Source: Candidatus Omnitrophota bacterium (lineage in GTDB: Bacteria > Omnitrophota > Omnitrophia > Omnitrophales > JACROU01). Taken from it: 64,000 nucleotides of DNA. A model generated the notes under the pieces. The model was given only the letters and a program-made list of their open reading frames with translations. It had not been told where the DNA came from and ran no database searches. The stretch is from positions 558,001 through 622,000 of the forward strand of contig JAJDCD010000023.1 in assembly GCA_029261035.1 (NCBI GenBank). Reading direction: 5' to 3'. Positions 1 through 64,000 of the stretch are shown piece after piece (the stretch's first letter is position 1; each line of letters opens with the position of its first letter). The position numbers were made by a program, and so were the translations under genes.

Positions 1-135
1 CTAGCTAAAAGAAAAGCTGCTCGTATTGCTAAAAAAGCAGAAAAGAGGGCTAAAGCAAAAACTAAAGAGGCTGAAAAGGGAATGAAAGAAGCTAAAAAAG
101 ATATGAAGAGTGGTTTAAATAGTTTGTCTAAATAG
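1..135 (+). CDS. Lys/Ala-rich protein, C-terminal fragment
   Basis: Only the last 44 codons of a gene that starts upstream of the window are present; frame 1 is open from the first base to the TAG at 133-135. More than half of the residues are Lys or Ala, with Arg and Glu mixed in, which would form a long basic helix before a short GLNSLSK end. Tails like this occur on bacterial histone-like and other nucleic-acid-binding proteins, but so little remains that no family can be named. The transcript is ended by the strong hairpin 15 bases further on. Confidence 0.6.
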   Translation, partial: LAKRKAARIAKKAEKRAKAKTKEAEKGMKEAKKDMKSGLNSLSK

Positions 136-150
136 AATATTGTAATAATA

Positions 151-190
151 AAAAGGGGAGAATCTTATTTCAAGATTCTCCCCTTTTTTT
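151..190. terminator. Bidirectional Rho-independent terminator
   Basis: A perfect 16-bp stem (151-166 with 172-187) closes a five-base ATTTC loop and is flanked by an A-run on one side and a T-run on the other. It lies between two convergent genes and can serve both. Confidence 0.93.
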
Positions 191-202
191 GTTTGCAGAT
201 AA

Positions 203-1042
203 TTAGAAGCTGATACTTGTGTCAATCATGAAATAGAATTCATTATTTGGATTAACGGTATCAGATTTTGATACTTGATAAGCAAATGTTGGAGTTACAG
301 CAACGTTGAATGGGAAAGAAAAGCCAACGCCCCATGTCTGAGTCCAATAGGCTAAACCATCTTCAAATCCGATTTGATTTCCAGAATAAAAACCAAAAGT
401 GTTTGTATAAGCCAATGCAAGTCCTTCTTCTTGAAAAGGAAGTTTTTCACTGTAAGGAATAGGAACTTCAATTCCAAGATCGATCTGATGATACCAACCA
501 TCATCAATTCCCCCAGAGCCTACATCTTTGTTACCAAAATCGTAAGCACCCATATAACCAACGCTCACAGGAATTTTATCTCCGAAGATAGGAAGATCAG
601 TTCCTTCAGGAAGAGGAATGTAGTTAAGTGTAGCGCTAAATGCAAATTCATTAATGTCGCCATCACTGCTAGCATTGAAAAAATCATAATAGGTATATGT
701 GGTACCTACGTTCAACCAATCAAAAACATCCACATCAATACTTCCCCAGTAGTCTTGCTCGTCAAGAGCTTCGTTGCCACCTTCTAGAGCATAAGAACCC
801 CAAAAACCACCCGCAAAGTTAACTTTACCAATGCTTGTGCCTATGGTTGCGTAAGGTTGAGTAGCCGGACCACCAGCAAATGTATCTATACCACGAAAAA
901 CATATTTCGTTACAAAGGTATTACCCACATCAAGACTAATTTCTTGTCCTCCAACTTCAAAAGCAGAAGCATAAGGTTGGAATCCTAATAGCAATGCTAG
1001 GAAACAACCTAAAATACTGTTTCTTAAGGTTTTCTTTTTCAT
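203..1042 (-). CDS. TorF-family outer-membrane beta-barrel protein
   Basis: Predicted 279-residue secreted barrel protein. It opens with a basic MKKKTLRN segment, a hydrophobic core and an Ala-Ser-Ala cleavage region near residue 27. The mature part alternates short aromatic strands (for example YVFRGID, WGSYALEG, TYTYYDFF) with Gly/Asp-rich turns and ends in Phe, as beta-barrel assembly substrates do. The pattern resembles the TorF / TIGR02001 family, which is of unknown transport role. I chose the ATG at 1042 because AGGAG lies 7 bases before it; an upstream in-frame extension of 16 codons has no such site. It is transcribed alone and shares its terminator with the gene at the left edge. 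The substrate cannot be inferred. Confidence 0.75.
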   Translation of the reverse strand: MKKKTLRNSILGCFLALLLGFQPYASAFEVGGQEISLDVGNTFVTKYVFRGIDTFAGGPATQPYATIGTSIGKVNFAGGFWGSYALEGGNEALDEQDYWGSIDVDVFDWLNVGTTYTYYDFFNASSDGDINEFAFSATLNYIPLPEGTDLPIFGDKIPVSVGYMGAYDFGNKDVGSGGIDDGWYHQIDLGIEVPIPYSEKLPFQEEGLALAYTNTFGFYSGNQIGFEDGLAYWTQTWGVGFSFPFNVAVTPTFAYQVSKSDTVNPNNEFYFMIDTSISF

Positions 1043-1210
1043 TGATTTCTCCTGAGTTATAAATAATGTAAAAATTAACAAACACATCAATTTGTCGTCT
1101 TTTTACATTTTTGTCGTATCATTTAAGCATTATTACTTAAATTCTAAACAGATTACCAGATTATATATCAAAGTTTGTGCCAAGAAAAAAAAAATATTCC
1201 TTTAATTAGA

Positions 1211-1242
1211 ATTAGGGGTTTTCTTGCTTGAAAACCCCTAAT
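1211..1242. terminator. Hairpin downstream of the DUF378 gene
   Basis: A 13-bp stem (1211-1223 with 1230-1242) with a six-base TTGCTT loop lies 19 bases past the stop of the minus-strand gene at 1262. A T-run follows only about 15 bases later on that strand, so it is a terminator with a weak tail or a transcript-end stabilising hairpin. Confidence 0.6.
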
Positions 1243-1261
1243 GTACTAATGAGGAAGGAGC

Positions 1262-1480
1262 TTATGCGCTTTTTTTAACGCAAGGGCAGCATTTAAAGAT
1301 CGAAACAATCAAAAGCAGGCCGGCAACACCAATAAGGGTATAGACGACGGTTGAAGCAGTTGTGGCTTCTCCAAGAGCTTTAGAAACCAGGTTGACATCG
1401 AATAAGGCTACTAAGCCCCAGTTCAGTGCTCCTAATCCACCCAATAATGTAATGATCTTACAGACAATACATTTTTTCAT
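1262..1480 (-). CDS. DUF378 small membrane protein
   Basis: A 72-residue protein with two membrane segments (about residues 8-29 and 44-62). The first carries the family signature GALNWGLVALF followed by a D-V-N-L-V turn, which is what identifies DUF378 (PF04070). Cysteines sit at both ends (CIVCK near the start, CCPC near the end), giving an unusually Cys-rich version that could bind metal or form disulfides. The function of the family is unknown. An AGGGGC site lies 6 bases before the ATG. The next gene upstream on the same strand, also a small membrane protein, is 46 bases away, so the two may be cotranscribed. Confidence 0.82.
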   Translation of the reverse strand: MKKCIVCKIITLLGGLGALNWGLVALFDVNLVSKALGEATTASTVVYTLIGVAGLLLIVSIFKCCPCVKKSA

Positions 1481-1526
1481 GTTGAGCCCCTTTTTTGTTA
1501 TAGAGCCATTGGTTTCGACTCTATTG

Positions 1527-1934
1527 TTAAGATTTATGCAATAAACCTACAACGGCACCTGCAACAATCATCTGAACCATTCCTCCTAAAAACCAATAAA
1601 TACATAAAATTGCTGGAATTGGAAGTACGGCGTACCAGGTTAATGAAGATAATGAGGATATTAATATTCCGATTAAAAACCCAAACTTAATACCTTGTCC
1701 AAGGCCTGCTTTTCCAGGATCGTAGCCTTTGCTATAGATAATCACAAAAACGGGGGCGAAAATGACATAACCGACCCACATGAGCCACATTAAAGACTGC
1801 ATTTCAGCCTCAGGACGCCAAACAGCTGCTGTTTGTTGATAGATATCTTTTAGTAGAATTCCGTGAAGAACAAAATCTAGAATGAAGAAGACGATGAAGA
1901 CGGCAATGCTTGCTATTAGACATTGTTTTTTCAT
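1527..1934 (-). CDS. Conserved four-helix membrane protein
   Basis: A 135-residue protein with four predicted membrane segments (roughly residues 7-28, 48-68, 82-101 and 109-132). A short polar loop after the first helix carries WRPEAEM, a motif I have seen in similarly sized uncharacterised membrane proteins, but I cannot give a family name. The start at 1934 is supported by a near-perfect AAGGAGGT 7 bases upstream; the reading frame extends 23 codons further without a comparable site. It precedes the DUF378 gene on the same strand. The function is unknown. Confidence 0.7.
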   Translation of the reverse strand: MKKQCLIASIAVFIVFFILDFVLHGILLKDIYQQTAAVWRPEAEMQSLMWLMWVGYVIFAPVFVIIYSKGYDPGKAGLGQGIKFGFLIGILISSLSSLTWYAVLPIPAILCIYWFLGGMVQMIVAGAVVGLLHKS

Positions 1935-2121
1935 GTAAGCACCTCCTTGTTCGAAACTTTTTGAAATGAAACAAACCGTTATCATATATGCATATAAGTA
2001 CAATTTATAGGAATGACATTAGCGGATTATGAGACTATTTTCAAGTACTTTCGGTTTATCTCAAATGACGACTTGATTCATATCTAAAGTTTCTATTTGG
2101 CTTTCCTCAGTTGGGTACCTA

Positions 2122-2149
2122 GTGTGCGGGGTCTTTAGACCTGGCACAC
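2122..2149. repeat. Hairpin of the CTTTA-GCCTGGCAC type
   Basis: GTGTGC at 2122-2127 pairs with GCACAC at 2144-2149, and GGTC with GACC around a TTTA loop, leaving one mismatch and one wobble. The right half resembles the perfect palindrome at 47534-47563 (both contain CTTTA followed by GCCTGGCAC or ACCTGGCAC), so the two are probably copies of one dispersed palindromic repeat. Confidence 0.55.
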
Positions 2150-2235
2150 ACAAAAACTTTATTGCCCAATGTTTGTTACAGGTTGCAAAACAAGTACTTA
2201 TGAATTAAATATCTTTTAAATTATATTATCAATCC

Positions 2236-2263
2236 TTGACAACTATCTTATCTTATTTAATAT
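2236..2263 (+). promoter_or_regulatory. Probable topA promoter
   Basis: A consensus TTGACA at 2236-2241 and TAATAT at 2258-2263, 16 bases apart, would start transcription about 60 bases before the topA ATG. The leader contains AAGGAT 8 bases before the start codon. Confidence 0.65.
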
Positions 2264-2331
2264 ACGTTAACAGCTAGGGCAGACTATATATAGCAGCAAG
2301 TAGCTAATACTAAATATACAAAGGATTTATT

Positions 2332-4932
2332 ATGGCTCAAAATAATTTAAAAGGGCTCGTGATTGTAGAATCTCCAACAAAGGTTAAGAAAATTGGAGGT
2401 TTTCTTTCAAAAGATTATAAGGTTATGGCTTGTGTTGGCCATGTTCGAGATCTTCCTGCCAATTCGACAGAAGTTCCTGCAGATGTGAAAAAAGAATCAT
2501 GGGCTTCATTAGGGGTTAATGTAGATAAGGACTTTGAACCTCTTTATGTGGTTCCTAAGGCAAAGAAAAAGGTTATCAAGGATCTTAAAGATGCGGCCAA
2601 AAATGCGGCAGAGCTTATAATCGCGACGGACGAAGACCGAGAAGGAGAAAGTATTGGTTGGCATTTGGTAGAGATTCTAAACCCTAAAGTGCCCGTCAAA
2701 CGGATGGTATTTTCGGAAATCACGAAAGAGGCTATTCAGGAAGCTATTCAGAATCCGAGAGAGATTAATCAAAATTTAGTTAATGCTCAGGAAACCAGAA
2801 GAGTTTTAGACCGTCTTTTCGGGTATACGCTGAGTCCCTTATTATGGAAAAAGGTGGCTCGTGGATTATCTGCAGGACGTGTTCAATCTGTTGCCACTCG
2901 TTTACTCGTGCTTCGAGAGTTAGAAAGAATGGCTTTTAAAAGTGGACAGTATTGGGATTTGAAAGCAGAACTTGCTACAGAGAAAGATGAAAGGTTTACA
3001 GCGAAGTTAAATAAACTTAAAGGAACAAAAGTTGCCTCTGGAAAAGATTTTGACGAATCAACAGGTAAGCTAAAAAAAGACGCAAAGGTGCTCTTGTTGT
3101 CAGAGGAAGATGCTGTAAGTTTACGGGATAAAATAGTAGGACAACCTTGGGTTGTTTCTAAGATTGAAGAGAGAAAACAAACTAGAAAACCTTATGCTCC
3201 ATTTACAACGAGTAGCCTTCAGCAAGAATCAAATCGCAAACTGGGTTTTACAGCTAGGCAGACCATGCAAATTGCACAAGGGTTGTATGAAAATGGGCAC
3301 ATTACTTATATGAGAACCGATAGCACTAATTTGTCCAAGGAAGCTTTAAGCGCAACAAGAAAAAGAGTTGAAGAAAAATATGGAAAAGAATACCTATCAC
3401 CGGAACCTCGTCAATTTACAAAAAAATCTAAGGGAGCTCAAGAAGCGCATGAAGCTATTCGTCCTGCAGGTGGAGAAATGAAGACGTCAGAAGAGTTAGG
3501 TCTTTCAGGTCCGGGACATAAACTCTATTCTTTGATTTGGAAGAGAACCATGGCAACTCAGATGGCCGAAGCCAAATTGCGTTTTCAGACGGTGACGATT
3601 TCAGTTGATGATGCGGAGTTTAGAGCTGTGGGTAAGAGAGTGGATTTCCCTGGTTTTTTCAGAGCTTATGTTGAAGGGGTGGATGATCCTGAGGCGGCTT
3701 TGGACGATCAAGAAGAAAATTTACCTCATTTAGAAGAAAAACAATCTGTAGATTGTAAGGATTTGGAGTCTTTGGTGCATGAAACAAAACCACCCGCTCG
3801 ATATACAGAAGCTACTCTTGTGAAAGGGTTGGAAGAAGACGGGATTGGGAGGCCTAGTACTTACGCATCTATTATTGGGACGATTCAGGATCGAGGGTAT
3901 GTTGTTAAAGTGGGAACTCAGTTAGTTCCAACGTTTACAGCGATTGCTGTTAACCAACTTTTAGAACGAAACTTTTCTCGCCTGGTTGATTTTAGTTTTA
4001 CAGCAGAGATGGAAAAATATTTAGATGACATTGCTTCGGGAGATCGGGATCGGTTACAGTATCTTCAAGATTTTTATTCTGGAGCAGAAGGGCTTGCAGA
4101 ACAAGTTAAAACTAAAGAGGCTTCTATTGACGCTAGAGAAACTTGCACGCTGAAGTTGGCAGGGCTTGATACAGATATTCGTGTTGGACGTTATGGACCT
4201 TTTTTTGAGAAAGAAGAAGCGGGAGAAAAAATAACGGCTTCTATTCCTCCAAATATTGCGCCTGCTGATTTAGATAATGATATGATTGAAAAATTGTTGT
4301 ATGAAAAAAAGCAAGGCCCAACCTCCTTAGGAGAGCATCCGGAAACATCCTTACCTGTTTATGTTTTACGAGGCCCCTTTGGTCCTTATGTTCAAATGGG
4401 GGATGTTACAGAAGAAAATAAAAAACCTAAAAGAACCAGCATTCCTAAAAACCGAGAGCCGGAATCTGTGGATATGGAAATTGCCATAGCTTTGCTAGGT
4501 CTTCCTAAAAAATTGGGAGAACATCCCGAAACAGGTAAAGTGGTGAATGCGGCGATTGGACGTTATGGTCCTTATGTGACGCATAATGGAGTCTTTAAGT
4601 CGTTAGGAAAAGATTATGATGTTTTGACTGTTGATTTGGACACAGCTGTTGAGTTGTTAAAGCAAGCTAAATCCAGAGCTACAGCCACTCCGATCAAAGA
4701 GTTAGGGAAGCATCCTGATGATGAACAGCTTGTTGCTATTTACGATGGACGTTATGGCCCCTATGTGAAGCATGGAAAAATAAATGCGACCATTCCAAAA
4801 GGATATGAGATTGACCAGGTTTCATTAGAAGAAGCAGTTCAGTGGGTGAATGATAAAGCAGCTCAAAAAGGTGGTAAGAAGAAAGTTGCTAAGAAGAAAA
4901 AAGCAGCTAAGAAGAAAAGAAAAAAAGAATAA
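2332..4932 (+). CDS. topA: DNA topoisomerase I
   Basis: Type IA topoisomerase of 866 residues; relaxes negative supercoils by passing one strand through a transient 5-prime phosphotyrosine break. The Toprim domain begins at residue 8 (LVIVESPTK) and has the acidic DEDREGE metal site at residues 100-106. The catalytic tyrosine is Tyr326 in ITYMRTDST, and the helical region contains GLSAGRVQSVATRL. The C terminus does not show Cys4 zinc ribbons; instead it has four copies of a repeat centred on GRYGPY or GPFGPY (about residues 620, 685, 743 and 805) and ends in a Lys-rich tail. That architecture is known from several phyla including planctomycetes. The basic tail probably helps DNA binding. It is monocistronic with its own promoter. 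Confidence 0.98.
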   Translation: MAQNNLKGLVIVESPTKVKKIGGFLSKDYKVMACVGHVRDLPANSTEVPADVKKESWASLGVNVDKDFEPLYVVPKAKKKVIKDLKDAAKNAAELIIATDEDREGESIGWHLVEILNPKVPVKRMVFSEITKEAIQEAIQNPREINQNLVNAQETRRVLDRLFGYTLSPLLWKKVARGLSAGRVQSVATRLLVLRELERMAFKSGQYWDLKAELATEKDERFTAKLNKLKGTKVASGKDFDESTGKLKKDAKVLLLSEEDAVSLRDKIVGQPWVVSKIEERKQTRKPYAPFTTSSLQQESNRKLGFTARQTMQIAQGLYENGHITYMRTDSTNLSKEALSATRKRVEEKYGKEYLSPEPRQFTKKSKGAQEAHEAIRPAGGEMKTSEELGLSGPGHKLYSLIWKRTMATQMAEAKLRFQTVTISVDDAEFRAVGKRVDFPGFFRAYVEGVDDPEAALDDQEENLPHLEEKQSVDCKDLESLVHETKPPARYTEATLVKGLEEDGIGRPSTYASIIGTIQDRGYVVKVGTQLVPTFTAIAVNQLLERNFSRLVDFSFTAEMEKYLDDIASGDRDRLQYLQDFYSGAEGLAEQVKTKEASIDARETCTLKLAGLDTDIRVGRYGPFFEKEEAGEKITASIPPNIAPADLDNDMIEKLLYEKKQGPTSLGEHPETSLPVYVLRGPFGPYVQMGDVTEENKKPKRTSIPKNREPESVDMEIAIALLGLPKKLGEHPETGKVVNAAIGRYGPYVTHNGVFKSLGKDYDVLTVDLDTAVELLKQAKSRATATPIKELGKHPDDEQLVAIYDGRYGPYVKHGKINATIPKGYEIDQVSLEEAVQWVNDKAAQKGGKKKVAKKKKAAKKKRKKE

Positions 4933-4992
4933 AATATCTTGTTATAATATGTGCTTGTTTATTCAATTAAATGAAACAGAAGGAAGTAAGCA

Positions 4993-5112
4993 ATGAAAAA
5001 AGTAATATTTGTTGTTCTTTGTTTGGTTGTTCTTTCCTCTTTTTATGGATGTGAAACAGTTAAAGGAGTAGGTAAAGACATTACCAGTCTTGGCGAAGCT
5101 ATGAGTGGCTAG
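4993..5112 (+). CDS. Entericidin-like small lipoprotein
   Basis: A 39-residue product with a hydrophobic signal (about residues 3-18) and a lipobox-like FYGC, so Cys20 should be lipidated. The mature part reads CETVKGVGKDITSLGEAMSG, which matches the entericidin EcnA/EcnB pattern of a short amphipathic G-x-G-x-D-I segment. Entericidins are small envelope lipoproteins; in enterobacteria they are linked to stress-induced lysis, but no partner antidote gene is seen here. A purine-rich AGAAGGAAG lies just upstream of the ATG, and a terminator follows at 5131. Confidence 0.85.
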   Translation: MKKVIFVVLCLVVLSSFYGCETVKGVGKDITSLGEAMSG

Positions 5113-5130
5113 TCGAACCTGCATTGTTTT

Positions 5131-5166
5131 GAGGGTAAAAAAATTTTCTACCCTCATTTTGTTTTT
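5131..5166 (+). terminator. Rho-independent terminator
   Basis: GAGGGTA at 5131-5137 pairs with TACCCTC at 5149-5155, an A/T tract can extend the stem inwards, and a T-rich tail follows. It ends the entericidin-like transcript. Confidence 0.85.
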
Positions 5167-5183
5167 AAAAAGGATTAGGAACT

Positions 5184-5411
5184 ATGGAAACAAAGAGAAG
5201 AAGTATAGTTAAGGCAATTAGTTGGCGGTTTTTTGCTACATTTATTACTGCTGTGATTGTTTGGGCTTTAACGGGGGAGTTAAAGTTTGCTGCAACAGTA
5301 GGCTTATTGGATACGGTTTTTAAACTCTTCATTTATTTTTTCCATGAAAGAATTTGGCTTAGAATTCCTTTTGGACGCGAAGTGTCCAAACCTCCAGAAT
5401 ACGAAATCTAA
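5184..5411 (+). CDS. DUF2061 membrane protein
   Basis: A 75-residue protein with two membrane segments (about residues 15-30 and 35-53). The family landmarks are all present: the basic N terminus, SWRFFAT, the T-x-x-L-D-T turn and the FHERIWLRIPFG end. DUF2061 (PF09834) proteins are small inner-membrane proteins of unknown function, sometimes found next to sulfur-assimilation genes; no such gene adjoins it here. An AGGATTAGGA stretch lies just before the ATG. It converges with the lipoprotein gene at 5429. Confidence 0.88.
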   Translation: METKRRSIVKAISWRFFATFITAVIVWALTGELKFAATVGLLDTVFKLFIYFFHERIWLRIPFGREVSKPPEYEI

Positions 5412-5428
5412 ATAAAACTAGCCGGTAT

Positions 5429-5920
5429 TTATTTTATAAAGGAATTTTTCTTGGAAGAATTTTTGCTGACGGTTTCTTCGAGTAGGTCTAAATCATTGAG
5501 AAGCAGAAAATAGCCAATATGCATTTCTCCATTAGAGAGTCTTACATAGTGGGGTTTTCCACTGGTAGATCTCCAAATATGATCTCTCATAAATTCTCGA
5601 GCGGTTTGGCCTTCCTCATAGCGATTTTCTAGAAGCCACATTCCGCCATCGTAGGCATCTCCTGATGTGTAGACATCTCCATCACGAAAAAATTGATACT
5701 CTGTCTTTTTCAAGACGCGTCTTAATAGGAAGAGACACTTGTCTCTTTCGCTTTGACTGCTTTTCAAAAAGAGTTTGTATGCTTGGGTGTTCTCTAGAGG
5801 TGTTTCTCCAAGGTAAACAACAGTTCCGTCAGGGGAAACCCCTTGAAGGTAGGTAGAACAACTTGTGAATAGAAGACACAATATAAGTAGAGGTTGAATT
5901 ATTAAAGAATATTTATTCAT
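5429..5920 (-). CDS. Lipoprotein, DUF5329-like
   Basis: A 163-residue lipoprotein precursor: hydrophobic signal at residues 5-20, then Cys21 in the sequence LLFTSC. The mature part has ERDKCLFLLRRVLKKT, an FFRDGDVY strand, a predicted helix and STSGKPHYVRLSNGE. That order matches my recollection of DUF5329 proteins (a helix ending in FIRNGxxY, then SGKPY), an uncharacterised periplasmic family. The ribosome-binding site is weak (GCGAGA about 8 bases before the ATG). It converges with DUF2061 with only 17 bases between stops. Confidence 0.6.
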   Translation of the reverse strand: MNKYSLIIQPLLILCLLFTSCSTYLQGVSPDGTVVYLGETPLENTQAYKLFLKSSQSERDKCLFLLRRVLKKTEYQFFRDGDVYTSGDAYDGGMWLLENRYEEGQTAREFMRDHIWRSTSGKPHYVRLSNGEMHIGYFLLLNDLDLLEETVSKNSSKKNSFIK

Positions 5921-6035
5921 AAGTAATCTCGCTTTAAATAGTTTTGTCCTGGATTAATATATCGGCAAAGAACAGGTAAATATTAAGGAAGTTTTTTTGA
6001 TATGAAGCTATATTGAGGAGAGGCTATAGTCTGAA

Positions 6036-6914
6036 TTATTTTAGGCCAGCTTTCTTATAAATTTCTGTGATAGGCTTTTCTTTGTTGAGGGTGTAGAAAT
6101 GAATGCCGGGCACTCCATGAGCAAGAAGATCTTGGCATTGTTTGGCTGCAAAATCGATTCCGAATTTTTCTATAGAATCATTGTCATCTCCGTATTCATC
6201 TAACTTGTCTTGTAAATTTTTAGGTATTTTAGAACCACACATCTTTGCAAATCGTTGGATTTGTTTTCCGTTGGTTACAGGGATAAGACCTGGAATAATG
6301 GGTTGGGTGATTCCTAAAGCTCTTACTTTTTCTTCAAAGGCATAAAAATCATTATTATCAAAAAAAAGCTGTGTCGTGATGATGTCGCTTCCGGCATCCA
6401 TCTTAATTTTTAAATTATTCAAGTCTGTTGTTAAATCGGAGCATTCAATATGGCCTTCGGGGTAACCCGCGACGATTAAACAAAAGTAATCTTTGAAGTC
6501 GGGGTGTTGACGAATAAAAGATACAAGCTCATTGGCATACTGAAAACCGTTTTCTATTTTTTCGGGTTCAGAGCCATCTTGGGGCGCATCCCCTCTAAGG
6601 GCTACGATGTTTTCTACTTCTTTTTCTTTTAGCTCATATAAAAGCTCTTCCATTTGTTTTTTATCATGAGCAATACAAGTAAGATGAGAAGCTACTTCTA
6701 GCTGAAAGTCTTTTTTTATTTTTTCTATAATTTCGAAAGTGTTTGTGCGAGTGCTTCCCATAGCTCCATACGTACAGGTGACGTAGGAAGGTTCTAACGT
6801 TTTGAGAGCTTTAATCGTTTCAAAGAGTTTCTCAGAGGCCTCAGGGGTCTTTGGAGGAAAAAACTCGAACGAGAAAACAGGTTTATCTTGTGTGTAAAAT
6901 TCGGATACCTTCAT
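6036..6914 (-). CDS. metF: Methylenetetrahydrofolate reductase
   Basis: FAD-dependent reductase of 292 residues that converts 5,10-methylene- to 5-methyl-tetrahydrofolate for methionine synthesis and one-carbon metabolism. The N-terminal FSFEFFPPKTPEA contains the catalytic Glu of the TIM-barrel family. SYVTCTYGAMGSTR, IVALRGDAP and DIITTQLFFDN follow in the usual order. The length is typical of bacterial MetF. I start it at the ATG at 6914; the frame runs 53 codons further back, but that stretch overlaps the divergent gene and is not MetF-like. No ribosome-binding site precedes the ATG, and a promoter places transcription start at or near it, so the message may be leaderless. Confidence 0.96.
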   Translation of the reverse strand: MKVSEFYTQDKPVFSFEFFPPKTPEASEKLFETIKALKTLEPSYVTCTYGAMGSTRTNTFEIIEKIKKDFQLEVASHLTCIAHDKKQMEELLYELKEKEVENIVALRGDAPQDGSEPEKIENGFQYANELVSFIRQHPDFKDYFCLIVAGYPEGHIECSDLTTDLNNLKIKMDAGSDIITTQLFFDNNDFYAFEEKVRALGITQPIIPGLIPVTNGKQIQRFAKMCGSKIPKNLQDKLDEYGDDNDSIEKFGIDFAAKQCQDLLAHGVPGIHFYTLNKEKPITEIYKKAGLK

Positions 6915-6922
6915 AAGGAGAT

Positions 6923-6950
6923 ATATAATAAACGATTTCTCGAGAATCAA
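6923..6950 (-). promoter_or_regulatory. Candidate leaderless metF promoter
   Basis: On the minus strand TTGATT (6945-6950) and TTATAT (6923-6928) are 16 bases apart. Only eight bases separate the -10 box from the metF ATG, which puts the expected start point on or within a base or two of the A of ATG. Confidence 0.55.
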
Positions 6951-6971
6951 AAAGCATAAATTTAGTTTATT

Positions 6972-6980
6972 TGCTATAAT
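6972..6980 (+). promoter_or_regulatory. Extended -10 promoter of the Cys-rich protein gene
   Basis: TGCTATAAT at 6972-6980 is a perfect extended -10 element. Transcription would start near 6987, immediately before the TAAGGAG ribosome-binding site of the gene at 7000. No good -35 box is present. It lies within 25 bases of the divergent metF promoter. Confidence 0.6.
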
Positions 6981-6999
6981 TGTGTTGTAAGGAGTTTTT

Positions 7000-7413
7000 G
7001 TGAACCGATGGGTTAAATCATTTCTTTTGACAGGGCTTTTAACGGCTGTTTGCTTTTCCTTAAACTTTTGCACTCTTCAAAGTGCATTTGCTGTAGGAGA
7101 GGCATCTTCGTGCCACGGTGTGTCTAAGTCTCAAGTGGAACAGGTTAGCTGTCATGGGTCTCAAGAGAAGTCTGATTTTCCTATTCAAAAATTAGAATGC
7201 TGTTTTGATTCTATAAAAGTAGAGTCGGGCTCATTTCAGAGCCGTTCTGATTTTTATCTCGATTTATTTGATTCTTTATTGCTTCCTTATCCTATTCAAA
7301 TTCCTCAAGAAGTAAAACCGCTATTTGAGCACACACATAATTTCTCTTCTTTTATTGTTTCAAATGTTGTTAATCATACGTTTGCCTTGCGGGCACCTCC
7401 TGTAGTTCGATAA
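7000..7413 (+). CDS. Secreted His/Cys protein ending RAPPVVR
   Basis: A 137-residue product starting at a GTG five bases after AAGGAG. Residues 5-32 form a signal segment ending in SAFA. The mature part has six cysteines or histidines in the pattern SSCHG, VSCHG and LECCFD, and a conserved-looking C-terminal ALRAPPVV. Cys/His-containing periplasmic proteins ending in R-x-P-P are frequent in copper and other metal-handling loci (DUF2946-like), and the gene at 17608 has a comparable design. I infer a metal-related periplasmic role, without proof. It is followed after 53 bases by the 42-residue Cys peptide gene, likely in the same transcript. Confidence 0.6.
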   Translation: MNRWVKSFLLTGLLTAVCFSLNFCTLQSAFAVGEASSCHGVSKSQVEQVSCHGSQEKSDFPIQKLECCFDSIKVESGSFQSRSDFYLDLFDSLLLPYPIQIPQEVKPLFEHTHNFSSFIVSNVVNHTFALRAPPVVR

Positions 7414-7466
7414 AACTAAATTGTTCTGTTTTTAAATTTAAATTATTGAATTCAAAGGAGTGTGTT

Positions 7467-7595
7467 ATGAATAAAATTAATTTGTTATTTTCAATGATGT
7501 TAGTTGCTGTAGTGGTATTCACAGCAACAAATGCATTTGCGAATGCATGTTGTGCTGCAGTTGTTTGTTGCGCGCCACAAGCAGCTTGTTGCTAA
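7467..7595 (+). CDS. Secreted cysteine-rich mini-peptide
   Basis: A 42-codon gene too small for most gene finders. AAAGGAG lies 6 bases before the ATG and a textbook terminator follows, which together make it credible. Residues 4-25 form a signal peptide ending in NAFA. The predicted mature peptide is NACCAAVVCCAPQAACC: 17 residues with three CC pairs and otherwise mostly Ala and Val. Possible roles are metal binding, a disulfide-linked envelope component, or a modified peptide; no modification enzyme adjoins. I recognise no family. Confidence 0.7.
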   Translation: MNKINLLFSMMLVAVVVFTATNAFANACCAAVVCCAPQAACC

Positions 7596-7600
7596 ACACC

Positions 7601-7632
7601 AAGGGCCAGGATTTATTCCTGGCCCTTTTTTT
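7601..7632 (+). terminator. Rho-independent terminator
   Basis: An 11-bp stem (7601-7611 with 7617-7627) built on GGGCCAGGA, with a TTTAT loop and a run of T. It ends the Cys-peptide transcript. Confidence 0.93.
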
Positions 7633-7637
7633 AAAGA

Positions 7638-8369
7638 CTAACCTTTACTTGTTTCTAAGGCCTCTAACTTTTTAATGCGATCAGGGGTTGGAGGGTGAGT
7701 GCTTAAGAACCCAGGGGAACTCGAACCTCCTTCAAGCGCTTGGAGTTTTCTTAAAAAATTGGTCAGTCCATCTGAAGGTCGGTCTGCTTTTTGTAATAAC
7801 ATATAACCTATTTCGTCGGCTTCGTATTCATCGCTTCGGCTGTACTTGCTTAAAATACTCCCTTGGGCTATTTGAACCGCAATGTCTTTGACTTGATTTT
7901 GATTTCCTTGTAAAACTAAACCTGAAAGGTAACTTAACCCATAAGCTCTTGTAAGAGATTTTGTGGGGTGTCTTTCATAAGCATGACCTATTTCGTGAGC
8001 CATAACTCCAGCAACCTCATTTTCACTTGCCATAGTTAGAAGCCCTGTATGAACATAGATAGAACCTCCGGGTATAGTGAAGGCATTAGGGGAGTTGTCT
8101 TCTACCACAAAGAATTTATAATCAAAACTTTGATTGGGCAAGGCTTGTACCAACTGACTTCCTAAGGTTTGGACAAGGGTGTTGGAGCTACCTCCCCCTA
8201 CTATTTTCATTTCGCTGGATATGGCCGAGGACATATCAACACCTAAGGATTTTTCCTGATCAATCGAAATGATATTTGCATCCGAAATAAAACTACCTAC
8301 AGAGGCACAGCTAGAAAGAGCAAAAGAAAGAGTGAGCAGGAACATAATTTTACTTAGGACATTTTTCAT
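7638..8369 (-). CDS. M48-family metalloprotease lipoprotein
   Basis: A 243-residue periplasmic zinc protease of the M48 family (BepA/LoiP/YcaL type), which acts in envelope protein quality control. The precursor has a signal sequence with lipobox LSSC (Cys21). The zinc site is HEIGH at residues 125-129, and the third ligand is the Glu of SDEYEADEIG near residue 187. SPNAFTIPGGSIYVHTGLL and the C-terminal STHPPTPDRIKKL are family hallmarks. No TPR domain follows, so it is the short form. The ATG at 8369 is preferred over a GTG three codons earlier because AGGTGAT sits before it. Confidence 0.93.
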   Translation of the reverse strand: MKNVLSKIMFLLTLSFALSSCASVGSFISDANIISIDQEKSLGVDMSSAISSEMKIVGGGSSNTLVQTLGSQLVQALPNQSFDYKFFVVEDNSPNAFTIPGGSIYVHTGLLTMASENEVAGVMAHEIGHAYERHPTKSLTRAYGLSYLSGLVLQGNQNQVKDIAVQIAQGSILSKYSRSDEYEADEIGYMLLQKADRPSDGLTNFLRKLQALEGGSSSPGFLSTHPPTPDRIKKLEALETSKG

Positions 8370-8425
8370 TAGAATCACCTATATTTTAATAATAGCATTT
8401 AAAAAGAGTTATCCATATAAAGAGA

Positions 8426-8454
8426 TTTACAATTAGTATGGGATTCAGTAGTAT
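8426..8454 (+). promoter_or_regulatory. Candidate promoter of the OmcB-like gene
   Basis: TTTACA at 8426-8431 and TAGTAT at 8449-8454 are separated by exactly 17 bases. Transcription would leave an untranslated leader of about 95 bases before the ATG at 8555. Confidence 0.4.
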
Positions 8455-8554
8455 AACTGTTTACTTATTATAATTTCGACATATTTATAGTAGTTTTGAG
8501 ATTTAGTTTTTGATTTACCTAATTATGTCTAATTCAAAAATTGTGAGGCTATTA

Positions 8555-10099
8555 ATGAGAAATACTTACACAGGAATTCTTTCCACTTTGGTTTTAGTAG
8601 TATCATTTGCTCTGGTCGGTTGCGGAACTATGAGTTACTCGGGCAATAATGTTAGCAAATCTTCCAGTCAATCTTCAATAACGAATGGTATGAGCGTCAT
8701 TAAATCAGCATTTCCTACAGGGAGCACCTCTAGTAGTGTTCTTGGAATTAAAAAGTGGGCTCCAGCTGAAGTGCGTGTGGGTCAACCAACAGATTTTTAC
8801 ATTGAAGTAAGCAATTTGACAAACTTGAAATTAAACAATGTGGTGGTTTCTGAGGGGCTTTCTAATGATGAGAAAGCAAATTCAGGTAATTTCAAATTGA
8901 CGTCTTCTAGTCCTGAAGTTTCTGGAGATGCAGATACTCTTATTTGGAATTTGGGTAATTTGGATCCAAAAGAAAGTCGCACGATTAAGTTTACAGGAGT
9001 TTCTAGTGGTGTTGGGCCCATTCCTTGTTGTACCGAAGTAACTTATGATCCAACTCTTTGCTTGAAACAGAATATCGTTGATCCAGGTCTTGCTTTGGCG
9101 ATTCAAGCGCCTGCAGAAGCAATTCTTTGTGACAGTATTCCTTTAACTTTTACTGTTTCTAACCCAGGAAGAGGGTCTGCGAGGAATGTGATCATTACTT
9201 CTCTGCTTCCTTCAGGATTAAAAACGTTAGATGGAAAAAACTCTGTTTCTTACAATGCAAATGAATTGCCTTCTGGTGAAAAGCGTGAATTTACAGTAAA
9301 TGTAAAAGCAGCTCAGCCTGGAAAATATTCTTCTCAAGGAACTGCTACAGCGGATTCTGGATTATCTACAAAAGCTCAACCCGTAAGCGTTCTTGTCCGC
9401 CAACCAAAATTGGCTCTCAATATTTCTGGTCCAAGCACCATTATTATTGGACGAAATGTTCAGTACAAGATTGCGGTCAGCAATCGAGGAGATGCGATTG
9501 CTAAGGGTGTTGTGATTGAAAGCCCACTACCTTCTTATATGACTTTTGTTAGTGCTTCTGACGGTGGAAGTGCTTCTGATGGGAAAGTGATTTGGAGTGT
9601 TGGTTCTATTCCTCCAAATCAATCTAAGAATATTACTGTTACATTAAAATCTTCAAAATTAGGATCTGCTACTAGCTCCGTTGTGGCTTCCGGAGTATGT
9701 TGTAATGACGCTTCTGCAGTTGCGAGCACAGAGCTTAAAGGTGTTCCTGCTGTTCTTCTTGAAGTGATAGATGTTAAGGATCCAATTAGCGTTGGAGAGA
9801 GCACAACCTATATTATCAATGTAACAAACCAGGGTTCTGCTAAAGATACAAATATTAAGATTACAGGTTTCTTGGAAGACAATGTTATGTTTGTTAGTGC
9901 TTCTGGAGCAACAAGGGGTAGTTTGAATGGTGTGAAAGTTGAATTTATTCCTTTAGCTTCTTTAGAGGTTGGACAAAAGGCTTCTTGGATTATCGAAGTT
10001 AAAGCGGTTAAGCCGGGTGACAGTCGTTTTAAGGCTATAATGACAACCGACCAATTAACTCGTCCTGTTGGGGAAAGTGAAGCTACTAACGTTTATTAA
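8555..10099 (+). CDS. OmcB-like DUF11-repeat outer-envelope lipoprotein
   Basis: A 514-residue lipoprotein with signal segment at residues 8-22 and Cys23 in LVGC. The rest is a series of about four Ig-like DUF11 domains, each with a V-S/T-N-x-G strand and a G-x-L-x-P-G/N-x-S turn. Cys pairs occur at PCCTEV and GVCC. The last domain, from VTNQGSAKDTN to the final GESEATNVY, closely follows the end of chlamydial OmcB (recalled as VTNQGSAEDTN ... DTENTHIY), as does the IQAPAEAILCDSIP segment. OmcB is the large Cys-rich protein that stabilises the chlamydial outer membrane by disulfides; this protein has far fewer Cys. The start at 8555 has GTGAGG upstream and gives a complete signal peptide; earlier in-frame TTG and ATG codons lack a site. 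Confidence 0.8.
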   Translation: MRNTYTGILSTLVLVVSFALVGCGTMSYSGNNVSKSSSQSSITNGMSVIKSAFPTGSTSSSVLGIKKWAPAEVRVGQPTDFYIEVSNLTNLKLNNVVVSEGLSNDEKANSGNFKLTSSSPEVSGDADTLIWNLGNLDPKESRTIKFTGVSSGVGPIPCCTEVTYDPTLCLKQNIVDPGLALAIQAPAEAILCDSIPLTFTVSNPGRGSARNVIITSLLPSGLKTLDGKNSVSYNANELPSGEKREFTVNVKAAQPGKYSSQGTATADSGLSTKAQPVSVLVRQPKLALNISGPSTIIIGRNVQYKIAVSNRGDAIAKGVVIESPLPSYMTFVSASDGGSASDGKVIWSVGSIPPNQSKNITVTLKSSKLGSATSSVVASGVCCNDASAVASTELKGVPAVLLEVIDVKDPISVGESTTYIINVTNQGSAKDTNIKITGFLEDNVMFVSASGATRGSLNGVKVEFIPLASLEVGQKASWIIEVKAVKPGDSRFKAIMTTDQLTRPVGESEATNVY

Positions 10100-10116
10100 T
10101 ATTCTAATATAAGAAT

Positions 10117-10153
10117 AAAGGGGTGGAGAGAAATCTTTCCACCCCTTTTTTTT
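10117..10153 (+). terminator. Rho-independent terminator
   Basis: A 14-bp stem (10117-10130 with 10135-10148, one G-T pair) around an AAAT loop, followed by a run of T. It separates the OmcB-like gene from the permease gene. Confidence 0.93.
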
Positions 10154-10165
10154 ATGGTGTGATGT

Positions 10166-11203
10166 ATGAACGATAAAAATTCTAGTTGTCATCAACCGAA
10201 AGCGCCTTGGTATTTAAAGCCTCTGGTTATTGTTTCTTTGATAACAATAGCTTTATTAATGCTTTCTGTTTTTATTTCGTTTCTAAAACCCTTTCAAATT
10301 TCATTTATAGAATATGCACAGATGGTGACTTTCCCTATATTGCTCGGATTTTTTCTTGGGGGAATGATAGATCGGTTTGTTCCTAAAGAATATGTTAGTA
10401 AAGTATTAGGAAGTAAAAAGAAAAGAACGGTTGTTTATGCTGTTGCTCTTGGTTTTTTAATGAGTGCTTGCAGTCATGGCATTTTGGCATTGTCGATGCA
10501 GCTTCACAAAAAAGGGGCAGCAGGTTCTTCCGTTGTCGCTTTTTTATTAGCGAGTCCATGGGCTAATTTAGCCATTACCGTTTTACTTGTAGGGTTTTTT
10601 GGTCTGAAGGCTTTTTTGATTATTCTTTCTGCTCTTTTGATTGCTTTATCAACAGGCATTTTTTTTCAATTTTTAGAATCAAAAAATAAAATAGAGATCA
10701 ATAAAAATGTATTAGAAATTGAGACTCATTTTTCGATTTTTGAGGATGTGAAGAGACGCTTTGAAGAATATCGTTGGGGGTGGGGTCAGTTTAAGTTAGA
10801 TTGTATTGGGGTAGGACGAGGAATTTTTTCGCTGATGGAAATGGTTCTTTGGTGGATTTTAATCGGAATGGTATTGGCTAGTTTGATTTCTGCATATATG
10901 CCTCATGATATTTTTCAGCGCTTTTTAGCACCCAATGGAATGGGGCTCCTCATAACACTTTTAGCGGCAACGGTGATTGAAGTATGCTCCGAAGGAAGCG
11001 CTCCTTTAGCTTTTGAAATCTTTCGTCAAACAGGAGCCTTTGGAAATGCGTTTGTTTTTCTGATGGGGGGTGTCGTCACCGATTATACAGAAATAGGGCT
11101 TGTATGGACGAATTTAGGCAAAAAAACAGCCCTTTGGATGATAGTTGCTACTCTTCCTCAGGTTTTGTTTATGGGCTTTTTGCTTAATCTCATTCGATCA
11201 TAG
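10166..11203 (+). CDS. DUF318 (ArsP/YraQ-type) permease
   Basis: A 345-residue polytopic membrane protein with about eight membrane segments in two halves joined by a charged cytoplasmic loop (about residues 170-205). Each half has the family hallmark: ACSHGILALSMQLHKKGAAGSSVVAFLLASPW in the first (given here only as landmark) and EVCSEGSAPLAFEIFRQTGAFGNAFVFLMGG in the second. DUF318 (PF03773) includes organoarsenical exporters ArsP and uncharacterised YraQ. The first half has C-S-H where many members have C-S-C-G, a difference near the putative substrate path. No ars genes adjoin, so the substrate is open. It may be cotranscribed with the next three genes. Confidence 0.85.
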   Translation: MNDKNSSCHQPKAPWYLKPLVIVSLITIALLMLSVFISFLKPFQISFIEYAQMVTFPILLGFFLGGMIDRFVPKEYVSKVLGSKKKRTVVYAVALGFLMSACSHGILALSMQLHKKGAAGSSVVAFLLASPWANLAITVLLVGFFGLKAFLIILSALLIALSTGIFFQFLESKNKIEINKNVLEIETHFSIFEDVKRRFEEYRWGWGQFKLDCIGVGRGIFSLMEMVLWWILIGMVLASLISAYMPHDIFQRFLAPNGMGLLITLLAATVIEVCSEGSAPLAFEIFRQTGAFGNAFVFLMGGVVTDYTEIGLVWTNLGKKTALWMIVATLPQVLFMGFLLNLIRS

Positions 11204-11218
11204 GGAGAGACTAAACAA

Positions 11219-11797
11219 TTGAAGAGCTTAGAGAGTTTGTTGAAAGAGATTCGAGCTTGTACGGTTTGTGAGAAACACTTACCTTTAGGAGCGAATCCGA
11301 TTGTGAGGGCCAAGAAGTCAGCGAAGCTTTTAATTGTGGGACAAGCCCCTGGAACAAAAGTTCATCAAACGGGGATTCCGTGGAACGATCCTAGTGGTGA
11401 TCGTTTGAGAGATTGGCTGGATATGGATCGAGATACGTTTTATAATGAAGATTATATTGCGATTGTCCCAATGGGATTCTGTTATCCGGGAAAGGGAAAA
11501 TCAGGAGACTTACCTCCTAGAGAAGAGTGTGCTCCCTTGTGGCATGAAAAAGTTTTAAATCAATGTTCTAATGTAGAACTTGTCTTGCTGATCGGAATGT
11601 ATTCTCAAAATTATTATCTTGAGTCCAAATCTACTTTAACCGAGACTGTTAGGTCGTGGAAGGAATATGGGCCGCTCTACTTTCCGTTACCACATCCTTC
11701 TCCTAGAAATCGTTTGTGGGTAAAAAAGAATGATTGGTTTGAAAAAGAAGTTGTTCCTATTTTGAGAAAAAGAGTTAAAAAATTATTTAAAGGATAA
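11219..11797 (+). CDS. Uracil-DNA glycosylase family protein
   Basis: A 192-residue member of the uracil-DNA glycosylase superfamily, in the branch of HI_0220.2-like proteins. GQAPGTKVHQTGIPWNDPSG carries motif A, SGDRLRDWLD follows, and motif B is FPLPHPSPRN. The N-terminal CTVCEKHLP has only two Cys, so a complete four-Cys Fe-S site, as in family 4 and 5 enzymes, is not evident. The likely role is uracil or damaged-base excision, but activity in this branch is not well established. It begins with TTG, with GGGAG about a dozen bases upstream, and follows the permease gene by 15 bases. Confidence 0.83.
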   Translation: MKSLESLLKEIRACTVCEKHLPLGANPIVRAKKSAKLLIVGQAPGTKVHQTGIPWNDPSGDRLRDWLDMDRDTFYNEDYIAIVPMGFCYPGKGKSGDLPPREECAPLWHEKVLNQCSNVELVLLIGMYSQNYYLESKSTLTETVRSWKEYGPLYFPLPHPSPRNRLWVKKNDWFEKEVVPILRKRVKKLFKG

Positions 11798-11810
11798 AGA
11801 GGTGAAGTTT

Positions 11811-12803
11811 ATGTTAAGAAGATTGTTCGTGGTGTTAATGGTTTTAGGTTTTGTTTTTAGTTTGGGAGATTCTATTTATGCGAGCGGGTGGCGTTATGAC
11901 TTAAAAGATTATTCGAATGCAGGTCATGGCCCTGGAGAAGTTATTGATGCTCAAAAACCGCAGTCATTTAACGTTCCTGTAATGAAGGAAGGTAAGGATT
12001 ATTTACAATTCTTTGCTATAGGTTGTGCGGGGTCGGGAAATGAGGGGCAGAGAATTATAGGTCGAAGGATGTCGGAAGTTGCTTCTAAAGAAGACGTCTC
12101 GTTTGTTCTTTATTTAGGGGACAATTTTTACGGTCGAGGAGTGGATTCCGTAAAGGATAAAAAATGGAAGACTCAATTTGAAGATATTTACTTTCAAGAC
12201 TCCTTACAAATTCCATTTTATGCTGTGTTAGGAAATCATGGTTATCATAAAAATCCATTAGCTCAAGTTGAGTATGGATTAACAAATGAGCGATGGAAAA
12301 TGCCAGATCGTTTTTATCGTTTTAGCAAAACTCTTCCAGATGGAACGGAAGTTGATTTCTTTGGGATTGATACAGAGGCAATTATAAATAAATCGGACGC
12401 TAAGCAGTTGGTTTGGTTGGATCGCGAGTTAAAACGATCGGATGCTGATTGGAAAATTGTTTATGGCCATCATCCTTTATACACAGGTGACAAGTTTCAT
12501 CATGAACGCGCTGAAAAAGCACGCATTTTATTAGAACCTATTTTGATGAATAACAAAGTGGACTTATACCTTTCGGCCCATAGTCATAACATACAAGCCT
12601 TCAGACCGATTAAAGGAATTAATCATTTGGTGACGGGTGCGGCTTCTCGTCCCAGGGATTTGAGATGGATTGAAAATACGATCTTTGCAAGTGCTGATTT
12701 AGGAGTTTCTTGGTTGAGAATTTCGAAAGAAAAAATAGATGTTTTAATTATTGATAAAGAAGGTAAGACGCAATTTGCTTATGAAATTAGTCCTAAAATT
12801 TAA
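11811..12803 (+). CDS. Secreted metallophosphatase, purple-acid-phosphatase-like
   Basis: A 330-residue secreted calcineurin-like phosphoesterase. A signal peptide covers about residues 1-22 (ending YASG). The metal-ligand motifs are in canonical order: FFAIGCAGSG, LYLGDNFYGRG, VLGNHGYH, VYGHHPLYTGD and LSAHSHNIQ. The GDNFY and GHHPLYT blocks are typical of tartrate-resistant acid phosphatase, so a periplasmic phosphomonoesterase is likely, perhaps supplying phosphate to the Pst system encoded at 42092. The ATG at 11811 follows GAGGTG by 6 bases; a GTG three codons earlier is possible. It is 13 bases past the previous stop, consistent with an operon. Confidence 0.87.
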   Translation: MLRRLFVVLMVLGFVFSLGDSIYASGWRYDLKDYSNAGHGPGEVIDAQKPQSFNVPVMKEGKDYLQFFAIGCAGSGNEGQRIIGRRMSEVASKEDVSFVLYLGDNFYGRGVDSVKDKKWKTQFEDIYFQDSLQIPFYAVLGNHGYHKNPLAQVEYGLTNERWKMPDRFYRFSKTLPDGTEVDFFGIDTEAIINKSDAKQLVWLDRELKRSDADWKIVYGHHPLYTGDKFHHERAEKARILLEPILMNNKVDLYLSAHSHNIQAFRPIKGINHLVTGAASRPRDLRWIENTIFASADLGVSWLRISKEKIDVLIIDKEGKTQFAYEISPKI

Positions 12804-12829
12804 TTAGGATTTCAATAAGGAGTAAAAGC

Positions 12830-13273
12830 ATGTCAGATATTTTGCATCGTATTGGTGTTAAACAAAAATCGGATAAAGTTTATGAAGCCTTAACAACGAT
12901 TGAAGGTTTGTCGGGGTGGTGGACACCCCAAGTAAAAGGAACCCCGGATCAAGAAGGTGGGGTTATTGAATTTCGCTTTGGAGAATCGGGCCCAGATATG
13001 GAAGTTCGTACTTTGATTTTAAATAAACAGGTCGAATGGCTTTGTACTATAGGCCCAGAGGAATGGCTGGGAACGCGAATTAGTTTCTTTATTCAAGATT
13101 CAGGAGATGAAACGATAGTTTTGTTTGGCCATAGGGATTGGCAGTCTCCTAGCGAATTTATGGCACATTGTAGTTGTAAGTGGGCTGCTTTTTTGATTAG
13201 CTTAAAAGAATTTTTGGAATCGGGGAAGGGAAAGCCTTATCCTGATGATTTAAAAGTGGGGGAGTGGGGCTGA
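12830..13273 (+). CDS. SRPBCC (AHSA1-like) domain protein
   Basis: A 147-residue protein of the START/Bet v 1 fold. Landmarks are HRIGVKQKSDKVYEALTTIEGLSGWWTP at the start (the first strand, helix and Trp pair), FRFGESGPDMEVR, and WAAFLISLKEFLESGKG at the end, as in AHSA1-type proteins. These bind hydrophobic ligands or act as small-molecule sensors or chaperone partners; no specific ligand can be given. AAGGAG precedes the ATG. The stop codon is directly followed by an AT-rich inverted-repeat element. Confidence 0.85.
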   Translation: MSDILHRIGVKQKSDKVYEALTTIEGLSGWWTPQVKGTPDQEGGVIEFRFGESGPDMEVRTLILNKQVEWLCTIGPEEWLGTRISFFIQDSGDETIVLFGHRDWQSPSEFMAHCSCKWAAFLISLKEFLESGKGKPYPDDLKVGEWG

Positions 13274-13433
13274 AAATTAAAAAGTTTAAAGTAAAAAATC
13301 AGAACCATAATTAAAAACTCAAACATGAAGAAAGCTAGAGGTTTTGACTTTATATTAGAAGATTAGATAGTAAAAAGAATTTTTTGGGATTTTAAATTTT
13401 TAGTTATGGCTTTTACTTTTTACTTTTCAATTT
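13273..13433. repeat. AT-rich inverted-repeat element, copy 1
   Basis: The left arm (about 13273-13324) and right arm (about 13395-13433) are imperfect inverted copies. The left contains AGTTTAAAGT and AACCATAATTAAAAA; the right, read on the minus strand, contains GAAAAGTAAAAAGTAAAAG and CCATAACTAAAAA. The same element recurs at 20970-21117. The right arm runs into the 3-prime end of the minus-strand gene, and its TTGAAAAGTAA supplies the last codons and stop. Confidence 0.7.
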
Positions 13434-16400
13434 CCACAAGGTGTTCTTTGAGTTGTTTTTGCAAAGGATCCGCGCCAATGGTTCCAGAAAGTTGTTCTAT
13501 GTAGTCTGGTTTTTGAATTGCTTTAAAATACTGTTCTGCTTTTTCTAGCTGTTCTCTACTTCCCTTTTTTTGCTCTAAGTATTTAATATGTTTCTTCCAA
13601 AGATGAAGGTCTCTTTCTTGCTTTGTTCTTAGTCTATCTTGATACCAATCGCTTTCGAGTAGGTGTTTTTTTGTGAACAAATTTCTTATGTCTTTATGGT
13701 GCAAATCTTTTCCTTCGAAGTTCCCTTCAGCCATAATGTGAATTAATGCTTTGAGAGGAGGGCACAAGGCTTCGACACTTCCATCTTGAAGGTAATTTTC
13801 AGCGACTCTTTTTTGTGTAGCGACTAAGTTGTTAATTCCATCAACAAAAGAGAGTGCGTCTTGTTTTTCTGGTTTGAGCATTTCTTCGGTAAAAACAGCA
13901 TTCGGATTATTAAAGATACGACCTAAGAAAGAATGAACAAATTTAATGGTAATTCGATAACCTAAAATGCTAGCGAGTACAGTTTTTCCTTCATAATCAA
14001 AATTTCTTACTTTTTCTAAATAACCATTTTCGATTAAAAATTGAGGGTTTCTTTCAGCAACAGTCATGCGGCACCAAATTTCTGGAATGAGTAAACTGAT
14101 GTCATGGTCCACTTTGTATTTAGGGCCAATATAGCCAGCGGCAGATGAAAAACCGTCATAGCCCGTAATCAAGTAGGAAACAAGAGCGTTATTTAAATCA
14201 GCAGCACTCCAAAGCGCATTAAAAGGTCCTTTGGTTAAAGCGCCTTCAGATCCAAAACCTGTTGTAGAAGGAGATTTCCCCGTGACGCTACAAGCAAAGT
14301 CCATGAATAATTCGGGTAGTTCCTGGTAATGAATTGGGTTATATACGGCTAAAGGAGGAACTCCTTGTTTTAAGTCTCTTGGATTGTTTCTGCGTCCTGG
14401 TAGCACTGCGTTCACGGGTAAATGAACAGGTTTATCTAAAGATATTTTACGATAGAGTTGAGTTCCAATTGTTGCTAAGTATTTGTTGATGGGTTCTATA
14501 TGATCCGGTCTTGTTTGTAAATAGCGTGGATTTTTTGTCATTTGACCATCAATAATTCTTGGGATAGAGGAACATACAACATAATCTGGTTTTTGGTCTG
14601 ATGTAAAACGAGTGAGTAAGTCTTTGACGGGTTCTGTGTATTGCTCGAAACCGATGGCATCTTGTATGATTTCTTTTGCTTGGTTTTGACTTAGGGGTTC
14701 GTAGTTTGAAAGAAAGGAGTTTGAGGTTGAAAGGTCCAACTCTCCTTGTTTGTCGTATCCTATATGAATGCAATCGTCCGGTCTTTGGAATAAACGATTT
14801 TCACAATTGATTACCATTTTTACGCTATCATTTTTATAGTGAGGATTTAAATCATTTAAATATTTTTTTGGAACAACAACAGAAGCAGTAATGTCGTCTT
14901 CGGTTTGAATTTTTTCTGATGCATTATAATCCTGTCTTAGCTTGTAAATCCTCCAAGAACCATCGGTTTCATGGCCTACGCGTAAATAGTTAGATACTAA
15001 TTTTTTTTGTTCGTATTTAAGCTCATGACCTAAACTGCCATTAATCATGTCGACAGAAAAATGTTCTTGCCAATTCTCACCCCATTCGGGACGGTAGTGT
15101 CGTTTGACTACAAACACAATATCTTTGATGTGTCTAGGGATTGCCTCTAACCAAGAGTTGTATTCATCCGTGTATTCTAAAGAAGGGGTGAATAGTTTGA
15201 TTACAGAACCCAAAGAACGTTGAGGGCTTAGAAGGGGGCGGCTTTCTCTCTTTTCTTGATGAGGGAGGCGGAAGCGTATTCCAAAATCTTTGCTTAATAT
15301 TTCTGTAACCATTTTCATGTCTTGATGGAAGTCGGCAGTAAATACAGGGCCTTGAATCATGGCGTCTTGAATAGATTTAGAAATTTCCGATTTTCCACCA
15401 CCAGAAACGGTGCACGGCTTATGACAAAAAGTTCCTTCTCCCATAGTTCCTATCAGTTTCCAAGAATGACTTCCTTTTTGTTTTTCTAATTTTATTTTAT
15501 ATCCAGAGGGTAAGACGTAAGTGTGATAAGCCAACAGTTTTATTTGTTGATCTTGGCCTTCGTGGGACCAAGTAATAGTTTGATCTTGTATGCGAAACCA
15601 AGCATTTTCGGGGATGTAAACAATGTTGGGATATTTTTTATCTGTAGCATAACCCTCAGGGTGGACATCCATAATTTCTTTATATAAATTAAGAACATCT
15701 TTGAAAGTGCTTTGATTTTCAGGCAAAATACTTTCTAAATGGAACTCTTCTCCTAAATCATAAGTTGGAAAAGCGATAGCTCCGCCAGAATGCTCTTCTT
15801 CACTGAGTCCGTATAGGTTGCTAGAAAAACTGATTTGGGTTTTGACTTCTTTTTTGCAATAACCAAAATAATTATCTGCAATCAAAGTAACCATTATGCC
15901 ATTTTCATCTCGGCAGGTTGCTTTAAAAGCAATGCCATCATTGTAAAGTTCGTCTTCCTTACTCCAACACATTCCTTGCTTCTTTTGAGACTCTGTTGCT
16001 TCATCTATGTGAGGAAGGCCAAGGTCTTTCTTTTTTAAATAAATAAGGTGCGGAGCTAGAATAACGCATCCCGTATGGCCTGTCCAATGTTCTGTATCTA
16101 ACCCAGCATCATTTTCTGGAAGGTAAGGGTTTCCCGCATTTCCAAAAATGGATTCAACAAAATCTAAATTGCTCACTAGGTTTCCTGGAGCAAAGAAGCG
16201 TATCTCATTACTTTTTTCTAAAATAAACCCTGGAACTTCCGGACATACGATGGGACGTAAAAGAAGCGAAACAAATAAATGATCCTGCTTTTTTTGAGCA
16301 GAAGAAAAAGGTAACAGCATAAGTTCTTTAGGTGGATTTAAAGCGGCTTCTAGCATTTTTTGGAAAGTAAGTTTTGGGACTGTTAATTTATCTCCAGAGA

Positions 16401-16794
16401 TCGGCATTCCACCTTCTGAAACATGAAAAGCCCCTTTGGTTGTACGCCGATCACTTTTAGGGTTATGCAAAATACCTTGCTTGATTCTGTATGAGCATAA
16501 AATATCCGATTTAAACTCATCTTTATCAAAAGGGAGAGACATGATGCGAGATAAACCATGATGATCTAGAACAAAAGTTTTTCTAGGGAGTTCGATGTTG
16601 GTATCTGAAGAAGTGTCTTGAAAATAATTATTTAGAAAATCTTCAATACGTTGGTCTGCCGGGCAGACTTCGGGTGCAAAGGATTGATTGTTCAGTTTAT
16701 TCAATTTGTCTTGAATATACTGAACACCTTCAGCGTTATCTGTTGAGGATACGCTTTTATTAGACTCGATACCTAGAGTAGATTTTAGTGACAT
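13420..16794 (-). CDS. Probable PPi-type phosphoenolpyruvate carboxykinase
   Basis: A very large 1124-residue cytosolic protein. Landmarks are the block from GHTGCVILAPH (about residue 239) through YNDGIAFKATCR to NYFGYCKKEVKTQ, then HKPCTVSGGGKSEISKS with a P-loop-like SGGGKS whose Lys is residue 468. Length and P-loop placement fit the PPi-dependent PEP carboxykinases of Propionibacterium freudenreichii and Entamoeba (about 1150 residues), which interconvert PEP, CO2 and Pi with oxaloacetate and PPi. The P-loop corresponds to the G-x-x-G-x-GK(S/T) kinase motif of ordinary PEPCK. It would link glycolysis to the C4 pool without ATP or GTP. The assignment rests on recalled family features. The ATG follows AAAGGG by 8 bases. 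The last codons lie in a repeat arm. Confidence 0.72.
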   Translation of the reverse strand: MSLKSTLGIESNKSVSSTDNAEGVQYIQDKLNKLNNQSFAPEVCPADQRIEDFLNNYFQDTSSDTNIELPRKTFVLDHHGLSRIMSLPFDKDEFKSDILCSYRIKQGILHNPKSDRRTTKGAFHVSEGGMPISGDKLTVPKLTFQKMLEAALNPPKELMLLPFSSAQKKQDHLFVSLLLRPIVCPEVPGFILEKSNEIRFFAPGNLVSNLDFVESIFGNAGNPYLPENDAGLDTEHWTGHTGCVILAPHLIYLKKKDLGLPHIDEATESQKKQGMCWSKEDELYNDGIAFKATCRDENGIMVTLIADNYFGYCKKEVKTQISFSSNLYGLSEEEHSGGAIAFPTYDLGEEFHLESILPENQSTFKDVLNLYKEIMDVHPEGYATDKKYPNIVYIPENAWFRIQDQTITWSHEGQDQQIKLLAYHTYVLPSGYKIKLEKQKGSHSWKLIGTMGEGTFCHKPCTVSGGGKSEISKSIQDAMIQGPVFTADFHQDMKMVTEILSKDFGIRFRLPHQEKRESRPLLSPQRSLGSVIKLFTPSLEYTDEYNSWLEAIPRHIKDIVFVVKRHYRPEWGENWQEHFSVDMINGSLGHELKYEQKKLVSNYLRVGHETDGSWRIYKLRQDYNASEKIQTEDDITASVVVPKKYLNDLNPHYKNDSVKMVINCENRLFQRPDDCIHIGYDKQGELDLSTSNSFLSNYEPLSQNQAKEIIQDAIGFEQYTEPVKDLLTRFTSDQKPDYVVCSSIPRIIDGQMTKNPRYLQTRPDHIEPINKYLATIGTQLYRKISLDKPVHLPVNAVLPGRRNNPRDLKQGVPPLAVYNPIHYQELPELFMDFACSVTGKSPSTTGFGSEGALTKGPFNALWSAADLNNALVSYLITGYDGFSSAAGYIGPKYKVDHDISLLIPEIWCRMTVAERNPQFLIENGYLEKVRNFDYEGKTVLASILGYRITIKFVHSFLGRIFNNPNAVFTEEMLKPEKQDALSFVDGINNLVATQKRVAENYLQDGSVEALCPPLKALIHIMAEGNFEGKDLHHKDIRNLFTKKHLLESDWYQDRLRTKQERDLHLWKKHIKYLEQKKGSREQLEKAEQYFKAIQKPDYIEQLSGTIGADPLQKQLKEHLVEIEK

Positions 16795-16935
16795 CTTATT
16801 ACCCTTTAAATAATGCTTAAAATAGAGCCTTTCATTGTATATAAATTGGGTTATTAGGTAAAGGGAGAAAGGGGATTTTTGTTTAAAAAGTACTTAAAGG
16901 TTGGTTTTGCAGCTGTTTATAGGCTGTTATCGGAT

Positions 16936-16966
16936 AAAAAGGGGTTGTTTCAACCCCTTTTTTTTA
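16936..16966. terminator. Bidirectional Rho-independent terminator
   Basis: A perfect 12-bp stem (16936-16947 with 16951-16962) with a TTT loop, an A-run before and a T-run after. It lies 9 bases beyond the sodC stop on the minus strand. Confidence 0.9.
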
Positions 16967-16974
16967 ACAGAGAT

Positions 16975-17499
16975 CTATTTTTTTACTAGAATGATACTGC
17001 CGCAACCGATGCGGGCTCCAGCATTTCCAGTGGGCTGACCAAAATCATCTGCCTTGGCATGGACAATAAAAGCCCTGCCACTCACAGTGAAATCAGAGTT
17101 TGTTAATGTAAGCTCAGAAAGGGTGATGTCGAGCTCTCCATCCCCATTCTTATCAATTGTAATATTGCCTAGATCTCCTGCATGAGCCTTTTTAACGCCA
17201 TCTTTAGAGAGAAGCCCATGTTCTGTCCCTTTAGGGTTGTAGTGGCCACCAGCAGCTTTTCCACCTTCGCTACACGAACCATATTGATGGATGTGGAACC
17301 CATGTTCTCCTGGCGGAAAATTGGATAGTCGAGCGTTGACGACTAAACCCTCTTTAGTGTCTTCGAGGGCTATAATTCCTTGAGCTTTAGAACCTTCTTC
17401 GGTTCCTTGAATAATTGCGATTCCTTTTTGCGCCATAGCAGGTACGCAAGAAGATAAAATAAAAGTAACAAGCATTGAAGATAAAAGTAGTTTTTTCAT
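16975..17499 (-). CDS. sodC: Cu/Zn superoxide dismutase, lipoprotein form
   Basis: A 174-residue periplasmic Cu,Zn superoxide dismutase. The signal ends in the lipobox ILSSC (Cys18), so it is probably lipid-anchored. Copper and zinc ligands are visible in HGFHIHQYG, GGHYNPKG, EHG, HAGDLGN and RAFIVHAKADD. The conserved disulfide pair is the Cys of GSCSEG and that of RIGCGS. The start at 17499 has GGAGGT 5 to 6 bases upstream; the frame extends 6 codons further without it. The divergent neighbours (Cys-rich protein and MetA-like barrel) are plausible metal-handling genes, which fits copper supply to SodC, but this is context only. Confidence 0.96.
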   Translation of the reverse strand: MKKLLLSSMLVTFILSSCVPAMAQKGIAIIQGTEEGSKAQGIIALEDTKEGLVVNARLSNFPPGEHGFHIHQYGSCSEGGKAAGGHYNPKGTEHGLLSKDGVKKAHAGDLGNITIDKNGDGELDITLSELTLTNSDFTVSGRAFIVHAKADDFGQPTGNAGARIGCGSIILVKK

Positions 17500-17607
17500 T
17501 TGGACCTCCGTTTTCAATAGTAGAAGTGTATCACTATTTTTTGGGGGTGGAAAGAGATTAAAATTAATGATATAAGATAGGATTCTATTGAAGAGGATAC
17601 GAGGCTT

Positions 17608-18009
17608 ATGTTGATTTTATGGACTAAAAAAACAGGCATTTTTTTATTGATTGCTACGGTCTTGCTGAACTCGATGGGGACAGTTGTGGCTGAAGAAGTA
17701 CGTGTAAAGGAAGAAGTCAGCTGTTGCTGTTTGTCGGAGCAGGATTGTTCTGTTTTATTCGATAACGCGTGTCACTTAGAAAGTTCCAAAGTTGCTTTTG
17801 ATTTAGACGCTCCTATTCCTTTTTTAGAACCTCTGTCATGCTCTTCTTTAGAAGAAAGTGTCTTCTTCGAATTAATGAAAAATTCTTATATTCCTCAGCC
17901 TGTGTTTATGCTTACTTCTTTAAATGTAGAACAGCAAGTTTTGTTTGTTGGTTTTACTCATCTTGAAACAACTCCTCAGGTTTCTTTTAGACCTCCTCAA
18001 ATGATTTAG
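17608..18009 (+). CDS. Secreted Cys-rich protein ending RPPQ
   Basis: A 133-residue product with a signal segment at residues 9-28 (ending VVAEE). The mature N terminus has a cluster of Cys: VSCCCLSEQDC followed by DNACHLES, and a later LSCSS. The C terminus ends VSFRPPQMI, recalling the ALRAPPVV end of the protein at 7000. Small secreted Cys-rich proteins of this plan often precede the MetA-like barrel encoded next, 57 bases downstream, in metal-related clusters. I infer a shared metal-linked function for the pair. CGAGG lies shortly before the ATG. Confidence 0.6.
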   Translation: MLILWTKKTGIFLLIATVLLNSMGTVVAEEVRVKEEVSCCCLSEQDCSVLFDNACHLESSKVAFDLDAPIPFLEPLSCSSLEESVFFELMKNSYIPQPVFMLTSLNVEQQVLFVGFTHLETTPQVSFRPPQMI

Positions 18010-18066
18010 TTTTCTACTTCAGTTAAAATTTTTTCATTTTATTTTAATCTATTTGAGAGGTGTATT

Positions 18067-19134
18067 ATGTTGTTACGTAAATTATCAGCATGCATTCTAT
18101 TGCTGTTTTTTGTTATATCAATTCCTCGATGGAGTTGGTCCGCTGAACCTGTTGTCAACAAATTGATGGCAGATAATATTGTTGAAGCTGCAGGGCTTCA
18201 ACGTCCTGATGATCATGCTCCTATTGGCGTTATGCAAGAGCACACGCATAAAAAGAAGGAGCTTATGGCTTCTTATCGTTTTATGTTTATGAATATGGAC
18301 GGAAGTCGTATTGGTCATAAGCAAGTAGGGGATGGTCGTGTTTTAAGAGACTTTCCTGTAACCCCAACCGAGATGGAAATGATGATGCATATGATTGGTT
18401 TGATGTATGCGCCTAGTGATAATGTTACTTTTATGGCGATGCTTCCAATCATTCGTAAAGATATGAATCACTTAACACGAGCGGGAGTTAAATTCAGAAC
18501 CCATTCCGAAGGTGTTGGTGATTTAAAACTTTCTGCGTTGGTGCCTATTTATAAAAAATCTACAGAGAAAACTTTTCATAAGGTTCACTTAAATGCAGGG
18601 ATGAGTTTTCCTATCGGAGAAATTAATGAGACGCATGATACCCCAATAGGAAAAGGAATTCGTCTTCCGTATCCTATGCAATTGGGATCTGGAACCTGGG
18701 ATATTTTACCAGGCATTACTTATACGGGTTCTACGAATAATTGGTCCTGGGGTGCTCAGGGGTTAGTCACAATTCATCCAGGGAGGAATCGTATTGGTTA
18801 TGCCTTGGGGAATCAATACGATGTTAATGTTTGGGGCGCTAGAAAAATTTTTGATTGGATGAGCGCCTCCCTTCGCTTTCATTATTCCATTTGGCAGAAT
18901 ATTGATGGAAGAGACTCTTCTTTGGTTCCCGCAATGGTTCCCTTAGCAGATCCTAATAGTCGAGGAGGAAAACGCTTGGATTTGGAAGCAGGGTTTAATT
19001 TTGTTATTCCTACAAAAGTTTTCAAAAACCATCGGCTGGCTTTTGAATGGGGAGTCCCAATTATGCAGTCTTTGGATGGTCCTCAGCTCGAAACAGAGTA
19101 TTGGTTTACTGTGGGTTGGCAGAAGGTGTTTTAG
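18067..19134 (+). CDS. MetA-like outer-membrane transporter, Met/His-rich
   Basis: A 355-residue outer-membrane barrel protein of the transporter / phenol-degradation MetA (PF13557) type. The signal peptide ends WSWSA (about residue 26). The mature N-terminal third is rich in Met and His: GVMQEHTHKKKELM, FMFMNMDGS and EMMMHMIGLMYAP. These are followed by RLPYPMQLGSGTWDILPG and a C-terminal TVGWQKVF, with the terminal Phe of assembled barrels. I recall close relatives sitting beside copper-resistance genes; the Met/His segments would suit copper or other metals. GAGGTG precedes the ATG. It is the second gene of a two-gene unit with the Cys-rich protein. Confidence 0.75.
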   Translation: MLLRKLSACILLLFFVISIPRWSWSAEPVVNKLMADNIVEAAGLQRPDDHAPIGVMQEHTHKKKELMASYRFMFMNMDGSRIGHKQVGDGRVLRDFPVTPTEMEMMMHMIGLMYAPSDNVTFMAMLPIIRKDMNHLTRAGVKFRTHSEGVGDLKLSALVPIYKKSTEKTFHKVHLNAGMSFPIGEINETHDTPIGKGIRLPYPMQLGSGTWDILPGITYTGSTNNWSWGAQGLVTIHPGRNRIGYALGNQYDVNVWGARKIFDWMSASLRFHYSIWQNIDGRDSSLVPAMVPLADPNSRGGKRLDLEAGFNFVIPTKVFKNHRLAFEWGVPIMQSLDGPQLETEYWFTVGWQKVF

Positions 19135-19167
19135 AATGAAGTAGAGGTAAGTTGTTGGTTTGTTAGA

Positions 19168-19195
19168 TAGGGCCGAGCCTCGGTGCTTGGCCCTA
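19168..19195 (+). terminator. GC-rich hairpin after the MetA-like gene
   Basis: An 11-bp stem (19168-19178 with 19185-19195, one G-T pair) around CTCGGT. No T-run follows, so it may end or stabilise the transcript rather than act as a classical terminator. Confidence 0.5.
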
Positions 19196-19244
19196 AACAT
19201 ATTAAATTAGTAGGTCAATGAGCGTTTAATTCTTGTCTCGTGCT

Positions 19245-19273
19245 TCACTTACGAATAGTTTCTATGTTATAAT
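19245..19273 (+). promoter_or_regulatory. Promoter of the sulfite/nitrite reductase gene
   Basis: TATAAT at 19268-19273 is preceded by TG in the extended -10 position, with a weak TTCACT 17 bases upstream. Only nine bases lie between the -10 box and the ATG at 19283, and none resembles a ribosome-binding site, so the message is leaderless or nearly so. Confidence 0.6.
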
Positions 19274-19282
19274 CCTTCCACT

Positions 19283-20980
19283 ATGAATGACGAAAATATC
19301 AAACTATCACCTTTAGAAGAACTTAAAGATAAGAGTAATTACCTGCGAGGACGTTTTAAAGAGCTCTTGGCAGACGACTCTACCCATATGCCTAAAGAGG
19401 AAATACAACTCTTAAAGTTTCATGGCTCTTATCAACAAGACGACCGGGATTTAAGGTCTCAGCTCATCAAAGAGAAAAAAGAAAAAGCTTTTTCTTTTAT
19501 GATTCGCACCCGACATGCCGCGGGGCTTGTGACTCCTGAACAATACCTTGCTTTCGATAATCTTTCTAACAATGTGGGTAATAAGACAATGAGAATGACA
19601 ACCCGTCAAACATTTCAGTTTCATGGGGTGTTGAAGAAAGATCTTAAAACTTTAATTCGTACGGTAAATGAGTCTTTATCTACAACTTCTGGGACTTGCG
19701 GAGATATTGTGCGCAATGTTACAGGGGATCCTGCTCCTTTTGAAAGTCGAAAAAAAATAAAGTTACAAGAATACTGCCAAGCTTTGTCTGATCAGTTTCT
19801 TTCTCAGAGCGGCGCTTATTATGATGTTTGGTTGGAAGGTTCTAAAGTAGAGGCTCCGGAAATTTTAAAAGAAGGGCCGGAACCCATTTATGGAAAAACC
19901 TACTTGCCTCGTAAGTTTAAAATAGCGATGGTGTACCCCGATGTAAACTCTGTTGATGTTCTTACCAATGATATTGGGATTGCTGCTGAAGTAGATGCGG
20001 ATGAGAATTTGTCTGGTTTCAACATTTTTGTTGGAGGTGGTTTTGGGATGAGCTTAACCAATCCTGATACATATCCACGACTTGCAACTCCTTTGTGTTT
20101 TGTTAAGCCAGATGAACTATTAGACGTAACGAAGGCGATTGTTTTAGTTCAAAAAGAGAATGGAAATCGTTCTGATAGAAAACAGGCACGCTTGAAGTAC
20201 CTTATTGATAAAAAAGGAATGGATTGGTTTCGCCAAGAAACAGAGAAAAAGTTTGGCAAAAAACTAGAGTCTGCGCATGAAGTAACTTTTAAAGATGTTG
20301 ATTTGTATTTAGGGTGGCACGAAGAAGGGGATGGAAAGTGGTTTTTTGGTTTATCCGTTGAAAATGGACGGGTTAAAGATGAGGGAGATTTTCGTTTAAA
20401 GACTGCTCTCCGCACCGTGGTTGAAAAATATAAACCCACTCTTTTTCTAACAGCACAGCAAGATGTTCTTTTGTCTGGTTTTACGGAAGATCAGAAAAAA
20501 GACGTTGAAGAGATTTTTACATCTCATGGAATTCTTCTTCCAGAACAGATCTCAAATGTTCGTAAAGACTCTATGGCATGTCCTGCATTTCCAACTTGTG
20601 GTTTGGCTTTTTCTGAGTCGGAAAGAGTGCTTCCTGATTTGACTACAGAGTTGGCCGGAAAACTTAAAGAATTAGGTTTAGATCAAAATAGAATTATGAT
20701 TCGTATGACGGGTTGCCCTAACGGGTGTGCGCGTCCTTATAATTCAGAGATAGCTTTTGTAGGGCGGACCCCGGGGACATACACCTTTTATATTGGAGGT
20801 AGTCTGAGGGGAGATCGTTTAAATTTTGTTTTAAAAGATAAGGTTCCTTATGCCGAGCTGATTCCAACATTACTTCCTATTCTTTCTTCGTATAAAGAGA
20901 ATAAATCTGAAGATGAAAGTTTTGGAGATTACTGTGCCCGCATGGGTAAGGATAGTTTACTTTCTCTCGTTGAAAAGTAA
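19283..20980 (+). CDS. Sulfite/nitrite reductase hemoprotein
   Basis: A 565-residue siroheme and 4Fe-4S reductase of the assimilatory sulfite/nitrite reductase family, making sulfide or ammonia by a six-electron reduction. Two ferredoxin-like half-domains start near residues 60 and 345. Residue landmarks are TRQTFQFHG and CGDIVRNVTG in the siroheme region, and the cluster-binding pair ACPAFPTCGLAFSESER and MTGCPNGCARPY near residues 430-480. Those motifs and the length match the sulfite reductase hemoprotein (CysI/Sir). No CysJ flavoprotein gene adjoins, so ferredoxin may be the electron donor. The ATG has no ribosome-binding site and sits just after a -10 box. Confidence 0.9.
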   Translation: MNDENIKLSPLEELKDKSNYLRGRFKELLADDSTHMPKEEIQLLKFHGSYQQDDRDLRSQLIKEKKEKAFSFMIRTRHAAGLVTPEQYLAFDNLSNNVGNKTMRMTTRQTFQFHGVLKKDLKTLIRTVNESLSTTSGTCGDIVRNVTGDPAPFESRKKIKLQEYCQALSDQFLSQSGAYYDVWLEGSKVEAPEILKEGPEPIYGKTYLPRKFKIAMVYPDVNSVDVLTNDIGIAAEVDADENLSGFNIFVGGGFGMSLTNPDTYPRLATPLCFVKPDELLDVTKAIVLVQKENGNRSDRKQARLKYLIDKKGMDWFRQETEKKFGKKLESAHEVTFKDVDLYLGWHEEGDGKWFFGLSVENGRVKDEGDFRLKTALRTVVEKYKPTLFLTAQQDVLLSGFTEDQKKDVEEIFTSHGILLPEQISNVRKDSMACPAFPTCGLAFSESERVLPDLTTELAGKLKELGLDQNRIMIRMTGCPNGCARPYNSEIAFVGRTPGTYTFYIGGSLRGDRLNFVLKDKVPYAELIPTLLPILSSYKENKSEDESFGDYCARMGKDSLLSLVEK

Positions 20981-21117
20981 GAAATTTTAAATTTTAAAGT
21001 AAAAGTTTAAAATCATAATTAAAAAGCTGAAATTTTTAAAACCCCTTTGTTAATACAATTCTAAAAAACTTTCTATTTTAAATTATGGTTTTGACTTTAA
21101 ACTTTTCAATTTTTACT
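20970..21117. repeat. AT-rich inverted-repeat element, copy 2
   Basis: The left arm (about 20970-21027) and right arm (about 21073-21117) are imperfect inverted copies. The right arm read on the minus strand, with GAAAAGTTTAAAGTCAAAA and CCATAATTTAAAA, closely matches the left arm of the copy at 13273. The left arm starts with TTGAAAAGTAA, which forms the last codons and stop of the reductase gene, exactly as at the other copy. The central part is about 45 bases and has no gene. Confidence 0.7.
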
Positions 21118-21129
21118 TATTGAGGTTTT

Positions 21130-22926
21130 ATGCTTGAACATATAGCTATTGCTTTGACGACTATTATTTCTTTAGGGATGATTGCGCAGTGGATCGCCTG
21201 GCGTTTTCAAATTCCATCTATTTTATTGCTTCTCTTAGCTGGGTTTTTAATTGGACCTGTCTTGGGGTTTCTGCAACCGGATGAGCTTTTCAAATCCCTT
21301 CTTTTTCCATTCATATCTTTTTCTGTAGCAATTATTCTGTTTGAAGGTGGATTAGAACTTAACTTTAAAGATCTGACCAAAGTAGGCGGGGTGGTTAGAA
21401 ATCTCGTGACCTTGGGTTCTTTGGTGACTTGGGTTCTTTCAGCTTTAGCTTTGTATTTTATAGTGAAGTTAGAGTTTTCATTATCGGTTCTTTTAGGAGC
21501 GATTCTGATTGTGACGGGCCCAACAGTCATTGGCCCATTGTTAAAACATATGCACTTAAAACGAAGTGTAGGCTCTGTTTTAAAATGGGAAGGAATCGTT
21601 ATTGATCCTATAGGGGCTATGTTGGCAGTATTAGTTTTTGGGGCGATCCTCTCTGGAGGTTTTCAAGAGGCTTTGGCAGGCACTGCCTTAGGATTGCTTA
21701 GAACTGTTTTTATTGGAGGTGTAGTGGGTATGTTGGGAGCGGGAGTTATGATTTATCTCCTGAAACATTATTGGCTTCCTGATTTTTTACAAAGCCCTGT
21801 TTCTTTAATGATGGTGCTTCTTGTTACAACAATTTCTAATTCTTTTCAGGCGGAGGCTGGATTGCTATCAGCAACTTTAATGGGGGTTTGCTTAGCGAAT
21901 CAAAAATCAGTTAATGTTAAGCGAATTGTAGAGTTTAAAGAAAGTTTAAGAATTCTTTTGATTTCAGGTCTATTTATTATTTTATCAGCACGAATGGAAC
22001 TGGAACAGTTAATGATGATGGACTGGAACACAGTTATTTTTATTGCTTTGCTTATTTTTGTTATTAGACCGTTGTCTGTTTTTGTTTCGACTTTAGGCTC
22101 CGAATTACACTGGAAAGAAAAATTACTGTTGAGTTTTATGGCGCCAAGAGGAATTGTAGCTGCTGCTGTAGCTGCTGTATTTGCTTTTGAGCTTATTGAG
22201 CATGGTTTTTCCTCAGCTTTTCAGCTGGTTTCCATCACCTTTATCGTGATTGTCAGTACCGTTTTTATTTATAGTATTATTTCTCCGAAGCTGGCTATTT
22301 GGTTAGGTTTGTCAACACCAAACCCTCAAGGAGTTTTAATGTTAGGAGCACATCGCTGGGCCAGGAGTCTTGCATTAGCAATTAAGAAAGCAGGTATCGA
22401 TGTTTTGCTTATAGATACGAACTATGCAAATGTTTCTTCTGCACGTATTGCAGGCTTGTATGCTGTGGATAAGGATGCTTTAAGTCAGCACTCAGGAGAT
22501 GAATTAGACTTTGAAGGGTTGGGTCGGATGATTGCTTTAACTCCCAATGACGAAGTCAATTCTTTAGCAGCAGTTCGATATCATAATGAATTTGGAACTT
22601 CTGAAGTATATCAATTGAGTCCAAAAAAGGAGAGTGAATCTCAGCAAGAAGAGAAAGAAAAAAAAGCGCATTATCGCGGCCGTTATTTGTTTGGTAAGAA
22701 ATCAACCTATACGCAATTAGAAAAGTGGTTTGATGAGGGTGCTGAAATCAAACTAAAACAAGCAGAGAAAGATTTTAATTTAGAAGAATTCTTAAAAAAG
22801 AATCAAGAAAGCATTGTTCCTTTGTTTATTGTAACCCCTTCAAAAGAACTTTTTATTTTTGCAACGGATAAGCTTTTGTCTATTAAAGCTGAACAAACTC
22901 TTATTTATTTGGAATTAAAGAATTAA
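21130..22926 (+). CDS. CPA1 Na+/H+ antiporter with TrkA-N domain
   Basis: A 598-residue monovalent cation:proton antiporter. Residues 1-400 hold about 12 membrane segments with the family's ILFEGGLELNF near residue 74 and a TGPTVIGPLL turn near 133; the ion-binding Asp lies in WEGIVIDPIGAM near 158. A Rossmann-like TrkA-N domain from about residue 405 (VLMLGAHRWARSLALAIKKAG) is followed by a charged stretch and a C-terminal regulatory part, which would sense NAD(H) or a nucleotide. It would exchange Na+ or K+ for protons and works in the same field as the Mrp complex at 29470. GAGG precedes the ATG, and its stop overlaps the next start by one base. Confidence 0.9.
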   Translation: MLEHIAIALTTIISLGMIAQWIAWRFQIPSILLLLLAGFLIGPVLGFLQPDELFKSLLFPFISFSVAIILFEGGLELNFKDLTKVGGVVRNLVTLGSLVTWVLSALALYFIVKLEFSLSVLLGAILIVTGPTVIGPLLKHMHLKRSVGSVLKWEGIVIDPIGAMLAVLVFGAILSGGFQEALAGTALGLLRTVFIGGVVGMLGAGVMIYLLKHYWLPDFLQSPVSLMMVLLVTTISNSFQAEAGLLSATLMGVCLANQKSVNVKRIVEFKESLRILLISGLFIILSARMELEQLMMMDWNTVIFIALLIFVIRPLSVFVSTLGSELHWKEKLLLSFMAPRGIVAAAVAAVFAFELIEHGFSSAFQLVSITFIVIVSTVFIYSIISPKLAIWLGLSTPNPQGVLMLGAHRWARSLALAIKKAGIDVLLIDTNYANVSSARIAGLYAVDKDALSQHSGDELDFEGLGRMIALTPNDEVNSLAAVRYHNEFGTSEVYQLSPKKESESQQEEKEKKAHYRGRYLFGKKSTYTQLEKWFDEGAEIKLKQAEKDFNLEEFLKKNQESIVPLFIVTPSKELFIFATDKLLSIKAEQTLIYLELKN

Positions 22927-24437
22927 TGCAGACACAGTCTAAAGATCTGCCTTTAATTAAAGTTATAGGAAATTCACAAAAATTTTGGACGCTTCTTTTT
23001 TTTAGCGCCTTTCTTTTGGTGGGGATCTTAACTTACAGAGATTATGGTATTTCTTGGGATGAAGAGATGCAAAGAAATACAGGTATGGTCACATCTCAAT
23101 ATGTGTTGGGTGAAAACACTGATTTGCTTACTTACATTGACCGATACTATGGGACTGCTTTTGAGCTTGTTCTGATTTTTGCTGAAAAGGCATTTGATTT
23201 AGAAGACACTCATGATATTTTTTTATTGAGGCATTTGCTTACTTTTTTGTTGTTTGCTTTGGGAGTTTTCTTTTTCTTTTTGATCTGCAAGCAACATTTT
23301 GGAAGTTGGCGTTGGGGATTACTTGGGGCTGCTTTTCTTGTTTTAAGCCCTCGAATCTTTGCCCACGCTTTTTATAACTCTAAAGACCTCGCTTTCCTCT
23401 CTGTATTTATTATTGCTATCTATTCTCTGATTCTTTTTTTACAGCATCCTCACTGGAAAACATTAATTTTCCATGCCTTGACTACAGCTTTTCTGATTGA
23501 TATTCGAATATTGGGAGTTCTAATACCAGCCTTAACAGTTTGCTTTTATTGGAATAAAAGAGGAATAAAAGATTGGGCGTATTTGATTGGGTATGGAGGG
23601 TTTGCCTTATTTGCGACAGTGCTTTTTTGGCCCCTATTATGGAATTCGCCCATTCAAGAATTTATAGCTGCTTTTAATAAGATGAGTCATTACCCTTGGG
23701 ACGGTGTTGTTCTTTATGGAGGGCAATTTATTAAAGCTCTAGATTTACCGTGGCACTATTTGCCTGTATGGATGTTGATTACGACCCCATTAGTTTGCAT
23801 TGGGTTTTTTATTTTAGGTCTTCTTCTATGTTTTTATGCAAAGAAAAAACAAGAGGTTCTGATTTTTACAGCGTGGTTTTTCTTGCCGGTAATGGCGGTT
23901 CTGATTTTACAATCCGTAGTCTACGATGGATGGCGACAACTCTTTTTTGTTTATCCTGCTATGGTGTTAATTGCGTTAATTGCTATTTCTGTTCTGTGGG
24001 ATAAGGTTAAAGAGGGCAGGTTTTTGCGCTATGCTTTTATTGGTATTGTTGCCCTGGGTTTATTAGAGCCTTTTGGATTTATGGTTTTTAATCATCCTCA
24101 TCAAAACGTTTATTTTAATGCTTTCTCAGGAAATGATTTACGGAATCGTTTTGAGTTGGATTACTGGGGCCTTTCATTTAAGCAAGGACTTGAAAAGATT
24201 TTAGAAAAAGATTCTTCAAAAGTTATTCCTATATATGTAGAACATTGGCCTGGTATTTCAAATGTAAGTTTTCTTCCGAAAGAGGATAGAAGCCGGTTTG
24301 AACTTGTAGAAGATGAGGCGGATGCTAAATATTTTTTAACTAATTATCGTTGGCATTCAAAAGATTATGATTACGAGAAATGGGATTCAATAAAAGTAAA
24401 AAGCACAGAAATCCTGGGTATTTATAAACCAACCTAA
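22926..24437 (+). CDS. GT39-like membrane glycosyltransferase
   Basis: A 503-residue polytopic membrane protein with about 11 membrane segments. The first extracytoplasmic loop has the acidic pair in YGISWDEEMQRNTG that, in the ArnT/PMT (GT39, GT83) family, is the catalytic region for transfer from polyprenyl-phosphate sugars. A second landmark is YNSKDLAFLSVF, and a short soluble C-terminal domain starts near residue 415. It presumably glycosylates a lipid or protein outside the inner membrane; donor and acceptor are unknown. The start overlaps the antiporter stop (TAATG), so translation is probably coupled. Confidence 0.8.
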   Translation: MQTQSKDLPLIKVIGNSQKFWTLLFFSAFLLVGILTYRDYGISWDEEMQRNTGMVTSQYVLGENTDLLTYIDRYYGTAFELVLIFAEKAFDLEDTHDIFLLRHLLTFLLFALGVFFFFLICKQHFGSWRWGLLGAAFLVLSPRIFAHAFYNSKDLAFLSVFIIAIYSLILFLQHPHWKTLIFHALTTAFLIDIRILGVLIPALTVCFYWNKRGIKDWAYLIGYGGFALFATVLFWPLLWNSPIQEFIAAFNKMSHYPWDGVVLYGGQFIKALDLPWHYLPVWMLITTPLVCIGFFILGLLLCFYAKKKQEVLIFTAWFFLPVMAVLILQSVVYDGWRQLFFVYPAMVLIALIAISVLWDKVKEGRFLRYAFIGIVALGLLEPFGFMVFNHPHQNVYFNAFSGNDLRNRFELDYWGLSFKQGLEKILEKDSSKVIPIYVEHWPGISNVSFLPKEDRSRFELVEDEADAKYFLTNYRWHSKDYDYEKWDSIKVKSTEILGIYKPT

Positions 24438-24450
24438 AAATAAACCAGCC

Positions 24451-24984
24451 TTAACTTGATTTTCTATGAGAAAGATATCCTAGAACATCTTTGATAGAAA
24501 TAATACTTATTGGAGCGCCATCACTGGCTAATACGGGAAGATGTCGAAATCGACCGGTTGCCATTTTGTTTACAGCAAATGCAATAGGCGCATTGGGTCT
24601 AACATATTCTGGATTTGGAGTCATCACATCTTGAGCAGTGATGTTTTTTGGATCAATGCTGTTGTTTCTGCAGGCAATTTTTTTTAAAAAATCTCGATTA
24701 CTAATAATGCCCACAAGCTTATGTTCGTGATAAACAAGAACACAGCTTTTCTTTTTTTCTTGAATAATAGCTAAGATTTTATCCACAGTGTCTGTTGTAT
24801 CACAAACAAGAAGGTCTTTTCCTGTAATGATATTAGAAACAGGGTCTGTCATCATAACACTTTGATACTGGTCGTCTTTTTTTGGGCTTGGAAGATCTCG
24901 CTGCATCAATGTGTAAAAACAACATTCGCAACGATCAACACCTTCTATATTATTAAACCCGCAGGATGGACAGGTAATATCCAT
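24451..24984 (-). CDS. Zinc-ribbon and CBS-pair protein
   Basis: A 177-residue soluble protein. Residues 4-27 form a zinc ribbon (CPSCG then CECC), and residues 55-175 form two CBS motifs (MMTDPVSNIITG, then AQDVMTPNPEYV with GRFRHLPVLASDG). CBS pairs bind adenosine nucleotides or S-adenosylmethionine and regulate partner enzymes. The ATG at 24984 is chosen because GGGAGGT lies 7 bases upstream; a longer version would overlap korB. It begins directly after the korB stop, as the last gene of a four-gene operon that also starts with a CBS gene, so it is probably a regulatory or assembly partner of the oxidoreductase. Confidence 0.85.
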   Translation of the reverse strand: MDITCPSCGFNNIEGVDRCECCFYTLMQRDLPSPKKDDQYQSVMMTDPVSNIITGKDLLVCDTTDTVDKILAIIQEKKKSCVLVYHEHKLVGIISNRDFLKKIACRNNSIDPKNITAQDVMTPNPEYVRPNAPIAFAVNKMATGRFRHLPVLASDGAPISIISIKDVLGYLSHRKSS

Positions 24985-24985
24985 A

Positions 24986-26023
24986 TTATTTAACCTCCCA
25001 GGTATCTTTGCCATAAATTAAATCCTTTAAATCACCAACACCTTTTTTCTTAATAGCACCTTGTACTTGTTCGTTTAACATTTCGTCGTAAGTGGGTTTG
25101 TCTATATCTCTAAAAACACCAAAGGGAACAGGCATTTCTGGATATTCCATTTGAGTCAAAAAATAAGCGTAGTTGGGTTCTGTATCTTTTTCATTATGAA
25201 TGAGCAGTTCTGATGAATCCACTTCATTGATATTGACAATTTCCGGATGGAGACCTTTGAGTCGTATTGCTTTTTCTTTCTCTTTACCAAATATAAGAGG
25301 TTTGTCATGCTCCAGATAAAGCATTCTCTCATCTCGCGTCTCTCTTCCTGTAACTGGACCAAAAGTTTTGTCATTAAAAATAATACAGTTTTGATAAATC
25401 TCTACAAAAGAGACCCCTTTGTGATTCATTGCTTTCTCTAAAATGGTACTCATGTGACTGGGCGCTGTATCTAAAGTGCGTGCAATGAATGTTGCTTCTG
25501 AAGCAATAGCAACACATAAAGCGTTAATGGGGTAATCGATGGAACCTTCAGGAGATGTTTTGGTTACTTTGCCTGGTTGAGAGGTTGGGGAATATTGTCC
25601 TTTAGTTAAGCCGTATATTTGATTGTTTACAAGAAGAATGTTTAAATTCATATTTCTTCTCATACAGTGAATTAAATGATTTCCTCCAATACTCAAACCA
25701 TCTCCATCTCCGGTTATGACCCAAATATTTAAATCTGGATTAATACAGCGAAGACCACTTGCAATTGTTGGAGCTCTACCGTGAATGGTATGAAATCCGT
25801 ATGTGTTCATATAATAAGGAAAGCGGCTAGAACAACCAATGCCAGAAATGAAAACATGATTTTCTTTAGGGATAGGAAATTTAGCCAAAGTTCGTTGTGT
25901 TGTAGAAAGAATCGCATAGTCTCCGCAGCCAGGGCACCAACGCACTTGCTGGTCCGAGACGAAATCTTCTTTGCTATAAGAAATGACGGGCTGTTTTGTT
26001 GTTTCTTTTTTTATTGTACTCAT
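24986..26023 (-). CDS. korB: 2-oxoacid:ferredoxin oxidoreductase, beta subunit
   Basis: A 345-residue thiamine-diphosphate subunit of a 2-oxoacid:ferredoxin (acceptor) oxidoreductase. Cys ligands for the 4Fe-4S cluster are in RWCPGCGDY and ISGIGCSSRFPYY. The TPP-Mg motif is GDGDGLSIGGNHLIHCMRRN with NNQIYGLTKGQ downstream. With KorA it converts 2-oxoglutarate (or pyruvate) and CoA into acyl-CoA, CO2 and reduced ferredoxin, or runs in reverse for CO2 fixation. The C-terminal extension (from about residue 215) is typical of the 2-oxoglutarate-type two-subunit enzymes; substrate assignment is inference. Its start overlaps the korA stop by four bases (ATGA), so expression is coupled. Confidence 0.92.
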   Translation of the reverse strand: MSTIKKETTKQPVISYSKEDFVSDQQVRWCPGCGDYAILSTTQRTLAKFPIPKENHVFISGIGCSSRFPYYMNTYGFHTIHGRAPTIASGLRCINPDLNIWVITGDGDGLSIGGNHLIHCMRRNMNLNILLVNNQIYGLTKGQYSPTSQPGKVTKTSPEGSIDYPINALCVAIASEATFIARTLDTAPSHMSTILEKAMNHKGVSFVEIYQNCIIFNDKTFGPVTGRETRDERMLYLEHDKPLIFGKEKEKAIRLKGLHPEIVNINEVDSSELLIHNEKDTEPNYAYFLTQMEYPEMPVPFGVFRDIDKPTYDEMLNEQVQGAIKKKGVGDLKDLIYGKDTWEVK

Positions 26024-27867
26024 AATAATTCTGAAATCCTTTGTTCAATTTCCTCTACTTTAAAGGGTACCCCTTTTACTTTGTTAAAGCCAATGCTGTG
26101 TGATTCTGGAAATTTGTATCGAATGAGCATGAGAAGTTGTCCCATATTTAATTCTGGAATTAGAATCGTCTTAAATTGTTTTAAAATATCGCCAAGATTT
26201 TTTGGGAATGGATTTAAATAACTTAAGTGCACTTGAGAAACTTTTTTCTTTTTGTTGTGTAAGTTGGTGACTGCTTGATAGACAGCTCCATAATTACCAC
26301 CCCAGCTAAGAACTAACAACTTACCTGATTTTGGCCCATGAATTTCAGCTTCAGGAATATCATTAGCAATCCGTGCGATTTTTTCTGCACGTAAATTAGT
26401 CATTTTTTGATGGTTTTCAGGATCGTAACTTACGTTTCCAGTAATGTCTGCTTTAGATAAACCGCCAATGCGATGTTCTAATCCAGGTGTTCCAGGGATA
26501 GCCCAAGGACGTGCGAGTGTTTCTGGGTTTCTTTCGTAAGGATAAAAGGTTTTTCCTTTTTCTGCTTTTGGATGTGTTACTTCAATAGAGGGTAGAGTGG
26601 AAATGTCCGGTAACTTCCAAGGTTCGGCAGCGCTTGCTAAATAACCTTCCGACAAGAAAATAACAGGAGTCATGTATTTAATAGCAATACGAACAGCTTC
26701 AATAGCCATTATAAAGCAATCTGAAGCAGTTCGAGGAGCGAGAACGGCAATAGGGGACTCTCCATTTCTACAATAAAGGACTTGAAGCAAATCGGTCTGT
26801 TCTGTTTTGGTAGGCATTCCAGTGCTAGGGCCTCCACGTTGTACATTGATAATAATGAGAGGAAGTTCTGCCATAACAGCTAAGTTCATCATTTCTGATT
26901 TAAGGCTTATTCCAGGGCCGCTGGTTCCGGTTACCCCAATTTGTCCGCCAAAAGAAGCTCCAACAGCACTGCCAATAGCTGATATTTCATCTTCGGCTTG
27001 AAAAGTTTTCACATTATAATTTTTGTAGGCAGCAAGGTATTGTAGGATTGTGCTGGCTGGAGTAATAGGGTATGAGCCATAAAACAAAGTTTTATTGGCT
27101 AAGTTAGCTGCAGTAATGAGTCCGATAGCTAGAGCTTCATTACCCATAATTTTTCTATAGGTTCCAGGATCTAAAATGGCTTTTTTAATTTGATATTGGT
27201 TAGGAATAACTTCAGCAATGTCTGCAAAATTATAGCCGGCAGTAAGCGCTGTGATATTGGCTTCGACAATCTCCGGTCTTTTGGCAAACTTATTTTTAAT
27301 CCATGCTGTTGTGTGATTTAATTCTCGATCATAAAGCCAAAACATCATTCCTAATGCAAAAAAGTTTTTGCAACGTTCCACTTCTGAAGCTTTAAGATGG
27401 AGATCTTTAAGGGCGTTTTTTGTTAGTTCCGAAAGCTTTACTTTAAGTACAGAATAATCTTTTAAGGTCTCGTCATCTAAAGGGTTTTTTTCCCAAGTGG
27501 CTTTTCGGAGGTTTTCTTCATTGAAAACACTTTCGTTAACAATGATAAGTCCACCCTTTTTTACTAAAGGAAGATTGACTTTGAGGGCGGCGGGGTTCAT
27601 CACAACCAAAACATCTGCAATGTCACCGGGCGTAAAAATAATGGAGTCTGAAAATTGAATTTGGAAACTACTAACACCAGGCAAAGTACCTATAGGAGCT
27701 CTGATTTCAGCAGGAAAGTCGGGAAGCGTAGCAAAATCATTACCCATGATAGCAGCGGTGTCAGTAAACTGGTCGCCTGTCAGCTGCATACCGTCTCCAG
27801 AGTCACCAGCGAAGCGAACTGTAATTGAAGACACTATCTCTGTTTTATTTTTTTTTGTTTCAGTCAT
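26020..27867 (-). CDS. korA: 2-oxoacid:ferredoxin oxidoreductase, gamma-alpha fusion
   Basis: A 615-residue subunit. Residues 12-190 are the gamma domain (VRFAGDSGDGMQLTGDQFTD, then DFPAEIRAPIGTLPGVSSFQ). Residues 235-610 are the alpha domain, with GNEALAIGLITAANLANKTLFYGSYPITPAST, QAEDEISAIG and GTSGPGISLKSEMM. This fused layout is the TIGR03710 type, found in aerobes and anaerobes with a two-subunit KorAB. The alpha domain binds CoA and the 2-oxoacid; electrons pass to ferredoxin through KorB. It is the second gene of the operon, nine bases after the leading CBS-domain gene. Confidence 0.93.
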   Translation of the reverse strand: MTETKKNKTEIVSSITVRFAGDSGDGMQLTGDQFTDTAAIMGNDFATLPDFPAEIRAPIGTLPGVSSFQIQFSDSIIFTPGDIADVLVVMNPAALKVNLPLVKKGGLIIVNESVFNEENLRKATWEKNPLDDETLKDYSVLKVKLSELTKNALKDLHLKASEVERCKNFFALGMMFWLYDRELNHTTAWIKNKFAKRPEIVEANITALTAGYNFADIAEVIPNQYQIKKAILDPGTYRKIMGNEALAIGLITAANLANKTLFYGSYPITPASTILQYLAAYKNYNVKTFQAEDEISAIGSAVGASFGGQIGVTGTSGPGISLKSEMMNLAVMAELPLIIINVQRGGPSTGMPTKTEQTDLLQVLYCRNGESPIAVLAPRTASDCFIMAIEAVRIAIKYMTPVIFLSEGYLASAAEPWKLPDISTLPSIEVTHPKAEKGKTFYPYERNPETLARPWAIPGTPGLEHRIGGLSKADITGNVSYDPENHQKMTNLRAEKIARIANDIPEAEIHGPKSGKLLVLSWGGNYGAVYQAVTNLHNKKKKVSQVHLSYLNPFPKNLGDILKQFKTILIPELNMGQLLMLIRYKFPESHSIGFNKVKGVPFKVEEIEQRISELL

Positions 27868-27875
27868 GTTATGAG

Positions 27876-28349
27876 TTATCCACCCTCTGGGGTGTCCATT
27901 ATTTTATCAGGGTCTGGAGGTAAGTTTAAGACTTCATCTGGGTAGCACTCTGCTAGAAAACGAATAAGGGATCGGACGGATACGACGCCGGTAAGCTCTT
28001 CCTTTTCATTCACAATTGGAATGTGGTAGAAACGATGTTTTCCCATTAAGTCAATGGCGGTCCCAATAGAATCATTACCCGTTAATAAGATAGGGTTTTG
28101 TGTTATAAGGTCGCGAATAGGAGTTTCTAAATCTATGTTTTTTCCTAAAACTTTTCGGACCAAATCAGTTTCTGTAAAAATACCAACGACTTTTTTGTTT
28201 TCTGTAAGAATAACATAGCCATGTTTATTATCCTGCATCAGTTCAATAGCTTTTGAAATTGTAATATCAGGAGCTGCCTCTAAGTACTTGGGCATGCTCA
28301 CCTTAAACAACTTCTGACTATCTAGAATTTCCACAGGTTTTGGTTCCAT
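27876..28349 (-). CDS. CBS-pair protein upstream of korAB
   Basis: A 157-residue protein made almost entirely of a CBS pair: motif 1 at residues 20-75 (ISKAIELMQDNKHGYVILTENKKVVGIFTETDLVRK region) and motif 2 at about 82-140 (IRDLITQNPILL, then GKHRFYHIPIVNEKEELTGVVS). Such proteins bind AMP, ATP or related ligands and usually act through a partner. AGAGGAAG precedes the ATG. As first gene of the CBS-korA-korB-ribbon/CBS operon, it suggests control of ferredoxin-dependent oxoacid metabolism by energy charge. That role is inferred from context. Confidence 0.87.
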   Translation of the reverse strand: MEPKPVEILDSQKLFKVSMPKYLEAAPDITISKAIELMQDNKHGYVILTENKKVVGIFTETDLVRKVLGKNIDLETPIRDLITQNPILLTGNDSIGTAIDLMGKHRFYHIPIVNEKEELTGVVSVRSLIRFLAECYPDEVLNLPPDPDKIMDTPEGG

Positions 28350-28479
28350 AACTTCCTCTTAACAGTTTGCTATTTATAATGTTAGGGTCTGTCTGGATGA
28401 CATAATTCAATCTTTTCAAAAGATTCCAACATAATTGTATCACATCCTTCAATAACCTGGAAATGAATTGTAAAGAGGT

Positions 28480-28507
28480 TTTACATTCTTGACGACTTTG
28501 TTATGCT
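28480..28507 (+). promoter_or_regulatory. Candidate leaderless prmA promoter
   Basis: TTTACA at 28480-28485 and TATGCT at 28502-28507 are 16 bases apart. Six bases separate the -10 box from the ATG at 28514, which is where transcription would start. No ribosome-binding site is present. Confidence 0.45.
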
Positions 28508-28513
28508 GTTGCC

Positions 28514-29395
28514 ATGAAAACGCATCTTCTCCCAAAAGAAACTTATGTCGAAGTGGCATTAACTTGCAAGTCTCCGACCGATTCAGAGCAGGCCGAAATC
28601 CAGTCTTTTTTTCAGAAGCTTCGTGTGCCTTCAGATCAAAGGGCGATTTCCTTTTTTGAGAGCCAGTTCCAGCATTGTTTTTATACCCGGTCTTTAAGAA
28701 TAGTAGAAAAGGCAAAAAAAGAGATAAGGCATATTCGATCGAATAAGATTCAACTAAAAGTCAAAGTATTAGGGCGTGCGGATTGGTTGGATAAATGGAT
28801 GTTGGATTATCACATATCTCGTTTTGGACAAAATTTTATGATCGTTCCAATTTGGGAAAAAGAAGAATTTCGATCAAAAAACAAAATACCTATCTATATG
28901 AATCCTCAAGGTGCTTTTGGTTCAGGGACTCATGAAACAACATGCCTTGTGATTCAGTTGATGGAGCGTCTTGATGGAAAATTTAATAACTTTTTGGATG
29001 TTGGAGTTGGAACAGGCATTCTTTCTATAGCAGCTCATTATTTGGGCGCCAAAGAAAGTGTGGGCTTTGATTATGATGAAAAGGCTGTGAAGGCTTCTAA
29101 ATGGAACCTTAAACTCAATAACATTAACAGTTCTCAAATCATGAGAAAGAGATTAGAAGAAGTTCAGTTAACTAAAAAGTACGACTTGGTTGCGGCTAAT
29201 GTGATATCCAAGCACTTATTAGATAATCGTAAGAAATTGGTGAATAGCACAAAAAAAAGGGGTTATTTAATTGTTTCGGGAATTCTTTTAGAACATTTTG
29301 AAGATTTTAAGAAACAGTTCAAACATCCTCAGCTCCATTGCATTAAAATCCTAAAGAGCAAGGAATGGGCATCTGTCCTTTATAAGAAAAAGTAA
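28514..29395 (+). CDS. prmA: Ribosomal protein L11 methyltransferase
   Basis: A 293-residue S-adenosylmethionine-dependent methyltransferase that trimethylates ribosomal protein L11. The N-terminal substrate-binding domain (residues 1-115) is followed by the family signature NPQGAFGSGTHETT, motif I LDVGVGTGILSIAAHYLGA, the SAM-binding VGFDYDEKAV, and motif IV LVAANVISKHLLD. Usual members read DPGxAFGTGxHxTT and ANI, so these positions are slightly divergent but the order is intact. It stands alone between the divergent kor operon and mrp. The message appears to be leaderless. Confidence 0.88.
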   Translation: MKTHLLPKETYVEVALTCKSPTDSEQAEIQSFFQKLRVPSDQRAISFFESQFQHCFYTRSLRIVEKAKKEIRHIRSNKIQLKVKVLGRADWLDKWMLDYHISRFGQNFMIVPIWEKEEFRSKNKIPIYMNPQGAFGSGTHETTCLVIQLMERLDGKFNNFLDVGVGTGILSIAAHYLGAKESVGFDYDEKAVKASKWNLKLNNINSSQIMRKRLEEVQLTKKYDLVAANVISKHLLDNRKKLVNSTKKRGYLIVSGILLEHFEDFKKQFKHPQLHCIKILKSKEWASVLYKKK

Positions 29396-29469
29396 CATCG
29401 GTACTTCTAATCAAATGGGTTTCTCTGTATAATACCCTTTTCTAACGACTCTATAACATTGGACAATTC

Positions 29470-31767
29470 ATGGTCTTAGCCGTATTTTCTTTGTTTTTAT
29501 TTTCGTTTTTTACTCCTTTTTTATGTCGTGTTTTTCAAAAGAAAAGCGGATGGCTGTTTTCTTTGCTTCCTTTAAGTTTAACGCTTTATTTTTTAAGTCA
29601 AACTTCTTTAATTCTTCAAGGGCAAACCTTGACCCACACTTTCGAATGGGTTCCTCTACTTAATTTTTCTTTTTCTTTTCATTTGGATGGTCTGAGCTAT
29701 TTATTTGCGATGCTTATTTGTGGGATTGGAACGGTTATTGTTTTCTATTCGGGATCCTACTTGGAAGGGGATAGGTATTTAGGACGATTTTTTTGTAGCC
29801 TTTTTGTTTTTATGGGTTCTATGTTGGGAGTCGTTTTATCTAATAATGTATTGGTGCTTTTTGTATTTTGGGAATTAACAAGTCTGAGCTCTTATTTTTT
29901 AATTGGATATAACCATGAAAAGAAAGAGTCGCGTTATGCTGCTCTTCAGGCTTTGTTGGTTACTGGGTTGGGAGGGCTTGCACTTTTAGTTGCTGTTCTT
30001 ATGGCAGGGAGTGCTGTTGGGAGTTTTGAAATAACTGTTTGGGTAGAGAGGTGGCAAACGTTAATTTCGAGTCCGTATATTTCTGCGATTGTAATTTTAG
30101 TTTTGTTAGCAGCTTTTACAAAGTCAGCTCAATTTCCATTTCATTTCTGGCTTCCGAATGCGATGCAAGCTCCAACACCTGTCAGTGCTTATCTACATTC
30201 ATCAACGATGGTCAAAGCAGGTATTTATCTTGTGGCACGTCTCAATCCTGTTTTTTCTGAAACGCCTCTTTGGTTTACTACAATTGAAATTGCTGGGTTG
30301 ACAACAATGATTGTAGGAGCTGTTCTTTCTTTCACGCAGAATCAATATAAGCTTGTTTTGGCATATATGACGGTGACAGCTTTGGGAATGATTCTATTCT
30401 TATTAGGAATGGGGACGGCCTATTCCGTAGCGGCAGCTCTTGTTTTTATTTTGGTTCATGCGTTGTATAAAGCTGCTTTGTTCTTGATAGCTGGGGCAGT
30501 GGATCATGAAACGGGAGAAAAGGATTTAAGAAAGTTATCAGGACTTCGAAGTAAAATGCCACTTACAGCTATTATTGCTTTGGTTTGCGGGCTATCAATG
30601 GCAGGAGTGCCGCCGCTTTTTGGTTTTATTGGCAAAGAGCTTTTTTTAGAAAGCACATTAAAAACGCAGCTTTTTTATCCTCTCAATATTTGGGTTGTTA
30701 GCTTTACCAGTTTGTTTATTGTTTGTGCGGCGTGTTTTACGGGGCTAAAACCTTTTTTTGGAAAGCTTGCTGTCACACCTAAAAAACCGCATGAAGCACC
30801 TCTTGCTTTATATTTGGGGCCTTTAATTTTTGCCGTTTTGAGTGTGGGGTTTGGGTTATACCCTAAAGTCTTGGATTCTTTTGTGACAGCCAGTGTTCAT
30901 ACGCTGGTTCGCTCATCTTCGGACCATGTTCATTTAGCACTTTGGCATGGTTTTAATCAGGCATTTTTTATAAGTATGACTGTGTTAGCTGTGGGGGTGG
31001 CTTTTTATTTATTACGAGATGTTAGTTTGAAGCTGTTTAAACCTTTGGCTATTTTTAAATCTTTAGGACCTGAGAAAGCATATCAAATATTTTTAAAAAT
31101 ACTGAATAGTGTTGCTAAAACGCAAACCCTAATTCTTCAGAATGGATTTCTGCGCTATTACGTATTTTTTATTATTTTGACGGCTGTTTTTTTGTGTGGG
31201 TGGGTGGTGTTTCTGCATCAAGAAACATTGCAGATGACTTTTAATTTTTCTGATATTAAATTTCATGAGTTCTTACTTGTGCTTCTGATCATAGCAGCTA
31301 CTTTAGCTTCTACAGTTTTGAGGTCTCGAATTTCCGCTATTATTTCTTTGGGGGTTGTTGGGTATGGGGTGAGTGTGATATTTGTGATTTTTGGAGCTCC
31401 AGATCTTGCCATGACTCAAATTGTGATTGAAACGTTAATCGTTGTTCTTTTTATTTTAGTTTTTTATCATTTAAAACCTTTTCAGAATTTATCTTCTAAA
31501 GGGTCGAAGTTAAGGGATGCGTTATTAGCATTATCCGCAGGAGCATTGATGACTTTTTTAGTTTTAGCAGCTCAAGATGTTCAGTATGCTGAAAGCATAT
31601 CTCCTTACTTTGAACAGAACAGTTGGCTTTTAGCTCATGGAAGAAATGTTGTGAATGTGATTTTGGTGGATTTTCGTGCTCTAGATACGTTGGGAGAAAT
31701 TACCGTATTAGCCATTGCGGGATTAGGTATTTTTATTTTGTTAAAGTTAAAGCTAGGGAAGAAGTAA
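29470..31767 (+). CDS. mrpA: Mrp Na+/H+ antiporter subunit A
   Basis: A 765-residue polytopic subunit related to complex I NuoL, with about 20 membrane segments. The proton-channel domain has FWELTSLSSYFLIGY (the key Glu), then AFTKSAQFPFHFWLPNAMQAPTPVSAYLHSSTMVKAG (catalytic Lys and His region; landmarks only). The C-terminal extension corresponds to the MbhD/MbhE part (SRISAIISLGVVGYGVSVIFVIFGAPDLAMTQ region). In the Mrp complex it takes part in electrogenic Na+/H+ exchange. It is the first gene of a complete seven-gene set. There is no clear ribosome-binding site; a TATAAC lies 12 bases before the ATG and a TATAAT 36 bases before it. Confidence 0.95.
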   Translation: MVLAVFSLFLFSFFTPFLCRVFQKKSGWLFSLLPLSLTLYFLSQTSLILQGQTLTHTFEWVPLLNFSFSFHLDGLSYLFAMLICGIGTVIVFYSGSYLEGDRYLGRFFCSLFVFMGSMLGVVLSNNVLVLFVFWELTSLSSYFLIGYNHEKKESRYAALQALLVTGLGGLALLVAVLMAGSAVGSFEITVWVERWQTLISSPYISAIVILVLLAAFTKSAQFPFHFWLPNAMQAPTPVSAYLHSSTMVKAGIYLVARLNPVFSETPLWFTTIEIAGLTTMIVGAVLSFTQNQYKLVLAYMTVTALGMILFLLGMGTAYSVAAALVFILVHALYKAALFLIAGAVDHETGEKDLRKLSGLRSKMPLTAIIALVCGLSMAGVPPLFGFIGKELFLESTLKTQLFYPLNIWVVSFTSLFIVCAACFTGLKPFFGKLAVTPKKPHEAPLALYLGPLIFAVLSVGFGLYPKVLDSFVTASVHTLVRSSSDHVHLALWHGFNQAFFISMTVLAVGVAFYLLRDVSLKLFKPLAIFKSLGPEKAYQIFLKILNSVAKTQTLILQNGFLRYYVFFIILTAVFLCGWVVFLHQETLQMTFNFSDIKFHEFLLVLLIIAATLASTVLRSRISAIISLGVVGYGVSVIFVIFGAPDLAMTQIVIETLIVVLFILVFYHLKPFQNLSSKGSKLRDALLALSAGALMTFLVLAAQDVQYAESISPYFEQNSWLLAHGRNVVNVILVDFRALDTLGEITVLAIAGLGIFILLKLKLGKK

Positions 31768-31770
31768 TTT

Positions 31771-32187
31771 ATGCACTCCATTATTTTAAGAACGGCGACA
31801 GTATTTTTAAAGTATTTGCTGCTTGTGTTTTCTGTTTATTTATTGCTAGGGGGGCACAATGAACCGGGGGGTGGGTTTGTTGGTGGTCTTGTAGCTGCTT
31901 CGGCATTTATTTTATTTGCGATCGCTTATAATGTGGAAGAAGCAAGAAAACGACTCCGAATTGAGCCGGCGGTACTTATTGGTATTGGGCTCTTAACAGC
32001 TCTTTTTAGTGGACTGATTCCTGTTATTTTAAATAAATCTTTTTTGACTGGGGTGTGGTTTCATGGCCATTCGGAAATTTTTGGAGACATCCACATAGGG
32101 AGCCCTTTGTTTTTTGATGTAGGTGTTTATCTTGTTGTGTTGGGAGTGACTGTCAAAATTATATTTTCATTATTGGAGGAAGTTTAA
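31771..32187 (+). CDS. mrpB: Mrp antiporter subunit B
   Basis: A 138-residue membrane protein with four segments. The signature [29 protein letters not shown] (landmark) is the MnhB (PF04039) motif. The later [28 protein letters not shown] is also typical. It follows mrpA by three bases and overlaps mrpC by one base, so the genes are translated as a unit. In the complex it forms part of the small-subunit membrane core beside MrpA. Confidence 0.95.
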
Positions 32188-32531
32188 TGTCTTTCTGGTT
32201 AGCTATTATTGTGGGAGTTCTTTATTCAGCAGGTATCTATATGATGATGCGGCGTAGTGTAGTGAAATTGATTATTGGTTTGGCATTATTGAGTCATGCG
32301 GCTAACTTGCTTATTTTTACAGGAGCTGGAATTGTAAGAGAAAAAGCGCCGATTATTTCTAAGTTTCAGGAAACTGTTTCAAACAACGCAGATCCTTTGC
32401 CTCAGGCACTTGTTTTAACAGCTATTGTGATCAGTTTCGGTGTATTAGCTTTTGCGTTGGTGTTAACACATCGAGCCGTTGAAAGTGTAGGGACTGATGA
32501 TCTCGATCAAATGAAAGAAACGGATACATGA
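32187..32531 (+). CDS. mrpC: Mrp antiporter subunit C
   Basis: A 114-residue NuoK-like subunit with three membrane segments. The first carries [29 protein letters not shown], and the third [24 protein letters not shown] with the conserved [12 protein letters not shown]. It overlaps mrpB by one base and mrpD by four (ATGA), showing tight translational coupling. Confidence 0.95.
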
Positions 32532-34027
32532 GCCACATTATTATTCTTCCAATACTGATTCCTCTCATAACGGCTGCCGTGTCGCTTTTGGGTTGGAAAA
32601 AAAGGATTTATCAAAAGAATATGGGTGTTGTCGGGGCCTTTCTTTTGTTGGTTGTAGCGGTGTATCTTTTGATGCATGTTTATCGCAACGGAATTATTGC
32701 AGTTCAAATGGGAAGCTGGATTGCTCCTTTTGGCATTACATTGGTTTGCGATTTGTTTAGTGCCATTATGGTTTTGCTTGCAGCCATTATTGCGTTTGCT
32801 ACGATTTTATATTCTTGTTTTACAGTAGATAAAGACAGGGAATCTTTTGGGTATTATCCTTTAATGCATTTAATGATGATGGGTATTTGCGGGGCTTTTC
32901 TTACAGGAGATATTTTTAATTTGTACGTCTGGTTTGAAGTTCTTTTGATCAGTTCTTTCGTGCTTTTAGTTTTGGGTGGTGAGAAACAGCAAATGGAAGG
33001 TGCTATTAAATATGTGACGTTAAACTTACTTTCCTCAACTTTTTTTCTAGTAGCGGTTGGAATTTTGTATGGACTTTTAGGCACGCTGAATATGGCAGAC
33101 TTGGCCATTAAAATAAAAACAATTTCGGAGCCAGGATTGATTACATTAGTTTCTGTTCTATTTCTAATGGCTTTCGGGATTAAAGCGGCTATCTTTCCAA
33201 TGTTTTTTTGGCTTCCAGCTTCTTATCATACGCCACCCGTTGCTGTTTCTGCTGTGTTTGCAGGCCTGTTGACGAAGGTGGGAGTTTATGCGCTTATTCG
33301 GGTGTTCACACTTATTTTTATACAGGACACAGAAGTGACGCACTCTCTTATTTTAGGGATAGCTGCTTTTACGATGGTTACAGGGGTGTTAGGGGCTGCT
33401 GCTCAAAATGAATTTCGTAGAATTCTATCCTTTCATATCATCAGTCAAATAGGGTATATGATTATGGGGCTAGGTTTGTTTACAAAAGCAGCACTTGCCG
33501 GTTCTGTGTTCTATATCATTCATCATATAATTGTAAAATCAAATTTGTTTTTAGTGAGTGGATTTGCTCATAAAGTTAAGGGTTCTTTTCATTTAAGTAA
33601 ATTGGGAGATATGTATCGTGATCACCCTTACGTTTCAATTGTTTTTCTTGTATCCGCATTATCTCTTGCGGGGTTACCACCGCTGTCTGGATTTTTTGCA
33701 AAATTTATTTTGATTAAATCAGCTCTTGAGGTAGGTCAATACGGGATTGTTGTCGTTGCTCTAATAGTTGGCTTGCTCACTTTGTTTTCGATGACTAAGA
33801 TTTGGCAGGAAGTATTCTGGAAGAAAATGGAAGGTTCTAAACCCGTTTTAAGTTCTGTTTCCGGTTTTGCATTATCTGGAATGTTTATTCCAATGGTTTG
33901 GCTTGCTTTGATGACGGTTTGCATTGGTTTTGGAGCGCAGTTTGTTTTTGGTTTATCTCTTCAGACAGCCGAACAACTCATGGATCCGACATCCTATGTT
34001 GCGGCAGTCTTACAGAGTCAACAGTAA
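32528..34027 (+). CDS. mrpD: Mrp antiporter subunit D
   Basis: A 499-residue NuoN/NuoM-like subunit with about 14 membrane segments. [21 protein letters not shown] contains the essential Glu, [37 protein letters not shown] the catalytic Lys pair (landmarks), and [16 protein letters not shown] the late family motif. With MrpA it makes up the two antiporter-like channels of the complex. Confidence 0.96.
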
Positions 34028-34039
34028 AAGAGGGTCTTA

Positions 34040-34513
34040 ATGGTTCGATTATTTTGGGAAGCAGTTATTGTAATTGTATGGATTGCCTTGACGGTAGATT
34101 TTAGTTTGCTTAATATTGCTCTAGGAGCTTTGTTGGGTGTTTTTTTGCTTTGGTATATGCCTGTTCAAAAAAAATCTTTGAAGTATTTTTTAAAATTACC
34201 CAAAGTTTTTATTTTTATTTTTTATTTTTTCTGGGAGCTTATTGTTGCAAATATCAGAGTGGCTTATTATGTCTTATCCCCGTTGAAAAAAGCAAAACCA
34301 GGGATTGTGGCGATACCTCTTCGATTAAAGAAAAATTGGCAGATTACGGTATTGGCCAATGTTATTACTTTAACTCCGGGAACCTTAAGTATCGATGTTT
34401 CTAATGACAAAAAAACACTTTATATTCATGTGATTTCAATGAAATCTGCCGATGAAGTCCGAAAAGAAATAAGAGACGGGTTAGAACAAAAATTATTGGA
34501 GGCTACGAAGTAA
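34040..34513 (+). CDS. mrpE: Mrp antiporter subunit E
   Basis: A 157-residue subunit of the MnhE (PF01899) family. Three N-terminal membrane segments cover about residues 2-80, and a cytoplasmic C-terminal domain carries the conserved ITLTPGTLSIDVSNDKKTLYIHVI. It starts 12 bases after mrpD and ends two bases before mrpF. Confidence 0.95.
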   Translation: MVRLFWEAVIVIVWIALTVDFSLLNIALGALLGVFLLWYMPVQKKSLKYFLKLPKVFIFIFYFFWELIVANIRVAYYVLSPLKKAKPGIVAIPLRLKKNWQITVLANVITLTPGTLSIDVSNDKKTLYIHVISMKSADEVRKEIRDGLEQKLLEATK

Positions 34514-34515
34514 CT

Positions 34516-34800
34516 ATGTCAGGTGTGGAACTTATTCCTTATGCCATTAAAGGGGTCAACGGATTACTTTATCTCTCCATCATACTAGCATTCTATCGTT
34601 TGTTGAAAGGGCCTAGGCTGACGGACCGTGTTGTCGCCTTGGATTTTATCGCAACTATTGTGGTGGGTATTATTGGCTTATATACGATTGAAACAGGAGA
34701 GTTCTATTATTTAAAAGTCGCTATTGTTTTAGCGTTACTCATGTTTTTGGGGACCGTAGCGATGGCATTTTTTGTTGAGAAACGAGAGGACGATTTATAA
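34516..34800 (+). CDS. mrpF: Mrp antiporter subunit F
   Basis: A 94-residue subunit with three membrane segments. LLKGPRLTDRVVALDFIATIVVGIIGLY is the MnhF/MrpF (PF04066) motif, with the conserved R-x-x-D-R-x-x-A-L-D. It abuts mrpG, which starts on the base after its stop codon. Confidence 0.95.
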   Translation: MSGVELIPYAIKGVNGLLYLSIILAFYRLLKGPRLTDRVVALDFIATIVVGIIGLYTIETGEFYYLKVAIVLALLMFLGTVAMAFFVEKREDDL

Positions 34801-35169
34801 ATGGAATGGGTCACAATTGTTTGTTTATTGTTAGGCGGCTTTTTTTCTCTGATCGCTGCGATTGGTTTAGTTCGAATGCCGGATTTGTTTATGAGAATGC
34901 AGGCTGCTACGAAAGCGGGAACTTTGGCGGTCGGTGTGATTATGGTTGGGGTTTGCTTCTATCACCCTAATCTTAATGTGGTATTTAAAGCAGCTCTGAT
35001 TGTTTTATTTCTTTTTTTGACAGCGCCTGTAGCGGCACATTTAATAGCTAGAGCTTCTTATATTGTGGGTGTGGATATGTGGACTGGTTCTGTGGTGGAC
35101 GAACTTAAAGGGAAGTATGAGTTGAGAACCCATGAACTGAAAGGGGAGGAAAAGAAGGGTGAGAAATGA
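34801..35169 (+). CDS. mrpG: Mrp antiporter subunit G
   Basis: A 122-residue subunit with three membrane segments and a charged C-terminal tail. IAAIGLVRMPDLFMRMQAATKAGTLAVGVIMVG is the PhaG/MnhG (PF03334) signature. It completes the mrpABCDEFG operon. The last codons overlap an AAAGAAGGGTGAG purine run, and no terminator is evident before the next gene. Confidence 0.95.
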   Translation: MEWVTIVCLLLGGFFSLIAAIGLVRMPDLFMRMQAATKAGTLAVGVIMVGVCFYHPNLNVVFKAALIVLFLFLTAPVAAHLIARASYIVGVDMWTGSVVDELKGKYELRTHELKGEEKKGEK

Positions 35170-35270
35170 TCAAGGATTGTTTTATTCTTGTCGTAACTTA
35201 CAACCTGGTCTTGGTGTGGTACGATTATAAGTGGAGTATTAGCCTATAACGATTAATGAGGAGGTGTGTT

Positions 35271-35732
35271 ATGCAGAATTCGGTTAAGATTTTATCTGTT
35301 TTATTCTTATTTTTATTTGCTGCGTCAGTAGTGGTTCCAAGTGCTTATGCTAAGGGAGGCCATAAACATTCTCTGGAGCATAAATTTAATATGAAGGTGA
35401 AGTTTATTCTTCTTCATCAAGATGAGTTAAATATGTCTGATGAACAAGTTGAAGTTATCAAGAAAATTAAGATGGATTTAAAGAAAAGCATGATTAGACA
35501 AAAAGCAGAGATCGAAGGAATAATGGTCGATTTTTATTCTGCGTTGCATCAAGATCCTATTGATATTGAAGCCATTAATGCTCTGATTGATCAGAAGTAT
35601 GAAGTTAAGAAAATTAAGATGCGGGGCATTGTAGAGGCTATTACAAATATTAAAGGGAATATGAGTTCAGAACAGAGAGCTCAGTTTAAAGATATGTGGA
35701 TGGATTATAAGAAGAAACGCTGTTTTGGCTGA
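35271..35732 (+). CDS. Spy/CpxP-like periplasmic protein
   Basis: A 153-residue secreted, mostly helical protein. The signal peptide ends in SAYA (about residue 26), followed by KGGHKHSLEHKF. Residues 40-150 form long amphipathic helices with L-N-M-S-D-E-Q-V-E-V-I-K-K and N-M-S-S-E-Q-R-A-Q-F-K-D-M-W, the LTxxQ-like motifs of the Spy/CpxP/CnrR-type heavy-metal-resistance fold (PF13801). Such proteins are periplasmic chaperones or metal sensors. The ATG at 35271 follows GAGGAGGTG by 4 bases; an ATG five codons earlier lacks a site. It is about 100 bases past mrpG and could be on its own promoter. Confidence 0.78.
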   Translation: MQNSVKILSVLFLFLFAASVVVPSAYAKGGHKHSLEHKFNMKVKFILLHQDELNMSDEQVEVIKKIKMDLKKSMIRQKAEIEGIMVDFYSALHQDPIDIEAINALIDQKYEVKKIKMRGIVEAITNIKGNMSSEQRAQFKDMWMDYKKKRCFG

Positions 35733-35757
35733 TAAAGAGTTGTTTAAATTTAACGCT

Positions 35758-35857
35758 TGTCATTCCCGAGTGTTTTTGTCGGGAATCCAAAAGATATATG
35801 GATAGTTTGTAAGGGATTAGTTTTTTTGAGTTTTCTGGATCCCCGCCTGCGCGGGGA
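35758..35857. repeat. TCATTCCCG-type palindromic repeat
   Basis: TTGTCATTCCCGA with TCGGGAATCC forms one hairpin (about 35759-35787), and GGATCCCCGC with GCGCGGGGATA a second (about 35837-35858). Together they resemble a widely dispersed intergenic repeat module; a related copy with CATCCCCGA and TCGGGGATCC is at 49830. There is no gene in it. Confidence 0.6.
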
Positions 35858-35871
35858 TAAATTCACAATAT

Positions 35872-35900
35872 AACTTAGGGTAAATTTTTTACCCTAAGTT
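35872..35900 (-). terminator. Hairpin after rpmG
   Basis: A perfect 13-bp stem (35872-35884 with 35888-35900) of AACTTAGGGTAAA and its complement with a 3-base loop, 10 bases past the rpmG stop. The T-tail is poor on the minus strand. Confidence 0.65.
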
Positions 35901-35910
35901 ATTTGTTCAT

Positions 35911-36072
35911 TTATTTCTTCTCTTTATACAATACGTGTTTTCTGAGGCTTGGATCAAACTTTTTAAGCTCTAGTTTCTCAGTCGTATTTCTTTTATTTTT
36001 CTTTGTATAGTAGATATGATGACTTTCAGTGCTTTGAAGTTTCACCATAACTCTATTTCCTGGCTTAGCCAT
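35911..36072 (-). CDS. rpmG: 50S ribosomal protein L33
   Basis: A 53-residue ribosomal protein bL33: [19 protein letters not shown] at the start, then [19 protein letters not shown] and [14 protein letters not shown] at the end. It lacks the two Cys-x-x-Cys pairs of the zinc form, so it is the Cys-free type. AAAAGGAGTG lies just before the ATG. rpmG commonly precedes secE-nusG-rplK; here it stands alone, and no secE or tRNA-Trp is found on either side. Confidence 0.95.
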
Positions 36073-36141
36073 AATACACTCCTTTTAATCTCATGAAAAC
36101 GGACCGGAAGTATACCAAAATAGGGCTCTGGGGTCAACTAT

Positions 36142-36281
36142 AGTGACTTTTCACTAGCCTGCGTCCCCGCAGAGCATGGTGGCTGTCACTATGATGAGGC
36201 CAATGAGACCAATTGCTTAGTTGGGTAGATTGGTGACAGTCACCATGGACCGCTGAAAGCGGCCTGATGACAGTCACCAGG
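36142..36281. repeat. Cluster of TGACAGTCACC hairpins
   Basis: This gene-free stretch holds several related palindromes: AGTGACTTTTCACT at 36142-36155; CATGGTGGCTGTCACTA at 36175-36191, which pairs (two wobbles) with TGGTGACAGTCACCATG at 36231-36247; CCGCTGAAAGCGG at 36250-36262; and CCTGATGACAGTCACCAGG at 36263-36281. The core TGACAGTCACC recurs directly and inverted. It resembles a REP-type palindromic cluster. Confidence 0.65.
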
Positions 36282-36348
36282 ATGATGGACGGATTTAAAG
36301 CCTTAAGGTATACTCTTGTTTCTAATACGGATAAGAAAAGGAGAATTT

Positions 36349-36984
36349 ATGAGTACGGATGTTTTGGACCAGCAAGAAGTCTCCCAAAATAGGGAGTTGT
36401 TAAGAGAAAAGACCTTAGAACAGGCCAAAAGCCATAAGGCTTCATGGATCAAACTAGGACAATATTTATACTCGATTTATAAAGATAAGGTTTATAAAGA
36501 ATGGGGTTATTTGAGCTTTGACGGCTATTGCGGTAAAGAACTTGGGATTAGGCAGAACACCGCTTCGAAATTGTTGAAATCCTACTATTATTTAGAAAAG
36601 AAAGAACCGATGTTGGCTAAAGAGGATGAATCTGGAGAGAGATCTCCTTCGGAACTTCCTAATTATGAATCTGTTAACATACTTCGTTTAGCCGCAAACA
36701 ACAAAAAATTAACAGAGGAAGATGTTCAGGAGATTAGAGAGAGCGTGATCGAGAGATCTTCAGAGCCTAAAGAAGTGCGAGCTCAAGTTAAAAAAATATT
36801 GGAAGTTAGAGATGATCGTGATCCAACAGAAATTCGCTCTCAGAGAAGAAATTCTACAATTAAACGATTGTCTTCTATGTTGAATAATGCTGTAAATGAG
36901 TTAGGCCAAGATGGCTTAGTTCCTGAGTATTTGTTAAAGCAAATGAAAGAATTAGTTGAAAAACTAAATGATCAAGTAGAGTAA
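36349..36984 (+). CDS. Uncharacterised helical, possibly DNA-binding protein
   Basis: A 211-residue soluble, highly charged and mostly helical protein. Residues 25-85 read as a compact helical domain (SWIKLGQYLYSIYKDKVYK, then GYCGKELGIRQNTASKLLKSY) whose last part looks like a helix-turn-helix. Residues 100-145 hold LPNYESVNILRLAANNKK and a charged helix, and the end (NNAVNELGQDGLVPEYLLKQMKELVEKL) is probably coiled-coil. I recognise no named family. The ATG at 36349 follows AAAAGGAG by 5 bases. It precedes the Trm112-like gene by 16 bases and is probably cotranscribed. A transcription or replication-linked role is only a guess. Confidence 0.55.
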   Translation: MSTDVLDQQEVSQNRELLREKTLEQAKSHKASWIKLGQYLYSIYKDKVYKEWGYLSFDGYCGKELGIRQNTASKLLKSYYYLEKKEPMLAKEDESGERSPSELPNYESVNILRLAANNKKLTEEDVQEIRESVIERSSEPKEVRAQVKKILEVRDDRDPTEIRSQRRNSTIKRLSSMLNNAVNELGQDGLVPEYLLKQMKELVEKLNDQVE

Positions 36985-37000
36985 TAAAGGAGAATAAATT

Positions 37001-37243
37001 ATGGAACAAGAATTTTTAGATATTCTTTGTTGTCCCGAAACAAAACAAAAGTTAAAGTTGGTAGGGGATGATCTTGTAGTATCGATCAATCAAAAAATTG
37101 AAAATAAAGAACTAAAATCTCGAGATGGTGAAGTTGTGGAAGAGAAGTTAGACGCGGGTTTAATTCGAGAAGATCAAAAATTTATCTATCCCATTAGAAA
37201 TGAAATTCCTGTCATGCTAATGGATCAATCTATTCCGGTATAA
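37001..37243 (+). CDS. Trm112-like small protein
   Basis: An 80-residue member of the Trm112p-like family (PF03966, UPF0434). It begins with LDILCCPETKQKLKLVGD and ends with IYPIRNEIPVMLMDQSIPV, the standard start and end blocks. Only one half of the zinc ribbon (CCPE) is present, as in the UPF0434 group. Trm112 proteins activate methyltransferases in eukaryotes and archaea; the bacterial role is unclear. AAAGGAG precedes the ATG, and a terminator follows. Confidence 0.85.
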   Translation: MEQEFLDILCCPETKQKLKLVGDDLVVSINQKIENKELKSRDGEVVEEKLDAGLIREDQKFIYPIRNEIPVMLMDQSIPV

Positions 37244-37253
37244 TTTTAGACAT

Positions 37254-37288
37254 AAAAAAAGCGCCTAGCAGTTGCCAGGCGCTTTTTT
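37254..37288. terminator. Bidirectional Rho-independent terminator
   Basis: AAAAAAGCGCCT (about 37255-37266) pairs with AGGCGCTTTTTT (37277-37288) around a 10-base loop. It lies between the convergent Trm112-like and peroxiredoxin genes and serves both. Confidence 0.93.
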
Positions 37289-37301
37289 CTTTTAGTAACT
37301 C

Positions 37302-37853
37302 TTACCCTTTTCCTAATGTTTTTTCGCCTGGCTTCCATCCACACTGAGTAAGCTCGCCTGTTTGGGCTGCTTGAAGTGTTCGTAGTGTTTCTTCTACATT
37401 TCTTCCTACAGGAAGGTCGTTAACGACTGCAGATTTAACATTGCCATCTGGGTCAATGATAAATGTGCCGCGAAGAGCAATTCCTTTATCATCAATAAGA
37501 ACGCCATAACTTTTTGAAATAGCGTGATTGGTATCAGCAAGCATTGGGAATTCTACTTTTCCAAGAGCGCCTTCTTCTGCCCATGCTTTGTGTGAGAAAA
37601 CACTGTCGGTGCTCACAGAAACAACTTCTGCATTTGCGTCACGGAATTGACTAACGCTGTTGCTGAAAGATTGAATTTCTGTTGGGCATACGAAAGTAAA
37701 GTCTAATGGATAGAAAAACAAAACGACCCATTTTCCTTTATAATCAGAAAGACTGATATCTTTGAAGCTACCATCAGGCAAATAAGCTTGACCTGAGAAG
37801 TTAGGAGCAGATGCCCCTACTTTGACTTGAGATAATTCACATACTTCACTCAT
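37302..37853 (-). CDS. 2-Cys peroxiredoxin, AhpC type
   Basis: A 183-residue typical 2-Cys peroxiredoxin that reduces hydrogen peroxide and organic peroxides. The peroxidatic Cys is Cys56 in FYPLDFTFVCPTEI, the resolving Cys is in LTQCGWKPGEKTL near residue 172, and GTFIIDPDGNV and DLPVGRNVEETLR are in place. No AhpF or dedicated reductase adjoins, so thioredoxin is the likely reductant. AAGGAGAAA precedes the ATG. It is monocistronic and shares its terminator with the convergent gene. Confidence 0.95.
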   Translation of the reverse strand: MSEVCELSQVKVGASAPNFSGQAYLPDGSFKDISLSDYKGKWVVLFFYPLDFTFVCPTEIQSFSNSVSQFRDANAEVVSVSTDSVFSHKAWAEEGALGKVEFPMLADTNHAISKSYGVLIDDKGIALRGTFIIDPDGNVKSAVVNDLPVGRNVEETLRTLQAAQTGELTQCGWKPGEKTLGKG

Positions 37854-38061
37854 TTTGACTTTCTCCTTCTAGTGCATTAACAGTTAAATTCTATATATTT
37901 GACTATGATCGCAAAAATTCTATAATTAGTCCAATCTATTATTGATATAGAGAGATCTTTAATTGTAAGCTTACTTATTTTTTACACCTATAATGTGAGT
38001 TAAAGCGTAAAATAAGTTTTTTGATGTTGTGGTCTAACCCTATTAGAGGCAAAGAAGTATT

Positions 38062-38754
38062 ATGGCTAAGAATACAATTCTTGTTATAGAGGACGAGAAA
38101 AACATCCAGGAGCTAGTAAAATACAACCTTGAGCAAGAGGGGTATAAAGTTCTGACGGCGGATAAGGGAGATGAAGGATTGGTTTTGGCTATTAAAAAAA
38201 AGCCAGATCTTATCGTTTTGGATTTAATGCTTCCTGAGATGGATGGAACAGAGATTTGTAAGGCGTTAAAAAGAAATAATCTGACAGCACATATGGCTAT
38301 TATTATGCTGACAGCAAAAAGTGAAGAGTTGGATAAAGTTTTAGGTTTAGAACTTGGCGCAGATGACTATGTGACCAAGCCGTTTAGTCCTAGAGAACTT
38401 GTGGCTCGAGTAAAAGCGGTTCTTAGAAGAGGGAAGAGTTCATCAAAAGAGAATTTTTTGTGTGTGGGAAATTTGCAAATAGATGATGAGAAACATAAGG
38501 TTCTTTTAAAGCAAAAAGAGATTACTCTAACTTCAAAAGAGTATGATTTGCTTTTGTGTTTGATGCAAGCAGGTGGCCGTGTTTTAAGTAGGGAGTTTTT
38601 GCTTGAAAATGTTTGGGGTTATGAACAGTCTGTTAATATTGAAACACGCACAGTTGATATGCATGTTGGGCAGTTAAGAAAAAAATTGAAGTCGGAGTCG
38701 GACCGTATTATTACTGTTAAGAATGTAGGTTATCGTTTTGACACAGAAAGTTAA
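38062..38754 (+). CDS. phoB: Phosphate-regulon response regulator
   Basis: A 230-residue OmpR/PhoB-class regulator. The receiver domain (residues 5-118) has the acidic pair EDE, phospho-acceptor Asp54 in LIVLDLMLPEMDG, and Lys in VTKPFSPREL. The C-terminal winged-helix domain (about 135-228) ends with RTVDMHVGQLRKKL and VKNVGYRFD. It is followed after two bases by the histidine kinase and precedes the porin and pst genes, which identifies it as PhoB rather than another family member. Confidence 0.93.
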   Translation: MAKNTILVIEDEKNIQELVKYNLEQEGYKVLTADKGDEGLVLAIKKKPDLIVLDLMLPEMDGTEICKALKRNNLTAHMAIIMLTAKSEELDKVLGLELGADDYVTKPFSPRELVARVKAVLRRGKSSSKENFLCVGNLQIDDEKHKVLLKQKEITLTSKEYDLLLCLMQAGGRVLSREFLLENVWGYEQSVNIETRTVDMHVGQLRKKLKSESDRIITVKNVGYRFDTES

Positions 38755-38756
38755 TT

Positions 38757-40526
38757 ATGAGCTTCTTTAGCTTTAATCGATTTGGAAATCGGCTAACCTT
38801 CCTTTTTTCACTTATCTTTATATTGTTGCTTTTAGGAATTAGTTTCTTTGTTTCTCGTGTTATTGAAACAAAGATGTTATCTCAAGTGGAAGCTTCTTTA
38901 TTAGCAAAAGCAAAGTTGGTGGAAAATCAAATTCCAACCTCAGACACTCCTTCCGAAGGGGTTCAGGACAAAGTGAAACATATTGCTACCCAAACTCAGT
39001 CTCGAATCACAGTGATTGATATTAGTGGAAAGGTGATTGCGGACTCTATGAGAGATTTATCTCAAGTTAAAGAAATGGATAATCATCGGTGGAGGCCTGA
39101 AGTGCGGTCTGCTATAGAAGGGCGGGTAGGTTCGAGCATTCGATTTAGTCAAACATTACAAATGAAAATGTTTTATGTGGCTGTCCCTATGTTTAAAGGG
39201 GGAGATGTGGAACGCGTATTGCGTATTACTCTGGGGTTAGACAAATTAAATGAGATTTTGTCTTCTGTAAGAAAGCCTATTTTGATTGGACTTATTTTTG
39301 GAGTGTTTGTGGTTCTTGTCATGGGGTTTACTGTTGGAGCATCTATTAGAAAGCGAGTTGAAGAGATGACATTGGCGGCAACCCGTTATGCCAAAGGGGA
39401 TTTAAGTCAGAAGATCATGGTTCAAGGAAGTGATGAGCTTAATGTGTTGGCGGATACCATGAATAAAATGGCTCATATTTTAACAAAACGAATTTCTGAA
39501 ATAGAAAATGAACGCTCTAAACTATCCGCGATTTTGGATAATATGACCGAAGGGGTTATTGCTGTTAATTCTCAAAGAAGACTTGTCTTGATGAATCAGA
39601 GTGCAAAAAATATATTCGGTATATCTCAGTCGGACATTTTGGCTAAGCCGTTGCTCGAGATTGTTAAGAATCAACTCATTGATCAGATTGTTGAAAAATC
39701 TATTGCTCAATCAAAAACGATTAGCAAAGAGATTGAAATGAACTATCCCGAAAACAAAATCTTAAAGGCAAATGCAGTAGGTATGCAAGAAGTGGGCAGA
39801 GAGGTTAGTAGCATCTTAGTTATTTATGATGTGACAGAGCTCCGCCGCCTTGAGATGGTTCGAAGTGAGTTTGTGGCTAATGTATCTCATGAATTAAAAA
39901 CTCCGTTAACTTCGATCAAAGGTTTTATAGAAACTCTTTTAGGAGGAGCGTTAGAAGACAAAGAACAGAGTCGAAAATTTTTACAAATGATGGACGAAGA
40001 TACAAAGCGATTAGCTCGATTGATTGACGATATTTTAAAATTATCTAATATTGAGTCAAAAGAAGATGATTTAAATTTAAAGCATCTCAATTTAAAACAA
40101 TTGGTTTCCAGCGTTGTTGAAATTTTGGAACCTCAGTCCAAAGAAAAAAAGATTTCAATTCGAAACCAAATCCCAGATATTCAAGTTCAGGCCGACGAAG
40201 ATAAATTGAGACAGGTTTTTTTGAATTTGATTGATAATGCAATTAAGTTTAATTCCGAAGGAGGTTTTGTTACTTTGGATATAAATGAAATACCAGGTTA
40301 TTATGAAATTTCCATTACAGATACGGGGTTGGGGATTCCTTCTGAAGCAACCTCGAGGGTGTTTGAACGGTTCTTTCGAGTTGATAAAGCTCGCTCTCGT
40401 GAAATGGGAGGTACCGGCTTGGGACTTTCTATAGTCAAACATATTGTCGAGAACCATGGAGGGTCTGTCTCTTGTAATTCCTCTATAGGAGAGGGTGCGA
40501 CCTTTTATTTCACCTTACCTAAATAA
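38757..40526 (+). CDS. phoR: Phosphate-regulon sensor histidine kinase
   Basis: A 589-residue sensor kinase. Two membrane segments (about residues 12-31 and 174-195) enclose an extracytoplasmic sensor region of 140 residues. HAMP follows at about 196-250, PAS at 255-360, then HisKA with His378 in VANVSHELKTPLTS, and the HATPase with DNAIKF, GLGIPSEATSRVF and GTGLGLSIVKH. The large extracytoplasmic domain is unlike E. coli PhoR, which has almost none, but usual in Gram-positive PhoR and some other phyla. It signals to PhoB. Confidence 0.93.
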   Translation: MSFFSFNRFGNRLTFLFSLIFILLLLGISFFVSRVIETKMLSQVEASLLAKAKLVENQIPTSDTPSEGVQDKVKHIATQTQSRITVIDISGKVIADSMRDLSQVKEMDNHRWRPEVRSAIEGRVGSSIRFSQTLQMKMFYVAVPMFKGGDVERVLRITLGLDKLNEILSSVRKPILIGLIFGVFVVLVMGFTVGASIRKRVEEMTLAATRYAKGDLSQKIMVQGSDELNVLADTMNKMAHILTKRISEIENERSKLSAILDNMTEGVIAVNSQRRLVLMNQSAKNIFGISQSDILAKPLLEIVKNQLIDQIVEKSIAQSKTISKEIEMNYPENKILKANAVGMQEVGREVSSILVIYDVTELRRLEMVRSEFVANVSHELKTPLTSIKGFIETLLGGALEDKEQSRKFLQMMDEDTKRLARLIDDILKLSNIESKEDDLNLKHLNLKQLVSSVVEILEPQSKEKKISIRNQIPDIQVQADEDKLRQVFLNLIDNAIKFNSEGGFVTLDINEIPGYYEISITDTGLGIPSEATSRVFERFFRVDKARSREMGGTGLGLSIVKHIVENHGGSVSCNSSIGEGATFYFTLPK

Positions 40527-40535
40527 AACCCTTCT

Positions 40536-40564
40536 TTTACCACTTTACATACAATTTACTTTAC
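40536..40564 (+). promoter_or_regulatory. Candidate PhoB-binding repeats upstream of the porin gene
   Basis: TTTAC occurs at 40536, 40544, 40555 and 40560, including two copies exactly 11 bases apart, the repeat period of known Pho boxes. The stretch is in the only sizeable gap between phoR and the porin-pst genes. The sequence differs from the E. coli consensus, so it is a suggestion. Confidence 0.4.
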
Positions 40565-40655
40565 CCTCAATTAGTTCAAACATACTCCTAATATACTTTT
40601 ACTCATCAACAAAACTTTATATCAATTCCAAGTAACGAACGAAGGGAAATTAAAC

Positions 40656-42059
40656 ATGAAAATGAAACTGTTTATAGCAGGAATGCTCGTTTTTGTATTC
40701 GGAACTTCTTCAACTGTTTTTGCAGGCGGAGCTGAGCCAGCTGGCTTTGAAGCAATGCAAAAGCAATTACAAGAGTTGAAATCTATTATCGAATTACAAA
40801 ACAAAAAAATTGGCCAGTTAGAAAAAAAACAGAATGCCATACGTATTAACGGAGCGGGAGGTATTGAAGCCGTCGGGATCTCTGACGAAGAATTTAAAGA
40901 AAAGTTCGACCAAAACTTAAAGGGAAAAATCGGCAAGTCAGATAAATGGCTTAAAGATTTAAACTTTAAAGCAGATTACCGTTTGCGTTATGAAGCTTTT
41001 GACTTTACTAGCGGATCTCCAGCAGAGTCGAATGCACGTAATCGTTTTCGTATGCGTTTACGTTATGGTTGGGAGAAAAAGTTTAGCCCAGATATGAAAG
41101 TGGGCTTTTTTCTTTCTTCTGGAGGAACGACAGATCCAACTTCTACCAACGCCACTTTAGATACGAACTTCACTTTTAAATCTACTGTGATCGAGCGCGC
41201 CTATGTACTTTATACGCCAGGTTGGGCGGAAAAAGGTGTGATTGATAAGTTAACCATTGGAGCTGGTAAATTTAAAAACCCATTCGAAAAAGGCTCTTCA
41301 AAAATGATTTGGGACCGAGATGTTCGTCCAGAAGGTGCCTATCAAAAATTTGATTTTGATTTCTACGATGGAGATAACGTGGATCTAGGTGGTTGGTTAA
41401 CCTTTGGTCAATTTGTGCTGGACGAAGATGGTTCGTCTCAAGGTGATGCAGAGCTGTATGCATTTCAGGCAGGTGTGAATACCGTTTTTTATACACCTTT
41501 CTTTGAGCGTCCTGCAGATTTAAACCTTTCAACATCTTGGTATAACTACAACGATTATGCCGAAGCTGGTAATTTTGGTACGTTAGCTCGAGGGAACCCT
41601 AATATCGATGGTGTAGCGGCTTCTTTAGATGCGAATGACTTTTCAGTGATTGAAGGTTATGCAGACTTAACCGTTTATCCTTATGGAAAACCTCTTAAGT
41701 TCTATTTTGATTTTGCTCATAACCTTGTGGAAAATGCACCTGACTCATCTGCTGGAGGACAAAACATTGCTTGGGCTTTAGGAGCTAAGCTGGGTAAGGC
41801 AGCGAAAAAAGGAGACTGGCAGGTTGGAGCCGATTACCGCTACATTGAGGCAAATTCTGTTGTTGGAGCATTTAATGACAGTGACTTTGGTTTAGGGCAT
41901 GCAGATAAACGTGGTAGCTCGATCTTTGCTAAGTATAAATTAACGGATGACCTTACTTTAGCGGGGACTGCATTTTTTGTAAACAACATTACAGCTGGAA
42001 CTTTATTAAGAGATGAAGAACAGCGAAGATTTCAATTAGACCTTGTTTGGAAATTCTAA
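40656..42059 (+). CDS. Putative porin, probably phosphate-related
   Basis: A 467-residue outer-membrane porin. The signal peptide ends VFAGG (about residue 23). A short coiled coil with EAMQKQLQELKSIIELQ (residues about 29-62) follows, as in many trimeric porins. The barrel starts at about residue 104 (FKADYRLRYEAF, then RNRFRMRLRYG) and ends FQLDLVWKF with a terminal Phe. The order is like putative-porin and OprP/OprO families. Its place between phoR and pstS indicates phosphate uptake across the outer membrane, an inference from context. Two adjoining segments, ARNRFRMRLRYG and WRDRD-like strands, supply Arg/Lys lining residues. Confidence 0.85.
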   Translation: MKMKLFIAGMLVFVFGTSSTVFAGGAEPAGFEAMQKQLQELKSIIELQNKKIGQLEKKQNAIRINGAGGIEAVGISDEEFKEKFDQNLKGKIGKSDKWLKDLNFKADYRLRYEAFDFTSGSPAESNARNRFRMRLRYGWEKKFSPDMKVGFFLSSGGTTDPTSTNATLDTNFTFKSTVIERAYVLYTPGWAEKGVIDKLTIGAGKFKNPFEKGSSKMIWDRDVRPEGAYQKFDFDFYDGDNVDLGGWLTFGQFVLDEDGSSQGDAELYAFQAGVNTVFYTPFFERPADLNLSTSWYNYNDYAEAGNFGTLARGNPNIDGVAASLDANDFSVIEGYADLTVYPYGKPLKFYFDFAHNLVENAPDSSAGGQNIAWALGAKLGKAAKKGDWQVGADYRYIEANSVVGAFNDSDFGLGHADKRGSSIFAKYKLTDDLTLAGTAFFVNNITAGTLLRDEEQRRFQLDLVWKF

Positions 42060-42091
42060 TTTTTTAAATAACTAGTGAAAAGGAGATAGAT

Positions 42092-42952
42092 ATGAAATTA
42101 AAAATAATAGCGGTTTTAGCTTTGGTGGTGATGATAGCTTCACCCTCCGCTTTTGCAGAAAGAAATATTACAGTGAAGGGTTCGGACACCCTGGTGGTTC
42201 TTGGACAACGTTGGGCTGAAGAATATATGAAGCAAAACCCAGAAGTAAGCATTCAAGTTACTGGCGGTGGTTCTGGGACAGGTATTGCCGCATTAATTAA
42301 TGGGACAACAGATGTTGCTAATGCAAGTCGTGGGATTAAGGGGAAGGAAATTACTAAAGCTAAAAAAAATGGTTACTATCCGGAAGAATTTAAAGTAGCG
42401 ATGGATAGTCTTGCGGTTGTTCTTCATAAAGATAATCCGATTGATTCTCTTTCTATGAAAGAGTTAATGGGGATTTATACTGGAAGAATTAATAATTGGA
42501 AAGAAGTGGGCGGGGAAGATAAGCCTATTTTAAGATATTGTCGTGAAGCAAACAGCGGAACCTATGTTTTCTTTAATGAAACCGTATTGAAGAAACAAGA
42601 CTATGCTGCTGATTGTCAGACGGTTCCAGGAACAAGTGCTGTTGCGAATGCAGTGTCTAAAGACACTGCTGGAATTGGTTATGGTGGGGTGGCTTATTTC
42701 TTGACTCAGTCAAACACGAAAGTTGTTGCTGTTAGTAAAACGCAGGAAACGGAAGCGGTGAGCCCTGTAAAATCTAATGGTAAAGTGGACTATGAAGCGG
42801 CTACTTCTGGGAAATATCCCATTGCGCGCTATTTGTTCATGTATACGGCGTTGAAACCTAAAGGGGAAATTAATGAGTATCTCCAGTGGATTTTAAGTCC
42901 TGATGGACAAAAAATTGTTGAGATGGTTGGGTATGTTCCTTTAACTTCTTAA
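42092..42952 (+). CDS. pstS: Phosphate ABC transporter, substrate-binding protein
   Basis: A 286-residue periplasmic phosphate-binding protein. The signal peptide ends SAFA (residue 22). Ligand contacts are in VKGSDTLV, VTGGGSGTGIAALINGTTD, and YCREANSGTYVFF with GTSAVANAVSKD. Length and order fit the PstS type of phylum-diverse bacteria (no lipobox). AAAAGGAG precedes the ATG. It is separated from pstC by a hairpin that may lower expression of the downstream genes, as is common because the binding protein is needed in excess. Confidence 0.95.
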   Translation: MKLKIIAVLALVVMIASPSAFAERNITVKGSDTLVVLGQRWAEEYMKQNPEVSIQVTGGGSGTGIAALINGTTDVANASRGIKGKEITKAKKNGYYPEEFKVAMDSLAVVLHKDNPIDSLSMKELMGIYTGRINNWKEVGGEDKPILRYCREANSGTYVFFNETVLKKQDYAADCQTVPGTSAVANAVSKDTAGIGYGGVAYFLTQSNTKVVAVSKTQETEAVSPVKSNGKVDYEAATSGKYPIARYLFMYTALKPKGEINEYLQWILSPDGQKIVEMVGYVPLTS

Positions 42953-43018
42953 TGAAGCTGAAGGAATAATTTTTGTTATCAATTTTTTAAGAAGTGTTTA
43001 AGTTGTTAAAATGTGTAA

Positions 43019-43050
43019 AAAGTGGTGGCCATTAATTTGACCACCACTTT
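43019..43050 (+). terminator. Attenuating hairpin between pstS and pstC
   Basis: AAGTGGTGG (about 43020-43028) pairs with CCACCACTT (43041-43049) over a loop of about 12 bases; the tail TTGTTT is weakly T-rich. It lies within the operon, 22 bases before the pstC ATG. Confidence 0.65.
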
Positions 43051-43070
43051 GTTTGCATTAAAAAGGTAAT

Positions 43071-44012
43071 ATGAAAGATCTCGTCAAAAAAAAGCATTTA
43101 TTCAATTCTGAGTGGTTCATCGAAAAGACACTTTTATTTGCAGGAGTGTCTTCTGTTCTAATTATTGCTCTCATTTTCGTTTTTCTTTTCAAAGAAGCTA
43201 TTCTATTTTTCCAAACAAGACCTCCTTTTGACCTTATTGGTATTACTGTATTCGATTCATGGGAAGAGAAAAATATTTTTAAAATGATGTGGCAAGCGGT
43301 GAATGAAACACCTAAATACTCTTTGATTCCTTTAGTGTGCGGTAGTTTTTTAGTGGCGTTTCCAGCAACGGTTATGGCATCTGTTTTTGGTATTGGAGCA
43401 GCTATTTATCTTTCTGAGATTGCTCCAAATAAAGTTAGGGAAACGTTGAAACCATCTCTTGAGCTCCTTGCGAGCATTCCTTCTGTTGTAGTTGGTTTTT
43501 TTATGTTGGCTGTGATTGCTACGATTGTTCAGAATATTACAGGTTCCAAGTTTAGGCTCAACGCATTTGTCGGTGCTCTAGGTGTTGCTTTGGTGACATT
43601 TCCTATTATTGTGAGTATTTCAGAGGATGCTTTGCGTGCAGTTCCCAAAGAGCTTAGAGATGCATCGTATGCATTGGGAGCGTCTAAGTGGCAAACGATT
43701 TGGAATACGGTTCTTCCCGCGGGGGTTTCAGGAATTTCTGCTGCAGTTATCTTAGGCTTCGGAAGAGCTTTAGGGGAGACGATGATTGTTGTTATGGCTA
43801 CAGGAAATGCAGCGTTAGTTACTGGAGATATATTTTCAAGTGTACGAACGATGACAGCAACGATTGCAGCAGAACTGGGTGCGGTAGCTCAAGGAAGCGA
43901 ACACTATTATGCTCTTTTCTTAGTAGGTGCTGTTTTGTTTACGATTACCTTTATATTAAATTTATGTTCAGAAATTGTCATTAATCGTATGCGTCAGAAT
44001 TTACGAATGTAA
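43071..44012 (+). CDS. pstC: Phosphate ABC transporter permease PstC
   Basis: A 313-residue inner-membrane permease with six main membrane segments. The ABC-permease EAA-type loop is ELRDASYALGASKWQTIWNTVLPAG near residues 192-216, and GFGRALGETMIVVMATGN is the PstC hallmark. It forms the channel with PstA. It is larger than E. coli PstC in the periplasmic loop after helix 1 (about residues 35-85). Confidence 0.95.
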   Translation: MKDLVKKKHLFNSEWFIEKTLLFAGVSSVLIIALIFVFLFKEAILFFQTRPPFDLIGITVFDSWEEKNIFKMMWQAVNETPKYSLIPLVCGSFLVAFPATVMASVFGIGAAIYLSEIAPNKVRETLKPSLELLASIPSVVVGFFMLAVIATIVQNITGSKFRLNAFVGALGVALVTFPIIVSISEDALRAVPKELRDASYALGASKWQTIWNTVLPAGVSGISAAVILGFGRALGETMIVVMATGNAALVTGDIFSSVRTMTATIAAELGAVAQGSEHYYALFLVGAVLFTITFILNLCSEIVINRMRQNLRM

Positions 44013-44025
44013 AAGAGAAAATAAC

Positions 44026-45000
44026 ATGAAAACACCATTAGTTAAGCCAAACAAAGATTTATACCATAACCAGATGGATAAAAATAAAATCACAGAAGCT
44101 TTCTGGATTTTTTTAACTCGTGTTTTTACTCTATTTCCTTTGGTTTGTCTTTTTGCGTTGTTAGCTAAAATTGTATTAGAAGGCTACGGAATTATTTCTT
44201 GGGAATTTTTATTTCAACCTCCTAAAGATGGTATGGAAGCGGGTGGAATTTTACCTTGTATTTTTGGAACAATTGCAATTACGTTGTTTATGATTTTGAT
44301 GGCGCTACCCCTGGGTGTTGGAGCTGCTATTTATTTGGTTGAGTATGGGGGTGATAATAAGTTGGTGCGTATTATTCGGGCTGCAGTCAATAATTTAGCA
44401 GGTGTTCCTTCAATTGTATTTGGACTCTTTGGGCTAGGTTTTTTTATTTTATTTGTGGGGCGTAATTTAGATGCTGTTTTAAATACAGGACTTTTATTTG
44501 GACAACCTTGTTTATTATGGGCTTCGGCAACACTTGCAGTTCTTGTGCTTCCGGTGATTATTGTTTCCACAGAAGAAGCGTTGAACTCGGTTCCTCAGAG
44601 TCATCGAGATGCTGCGCTGGCTTTGGGTGCTACAAAGTGGCAAACAATTTGGACTGTGGTACTTCCTCAAGCTAGAGGAGGGATTTTAACGGGGGCTATT
44701 CTTTCTATTAGTCGTGGAGCAGGCGATACGGCACCGATTTTATTTACAGGGTGTGCTTACTTTTTACCCCACTTGCCTGTAACGGAATTGTTTGGTTTTA
44801 TTCCTATGGTTAATCCGTTTGATCAATTTATGGCGTTAACGTATCATATTTTTATTATGGCGACTCAATCAATTAATGTGGAAAGAACACTTCCAATTCA
44901 ATATGGAACGACACTGGTGTTAATTGCTTTGACTTTTTTGCTTAACTTCTTTGCTATTATGCTTCGAATTCACTTTAGAAAAAAGTTGAGGGTAAACTAA
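44026..45000 (+). CDS. pstA: Phosphate ABC transporter permease PstA
   Basis: A 324-residue permease, partner of PstC, with six membrane segments. The ABC loop is HRDAALALGATKWQTIWTVVLPQARGG and the following SRGAGDTAPILFTG is the PstA signature. The ATG at 44026 is preceded by AAGAGA; the frame runs 17 codons further into pstC without a site, and a second ATG lies 16 codons downstream. A cytoplasmic leader of about 30 residues precedes the first membrane segment. Confidence 0.94.
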   Translation: MKTPLVKPNKDLYHNQMDKNKITEAFWIFLTRVFTLFPLVCLFALLAKIVLEGYGIISWEFLFQPPKDGMEAGGILPCIFGTIAITLFMILMALPLGVGAAIYLVEYGGDNKLVRIIRAAVNNLAGVPSIVFGLFGLGFFILFVGRNLDAVLNTGLLFGQPCLLWASATLAVLVLPVIIVSTEEALNSVPQSHRDAALALGATKWQTIWTVVLPQARGGILTGAILSISRGAGDTAPILFTGCAYFLPHLPVTELFGFIPMVNPFDQFMALTYHIFIMATQSINVERTLPIQYGTTLVLIALTFLLNFFAIMLRIHFRKKLRVN

Positions 45001-45012
45001 TCCAAGGAGACA

Positions 45013-45849
45013 ATGAATATTATGTCAAACGAGTTAGGGACTATAGACAAAAATCAAATGAGTGTACATTCTGATATGCAAACAAATTTGGAAAATCAGA
45101 TTAAAATACAAGCCAAAGATTTAAATTTGTTTTATGGCGATAATCATGCGCTAAAAAATATTCATATGAATATTCGAGAAAAAGCAGCTACGGCTTTGAT
45201 TGGACCTTCAGGTTGTGGAAAATCTACTTTCTTAAGAACTTTAAACCGCATGAATGATACGATTCCAGGCGTCCGAAGGACAGGTGAGATTAATTTAGAT
45301 GGGGTTAATATTTATGACTCTAAAATTGATGTTGTGGCTTTAAGACGTGTTATAGGGATGGTCTTTCAGAAATCAAACCCATTTCCAAAAAGCATTTATG
45401 AAAATGTGGCCTATGGATTGCGCTTAATTGGAATGAAAAACAAAACAGAATTAGATGAGATTGTTGAGCATAGTTTGAAGCAATCAGCTCTTTGGAAAGA
45501 AATTAAAGATCGTCTCCATGAATCAGCCCTTCAACTTTCTGGAGGTCAACAACAGCGTCTTTGTATTGCCAGAGCTCTAGCCGTGAGTCCTGAAGTTATT
45601 TTGATGGACGAACCCGCATCTGCTTTGGATCCGATCTCGACAGCAAAAATTGAAGAATTGATTCATCAACTTAAAGAAAATTATACGATTGTTATTGTCA
45701 CACACAATATGCAGCAAGCGGCACGCGTGAGTGATTACACAGCCTATTTTTATATGGGTGATATGGTAGAGTTTGACGATACAAAGAAAATTTTTACGAA
45801 TCCAGAAAAAAAAGAAACAGAAGATTATATAACCGGAAGATTTGGGTGA
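45013..45849 (+). CDS. pstB: Phosphate ABC transporter ATPase
   Basis: A 278-residue ATP-binding protein. Walker A is [12 protein letters not shown] (about residues 66-77), the signature is [15 protein letters not shown], and Walker B is [29 protein letters not shown] at the start and [19 protein letters not shown] at the end are PstB-specific. The ATG at 45013 lies 3 bases after AAGGAG and a second at 45022 lies 12 bases after it, so the true start is uncertain by three codons. It energises PstCA. Confidence 0.96.
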
Positions 45850-45899
45850 TTCATTTTCAGTTTTTGTAATAACGGAATATTTATAAAAGAGGATAAATT

Positions 45900-46568
45900 A
45901 TGGCCAGACATTTTCATGAAGAACTTAAAGATTTAAAACAGAGTTTGCTTAAAATGGGTTTGATGGTTGAAGAGGCTATTGAGAATGCAATCGATGCTTT
46001 TTTAAACCAAGATAGCGAGATTGCAAGAAGAGTAATTAAAGGAGATGCTGTCATTAATCATCAAGAAATAGAGATAGATGATAACGGGCATGCTCTTTTG
46101 GCTTTGGGACAACCCATGGCTGTAGACTTAAGAATGATCACAGGTATTTTAAAGATCAATAGCGATTTAGAACGCATGGGTGACCACGCTGTTAATATTG
46201 CTCAGCATACGCTTTATTTGTTGGAGAGTGAGCCTCTTAAAGAAGAAGGGGTTATGGTGTCCATGGCAGAAGCTGTAAAAAAAATGCTTAAAGATACGTT
46301 AGAGGCCTTTATTAATGCGGATGTTGAGTTGGCCCGTGCTGTATTAAAGCAGGATGATGAGGTGGATAGTTTAAATAGTGATCTTTATTTTAAGTTGTTG
46401 AAGGTGATGGAAGGTGAGTCAAAGCTAGTTAAGCCAGGTATTAATTTAATTTCTTTAGGACATGACTTGGAACGAATCGCTGATTTATGCAATAATATCG
46501 CTGAAGATATTGTGTACATGAAATTGGGTACAGAAATAAGGCATCCTGCTGACACCCAAACCAAATAA
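45900..46568 (+). CDS. phoU: Phosphate-transport regulator PhoU
   Basis: A 222-residue all-helical protein of two PhoU three-helix bundles (about residues 8-100 and 115-205). It includes [18 protein letters not shown]-like start residues, [16 protein letters not shown] and [18 protein letters not shown], the metal-binding Asp/Glu motifs of each bundle. PhoU couples Pst to PhoR and prevents excess phosphate uptake. It follows pstB by 50 bases with AGAGGAT before its ATG and ends the pst operon. Confidence 0.95.
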
Positions 46569-46600
46569 CTATAGAAATTAATAAGAGAGGGAAGAAAGAT

Positions 46601-47347
46601 ATGTCGAAATTAGTGTTGCTCCGTCACGGGCAGAGTCAGTGGAATTTAGATAATCGTTTTACAGGATGGCATGATGTGGATCTGACTGAGAGAGGTGTTG
46701 GAGAAGCTCGTAATGCTGGAAAAGTTATTAAAGATGAAGGAATTCAGTTTGATGTGGCCTTTACTTCTGTTTTGAAGCGTGCAATTAGAACGTTGTGGCT
46801 TTCTTTGGATGAGTTGGATCAGATGTGGCTTCCTGTGATTCGTACTTGGAAGTTGAATGAAAGACATTATGGAGCGTTGCAAGGTTTAAATAAATTAGAA
46901 ACAGTTGAAAAGTTTGGAGAAGAACAAGTTTTAGTTTGGAGACGTAGTTTTGCTACTCCTCCAGAACCTCTTGATGAAAGTGATGAGCGTCACCCTAAAC
47001 ATGATTCTCGTTACAAAGATTTAAAGCCAGAAGATCTTCCAGCAACAGAGTCTTTAAAAACAACTTTGGAGCGAGTGATTCCCTATTGGGAAGAGAAGAT
47101 TCTTCCTGAGTTGAAGAAGGGTAAAAATGTAATTGTTGCGGCTCATGGAAATAGCTTGAGAGCTTTGGTGATGCATTTAGATGGAATGTCGGAAGAAGAA
47201 ATTGTGAAATTAAATATTCCTACTGGAATCCCTCTTCTTTATGAGTTTGATGATAATTTAAATCAAACAGGGCATCGTTATTTAGGAGACCCTGCAGCTC
47301 TTAAAGCGGCTCAAGACGAAGTAGCGAATCAAACAAAGAAAAGCTAA
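46601..47347 (+). CDS. gpmA: 2,3-bisphosphoglycerate-dependent phosphoglycerate mutase
   Basis: A 248-residue glycolytic enzyme converting 3- and 2-phosphoglycerate. The phosphorylated His is His9 in [12 protein letters not shown], followed by [26 protein letters not shown] and the second active-site block [11 protein letters not shown]. The length and YGALQGLNK are typical of the cofactor-dependent form. It starts 32 bases after phoU with GAGAGGGA before the ATG; whether it belongs to the pst transcript is not clear. Confidence 0.97.
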
Positions 47348-47355
47348 ATGAGAAC

Positions 47356-47389
47356 ACAACTTAGACGTACATAGTACGTCTCAAGTTGT
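47356..47389 (+). terminator. Long hairpin after gpmA
   Basis: ACAACTT and GACGTAC (47356-47370) pair with GTACGTC and AAGTTGT (47374-47389) with a small bulge and an ATA loop, starting 8 bases after the gpmA stop. The T-run is absent, so it may be a mRNA-end structure. Confidence 0.6.
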
Positions 47390-47402
47390 CCGTTCGAATT
47401 TA

Positions 47403-47486
47403 TTCTGAGAAGGCACGGCCCAGTGCCGCCGAAGGATCTGCCGGTACCAAGTCTGAGATTGTCACGACTCCTAGGATGACAATTTG
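47403..47486. repeat. TTCTGAG ... GAAGGATCT repeat remnant
   Basis: TTCTGAGAAGG, a GGCAC/GTGCC hairpin, CCGAAGGATCT and AGGATGACAATTTG follow each other in gene-free DNA. The words match the better-preserved element at 58858-58952, so this is probably a decayed or variant copy. Confidence 0.45.
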
Positions 47487-47533
47487 TCTATTTCTTCTAT
47501 TCCCAAAAAACTAAAGAATTAATTTTAACGTCC

Positions 47534-47563
47534 AAAGTGCCAGGCCTTTAAGCCTGGCACTTT
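47534..47563 (+). terminator. Perfect palindromic hairpin before acs
   Basis: A perfect 12-bp stem (47534-47545 with 47552-47563), AAAGTGCCAGGC and its complement, around CTTTAA. It lies just before the acs promoter, can insulate acs from upstream transcription, and is similar to the hairpin at 2122. Confidence 0.7.
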
Positions 47564-47567
47564 TCCA

Positions 47568-47576
47568 TGCTATAAT
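47568..47576 (+). promoter_or_regulatory. Extended -10 promoter of acs
   Basis: TGCTATAAT at 47568-47576 is a perfect extended -10 element; the -35 region falls inside the preceding palindrome. Transcription would start about 35 bases before the ATG, leaving room for the AAGGAG site. Confidence 0.6.
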
Positions 47577-47617
47577 ATCCTCTCATTTTTTCACTCCATA
47601 TCTTAAGGAGACCGTTT

Positions 47618-49573
47618 ATGTCAACTGACTCTCTCGATGATCTTTTAAAAGAAGAACGCATTTTTCCTCCTTCTTCTGATTTTCAACAAAAAGCCAATTT
47701 TAAGGACGCTTCCATTTATGAGAAAGCTCTGTCTGACCCTGAAAGTTATTGGTCTGATTGGGCAAAGAAACTAGATTGGTTCGAGCCATGGAAAGAAGTT
47801 TTGAAATGGAATCCTCCACATGCGGAATGGTTTGTGGGTGGGAAGATTAATGCTTGTTATAACTGTGTAGACCGTCACGCTGCGAATCCTGATAGAAAAA
47901 ATAAGAAAGCGATTATATTTGAGGGAGAGCAAGGAGAAGTTCGGACTCTTACTTATGAGGAGTTGCTTAAAGAAGTAAGTCGTTTCGCAAATGTGCTTAA
48001 AAATTTAGGAGTGGGTAAGGGAGATCGTATTGCGATTTACATGCCCATGGTTCCAGAGGTGATGATTGCTTGTTTGGCATCTGCTCGGATTGGGGCGGTT
48101 CATAATGTTGTTTTTGGCGGATTTAGTGCGGAATCTTTAGCAGATCGAATTCAAGATTCTTCAGCGAAAGTTCTAATTACAGGGGATTATGGTTGGAGAA
48201 GAGGTAAGAAGATTTTATTAAAAAAAGCGGCTGATGAATCGTTGGATACTTGTCCAACAATTGAAAATGTGATTGTTCTAGGACGAGAAGGAAAGTCATC
48301 AGAGGATTGTCAGATGAAAGAAGGGCGTGACCATTGGTGGCATGATTTAATCCAGGATGTGAATGATGTGTGTGCTCCAGAACCTATGGATGCAGAAGAT
48401 ATGCTCTTTGTTCTCTATACTTCGGGGACGACCGGAAAGCCTAAGGGTATTGTGCATACAACTGGAGGATATCTCACGGGAGTTTATGCGACGACGCAAT
48501 GGGTTTTTGATTTAAAAGAAGACGACATTTTTTGGTGTACAGCTGATATTGGTTGGGTAACGGGACACAGTTATGTGACTTATGGTCCTTTAGCGAATGG
48601 GGCGACAGTTTTGATTTATGAGGGTTCTCCGGATTGGCCAGAGAAGAGTCGGTTCTGGGAAATGGTAGAGAAACATAAAGTAAGTATTTTTTATACAGCA
48701 CCTACAGCCATTCGTGCTTTTATGAAATGGGGTACTGAGTGGATTGATAAAACAGACCTTTCTTCTTTGCGTCTTTTGGGATCCGTTGGAGAACCCATTA
48801 ATCCTGAAGCATGGATGTGGTATCACAAAAATATAGGAAAAGAAAATTGCCCTATTGTAGATACGTGGTGGCAAACAGAAACAGGGGCGATTATGATTAC
48901 GCCACTTCCGGGAGTTGTGACAACAAAACCGGGTTCTGCTACGAAAGCTTTTCCTGGAATTTCTGCCACTGTTCTTAATGAACAAGGAGAAGAAATTACT
49001 TCGGGTGGAGGTTATGTGGCTATTAATAAACCTTGGCCTTCCATGTTGCGCACCATTTTAAATGATGATGAGAGATTTAAAGAACAGTATTGGTCTAAGT
49101 GGGATGGGATTTATTTTCCTGGAGATGGAGTTAAGAGAGATGAGGATGGAGACTTTTGGTTTTTGGGTCGAGTGGATGATGTGATGAATATTTCGGGACA
49201 TCGGCTTGGAACGGCTGAGGTAGAGAGTGCTCTTGTAGATCATCAGAAGGTTGCGGAGTCTGCTGTTGTGAGTAAGCCTCATGAAATTAAGGGAGAGGGT
49301 ATTGTTGCTTTTGTTACTTTGAAAGAAGGGCAAGAGGCGAGTGATGCGTTGAAGGATGAGTTGAAGCAGCATGTGGTGAAGAAGATTGGGGCGATTGCGA
49401 GGCCGGAGGAGATTTTGTTTTCTGTGGATTTACCGAAGACTAGGTCGGGGAAGATTATGCGGAGGTTGTTGAAGGATATTGCGCTTGGGAAGGCTTTGGG
49501 GGATACGACTACGTTGGCGGATCCGAATGTTGTTGCGGAGTTGAAGGAGAAGTACGAAGGAAAAGAGGGGTAG
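47618..49573 (+). CDS. acs: Acetyl-CoA synthetase
   Basis: A 651-residue AMP-forming acetate-CoA ligase. Residue landmarks are the N-terminal [15 protein letters not shown], the ATP loop [11 protein letters not shown] (A3), [13 protein letters not shown] (A5), and the catalytic Lys in [15 protein letters not shown] near the end (A10). Length and order match Acs exactly. The conserved Lys is the usual site of regulatory acetylation, although no Pat or CobB gene is seen here. It makes acetyl-CoA from acetate and thus feeds the glyoxylate or oxoacid pathways. AAGGAG precedes the ATG. A structured element follows its stop. Confidence 0.97.
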
Positions 49574-49591
49574 TTGTAATGTTTCGTCGTC

Positions 49592-49743
49592 GGAAATAGC
49601 ATTTCTCCGGCGCTCAGACATGCTCGGGCTTTGCCCTGCGCAACTCGCGGCGGAGAAATGCTATTTCCTCCTCCTAGAGAGTATGTACAATCTTTGGGGT
49701 TTGTGGGCAGGTAAAAAAGCGTGGCATCGAGCCACGCTTTTTT
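49592..49743 (+). ncRNA. Two-hairpin structured element, copy 1
   Basis: This lies in the 336-base gene-free stretch 49574-49909. Hairpin 1: an 18-bp perfect outer stem (49592-49609 with 49651-49668) encloses CGGCGCTCAGACA on the 5-prime side (49608-49620), a variable inner hairpin GGGC-TTT-GCCC (626-636 of 49xxx) and AACTCGCGGCGGAGAA (49642-49657). Hairpin 2: AAAAAAGCGTGGC (49713-49725), loop ATCGA, and its complement (49731-49743), with a T-tail that makes a terminator. The conserved strands and the GGC-ATCGA-GCC core recur at 63418-63565 with different stems. It could be an RNA, a terminator-linked element or a single-stranded-DNA-folding mobile site. The assignment as RNA is inference. 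Confidence 0.55.
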
Positions 49744-49829
49744 AATTCGTGATGTGCTTCAGCGCAATAAACCTCTTCCGGTCTGCGGTCTCGTTTTTTT
49801 TAGCTCCCGACCGACGGTCTCGAATCTTC

Positions 49830-49860
49830 TGTCATCCCCGAAATCTTTTGTCGGGGATCC
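49830..49860. repeat. TGTCATCCCCGA/TCGGGGATCC hairpin repeat
   Basis: TGTCATCCCCGA (49830-49841) pairs at its end with TCGGGGATCC (49851-49860). It is a variant of the repeat at 35758. It lies in the leader region before the SDR gene and does not encode protein. Confidence 0.55.
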
Positions 49861-49909
49861 AGTAAGCAAAGGAATATCGCTTCACGAAAAAAAGGACAAA
49901 GGGGTTTTG

Positions 49910-50740
49910 ATGATCGACTTATTAATTTTAGGGTGTGGTTATGTTGGTACTGCTGTAGGTAAGGAATTTGTTCAGCAAGGAAAGTCTGTTGTGGGAGTTG
50001 TGCGCTCGGATAAGCGGTTGGGGGCTTTGAAAGAGGTTGGGGTTGAGCCTTTGCTTTTGGATCTGAGGCAATCAAAAGTTATCGAAGAGCTTCCGGAAGC
50101 GCGCTGGGTTTTGATTTGTCCTTCTGCGGGGGGGCAGGATGTTGAGTTGTATCAGGCTGTTTATGTGGATTTGGTTCGTAACTTTTTGGATAACTATTTA
50201 TTTATTTCTTCGATAGAAAAGTGTGTTTATACATCGAGTACGGGTGTTTATTCTCAGTGTCATGGAGAGTGGGTGGATGAAGATACTTATCCTCAACCCT
50301 TAACGGAAAGAGCTAAGATTCTTCTTCATGCTGAGCAACAACTTCTTCAAAGTTCTGTACCTTCTATTATTTTTAGATTGTCTGGTATTTATGGTCCGAA
50401 TAGAAGTCGAATTAGTTCGATTCAATCGGGAGAGGTTTCTCTGGAGGGTAAAGAACGTTTTGGAAATATGATTCATTTAGAGGATATTGTTCAAGGAGTG
50501 CGGTTGCTTTTTGAAAAAGGGTCTTCGGGTGAAACTTATTTGGGAGGGGATGATGCCCCTTTTAAACAAGCGGAGTTTTATGGGTGGTTAATTGATAGGC
50601 TCAATTTAAAACAAGCGGAGTTTCATTTTGGTAATAACAGTCCAGAAGGTAAGCGTTGCAGTAATAAAAAAATAAAAGCTCTTGGATTCAAACCTAAATA
50701 CCCTACTTTTCGAGAAGGGTACGAGAGTTTTTTGAAGTAA
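49910..50740 (+). CDS. NAD(P)-binding SDR-like protein, YeeZ type
   Basis: A 276-residue Rossmann protein of the extended SDR family, nearest the YeeZ group. It begins with LLILGCGYVGTAVGKEFVQQG (the GxGxxG nucleotide loop), has a short VYTSSTGVYSQCHGEW segment in place of a full active site, then IIFRLSGIYGPNRSRI and GNMIHLEDIVQGV. Substrates are unknown. The ATG at 49910 follows AAAGGGG by 5 bases. The frame is open 63 codons further upstream, but that part overlaps a dispersed repeat and does not look like protein. It converges with the flavoprotein gene, with no bases between stops. Confidence 0.8.
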   Translation: MIDLLILGCGYVGTAVGKEFVQQGKSVVGVVRSDKRLGALKEVGVEPLLLDLRQSKVIEELPEARWVLICPSAGGQDVELYQAVYVDLVRNFLDNYLFISSIEKCVYTSSTGVYSQCHGEWVDEDTYPQPLTERAKILLHAEQQLLQSSVPSIIFRLSGIYGPNRSRISSIQSGEVSLEGKERFGNMIHLEDIVQGVRLLFEKGSSGETYLGGDDAPFKQAEFYGWLIDRLNLKQAEFHFGNNSPEGKRCSNKKIKALGFKPKYPTFREGYESFLK

Positions 50741-52180
50741 TTATTTTCCTCGTCTAAAAGAATGAAATTTTTCTACTAATTTTAAGATACCTTCGGGTTT
50801 GTGGGCTTTTTTCCAGGCGCCTGCTGCGTATTTGATCGCTTCTCCCATGGTTGGATAAACATGAATCGTGCCTAGGATTTTGTTTAAACCCATTCCGTAT
50901 TTTTTTGCGAATACAAATTCTGGAAGTAAGTCTCCTGCGTGATATCCACAAATGGTTACTCCTAAAATCTCATCTTTATTTGGAGGGGTTAGTACTTTGA
51001 TCATTCCGTAGTCTTCAGAGTCTGTGATGGCGCGGTCGAGGTCATCTAAAGGGTACACAGTTAGTTCATAAGGGATGTTTTGTTCTTTTGCTTCCTTTTC
51101 GTTGAGACCGACACGACCGATTTCGGGATCGGTGTAGGTGCACCAAGGTGTGATACTGAGATCCACTTTGAATTTAGCGAAGGGAGAGAAGAGTCCGTTC
51201 ACGGCACAGTACCAAGCCTGATGGGCTGCCATGTGGGTAAATTGATAAGGGCTGGTTACGTCTCCGCAGGCAAATATGTTCTTGATGTTGGTTCGACTAA
51301 AAGCATCTGTTTTAATTCGACCTCGATCATCAAGTTCAACCCCTAATTCTTCTAAGCCAAAACCTTTTGTTCTTGGAACACGTCCCACTGCAGATAGAAG
51401 TTCATCAAATTCGATTTCTTCTGTTTTTTCAGAACCTTTTTCTTTAACGAGTAAGTATTTTTTACCATCGCGAACTTCAATTTTTTCTGTAATTGTATTG
51501 AGCCTGAGTTCAACCCCTTCTTTTTGCATATGTCTTTCCATAACTTCAATGACGTCGTCATCCTCTCGAGGAAGAAGTTGATGGTGACGTTGAATTAGAA
51601 TAACCTTAGTTTTCATACGTGCAAAGGCTTGTCCTAATTCACATCCAATAGGACCTCCGCCAATAACGACAAGGCGTTTGGGTTGTTTGCGAATAGTCCA
51701 AATGTTATCGGTGTGATAATAGTCAATATTTTCGATCCCAGGAATTCGAGGGGCTGCAGGAAATCCACCAGTGGCAATGATAATATTTTTTGTGGTTAAA
51801 ACTTTTCCGTCCACTTGAACCTTGTTCGGAGATAAAATTTTTGCTTCTCCTTGATAACAATCAACCCCTAATTTGGAGTATCGTTCAACAGAGTCGTGAG
51901 GTTCTATTTTTTTAATAACACTTTGAACACGTTCCATAATTTCGGCAAAATCAAACTCCGCTGTTGCATTTGTGAATCCAAAATCTTTGTGACGATTCAC
52001 ATGGGATAGAAAGGTGGTGCTTCGGATAAGAGCTTTGCTGGGTACACAACCTGTGTTTAAACAATCCCCGCCCATTTTATGTTTTTCGATGAGAGCAACT
52101 TTAGCTTTAACAACAGAAGCGATGTAAGCTGATACAAGTCCTCCAGAGCCTGCTCCTATAACTACTAAATTGTAATCCAT
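50741..52180 (-). CDS. Mercuric-reductase-like disulfide oxidoreductase
   Basis: A 479-residue class I pyridine-nucleotide-disulfide oxidoreductase. FAD binds at LVVIGAGSGGLVSA; the redox disulfide is Cys40-Cys45 in GGDCLNTGCVPSK. NAD(P) binds at RLVVIGGGPIGCELG, and ACGDVTSPYQFTHMAAHQAW is the second FAD site. The His-Glu dimer motif is in TIHVYPTMGEAIK. It resembles mercuric reductase and dihydrolipoamide dehydrogenase but lacks an N-terminal HMA domain and the C-terminal Cys pair expected of MerA, so it probably has another substrate. It follows the TVP38-family gene on the same strand, a pairing I have seen in other genomes. Confidence 0.88.
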   Translation of the reverse strand: MDYNLVVIGAGSGGLVSAYIASVVKAKVALIEKHKMGGDCLNTGCVPSKALIRSTTFLSHVNRHKDFGFTNATAEFDFAEIMERVQSVIKKIEPHDSVERYSKLGVDCYQGEAKILSPNKVQVDGKVLTTKNIIIATGGFPAAPRIPGIENIDYYHTDNIWTIRKQPKRLVVIGGGPIGCELGQAFARMKTKVILIQRHHQLLPREDDDVIEVMERHMQKEGVELRLNTITEKIEVRDGKKYLLVKEKGSEKTEEIEFDELLSAVGRVPRTKGFGLEELGVELDDRGRIKTDAFSRTNIKNIFACGDVTSPYQFTHMAAHQAWYCAVNGLFSPFAKFKVDLSITPWCTYTDPEIGRVGLNEKEAKEQNIPYELTVYPLDDLDRAITDSEDYGMIKVLTPPNKDEILGVTICGYHAGDLLPEFVFAKKYGMGLNKILGTIHVYPTMGEAIKYAAGAWKKAHKPEGILKLVEKFHSFRRGK

Positions 52181-52200
52181 GTTTTTCTCCTTAATTTTAA

Positions 52201-52282
52201 TAGCGAATAGCGTTTAGCGTAGAGCCCATAGGTCAGCCACCCTCACCCTAGCCCTCTCCCTCCGTCGGAGGGAGAGGGGATA
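52201..52282. repeat. Repeat module downstream of TVP38
   Basis: TAGCGTTTAGCGTAGAGC (52207-52225 region) is followed by a hairpin of CCCTCTCCCTCC and its complement with loop GTC (52252-52278). The first word recurs inverted at 53237-53264, and the hairpin, with the same GTC loop, recurs directly at 53195-53217. It lies between the TVP38 and flavoprotein genes. Confidence 0.65.
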
Positions 52283-52292
52283 AATTTAATGA

Positions 52293-52994
52293 CTAAGAAC
52301 TATTTTTCTTTATTTTACTAATGATTGTGGGTAGGAAAGAAATGCCAATTAACAATACGCTTGCGATAGCTAAATTGATAAATGCTTTTTGACTGGCTCC
52401 GGTTACTCCAGAAAGCACAGAGTCCCCAAAATAAGTGTATATAAATGTTCCTGGAAGCATTCCTAAAAGAGAGCCAAATAAATAATCTCTATATTTTACT
52501 TTTGAAAAACCAGAACCAAAGTTAAGGCCATTGAAAGGAAAGATAGGAATTAGCCTTAGACGGAAGATTGTTTTGAAGCCATTTTTTTCAATGCTATCAT
52601 CTAGCTGAGCGAGTTTCCCGCCTTTCATAAGATTTGCAACAAAGTCACGACCGAGAAAACGAGCCATAAGAAAAGCAAGTGTAGCACCTAGGTTCGAAGC
52701 TAAAACGTTGAACAAAGTTCCGTAGGCTGTTCCGAAAATAGCGCCTCCTGCTAATGTAAGCAAAGAACCGGGAAGAGCAAAAACACAACCGATACCATAA
52801 ATAAGAATAAAAACGAGAGGGCCCCACCATTCTCCTTTAAGATTTTCCAGAAAACTGAGAAGAGCTTCTTTTTCCACGTATTGTTTTAGAGGAGTGAATT
52901 TAAAGATAATGAAGGCAAGGACTAAAATGAGAATAAAAATGATAAATTTTTTAGCACCACCCGATTTTTTTTGAGGTTGATTTTCCATTGTCAT
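52293..52994 (-). CDS. TVP38/TMEM64 (DedA-like) membrane protein
   Basis: A 233-residue inner-membrane protein of the SNARE-associated / VTT superfamily. After a short cytoplasmic start and a first membrane segment (about residues 14-31), the VTT domain has the re-entrant block IYGIGCVFALPGSLLTLAGGAIFGTAYGTLFNVLASNLGATLAFLMARFLGRDFV (landmarks) and later FRLRLIPIFPFNGLNFGSGF. Such proteins are linked to lipid scrambling and membrane homeostasis. AAGGAG precedes the ATG. It is bracketed by repeat modules, see 52201 and 53163. Confidence 0.88.
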   Translation of the reverse strand: MTMENQPQKKSGGAKKFIIFILILVLAFIIFKFTPLKQYVEKEALLSFLENLKGEWWGPLVFILIYGIGCVFALPGSLLTLAGGAIFGTAYGTLFNVLASNLGATLAFLMARFLGRDFVANLMKGGKLAQLDDSIEKNGFKTIFRLRLIPIFPFNGLNFGSGFSKVKYRDYLFGSLLGMLPGTFIYTYFGDSVLSGVTGASQKAFINLAIASVLLIGISFLPTIISKIKKNSS

Positions 52995-53162
52995 ACCTTC
53001 TCCTTTAAGACTGTTTACGCTAAAAAAAATGATTTGGATTCAAAACAACTATTCTGATGTTTTTGGGATTGAAAATCAAGTGAAATTCAATCTTAACTTA
53101 TTATTTTACAATAAGATAAGTATTTTCTTAAGAATTCAAGGTATTAGGTCGATTTAAGAAAA

Positions 53163-53264
53163 TTAGCGGATAGCGGATAGGCTTTAAACCCTATCCCTCT
53201 CCCTGTCAGGGAGAGGGGAGTTTTTGGCAATGGAATCTATACGCTCTACGCTAAACACTAATAG
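53163..53264. repeat. Repeat module upstream of TVP38
   Basis: TTAGCGGATAGCGGATAGG (53163-53181) is followed by CCCTCTCCCT-GTC-AGGGAGAGGG (53195-53217) and CTATACGCTCTACGCTAAAC (53237-53256). The last word is the inverted copy of the word at 52207-52231 (17 of 18 bases in the core). This is gene-free DNA between divergent genes. Confidence 0.65.
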
Positions 53265-53289
53265 AAAATGACAAAGGAAGGTGATATTA

Positions 53290-54204
53290 ATGAAAGTTGT
53301 TTTGGCAGGTGGAACAGGTTTTGTTGGAGGGTCACTTTTAAGTGCTTTGATTGCAGAACACCATCAAGTTGTTCTTTTGACCCGTAACCTTGAAAAAGCG
53401 AAACATTTATCTGGCAATGCGGTTAGTGTGGTTGAGTGGGATGCTAAAAATGGGGGCGACTGGGAAAAGAGCATTGATTCTTCAGATGTAGTTATTAACT
53501 TGTCTGGTGAGTCTGTTGCTAATAAACGGTGGACAGATTCTGTAAAACAAAAAATTTTAGATAGTCGTGTTAATTCCACTCGAGCTATAGTACATGCAAT
53601 TTCTAGAGCAGAAAAAAGACCGTCACTTCTTGTGAATGCTTCAGCTATTGGAATTTACGGAAGTGATCCTGAAAAAAAATTATTAGAAACAACTCCGAAG
53701 GGAGAAGGTTTTTTAGCAGACGTTTGTGATTCATGGGAGAAAGAAGCTTCTAAAGCAGAAAATTTAAGCATTCGTGTTGTGAAACTTCGGATTGGAATTG
53801 TTTTAGGAAAAGAAGGTGGTGCTCTTAAACGTATGCTGCCTCCGTTTCAGTTTTTTCTTGGAGGACCTTTAGGGAATGGTCTTCAGTGGTTTCCGTGGGT
53901 GCATCGGGATGATGTTGTTCGCTCGATACTTTATGTTATGGAGAATAACGAGATTCAAGGGCCTATCAATATGGCTGCACCAGAACCTGTTCGTTTGAAA
54001 GATTTTTGTAAGGTGTTGGGCAAGGTCTTGCATCGACCTTCATTGTTTCCTGTTCCTATTTTTGTTTTAAGGCTCATGGTAGGAGATATGGCGGATATGT
54101 TAATAGCAAGCCAGAAAATGATTCCTCAAAAGTTAAAAAGCTCTGGTTTTCAATTTAGGTACTCTCATCTAGAGGATGCCCTACAGGCAATCTTGAAATA
54201 CTAG
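53290..54204 (+). CDS. TIGR01777-family NAD-dependent epimerase
   Basis: A 304-residue extended SDR of the TIGR01777 / YfcH (DUF1731) type. It begins with KVVLAGGTGFVGGSLLSALI, has VVINLSGESVANKRWTDSVKQKILDSRV (landmark region) and SAIGIYGSD, and the C-terminal DUF1731 part with FPWVHRDDVV and the LMVGDMADMLIASQKMIPQKLKSSGF end. The family is sometimes linked to cell division (SulA-like annotation) but has no assigned substrate. The ATG at 53290 follows AAGGTGA; a GTG three codons earlier is possible. Confidence 0.92.
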   Translation: MKVVLAGGTGFVGGSLLSALIAEHHQVVLLTRNLEKAKHLSGNAVSVVEWDAKNGGDWEKSIDSSDVVINLSGESVANKRWTDSVKQKILDSRVNSTRAIVHAISRAEKRPSLLVNASAIGIYGSDPEKKLLETTPKGEGFLADVCDSWEKEASKAENLSIRVVKLRIGIVLGKEGGALKRMLPPFQFFLGGPLGNGLQWFPWVHRDDVVRSILYVMENNEIQGPINMAAPEPVRLKDFCKVLGKVLHRPSLFPVPIFVLRLMVGDMADMLIASQKMIPQKLKSSGFQFRYSHLEDALQAILKY

Positions 54205-54312
54205 TATTCACAGGCTTTATCAAGAGTTTATTGGCCAAAAGGCCATTTTAGATGTAAACTTAAATGCAGAAGGCACTTAAGGAAGAGAAACAAAAAAGAA
54301 AGGGTGATTCCT

Positions 54313-54966
54313 ATGGCGAACGAAAAATTTTCAATTAAAGAGGCTATTAGTTACGGTTGGAATGTTATGAAATCCAACTTAGGATTTTTTATTGGTGCAA
54401 TGCTTATTGCTGTTGTGGTTAATGTGGTAATTAATATGGTTGCAGAACTGTTTCGTGCTAATAACACGGTAATGCTTATCCTTGTTTCTTTGGTTGGTAT
54501 TGTTATCGGCACAGTCATTGAGATGGGGTTTTTAACCATTGGTTTAAAACTGATCGATAATGCCAAAGTTTCTTTTAGAGATCTTTTCTCTACTTTTAAT
54601 TTGGTGGTTAAATATTTACTTGCCTCTATTTTGTATGGACTGATTGTTTTGGGCGGAATGATACTATTGATTGTTCCTGGTATTATTTGGGCTATTCAAT
54701 TTCAATTCTTTTCTCTTGGCGTTATTGAAAAGGGATTAGGTCCTATCGAAGCTTTAAAAGCGAGTTCCCAATTAACAAAAGGTAAAAAATTGAAAGTTGA
54801 TCTTTTGCTTTTTGCTTTACTTATTTTAGGTATTAATGCATTAGGTGTATTGGCATTAGGTTTTGGTTTGTTTATAACGGTTCCGACAACATTAGTTGCT
54901 TACGTTTATATTTATCGTAAGTTGCAAGGCCAACCTAGCGCTTCTTCTGAAACACCTGCAGTTTAA
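54313..54966 (+). CDS. Polytopic membrane protein, DUF975-like
   Basis: A 217-residue membrane protein with about five segments (residues about 20-42, 55-80, 105-135, 155-175 and 180-200). It begins FSIKEAISYGWNVMKSNLGFFIGAMLIA and has a central IVPGIIWAIQFQFFSLGVIEKGLGPIEALKASSQLTKGKK; the last part (helix with polar A-L-K-A-S-x-x-L-T-K-G) is shared by DUF975 and related glycerophosphodiesterase-like membrane domains. Function is unknown. The ATG at 54313 has AAAGGG 8 bases upstream. Its transcript ends at the hairpin 54985-55014. Confidence 0.68.
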   Translation: MANEKFSIKEAISYGWNVMKSNLGFFIGAMLIAVVVNVVINMVAELFRANNTVMLILVSLVGIVIGTVIEMGFLTIGLKLIDNAKVSFRDLFSTFNLVVKYLLASILYGLIVLGGMILLIVPGIIWAIQFQFFSLGVIEKGLGPIEALKASSQLTKGKKLKVDLLLFALLILGINALGVLALGFGLFITVPTTLVAYVYIYRKLQGQPSASSETPAV

Positions 54967-54984
54967 TTGTCTGTCATAGGAAAT

Positions 54985-55014
54985 AAAGTGGTAAACCGAA
55001 AGGTTTGCCACTTT
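54985..55014 (+). terminator. Tetraloop hairpin before the DUF1223 gene
   Basis: A 13-bp stem (54985-54997 with 55002-55014, one wobble) closes a GAAA tetraloop. There is no T-run; the following TATCATT could instead serve as a -10 box for the next gene, seven bases before its ATG. Confidence 0.55.
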
Positions 55015-55026
55015 ATCATTCGGCTT

Positions 55027-55779
55027 ATGAAATCTAAAATTAATTTTCTTTTAATTTTCTTTTCTTTTCTCATCTTATTCTCTGCTACTTCATTTAAAAG
55101 TTCTTCACAGCAAACAACGCTTATAGAATTGTACACATCGGAAGGGTGTCATAGTTGTCCGCCGGCAGATGAGTGGCTGTCTCGTGTTGGGAACGGAAAG
55201 AGTTTGTGGAGCGAGTTTGTTCCCGTTGCTTTTCATGTAGATTATTGGGATGCTATCGGTTGGAAAGATGTTTTTGCTCAATCGAGATTTTCAGATCGGC
55301 AGAGAAGGTATGCTTCAAACTGGAATTCTCGTTCTGTTTATACCCCCGGTTTTGTCTTGAATGGAAAAGAGTGGAGAGGTTTTTTCTCGGGAGATTCTTT
55401 GCCAAAAAGAATGGATAGAGAAGTTGGAGTTCTTCAGATTCAGATTCAAGAAGATAATCAATATCGCTTTCAGTTTACTCCCACAAAATTAAATCAAAAA
55501 AATTATGTTGCTCATATGGCTCTTCTGGGTTCAGGTTTTAAAATCCAAGTGGAGCGGGGAGAAAATAGGGGCAAGTTGCTGGAGCACGATTTTGTTGTTG
55601 TGGATTTTAAAGAGGAGTCTTTGAAATTAAATGACTCTGACGATTTGATTCATACTTTTATACTCACTCCTAATACAGAGTTAAAACCAGCTCGATATGC
55701 GGTTGTCGCGTGGGTAACGGAGTCTAATGGGTTTGAACCTATTCAAGCTGCCGGAGGCTATTTAGAAGGTTTGGTGTAA
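55027..55779 (+). CDS. DUF1223 secreted thioredoxin-like protein
   Basis: A 250-residue secreted protein of the DUF1223 (PF06764) family. A signal segment covers residues 5-25. The domain begins LIELYTSEGCHSCPPADEW, with a Cys-x-x-Cys like thioredoxins, then VPVAFHVDYWDAIGWKDVFA, and RQRRYASNWNSRSVYTPGFVLNGKEW. Function is unknown; a disulfide or redox role in the periplasm is plausible. The ATG at 55027 gives a clean signal peptide but has no ribosome-binding site; longer in-frame starts run into the hairpin. Confidence 0.85.
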   Translation: MKSKINFLLIFFSFLILFSATSFKSSSQQTTLIELYTSEGCHSCPPADEWLSRVGNGKSLWSEFVPVAFHVDYWDAIGWKDVFAQSRFSDRQRRYASNWNSRSVYTPGFVLNGKEWRGFFSGDSLPKRMDREVGVLQIQIQEDNQYRFQFTPTKLNQKNYVAHMALLGSGFKIQVERGENRGKLLEHDFVVVDFKEESLKLNDSDDLIHTFILTPNTELKPARYAVVAWVTESNGFEPIQAAGGYLEGLV

Positions 55780-55881
55780 AAGTTGAATGCCTTTGATTGT
55801 GTGCATTCTAAGATGTTGTTTCAAGGATATTGTAACGCTATAATAAATTTTAAATTGAATTAGAAAACGTAGGAGATAGAG

Positions 55882-56400
55882 ATGAATACGATTATTGTTC
55901 TAGCGATGCACGGAGCGATTCCAAAAAATTTTCCTCAGGATGAAAAAATAGAGTTTCTAAAGTTACATTCTCAAATTGAAAATATACCGGAGTCTCAAAG
56001 GGTTTCTATTCAAGACCGTCATGATGAGTTAGATAAAAAGATGCGGGAATGGCCTCGTACTATTGAAAATGACAAATTTCATTTTTCTTCTAATCAGATC
56101 GCGGAAGCTTTATCTAAAGAGTCCGGAAATGAAGTTGTGGTTGGGTACAATGAATTTTGTTCCCCTGACTTAAAAGTAGCTTTAAGAGATTCGGCCTCTA
56201 GAGCGGATCAAGTTTTGGTAATGACGCCTATGATGACTCAAGGGGGGATTCATTCCGAAGTGGAGATCCCGGAAGAAATAGAAAAAGTAAAATTGGAGTT
56301 TCCTGATAAACAACTTCATTATGTGTGGCCTTTTGAAGTGGCCGATATTGCTCATTTTTTTACGGATCAAATTAAAAAGTTTGAGAACACTCACGCTTAA
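55882..56400 (+). CDS. CbiX-like (sirohydrochlorin chelatase family) protein
   Basis: A 172-residue protein related to CbiX/SirB chelatases. It begins IIVLAMHGAIPKNFP, in which the His matches the metal-binding His of the family, and has a later VLVMTPMMTQGGIHSEVEIPEEI with the second His/Glu. Between these is an unusual polar insert (SQIENIPESQRVSIQDRHDELDKKMREWP region). It might insert Fe2+ or Co2+ into sirohydrochlorin, which would suit the siroheme-dependent reductase at 19283. Single-domain CbiX homologues vary in function. GTAGGAGATAGAG precedes the ATG. Confidence 0.75.
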   Translation: MNTIIVLAMHGAIPKNFPQDEKIEFLKLHSQIENIPESQRVSIQDRHDELDKKMREWPRTIENDKFHFSSNQIAEALSKESGNEVVVGYNEFCSPDLKVALRDSASRADQVLVMTPMMTQGGIHSEVEIPEEIEKVKLEFPDKQLHYVWPFEVADIAHFFTDQIKKFENTHA

Positions 56401-56418
56401 ATAGAATGGAGGCTGAAG

Positions 56419-56787
56419 GTGTCCAAAGATAAAGAATGTTTTATGAACATTGGCCCTAAAGAACAAAAGAAACGTCTTTTGATGGGGCTTGTGATGTCTT
56501 TTTTGGTTGCTCTATCCTTCTTTCTTTTAATGCCCTATACCGAAGTGAGTAAAGTTTCTCGTTTAACTTTATTTTTTCCTATTTACATGGCTTTTCTTTG
56601 TTTCTTCCAAGTTAAAGCGAAAACATGTGTTATTTTTGCTTTAAAAGGACTTATGAATGTGGATGATGAGTTGAGGGTAATTCAGAATGAAGAAGCAAAG
56701 CAACAAGCGATGAAACAAGCTTATGCAGTTTTTGTGCAATCTTTTATTGCATCTTTCATTTTAACTTTTGTCTTATGTTTGCTTTAA
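56419..56787 (+). CDS. Conserved small membrane protein
   Basis: A 122-residue protein that begins with GTG eight bases after GGAGG. Three hydrophobic segments (about residues 20-40, 47-65 and 100-121) surround a charged cytoplasmic loop with GLMNVDDELRVIQNEEAKQQAMKQA. The N-terminal part reads GPKEQKKRLLMGLVM, a pattern I recall from uncharacterised small membrane proteins, though I cannot name a family. Its stop overlaps nothing, but the next gene begins 20 bases later, so they are probably cotranscribed. Confidence 0.62.
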   Translation: MSKDKECFMNIGPKEQKKRLLMGLVMSFLVALSFFLLMPYTEVSKVSRLTLFFPIYMAFLCFFQVKAKTCVIFALKGLMNVDDELRVIQNEEAKQQAMKQAYAVFVQSFIASFILTFVLCLL

Positions 56788-56806
56788 ACGAGATCAAAGC
56801 TACTTT

Positions 56807-57523
56807 ATGAAAATCCATTATCTACAACATGTTTTATTTGAAGATGCAGCTCATATTGAAGTGTGGGCTAAGGAGTGGAATATTCCTGTGTCTCGGACTC
56901 AGTTATTTCTTGAAGACTTCACATTCCCTTCTGTAGATTCTTTTGATTGGCTTATCATCATGGGAGGTCCCATGAATATATATGAAGAAGCAAATTATCC
57001 TTGGTTGAAGCAAGAGAAAGAATTTATTAAAAGAGCTATTGATTCAAAAAAGTTTGTATTAGGTATTTGTTTAGGCGCGCAGTTAATAGCGGATGTTTTG
57101 GGGGCTCGAGTTACTAAGAATGAAGAAAAGGAAATAGGTTGGTTTCCTGTTAATCAAATGGACTCGACATCCTCTGTTCTATTTCAGAATTGTCCTGAAT
57201 CGTTTATGGCATTTCATTGGCACGGAGATGCTTTTCATATTCCTGAGGAGGCCTTTCATTCAGCTAAAAGCCAGATATGTTTGAATCAAGCGTTTGAATA
57301 TAAAAAAAGAGTTTTTGGCCTTCAGTTTCATTTAGAGTCCACCCGTGAAAGCATCCAAAAATTAATAGCTCATTGTAATGATGAGCTTATAGAAGCGCGT
57401 TACATTCAGTCACAAGAGAAAATGATGGAGCAGATAGATTATTGTGAAGAGATACATCAGTGGAACGAGCAGATTTTAAATAATATTTTAAAAGAGGGAA
57501 CCAATAGTGAGGTTCTTGCGTAG
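56807..57523 (+). CDS. Class I glutamine amidotransferase-like protein
   Basis: A 238-residue stand-alone glutamine amidotransferase domain of the GuaA-like type. WLIIMGGPMNIYEE is the oxyanion block, Cys88 in LGICLGAQLIADVLGA is the nucleophile, and FGLQFHLEST has the catalytic His with Glu. Members hydrolyse glutamine or act on gamma-glutamyl compounds; no synthetase domain is present, so the substrate is uncertain. The ATG at 56807 lacks a strong site; an in-frame start further up overlaps the preceding gene. Confidence 0.88.
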   Translation: MKIHYLQHVLFEDAAHIEVWAKEWNIPVSRTQLFLEDFTFPSVDSFDWLIIMGGPMNIYEEANYPWLKQEKEFIKRAIDSKKFVLGICLGAQLIADVLGARVTKNEEKEIGWFPVNQMDSTSSVLFQNCPESFMAFHWHGDAFHIPEEAFHSAKSQICLNQAFEYKKRVFGLQFHLESTRESIQKLIAHCNDELIEARYIQSQEKMMEQIDYCEEIHQWNEQILNNILKEGTNSEVLA

Positions 57524-57562
57524 AACAAGTATATTGAATTAATTAAATTTAAGGAGAAAGCC

Positions 57563-58849
57563 ATGTCTGAAACACTTTTTTCTGGAGCAAGTCAGCGGTT
57601 AGATGCTGCGGTAAAGCACACCAAAATTTCGGAAGATACGATTGAGCGATTGAAGTACCCAAAATCAACAATTAAAGTTTCGATTCCAGTTCGTATGGAT
57701 AATGGAGAGCTGAAAGTTTTTGAAGGTTATCGTGTTAGGTACGATGACACAAGAGGTCCTGCTAAGGGTGGGATTCGTTTTCATCCGAATGTGTCGGTGG
57801 ATGAAGTGCAGTCTCTTGCTTTTTGGATGACATTTAAGTGTGCCGCTGTCAATATTCCTTTTGGAGGAGGAAAGGGTGGGATTACAGTTAATCCAAAAGA
57901 GCTTTCTTTGGCTGAAGTTGAAAGATTAAGTCGTGGGTATATTAATGCAGTTGCTGATTTTATTGGTCCTGACATCGATATCCCAGCTCCGGATGTTTAT
58001 ACCAATCAAATGATTATGGGTTGGATGATGGATCAATATAGCGTAATCAAACGTCATATTGTTCCTGGAGTTATTACAGGAAAGCCTATTGCGATGGGAG
58101 GAAGTTTAGGTCGAGAAACAGCAACGGCAATGGGTGCTTTTTATGTGATGCAAAATATGTTACCCAAATTTAAAAAAGAGCCTAAATCCACAACAGTGGC
58201 TGTTCAGGGATTTGGAAATGCCGGATCTATTTTAGCAGAACTTCTTTTTGATGCAGGCTATAAAGTAGTTGCTGTCAGTGATTCTAAAGGTGGAATCTAT
58301 TCCAAAGATGGGCTTAATATTCCAAGCGTAAAGAAGACAAAAGCAGAAACTCGAAAACTCGAAGCTGTTTATTGCGAAGGGTCTGTTTGTAATTTAGTGG
58401 ATCATGAAAAGATTTCTAATGAAGAGTTGTTGGAGTTGGATGTGGATGTTTTAGTGCCAGCAGCATTAGAAAATCAAATTACTAAAGAAAATGCAGATAG
58501 AATTAAAGCGCCTTATATATTTGAAGTAGCGAATGGGCCGACAACACCTGAAGCGGATGCTGTTCTTGAATCGAAAGGAATTAAAGTGATTCCGGATATT
58601 TTAACGAATGCGGGCGGTGTAACTGTTAGTTATTTTGAATGGGTTCAAAATAGAATGGGTTATTATTGGTCTGAAGAAGAGGTGAACACAAAGCTAAAAG
58701 AAAAAATGATTCCAGAAACAGAAAGTATATGGAATATTGCACAAGAGAAAAAGATTTCTTTTAGAACAGCAGCATATGTTCATGCTTTGGATCGGATTGA
58801 ATTGGCGGTTAATGCAAAGGGTGTTAAAAGTCATTTCGAGAAGGTGTAA
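57563..58849 (+). CDS. gdhA: Glutamate dehydrogenase
   Basis: A 428-residue Glu/Leu/Phe/Val dehydrogenase. The N-terminal domain has RVRYDDTRGPAKGGIRFHP and CAAVNIPFGGGKGGI, with the catalytic Lys; APDVYTNQMIMGWMMDQYS follows. The Rossmann domain starts near residue 200 with VAVQGFGNAG. DVLVPAALENQI and ANGPTTPEA are present. The size and hexameric type fit GDH of the NAD- or NADP-dependent small form; coenzyme choice cannot be read with certainty. It interconverts glutamate and 2-oxoglutarate, the substrate presumed for KorAB. AAGGAGAAAG precedes the ATG. Confidence 0.94.
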   Translation: MSETLFSGASQRLDAAVKHTKISEDTIERLKYPKSTIKVSIPVRMDNGELKVFEGYRVRYDDTRGPAKGGIRFHPNVSVDEVQSLAFWMTFKCAAVNIPFGGGKGGITVNPKELSLAEVERLSRGYINAVADFIGPDIDIPAPDVYTNQMIMGWMMDQYSVIKRHIVPGVITGKPIAMGGSLGRETATAMGAFYVMQNMLPKFKKEPKSTTVAVQGFGNAGSILAELLFDAGYKVVAVSDSKGGIYSKDGLNIPSVKKTKAETRKLEAVYCEGSVCNLVDHEKISNEELLELDVDVLVPAALENQITKENADRIKAPYIFEVANGPTTPEADAVLESKGIKVIPDILTNAGGVTVSYFEWVQNRMGYYWSEEEVNTKLKEKMIPETESIWNIAQEKKISFRTAAYVHALDRIELAVNAKGVKSHFEKV

Positions 58850-58857
58850 AAAGGTGG

Positions 58858-58952
58858 TTTGTCATTCTGAGGAGCATAGCGACGAAGAATCTATGATGTT
58901 TAAGTTTGCTACTCCTTTGTCAGAGATCCTTCTCTCGGCTCAGGATGACAAA
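58858..58952. repeat. TTTGTCATTCTGAG inverted repeat
   Basis: TTTGTCATTCTGAG (58858-58871) and CTCAGGATGACAAA (58939-58952) are inverted copies, and inner words GAAGAATCT and AGATCCTTC continue the symmetry. It fills the space between the convergent gdhA and AttH-like genes. The same word order occurs in a degenerate form at 47403. Similar modules are common in many bacterial genomes. Confidence 0.7.
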
Positions 58953-58957
58953 TGACA

Positions 58958-60061
58958 TTAAATGGATTTTTTATCATATCCCACTAGTTCTGCGTAGGCA
59001 TTCCCTTTGATCTTTTTGCCCCTTATTCTTCCTTCAACCTTGCAACGTCCTTCCCAATAGGTGATGCCTGTAGATTTTGTTGTGATCATTTCTTGTTCTT
59101 TAACTGTAGGAGTTACAATGCAATGAAGGCCTTCGCTGGGAATAGAAATCTGCCAGGTTGAAGGGTAGGTGATGCCTGTCTTTTCGCTCTTCCACGATTC
59201 TAGTGGGTAGATTTGGAATTCGTTCTGATTTAAATTTCTTTTTACACCATCGCTGTAAATCCAAGTGCCAGCAGAATAAGTGTTGGGAAGTCCGTCTTCG
59301 TTTCTTACTTGATAGACAAGAAGCTCTTCGTTGTTGTCGAGCTGTAAAGCAAACCAGTCCCAACCAGGCAAATCTTTTTCTAATTGAGAGCTTGAAAACT
59401 CGTGGTCCATCCAAGCGCTTGCATTTTCAATTTTGTATTTCTTATCCTTAATTCTTATAGTTCCTTTTCCTTCTAAGCGTGTGATGGAAGTGTAATAAGA
59501 TGAAAGTGCTTTGTTGGGATGTTTCTGACTAAAGCCATTCTCTCCGTTTAGTACCAGAGGTTTTGCTTGGTCTAGGTTGAGCATTAAACTGAAATCATCA
59601 TGGTTTGCTCTTAAAAATAAGTTTTCTCCAATAAACCGAGCATCCCAACCTCCGAGCCACAGATTTAATTTTGTTTCACTTGCACCAGCATCATCAAAAG
59701 TACCCCGGCTCATTTTTTCTGTGAAGTAGAATTTCTTGTTTTTGTCATCTGTAATAGCAAAGTGTCCTAAATAAATAGAACGTAAAGTCCAAGGGGATGG
59801 GGCTGAGAGAGAATCGTCTGAGTTAATGCCAACCCTAAAAAAACTAACTTCAAATCCAAAAGTTCTTTTTCGTGTTGTCTCAAGATGTCCTGTAAAGTAC
59901 CACCATTCGGTTGCGTATTTAGAATGCGCCCCATGATCTTTAGGAAATTTTAGTTCATAGCCTTTTCGTACTGTTTCGAAGGAAGTGCTAGAGAGAGCGG
60001 GAGAGGTTGTGAAAAGCAATCCCAATAATAGAATAAAGGTGCAACACCCGAGTTTATTCAT
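58958..60061 (-). CDS. AttH/CrtC-like secreted lipocalin-fold protein
   Basis: A 367-residue secreted protein of the AttH / hydroxyneurosporene-synthase-like family (PF07143; COG5621). The signal peptide ends TSPALS (about residue 23). Landmarks are FPKDHGAHSKYATEWWYFTGHLET, then FGFEVSFFRVG, a central WMDHEFSSSQLEKDLPGWDWFALQL, and GITYWEGRCKVEGRI at the end. The fold is two lipocalin-like halves. AttH is encoded next to ABC transporter genes in several genomes, as here; it may handle a hydrophobic compound moved by the transporter. The ATG at 60061 has AAAGG upstream and overlaps the permease stop by eight bases. Confidence 0.85.
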   Translation of the reverse strand: MNKLGCCTFILLLGLLFTTSPALSSTSFETVRKGYELKFPKDHGAHSKYATEWWYFTGHLETTRKRTFGFEVSFFRVGINSDDSLSAPSPWTLRSIYLGHFAITDDKNKKFYFTEKMSRGTFDDAGASETKLNLWLGGWDARFIGENLFLRANHDDFSLMLNLDQAKPLVLNGENGFSQKHPNKALSSYYTSITRLEGKGTIRIKDKKYKIENASAWMDHEFSSSQLEKDLPGWDWFALQLDNNEELLVYQVRNEDGLPNTYSAGTWIYSDGVKRNLNQNEFQIYPLESWKSEKTGITYPSTWQISIPSEGLHCIVTPTVKEQEMITTKSTGITYWEGRCKVEGRIRGKKIKGNAYAELVGYDKKSI

Positions 60062-62621
60062 AATGAAGTACCTTTCCATCGATCTTACGGGCTATAAAAA
60101 GTCCTGGAAAAAACCCGGCAAGGAAGGAGATGGCTGTTGCTCCGATAGAAGTTGATATAAGTAAAATCCAAGGGATTTGAAAACTCACACTCCACCCAAA
60201 GAAGAATTTGTTTACAACAAAAATTAACAAAAATGCCAAGCAAAAACCGAGTCCAATGCCACTTATCAGAGAAGTAGTCCCAATAAATAAAGATTCAGAC
60301 GTAATCATTTTAATCAACGAAAGGTTACTGGAACCAATAGCACGCATAACTCCAAACTCTCTTGTTCTTTCCATCATGAGCATAAGAACAGAATTTAAAA
60401 TGGTAAATCCAGAAATGATTAAAGCGATAAATTGAAGTGAGTAAGTAATTTTGAAGGTGTCATCAAAAATCTTTAATACTTCATTTCTTAATGTCTGGTT
60501 GTTTCGAACCAGTAAATACTCTTCAGAAAATGTTTTTTGAATTTCTTTCGAGAGAACACTAGCAGAGTAGCCTTCTTTGAGATAGAGGGCCATTCCTTGT
60601 TTTTGAGATTGATTGGTTAGACGTTTAAAATAAGTGTCTGGAACGAGTATAACCCCTTGGTCTGAAGAGTAGTCATAAAAAATGTTAACCACTTTTCCTA
60701 CTAAGTACTCATCATTGCCTGGGATGAATAATTGGTCTCCTATTTTAATATTAAATCGATTGGCATATGGTTCGGAAACAAGGCAGATATTTTCTTCGGA
60801 AAGAGTGTCTTTGAATTGATCCATAGACATTTTCTTTTTCAGCAGAAGTCGATCGTGCTTTTTGAGGATTTCAAATCGAACTCCTTCTAATTTAATTTCA
60901 CGGTTATCTTGAATTATTTTTTGTGTTGAAACCCAATCATAATCTTCAACTCCAGGATGGTTTTGTAAATAAGTTATAATTTTTTCTGGGATATAACCTC
61001 CTTTACGACCATCAATGGCGTAGGCAGTGCTAACAAAAATATCTGCTTTAGTTGCGTGGTGAATCCAATTGTCGACTGTATTTCTAAAACTTAAGATCAT
61101 CATAGACACTCCTATAAACATACCAATGGCAATCGTCATGGCAGCAATGGCAGCAGCGTTTCTCTTTAGAGTCATACGAATGTGATCCATTGCTAAATGA
61201 AGTTCGAGGCCAATGAGTTTCCCTAAAACCTTTTTGCATAAAAGAATGGAGGCGCTTAAAAAAGCAGGAATTAGAAGGCAAACCCCTATAACGAGAAGTA
61301 CTGGGGATACAAAACCCATTAAAAGATGGATGTTTAAGAGTTCTTGCTTAGCAAAAATAACTGCAAGAGTTAGAAAAACTCCTGACAGAATTGTGAGAGG
61401 CCAAATCCAAGAGTTGAATTTAGTTTCGATGTTTTGGTAGCTAAAACTTTCTCGAGGTGGGATTTTGAAAATATCAATGCTGGGTAGAAGGCTTGCCATG
61501 CAAGCAACAGAGGGTCCTAATAAGAGGCTTTTAATTATTAAAGAAGGGCTTAGGTGAACTTCACTGATTTCTATAGGTAAATATAAAGTAGAGAAGCTTT
61601 GGCTGATCCATTGAATGCAAGTAAAGGAAAAGAGGTATCCCAAGCCGATGCCGAGCCCAGAAGCAATGAGTCCTGTTAAAATGCTTTCCATCGTTATTAG
61701 CCAGAACAAAGTTTGAGGTCTTTCTCCTAAACAAAGCAGAATACCCATTTCTTTTTTTCGCTTTAATACGTTGTAGCTTACAATATTATATATTAATAAA
61801 AAAGCAACCAGCAATGAAATGCAGGATAAAAAGTTGAGGTTAAGTTGATAGGCTTGAGTCATCTTGACAGCTTGTTCGTTTTTTTCTTCGTCACTATAGA
61901 GTTTTCCAACCCCTTGCATTAAATGCTGAATTTCTTCTTTGACGGTACCCTTATTTGTTCCAGATTTTGTTTCAATATCAAGCGTGTCGACATATCCGTA
62001 GTCTTGAAAGAGGTCTTGATAGTGAGCTATGTCTGTAATAATAATTTTTCCTCCAAAAGCTTCTGCAATGCCTTCTTCTGGTAGAGTGGACACAATCTCT
62101 AGAGACTTCTTTTTTGTATTAACAAGGATCGAAAAGGGGTTGTCTTGGGTTAGGTCGAACAGAGATTTAGAAGCGAATACTTTTCTTGAGTTCCTGAGCA
62201 CATCAATGGTTTGGTAGCGTTGGTCTTTATTTTGAAAAACATCCCAATATTGAAGAGTTGGATTATTGACAAGGTCAACACCCACCACCTGAACCATTCC
62301 TAGACGGTTGCCTTTAGAAAAAGCTTGTACAAATTGGCTGCTACGAGGGGATACCGTGTCTACACTTACCATATTTTTTATTTGAGCAATAAGTTTTTCT
62401 GGAATGCCAGCAGAAGTGCCATGGACCGTTAATCCGCTTCTGCCTGCTAGTTTTTGTGTGGAGTAGCTAAAGCTTTCAAAAGCATTTTGGTTTGCCAAAT
62501 GGATGGAAACAAAAACCGCAATGCCCAAAGTCATGCCAAAAAGGGCTAAAAAAGATTTAAACTTATCATTTTTTATATGGGAAAGAGAGAGTGTCTTAAA
62601 AAGTCTAAATAATTTTATCAT
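60054..62621 (-). CDS. FtsX-type ABC transporter permease
   Basis: An 855-residue permease with two FtsX/MacB-type halves. Membrane segments lie near residues 20-40, then 265-290, 310-345 and 365-385 (first domain), and 425-445 and 465-480 before a second set at 490-515 and three at the C terminus (about 735-850). Large extracytoplasmic regions of about 220 residues follow the first segments. The sequence FRNTVDNWIHHATKADIFVSTAY and a late MMERTREFGVMRAIGSS match FtsX permeases of AttF/AttG or lipoprotein-export type. It is transcribed with the ATPase (12 bases upstream) and the AttH-like gene. No ribosome-binding site precedes the ATG, suggesting coupling. Confidence 0.88.
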   Translation of the reverse strand: MIKLFRLFKTLSLSHIKNDKFKSFLALFGMTLGIAVFVSIHLANQNAFESFSYSTQKLAGRSGLTVHGTSAGIPEKLIAQIKNMVSVDTVSPRSSQFVQAFSKGNRLGMVQVVGVDLVNNPTLQYWDVFQNKDQRYQTIDVLRNSRKVFASKSLFDLTQDNPFSILVNTKKKSLEIVSTLPEEGIAEAFGGKIIITDIAHYQDLFQDYGYVDTLDIETKSGTNKGTVKEEIQHLMQGVGKLYSDEEKNEQAVKMTQAYQLNLNFLSCISLLVAFLLIYNIVSYNVLKRKKEMGILLCLGERPQTLFWLITMESILTGLIASGLGIGLGYLFSFTCIQWISQSFSTLYLPIEISEVHLSPSLIIKSLLLGPSVACMASLLPSIDIFKIPPRESFSYQNIETKFNSWIWPLTILSGVFLTLAVIFAKQELLNIHLLMGFVSPVLLVIGVCLLIPAFLSASILLCKKVLGKLIGLELHLAMDHIRMTLKRNAAAIAAMTIAIGMFIGVSMMILSFRNTVDNWIHHATKADIFVSTAYAIDGRKGGYIPEKIITYLQNHPGVEDYDWVSTQKIIQDNREIKLEGVRFEILKKHDRLLLKKKMSMDQFKDTLSEENICLVSEPYANRFNIKIGDQLFIPGNDEYLVGKVVNIFYDYSSDQGVILVPDTYFKRLTNQSQKQGMALYLKEGYSASVLSKEIQKTFSEEYLLVRNNQTLRNEVLKIFDDTFKITYSLQFIALIISGFTILNSVLMLMMERTREFGVMRAIGSSNLSLIKMITSESLFIGTTSLISGIGLGFCLAFLLIFVVNKFFFGWSVSFQIPWILLISTSIGATAISFLAGFFPGLFIARKIDGKVLHYE

Positions 62622-62633
62622 GAGGTTTCAGGG

Positions 62634-63335
62634 TCAATGCTGAGGTTGTTTGGTTATTTGTTTTACGAGTTTTCCCTCTTTTAATTTGTATTTTTCATCC
62701 GCACGTTCAATGAAGGCCTCGTCATGAGTAACTACAAGAATAGTCATCTTTTCTTTTTCTTTTAACTCTGAAAAAATTTCAATCATTTTATCTCGATTTT
62801 TTAAATCTAGATTACCACTAGGTTCGTCTGCCAACAGAATGGAAGGTCGATTCATAAGAGCGCGTGCAATAGCGGCTCTTTGTATTTCTCCACCTGAAAC
62901 TTGATGAGGAAGTCGATGGGCCTCTTTGTTGAGTCCAACGGCTTCGATGCAGTTTTCTACTCTTTCCTTCAGTATTTTATTTTTCATTCCTTGAAGTTGT
63001 CCAGGAATAGCAATGTTGTCTTTGATTGTTAATGTAGGTAAAAGGTTGAAAAACTGAAAGACAATCCCAACATGATTAAGTCGATATTGAGCCAGCTCCT
63101 CAGAAGATTTAGAATGAATTTTTTCGTCCTGAACATAAATTTCACCCGCATCAGGATGCTCTAGGCCTGCAATTAAATGCAGGAAAGTGCTTTTGCCGGA
63201 TCCGCTCCGTCCATATATGACGTTAAAAGTCCCTTGGGACTGTTCGTATTCGGTCTCTTTTAATACCTGGGTTTGGTTGGGGGGGTGCCCATAACTTTTA
63301 TTAATGTATTTTGCTTGAATCATGAGTGTAGACAT
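62634..63335 (-). CDS. ABC transporter ATPase, LolD/MacB-like
   Basis: A 233-residue ATP-binding protein. Walker A is GRSGSGKSTFLHL (about residues 42-54), the signature is VSGGEIQRAAIARAL, and Walker B is ILLADEPSGNLD. It belongs to the LolD/MacB/FtsE-type subfamily that pairs with FtsX permeases. The ATG at 63335 lacks a ribosome-binding site and lies six bases after TATAAT on the minus strand; a second ATG four codons on is an alternative. It probably energises export or extraction of a lipid or lipoprotein with the two downstream genes. Confidence 0.93.
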   Translation of the reverse strand: MSTLMIQAKYINKSYGHPPNQTQVLKETEYEQSQGTFNVIYGRSGSGKSTFLHLIAGLEHPDAGEIYVQDEKIHSKSSEELAQYRLNHVGIVFQFFNLLPTLTIKDNIAIPGQLQGMKNKILKERVENCIEAVGLNKEAHRLPHQVSGGEIQRAAIARALMNRPSILLADEPSGNLDLKNRDKMIEIFSELKEKEKMTILVVTHDEAFIERADEKYKLKEGKLVKQITKQPQH

Positions 63336-63337
63336 AA

Positions 63338-63354
63338 GCTGATTATATATCAGC
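63338..63354. promoter_or_regulatory. Palindromic operator candidate at the ABC promoter
   Basis: GCTGAT-TATAT-ATCAGC is an exact 6-bp inverted repeat with a five-base spacer. It overlaps the TATAAT -10 box (minus strand) and lies three bases from the ABC ATPase start, an ideal place for repressor control. Confidence 0.5.
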
Positions 63355-63417
63355 AGTAAAGCTGGGATAGTTAAATAGGGGTATTTGAGGTATGATATTT
63401 GTTCTTTAGATGGGGTG

Positions 63418-63565
63418 GAGCCACGGGATAGTTATACGGCGTTCAGACAGCACAAAAGTAAAGAGCACTTTTGTGAACTCGCGGCGGAGAACTATCCCGT
63501 GGCTCTTCTATAGATAATGTTTTTGGGAGGTTGGCAAAAGAAGGGCATCGAGCCCTTATTTTGCC
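63418..63565 (+). ncRNA. Two-hairpin structured element, copy 2
   Basis: This lies in the 402-base gene-free region 63336-63737. Hairpin 1: a 16-bp perfect outer stem (63418-63433 with 63490-63505) encloses CGGCGTTCAGACA (63437-63449), an inner hairpin CACAAAAGT/ACTTTTGTG (63451-63475) and AACTCGCGGCGGAGAA (63476-63491). Hairpin 2: GGCAAAA-G-AAGGGC, loop ATCGA, and its complement to 63565 with one mismatch. Conserved strands match copy 1 at 49592-49743; the stems do not, yet remain paired. There is no T-run here. The strand is given only for comparison with copy 1. Confidence 0.55.
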
Positions 63566-63578
63566 ATGGGAATAAGGA

Positions 63579-63606
63579 GTTTCGTTATAGGTCTAAATAA
63601 CGAAAC
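63579..63606. repeat. Inverted repeat GTTTCGTTAT
   Basis: GTTTCGTTAT (63579-63588) and ATAACGAAAC (63597-63606) are perfect inverted copies around an 8-base centre. It lies just after the structured element, and could be an RNA hairpin or a regulator site. Confidence 0.5.
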
Positions 63607-63696
63607 GTTTAATTGTTTACAGGGGTTTATGGGGTTGGAGAGATGAAGTCGTTTGGGTGTATCTCTGGTTTGGTTTAGGATTTAGATAGGATTGGT

Positions 63697-63716
63697 ATCG
63701 TCACATGTGTGACGAT
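63697..63716. promoter_or_regulatory. Near-perfect palindrome before the RNA methyltransferase gene
   Basis: ATCGTCACA and TGTGACGAT are exact 9-bp inverted arms separated by only two bases, six bases before the AAGGGG site of the next gene. A two-base loop is too tight for a good RNA hairpin, so a dimeric DNA-binding regulator is more likely. Confidence 0.5.
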
Positions 63717-63737
63717 GGGTATAAGGGGTAGATGACA

Positions 63738-64000
63738 ATGAGTGAATTAGAGCTTTTTCCTGAAGTTGCACCGTCTGAGTTTGAACGTGTAGAACCTCTC
63801 TGCCCAGTTTTTGGAGAGTGTGGAGGTTGCTCTTATCAGGATATTCGTTATGAGGACGAGTTGGTTATTAAAGAAAAAGCGTTAAAAGAATTATTGTCTT
63901 CTGAGTGTGGAATTGGAGACAGTTGTTTTGATCCGATTGTAGCTTCACCAAAGGAATATCATTACCGTCATCGTTTGGATATATCCTTTCGAAAAACGAA
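63738..64000 (+). CDS. TrmA/RlmD-family RNA uracil methyltransferase, N-terminal part
   Basis: The first 87 codons of a gene that continues past the window. The iron-sulfur motif is present as C-P-V-F-G-E-C-G-G-C-S-Y-Q near residues 26-38, followed by the helix YEDELVIKEKALKELL and VASPKEYHYRHRLDIS, in the order of RlmD/RumA (23S rRNA 5-methyluridine methyltransferases). Which uridine it modifies cannot be told from the fragment. The ATG at 63738 is nine bases after AAGGGG; an ATG two codons earlier is only three bases from that site. Confidence 0.85.
   Translation, partial: MSELELFPEVAPSEFERVEPLCPVFGECGGCSYQDIRYEDELVIKEKALKELLSSECGIGDSCFDPIVASPKEYHYRHRLDISFRKT

Follow-up and report, generated by a model that had tools for sequence, protein, structure and literature searches.

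A hairpin repeat with a conserved internal loop and freely changing stems in Omnitrophota and other bacteria, possibly acting as folded single-stranded DNA

Results

Two copies of a multi-hairpin element in the window

The window, a stretch of 64,000 nucleotides from a Candidatus Omnitrophota genome, carries two copies of an element made up of a hairpin with an asymmetric internal loop (H1), a linker, a second hairpin (H2) and a third module (Table 1). Both copies had been pointed out in an earlier note made from the letters alone, and re-examination of sequence and fold found them present as described there. The extent given to them took in H1 and H2, but the full unit is longer and in the long subtype measures about 265 nt. 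Folded as single-stranded DNA (ssDNA), H1 reached z values of -6.0 and -6.7 on the two strands of copy 1 and of -4.2 and -6.0 on those of copy 2, and H2 of copy 1 reached -7.8. The H2 loop (49725-49731) contains CGAG/TGAG, complementary to CTCG of the H1 internal-loop strand (49644-49647), and judging by these letters a loop-loop contact between H1 and H2 inside one folded strand would be possible.

Table 1. Parts of the two copies, with positions counted from the first letter of the window.
Feature	Position	Strand	Evidence or description
H1, copy 1	49592..49668	+	Sequence, ssDNA fold, alignment and covariation within this genome, covariance model
H1 outer stem, copy 1			18 bp; 5' arm GGAAATAGCATTTCTCCG, 3' arm CGGAGAAATGCTATTTCC
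H1 internal-loop strands, copy 1	TCAGACA 49614-49620, AACTC 49642-49646	+	
H1 inner hairpin, copy 1			TGC-TC-GGGC-TTT-GCCC-TGC-GCA
H1-H2 linker, copy 1	49669..49711	+	G/T-rich in most copies of this genome
H2, copy 1	49712..49744	+	Loop ATCGA closed by C-G (CATCGAG)
Third module, copy 1	49750..49771	+	GTGCTTCAGCGCAATA; common to L002 and L003
H1, copy 2	63418..63505	+	Outer stem GAGCCACGGGATAGTT/AACTATCCCGTGGCTC; internal loop as in copy 1; inner stem CACAAAAGT/ACTTTTGTG
H2, copy 2	63532..63566	+	Loop CATCGAG
H3, copy 2	63579..63606	+	GTTTCGTTAT/ATAACGAAAC; third module of the long subtype
Conserved 3' part of the long subtype, copy 2	63640..63684	+	GGGATAAAGGCG-like 63640-63655; TTGGTTTAGGATTTA 63670-63684
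ATCGTCACATGTGTGACGAT hairpin	63697..63716	+	CATGTG loop; replaces H3 in the short subtype

An H1-H2 family in this genome

The copy number of two given in the earlier note holds for the window, but a covariance model of H1, built from 38 copies of this genome, found 56 copies in its 2.7 Mb, and the pattern TCAGACAN{0,30}AACTCG matched 42 times as compared to 4 for the reversed control. H1 is built of an outer stem specific to each copy, an asymmetric internal loop that does not vary (TCAGACA/AACTC, closed by GC/GC) and an inner hairpin, the general form of the core being GCTCARACA-inner hairpin-AACTCGC, and a G·G mismatch usually lies three pairs below the loop. The inner hairpin takes one of three forms: TGC-TC-N4/N4-TGC-GCA, CACAAAA/TTTTGTG, or a longer one holding GTGACTGTCAC doublets. 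H2 has the loop CRTYGAG on a variable stem of 12-16 bp and lies 64-77 nt downstream of the H1 core in 39 of the 40 copies examined. It is followed by one of several third modules that differ by subtype: in the long subtype GTTTCGTTAT/ATAACGAAAC with the conserved GGGATAAAGGCG and TTGGTTTAGGATTTA, as in window copy 2, and otherwise either a hairpin with a CATGTG loop or GTGCTTCGCGCAATA, the latter being the kind found in window copy 1. We propose that H1 in this genome belongs to a unit that is both longer and older, with the order H1, linker, H2 and third module.

The REP-like GTGACTGTCAC doublet lies within the inner hairpin of 12 H1 copies of this genome (L346-L356; for example G000:C1:39-149 and C4:78142-78252), and decay of this doublet may have given rise to the common CACAAAA/TTTTGTG inner stem.

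The stems change while their pairing is kept

Covariation was measured on 38 aligned H1 copies of this genome with ungapped arms, and shuffles and partner columns slid by 1-3 positions served as controls. In the outer stem 91% of the cells were paired (62 ± 1% when shuffled), and 312 cells had changed on both sides, as against 91.7 ± 7.8 in the shuffles. The covariation score was 0.777, compared to 0.212 ± 0.013 for the shuffles and 0.230 for the best slid control. Many stem positions sampled all four Watson-Crick pairs, and between copies the stems were fully substituted while the loops stayed conserved. The compensatory change that had been read from just two copies is thus very strongly borne out. 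Among the hundreds of compensated pairs, G·U was nearly absent.

Distribution of H1

The exact H1 core was found in 16 of the 285 Omnitrophota genomes, four of which held 14-39 copies each, and the reversed-pattern control gave 0-1 match per genome. Beyond the phylum, the matches listed included Coriobacteriia, Bdellovibrionota, a deltaproteobacterium, Clostridia, Dormibacterota, Eisenbacteria and Phycisphaerales; among them the family spans about seven bacterial phyla, sporadically, and its range takes in Coriobacteriia of the gut. Exact matches to relaxed cores were present in 37 of 40 named genomes, with up to 83 copies, and a few single matches without paired arms in the wider scan are probably due to chance. 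The outer stems of different lineages have nothing in common, and in some of them pairing extends over 35-45 bp or more. The specific core was not found in IMG/VR, and the plasmid and phage look-alikes, when inspected, lacked the TCAGACA/AACTCG loop or paired arms and were discarded.

H2 is rarer than H1. Outside this genome it was found only in the genome G153, at the same H1-H2 spacing. There (L212, around position 1500, - strand) H1, linker and H2 form a tandem duplicate between genes that, from a reading of their translations and no family search, look like miaA and HflX, and the two tandem H1 stems differ by paired changes. In the genome G006, H1 is followed by a G-rich linker and then by a different hairpin. 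In Coriobacteriaceae RUG13125 (L098, L123, L142, L172), one H1 is nested in the inner stem of another.

Comparison with Rfam 15, a check that the earlier note had called for, gave no relevant match to the H1/H2 element at gathering or relaxed thresholds, and no earlier description of the family was found by sequence or by description in the open-licence literature. Two superfamilies, each marked by a tag, accommodate most of the short palindromic repeats of bacteria (PMC3733652), and H1 lacks the tags of both: counting both feet of the hairpin, GTAG/GTGG occurred 2 times and CGTC 8 times at 129 copies from other genomes, and 4 and 6 times at 50 copies of this genome. H1 is recognisable by its internal loop and not by its stem sequence, and searches for repeats by sequence would therefore miss it. 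The family is real and widespread, and apparently it had gone undescribed.

A mobile form in the deltaproteobacterium UWPOB_DELTA5

In UWPOB_DELTA5, H1 lies within a near-identical unit of about 150 bp, with at least 41 matches at 92-100% to the query. At either end of the unit, column identity climbs from about 0.55 to about 1.0. CTGA precedes the unit in 28 of 31 copies, and in 18 of the 31 the TGA is the end of a called upstream gene. The ends are inverted, with CTGA on both sides; this is not proof of a target duplication, and CTGA may be either the target or a part of the unit. Because the repeat is near-identical and has sharp ends beside CTGA, we conclude from its sequence that the unit is MITE-like and evidently has been mobile. 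It resembles MITEs in being non-coding, in its inverted ends and in the CTGA that constantly adjoins it, and differs from them in that no autonomous parent element or transposase was identified for it. Near-identical non-coding units with defined ends were found in UWPOB_DELTA5 only; in most genomes, including the one studied here, the copies have only the core in common.

Mismatches point to the complementary strand

Were the fold of the sense transcript under selection, imperfect pairs should be G·U far more often than A·C, as in RNA helices generally. On the top strand, which carries the core as written above, H1 mismatches in 48 other genomes or loci comprised 54 A·C and 11 G·T (p = 6e-8), and A·C was preferred in 32 genomes as compared to 5 for G·T (p = 7e-6), the counts being of distinct events and related genomes not being fully independent. 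The A·C to G·T ratio was 30:5 in copies sense to their neighbours and 9:2 in antisense copies. Since the excess is seen in both alike, the preference follows the core rather than transcription, and since it lies on the top strand, the wobble-tolerant strand is the complement, regardless of the direction of the neighbouring genes. The relevant fold would then be on that complement, and ssDNA is the simplest form in which it could arise. In this genome the asymmetry is absent from H1 (9:8), and H2 leans as elsewhere (3 G·T and 10 A·C).

The apical triloops of H1 were GNA on the complement (TNC on the top strand) in 24 of 71 cases and never GNA on the top strand. Such loops, as in GCGAAGC, give exceptionally stable DNA mini-hairpins (PMC4686876), so that their presence on the complement agrees with folding of that strand; the 7-nt apical loops of Olsenella, purine-rich on the other strand, count against this rule.

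A terminator-coupled element, also put forward in the earlier note, is not supported as a general explanation. No intrinsic terminator was found at H1, and T-tracts behind either hairpin are scarce among the copies. H2 is followed by one in copy 1 (T6) and in a few others, most being different here, and a loose terminator scan accepts H3 of copy 2.

Position and orientation relative to genes

According to a simple codon-model gene caller, which makes the gene context approximate, the gene upstream of most copies in this genome is co-directional with the element, and its stop codon usually lies 30-60 nt before the core. Outside this genome the orientations of flanking genes and H1 were +H+ 51, -H- 22, +H- 15 and -H+ 8. 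Within a contig, nearly all copies of this genome (53 of 56) point the same way, and in 29 of 30 flanks it is their top strand that is rich in G. This alignment is suggestive only, because genes near the copies are themselves co-oriented in 86% of cases, compared to 72% of the window genes lying on the G-rich strand. Third-position GC skew in gene sense within the window was +0.41 for + genes and -0.31 for - genes, a strong mutational skew between strands that may by itself account for the G/T-rich H1-H2 linkers. The proteins encoded beside H1 copies are ordinary ones, and their comparison gave no shared neighbour.

Convergent H1 pairs, that is, inverted doublets, are common in Olsenella, in some Omnitrophota and in the genomes G106, G018 and others, and absent among the copies of this genome. 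Inspection of loci from Olsenella relatives showed that the H1 core at one orthologous intergenic site is inverted in L188 with respect to L107 and L190, the flanks being collinear, and that at other orthologous Olsenella loci the outer arms differ by paired changes.

Y1 transposase genes

Genes for Y1 transposases were present in 12 of the 14 H1 carriers tested, the carrier G006 being without a Y1 match. Of 34 Y1 loci, 1 had an H1 nearby, roughly the number expected from the density of copies, and a palindrome different from H1 flanked several of the Y1 genes. With proximity at the level of chance and no REP tag, Y1/RAYT enzymes are unsupported as the mobiliser of H1, and comparison of neighbouring proteins and of Y1 loci revealed no other gene for that role. 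The GTGACTGTCAC palindrome also flanks a Y1 gene of this genome (L191).

Discussion

We give about even chances to the reading that H1 serves as the recognition part of a non-autonomous repeat, of MITE or REP kind, which is dispersed in genomes and acts as folded ssDNA. The folding strand would be the complement of the top strand (GCGAGTT-hairpin-TGTYTGAGC), and the conserved internal loop would be the recognition signal for a putative ssDNA nuclease or transposase acting in trans, the stems needing only to pair. Copies would settle mostly in intergenic DNA, often just past gene ends, and their pairing would be kept by selection on folding, by arm-to-arm copying in hairpins at replication forks, or by both. 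The 56 copies here with conserved loops and substituted but paired stems, the sporadic multi-copy spread over phyla, the UWPOB_DELTA5 unit, the mismatch asymmetry outside this genome, the GNA triloops of the complement, the convergent pairs, the core inversion at an orthologous site and the shared strand of the copies within contigs speak for this reading. Against it stand the search for a mobilising gene, which found none, the apical loops of Olsenella, the even mismatches of H1 in this genome, H2 and the third modules, which the model leaves unexplained, and the mostly co-directional upstream genes in this genome, as expected of a 3'-end RNA element. If true, it implies an as-yet-unnamed enzyme that reads folded DNA. 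The ends of IS200/IS605 elements (PMC6006769) are similar to the site proposed here in one-strand hairpin recognition, a short fixed target and a replication-strand bias, and differ in that no such transposase is linked to H1 and no guide tetranucleotide was identified. We advance as tentative, and as rather doubtful in its full breadth, the view that H1 represents a new class of mobile ssDNA hairpin across phyla, recognised by the putative enzyme only via the internal loop (GAGTT/TGTYTGA on the active strand), with outer stems rewritten yet paired, and in this Omnitrophota genome built into a multi-hairpin unit of more than 50 copies.

Among the candidates listed in the earlier note, a site recognised as folded ssDNA therefore fits best, and a structured RNA of the sense strand fits poorly. 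None of the outcomes that the note had named as refuting its observation came about, attC being judged by inspection. The latter, which we consider unlikely, would lie in 3' UTRs or between the genes of operons, where the H1 and H2 loops would bind a protein or RNA, or the stem would be an RNase III-type processing site. It would account for the position of the copies in this genome, for conserved loops on compensated stems and for a fixed H1-H2 spacing that recurs in G153, but not for the scarcity of G·U, for A·C mismatches that equal or exceed G·T on the sense strand, or for the mixed orientation elsewhere, and Rfam holds no match. The RNase III processing signals of phage T7 have a long stem and an asymmetric internal loop near gene ends, as H1 does; H1 differs from them in a loop that is the same across phyla, in its mixed orientation to genes outside this genome and in the near absence of G·U. 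An RNA function could still apply, above all in this genome with its elaborate unit at the ends of genes. A functional RNA is often considered proven once covariation is seen, yet the strong covariation found here probably does not come from RNA.

It is quite improbable that H1 is a further REP family moved by known Y1 (RAYT) transposases, as the frequency of Y1 genes among carriers, inverted doublets like those of REPINs, and the GTGACTGTCAC sequence shared by inner hairpins and the flank of a Y1 gene could suggest. Y1 loci have H1 nearby only at about the expected density, several have other palindromes, G006 has no Y1 match, and neither GTAG/GTGG nor CGTC tags mark the hairpins. REP and REPIN sequences with their RAYT (TnpA-REP) enzymes (PMC3733652, PMC6006769, PMC3116915) are, like H1, short intergenic palindromic repeats in many copies, mostly 3' of genes, with several families per genome and with inverted dimers, which for H1 occur in some of the carriers. 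The stem sequence of a REP is conserved within its family; that of H1 is copy-specific, 16 to 45 bp or more in length, and fully substituted between copies of this genome, the conserved part being the internal loop. H1 also does not flank Y1 genes beyond chance, unlike RAYT-linked REPs (REPtrons), although CGTC REPs likewise have no dedicated transposase (PMC3733652).

An independently transcribed RNA of the complementary strand, which would make the copies a multicopy family of small RNA genes, has a slight chance. Tolerance of G·U on that strand would produce the mismatch asymmetry, but no consistent promoter or terminator was found around the window copies, and arms that are near-perfect, with few wobbles on this strand too, are atypical of RNA. 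That the arms pair solely through hairpin-templated mutation, one arm being copied to the other and the fold having no function, is very improbable: near-perfect Watson-Crick arms, of 45 bp or more in places, the absence of a G·T/A·C bias in this genome and the inverted core at an orthologous locus would suit it, but such copying would erase the internal loop, which is conserved across phyla, and the asymmetry elsewhere implies a preferred strand. Integron attC sites are recombination sites in which bottom-strand DNA folds, with a part unpaired internally, variable stems and terminal hairpin, and a location beside gene ends; H1, with the bottom-strand fold proposed for it, shares all of these, but its copies are scattered and form no array, and by inspection the GTTRRRY/RYYYAAC boxes are not its conserved part, which makes an attC-like site extremely unlikely.

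Other repeats and tRNA genes beside H1

In UWPOB_DELTA5, a second recurrent repeat, TGGGTCGAGGGACCTCTGG, often lies directly 3' of the 150-bp unit (L083, L173, L285, L298). Very long perfect palindromes with arms of 26-52 bp and GGGACAG/CTGTCCC-like units were seen beside Y1 genes in L329, L336, L323 and L322. Near tRNA genes H1 shows no general enrichment; a few copies directly follow such a gene (L117 at 2192-2342; L164/L240), and in L117 an H1 arm of 36-40 bp appears to extend to the end of the tRNA gene.
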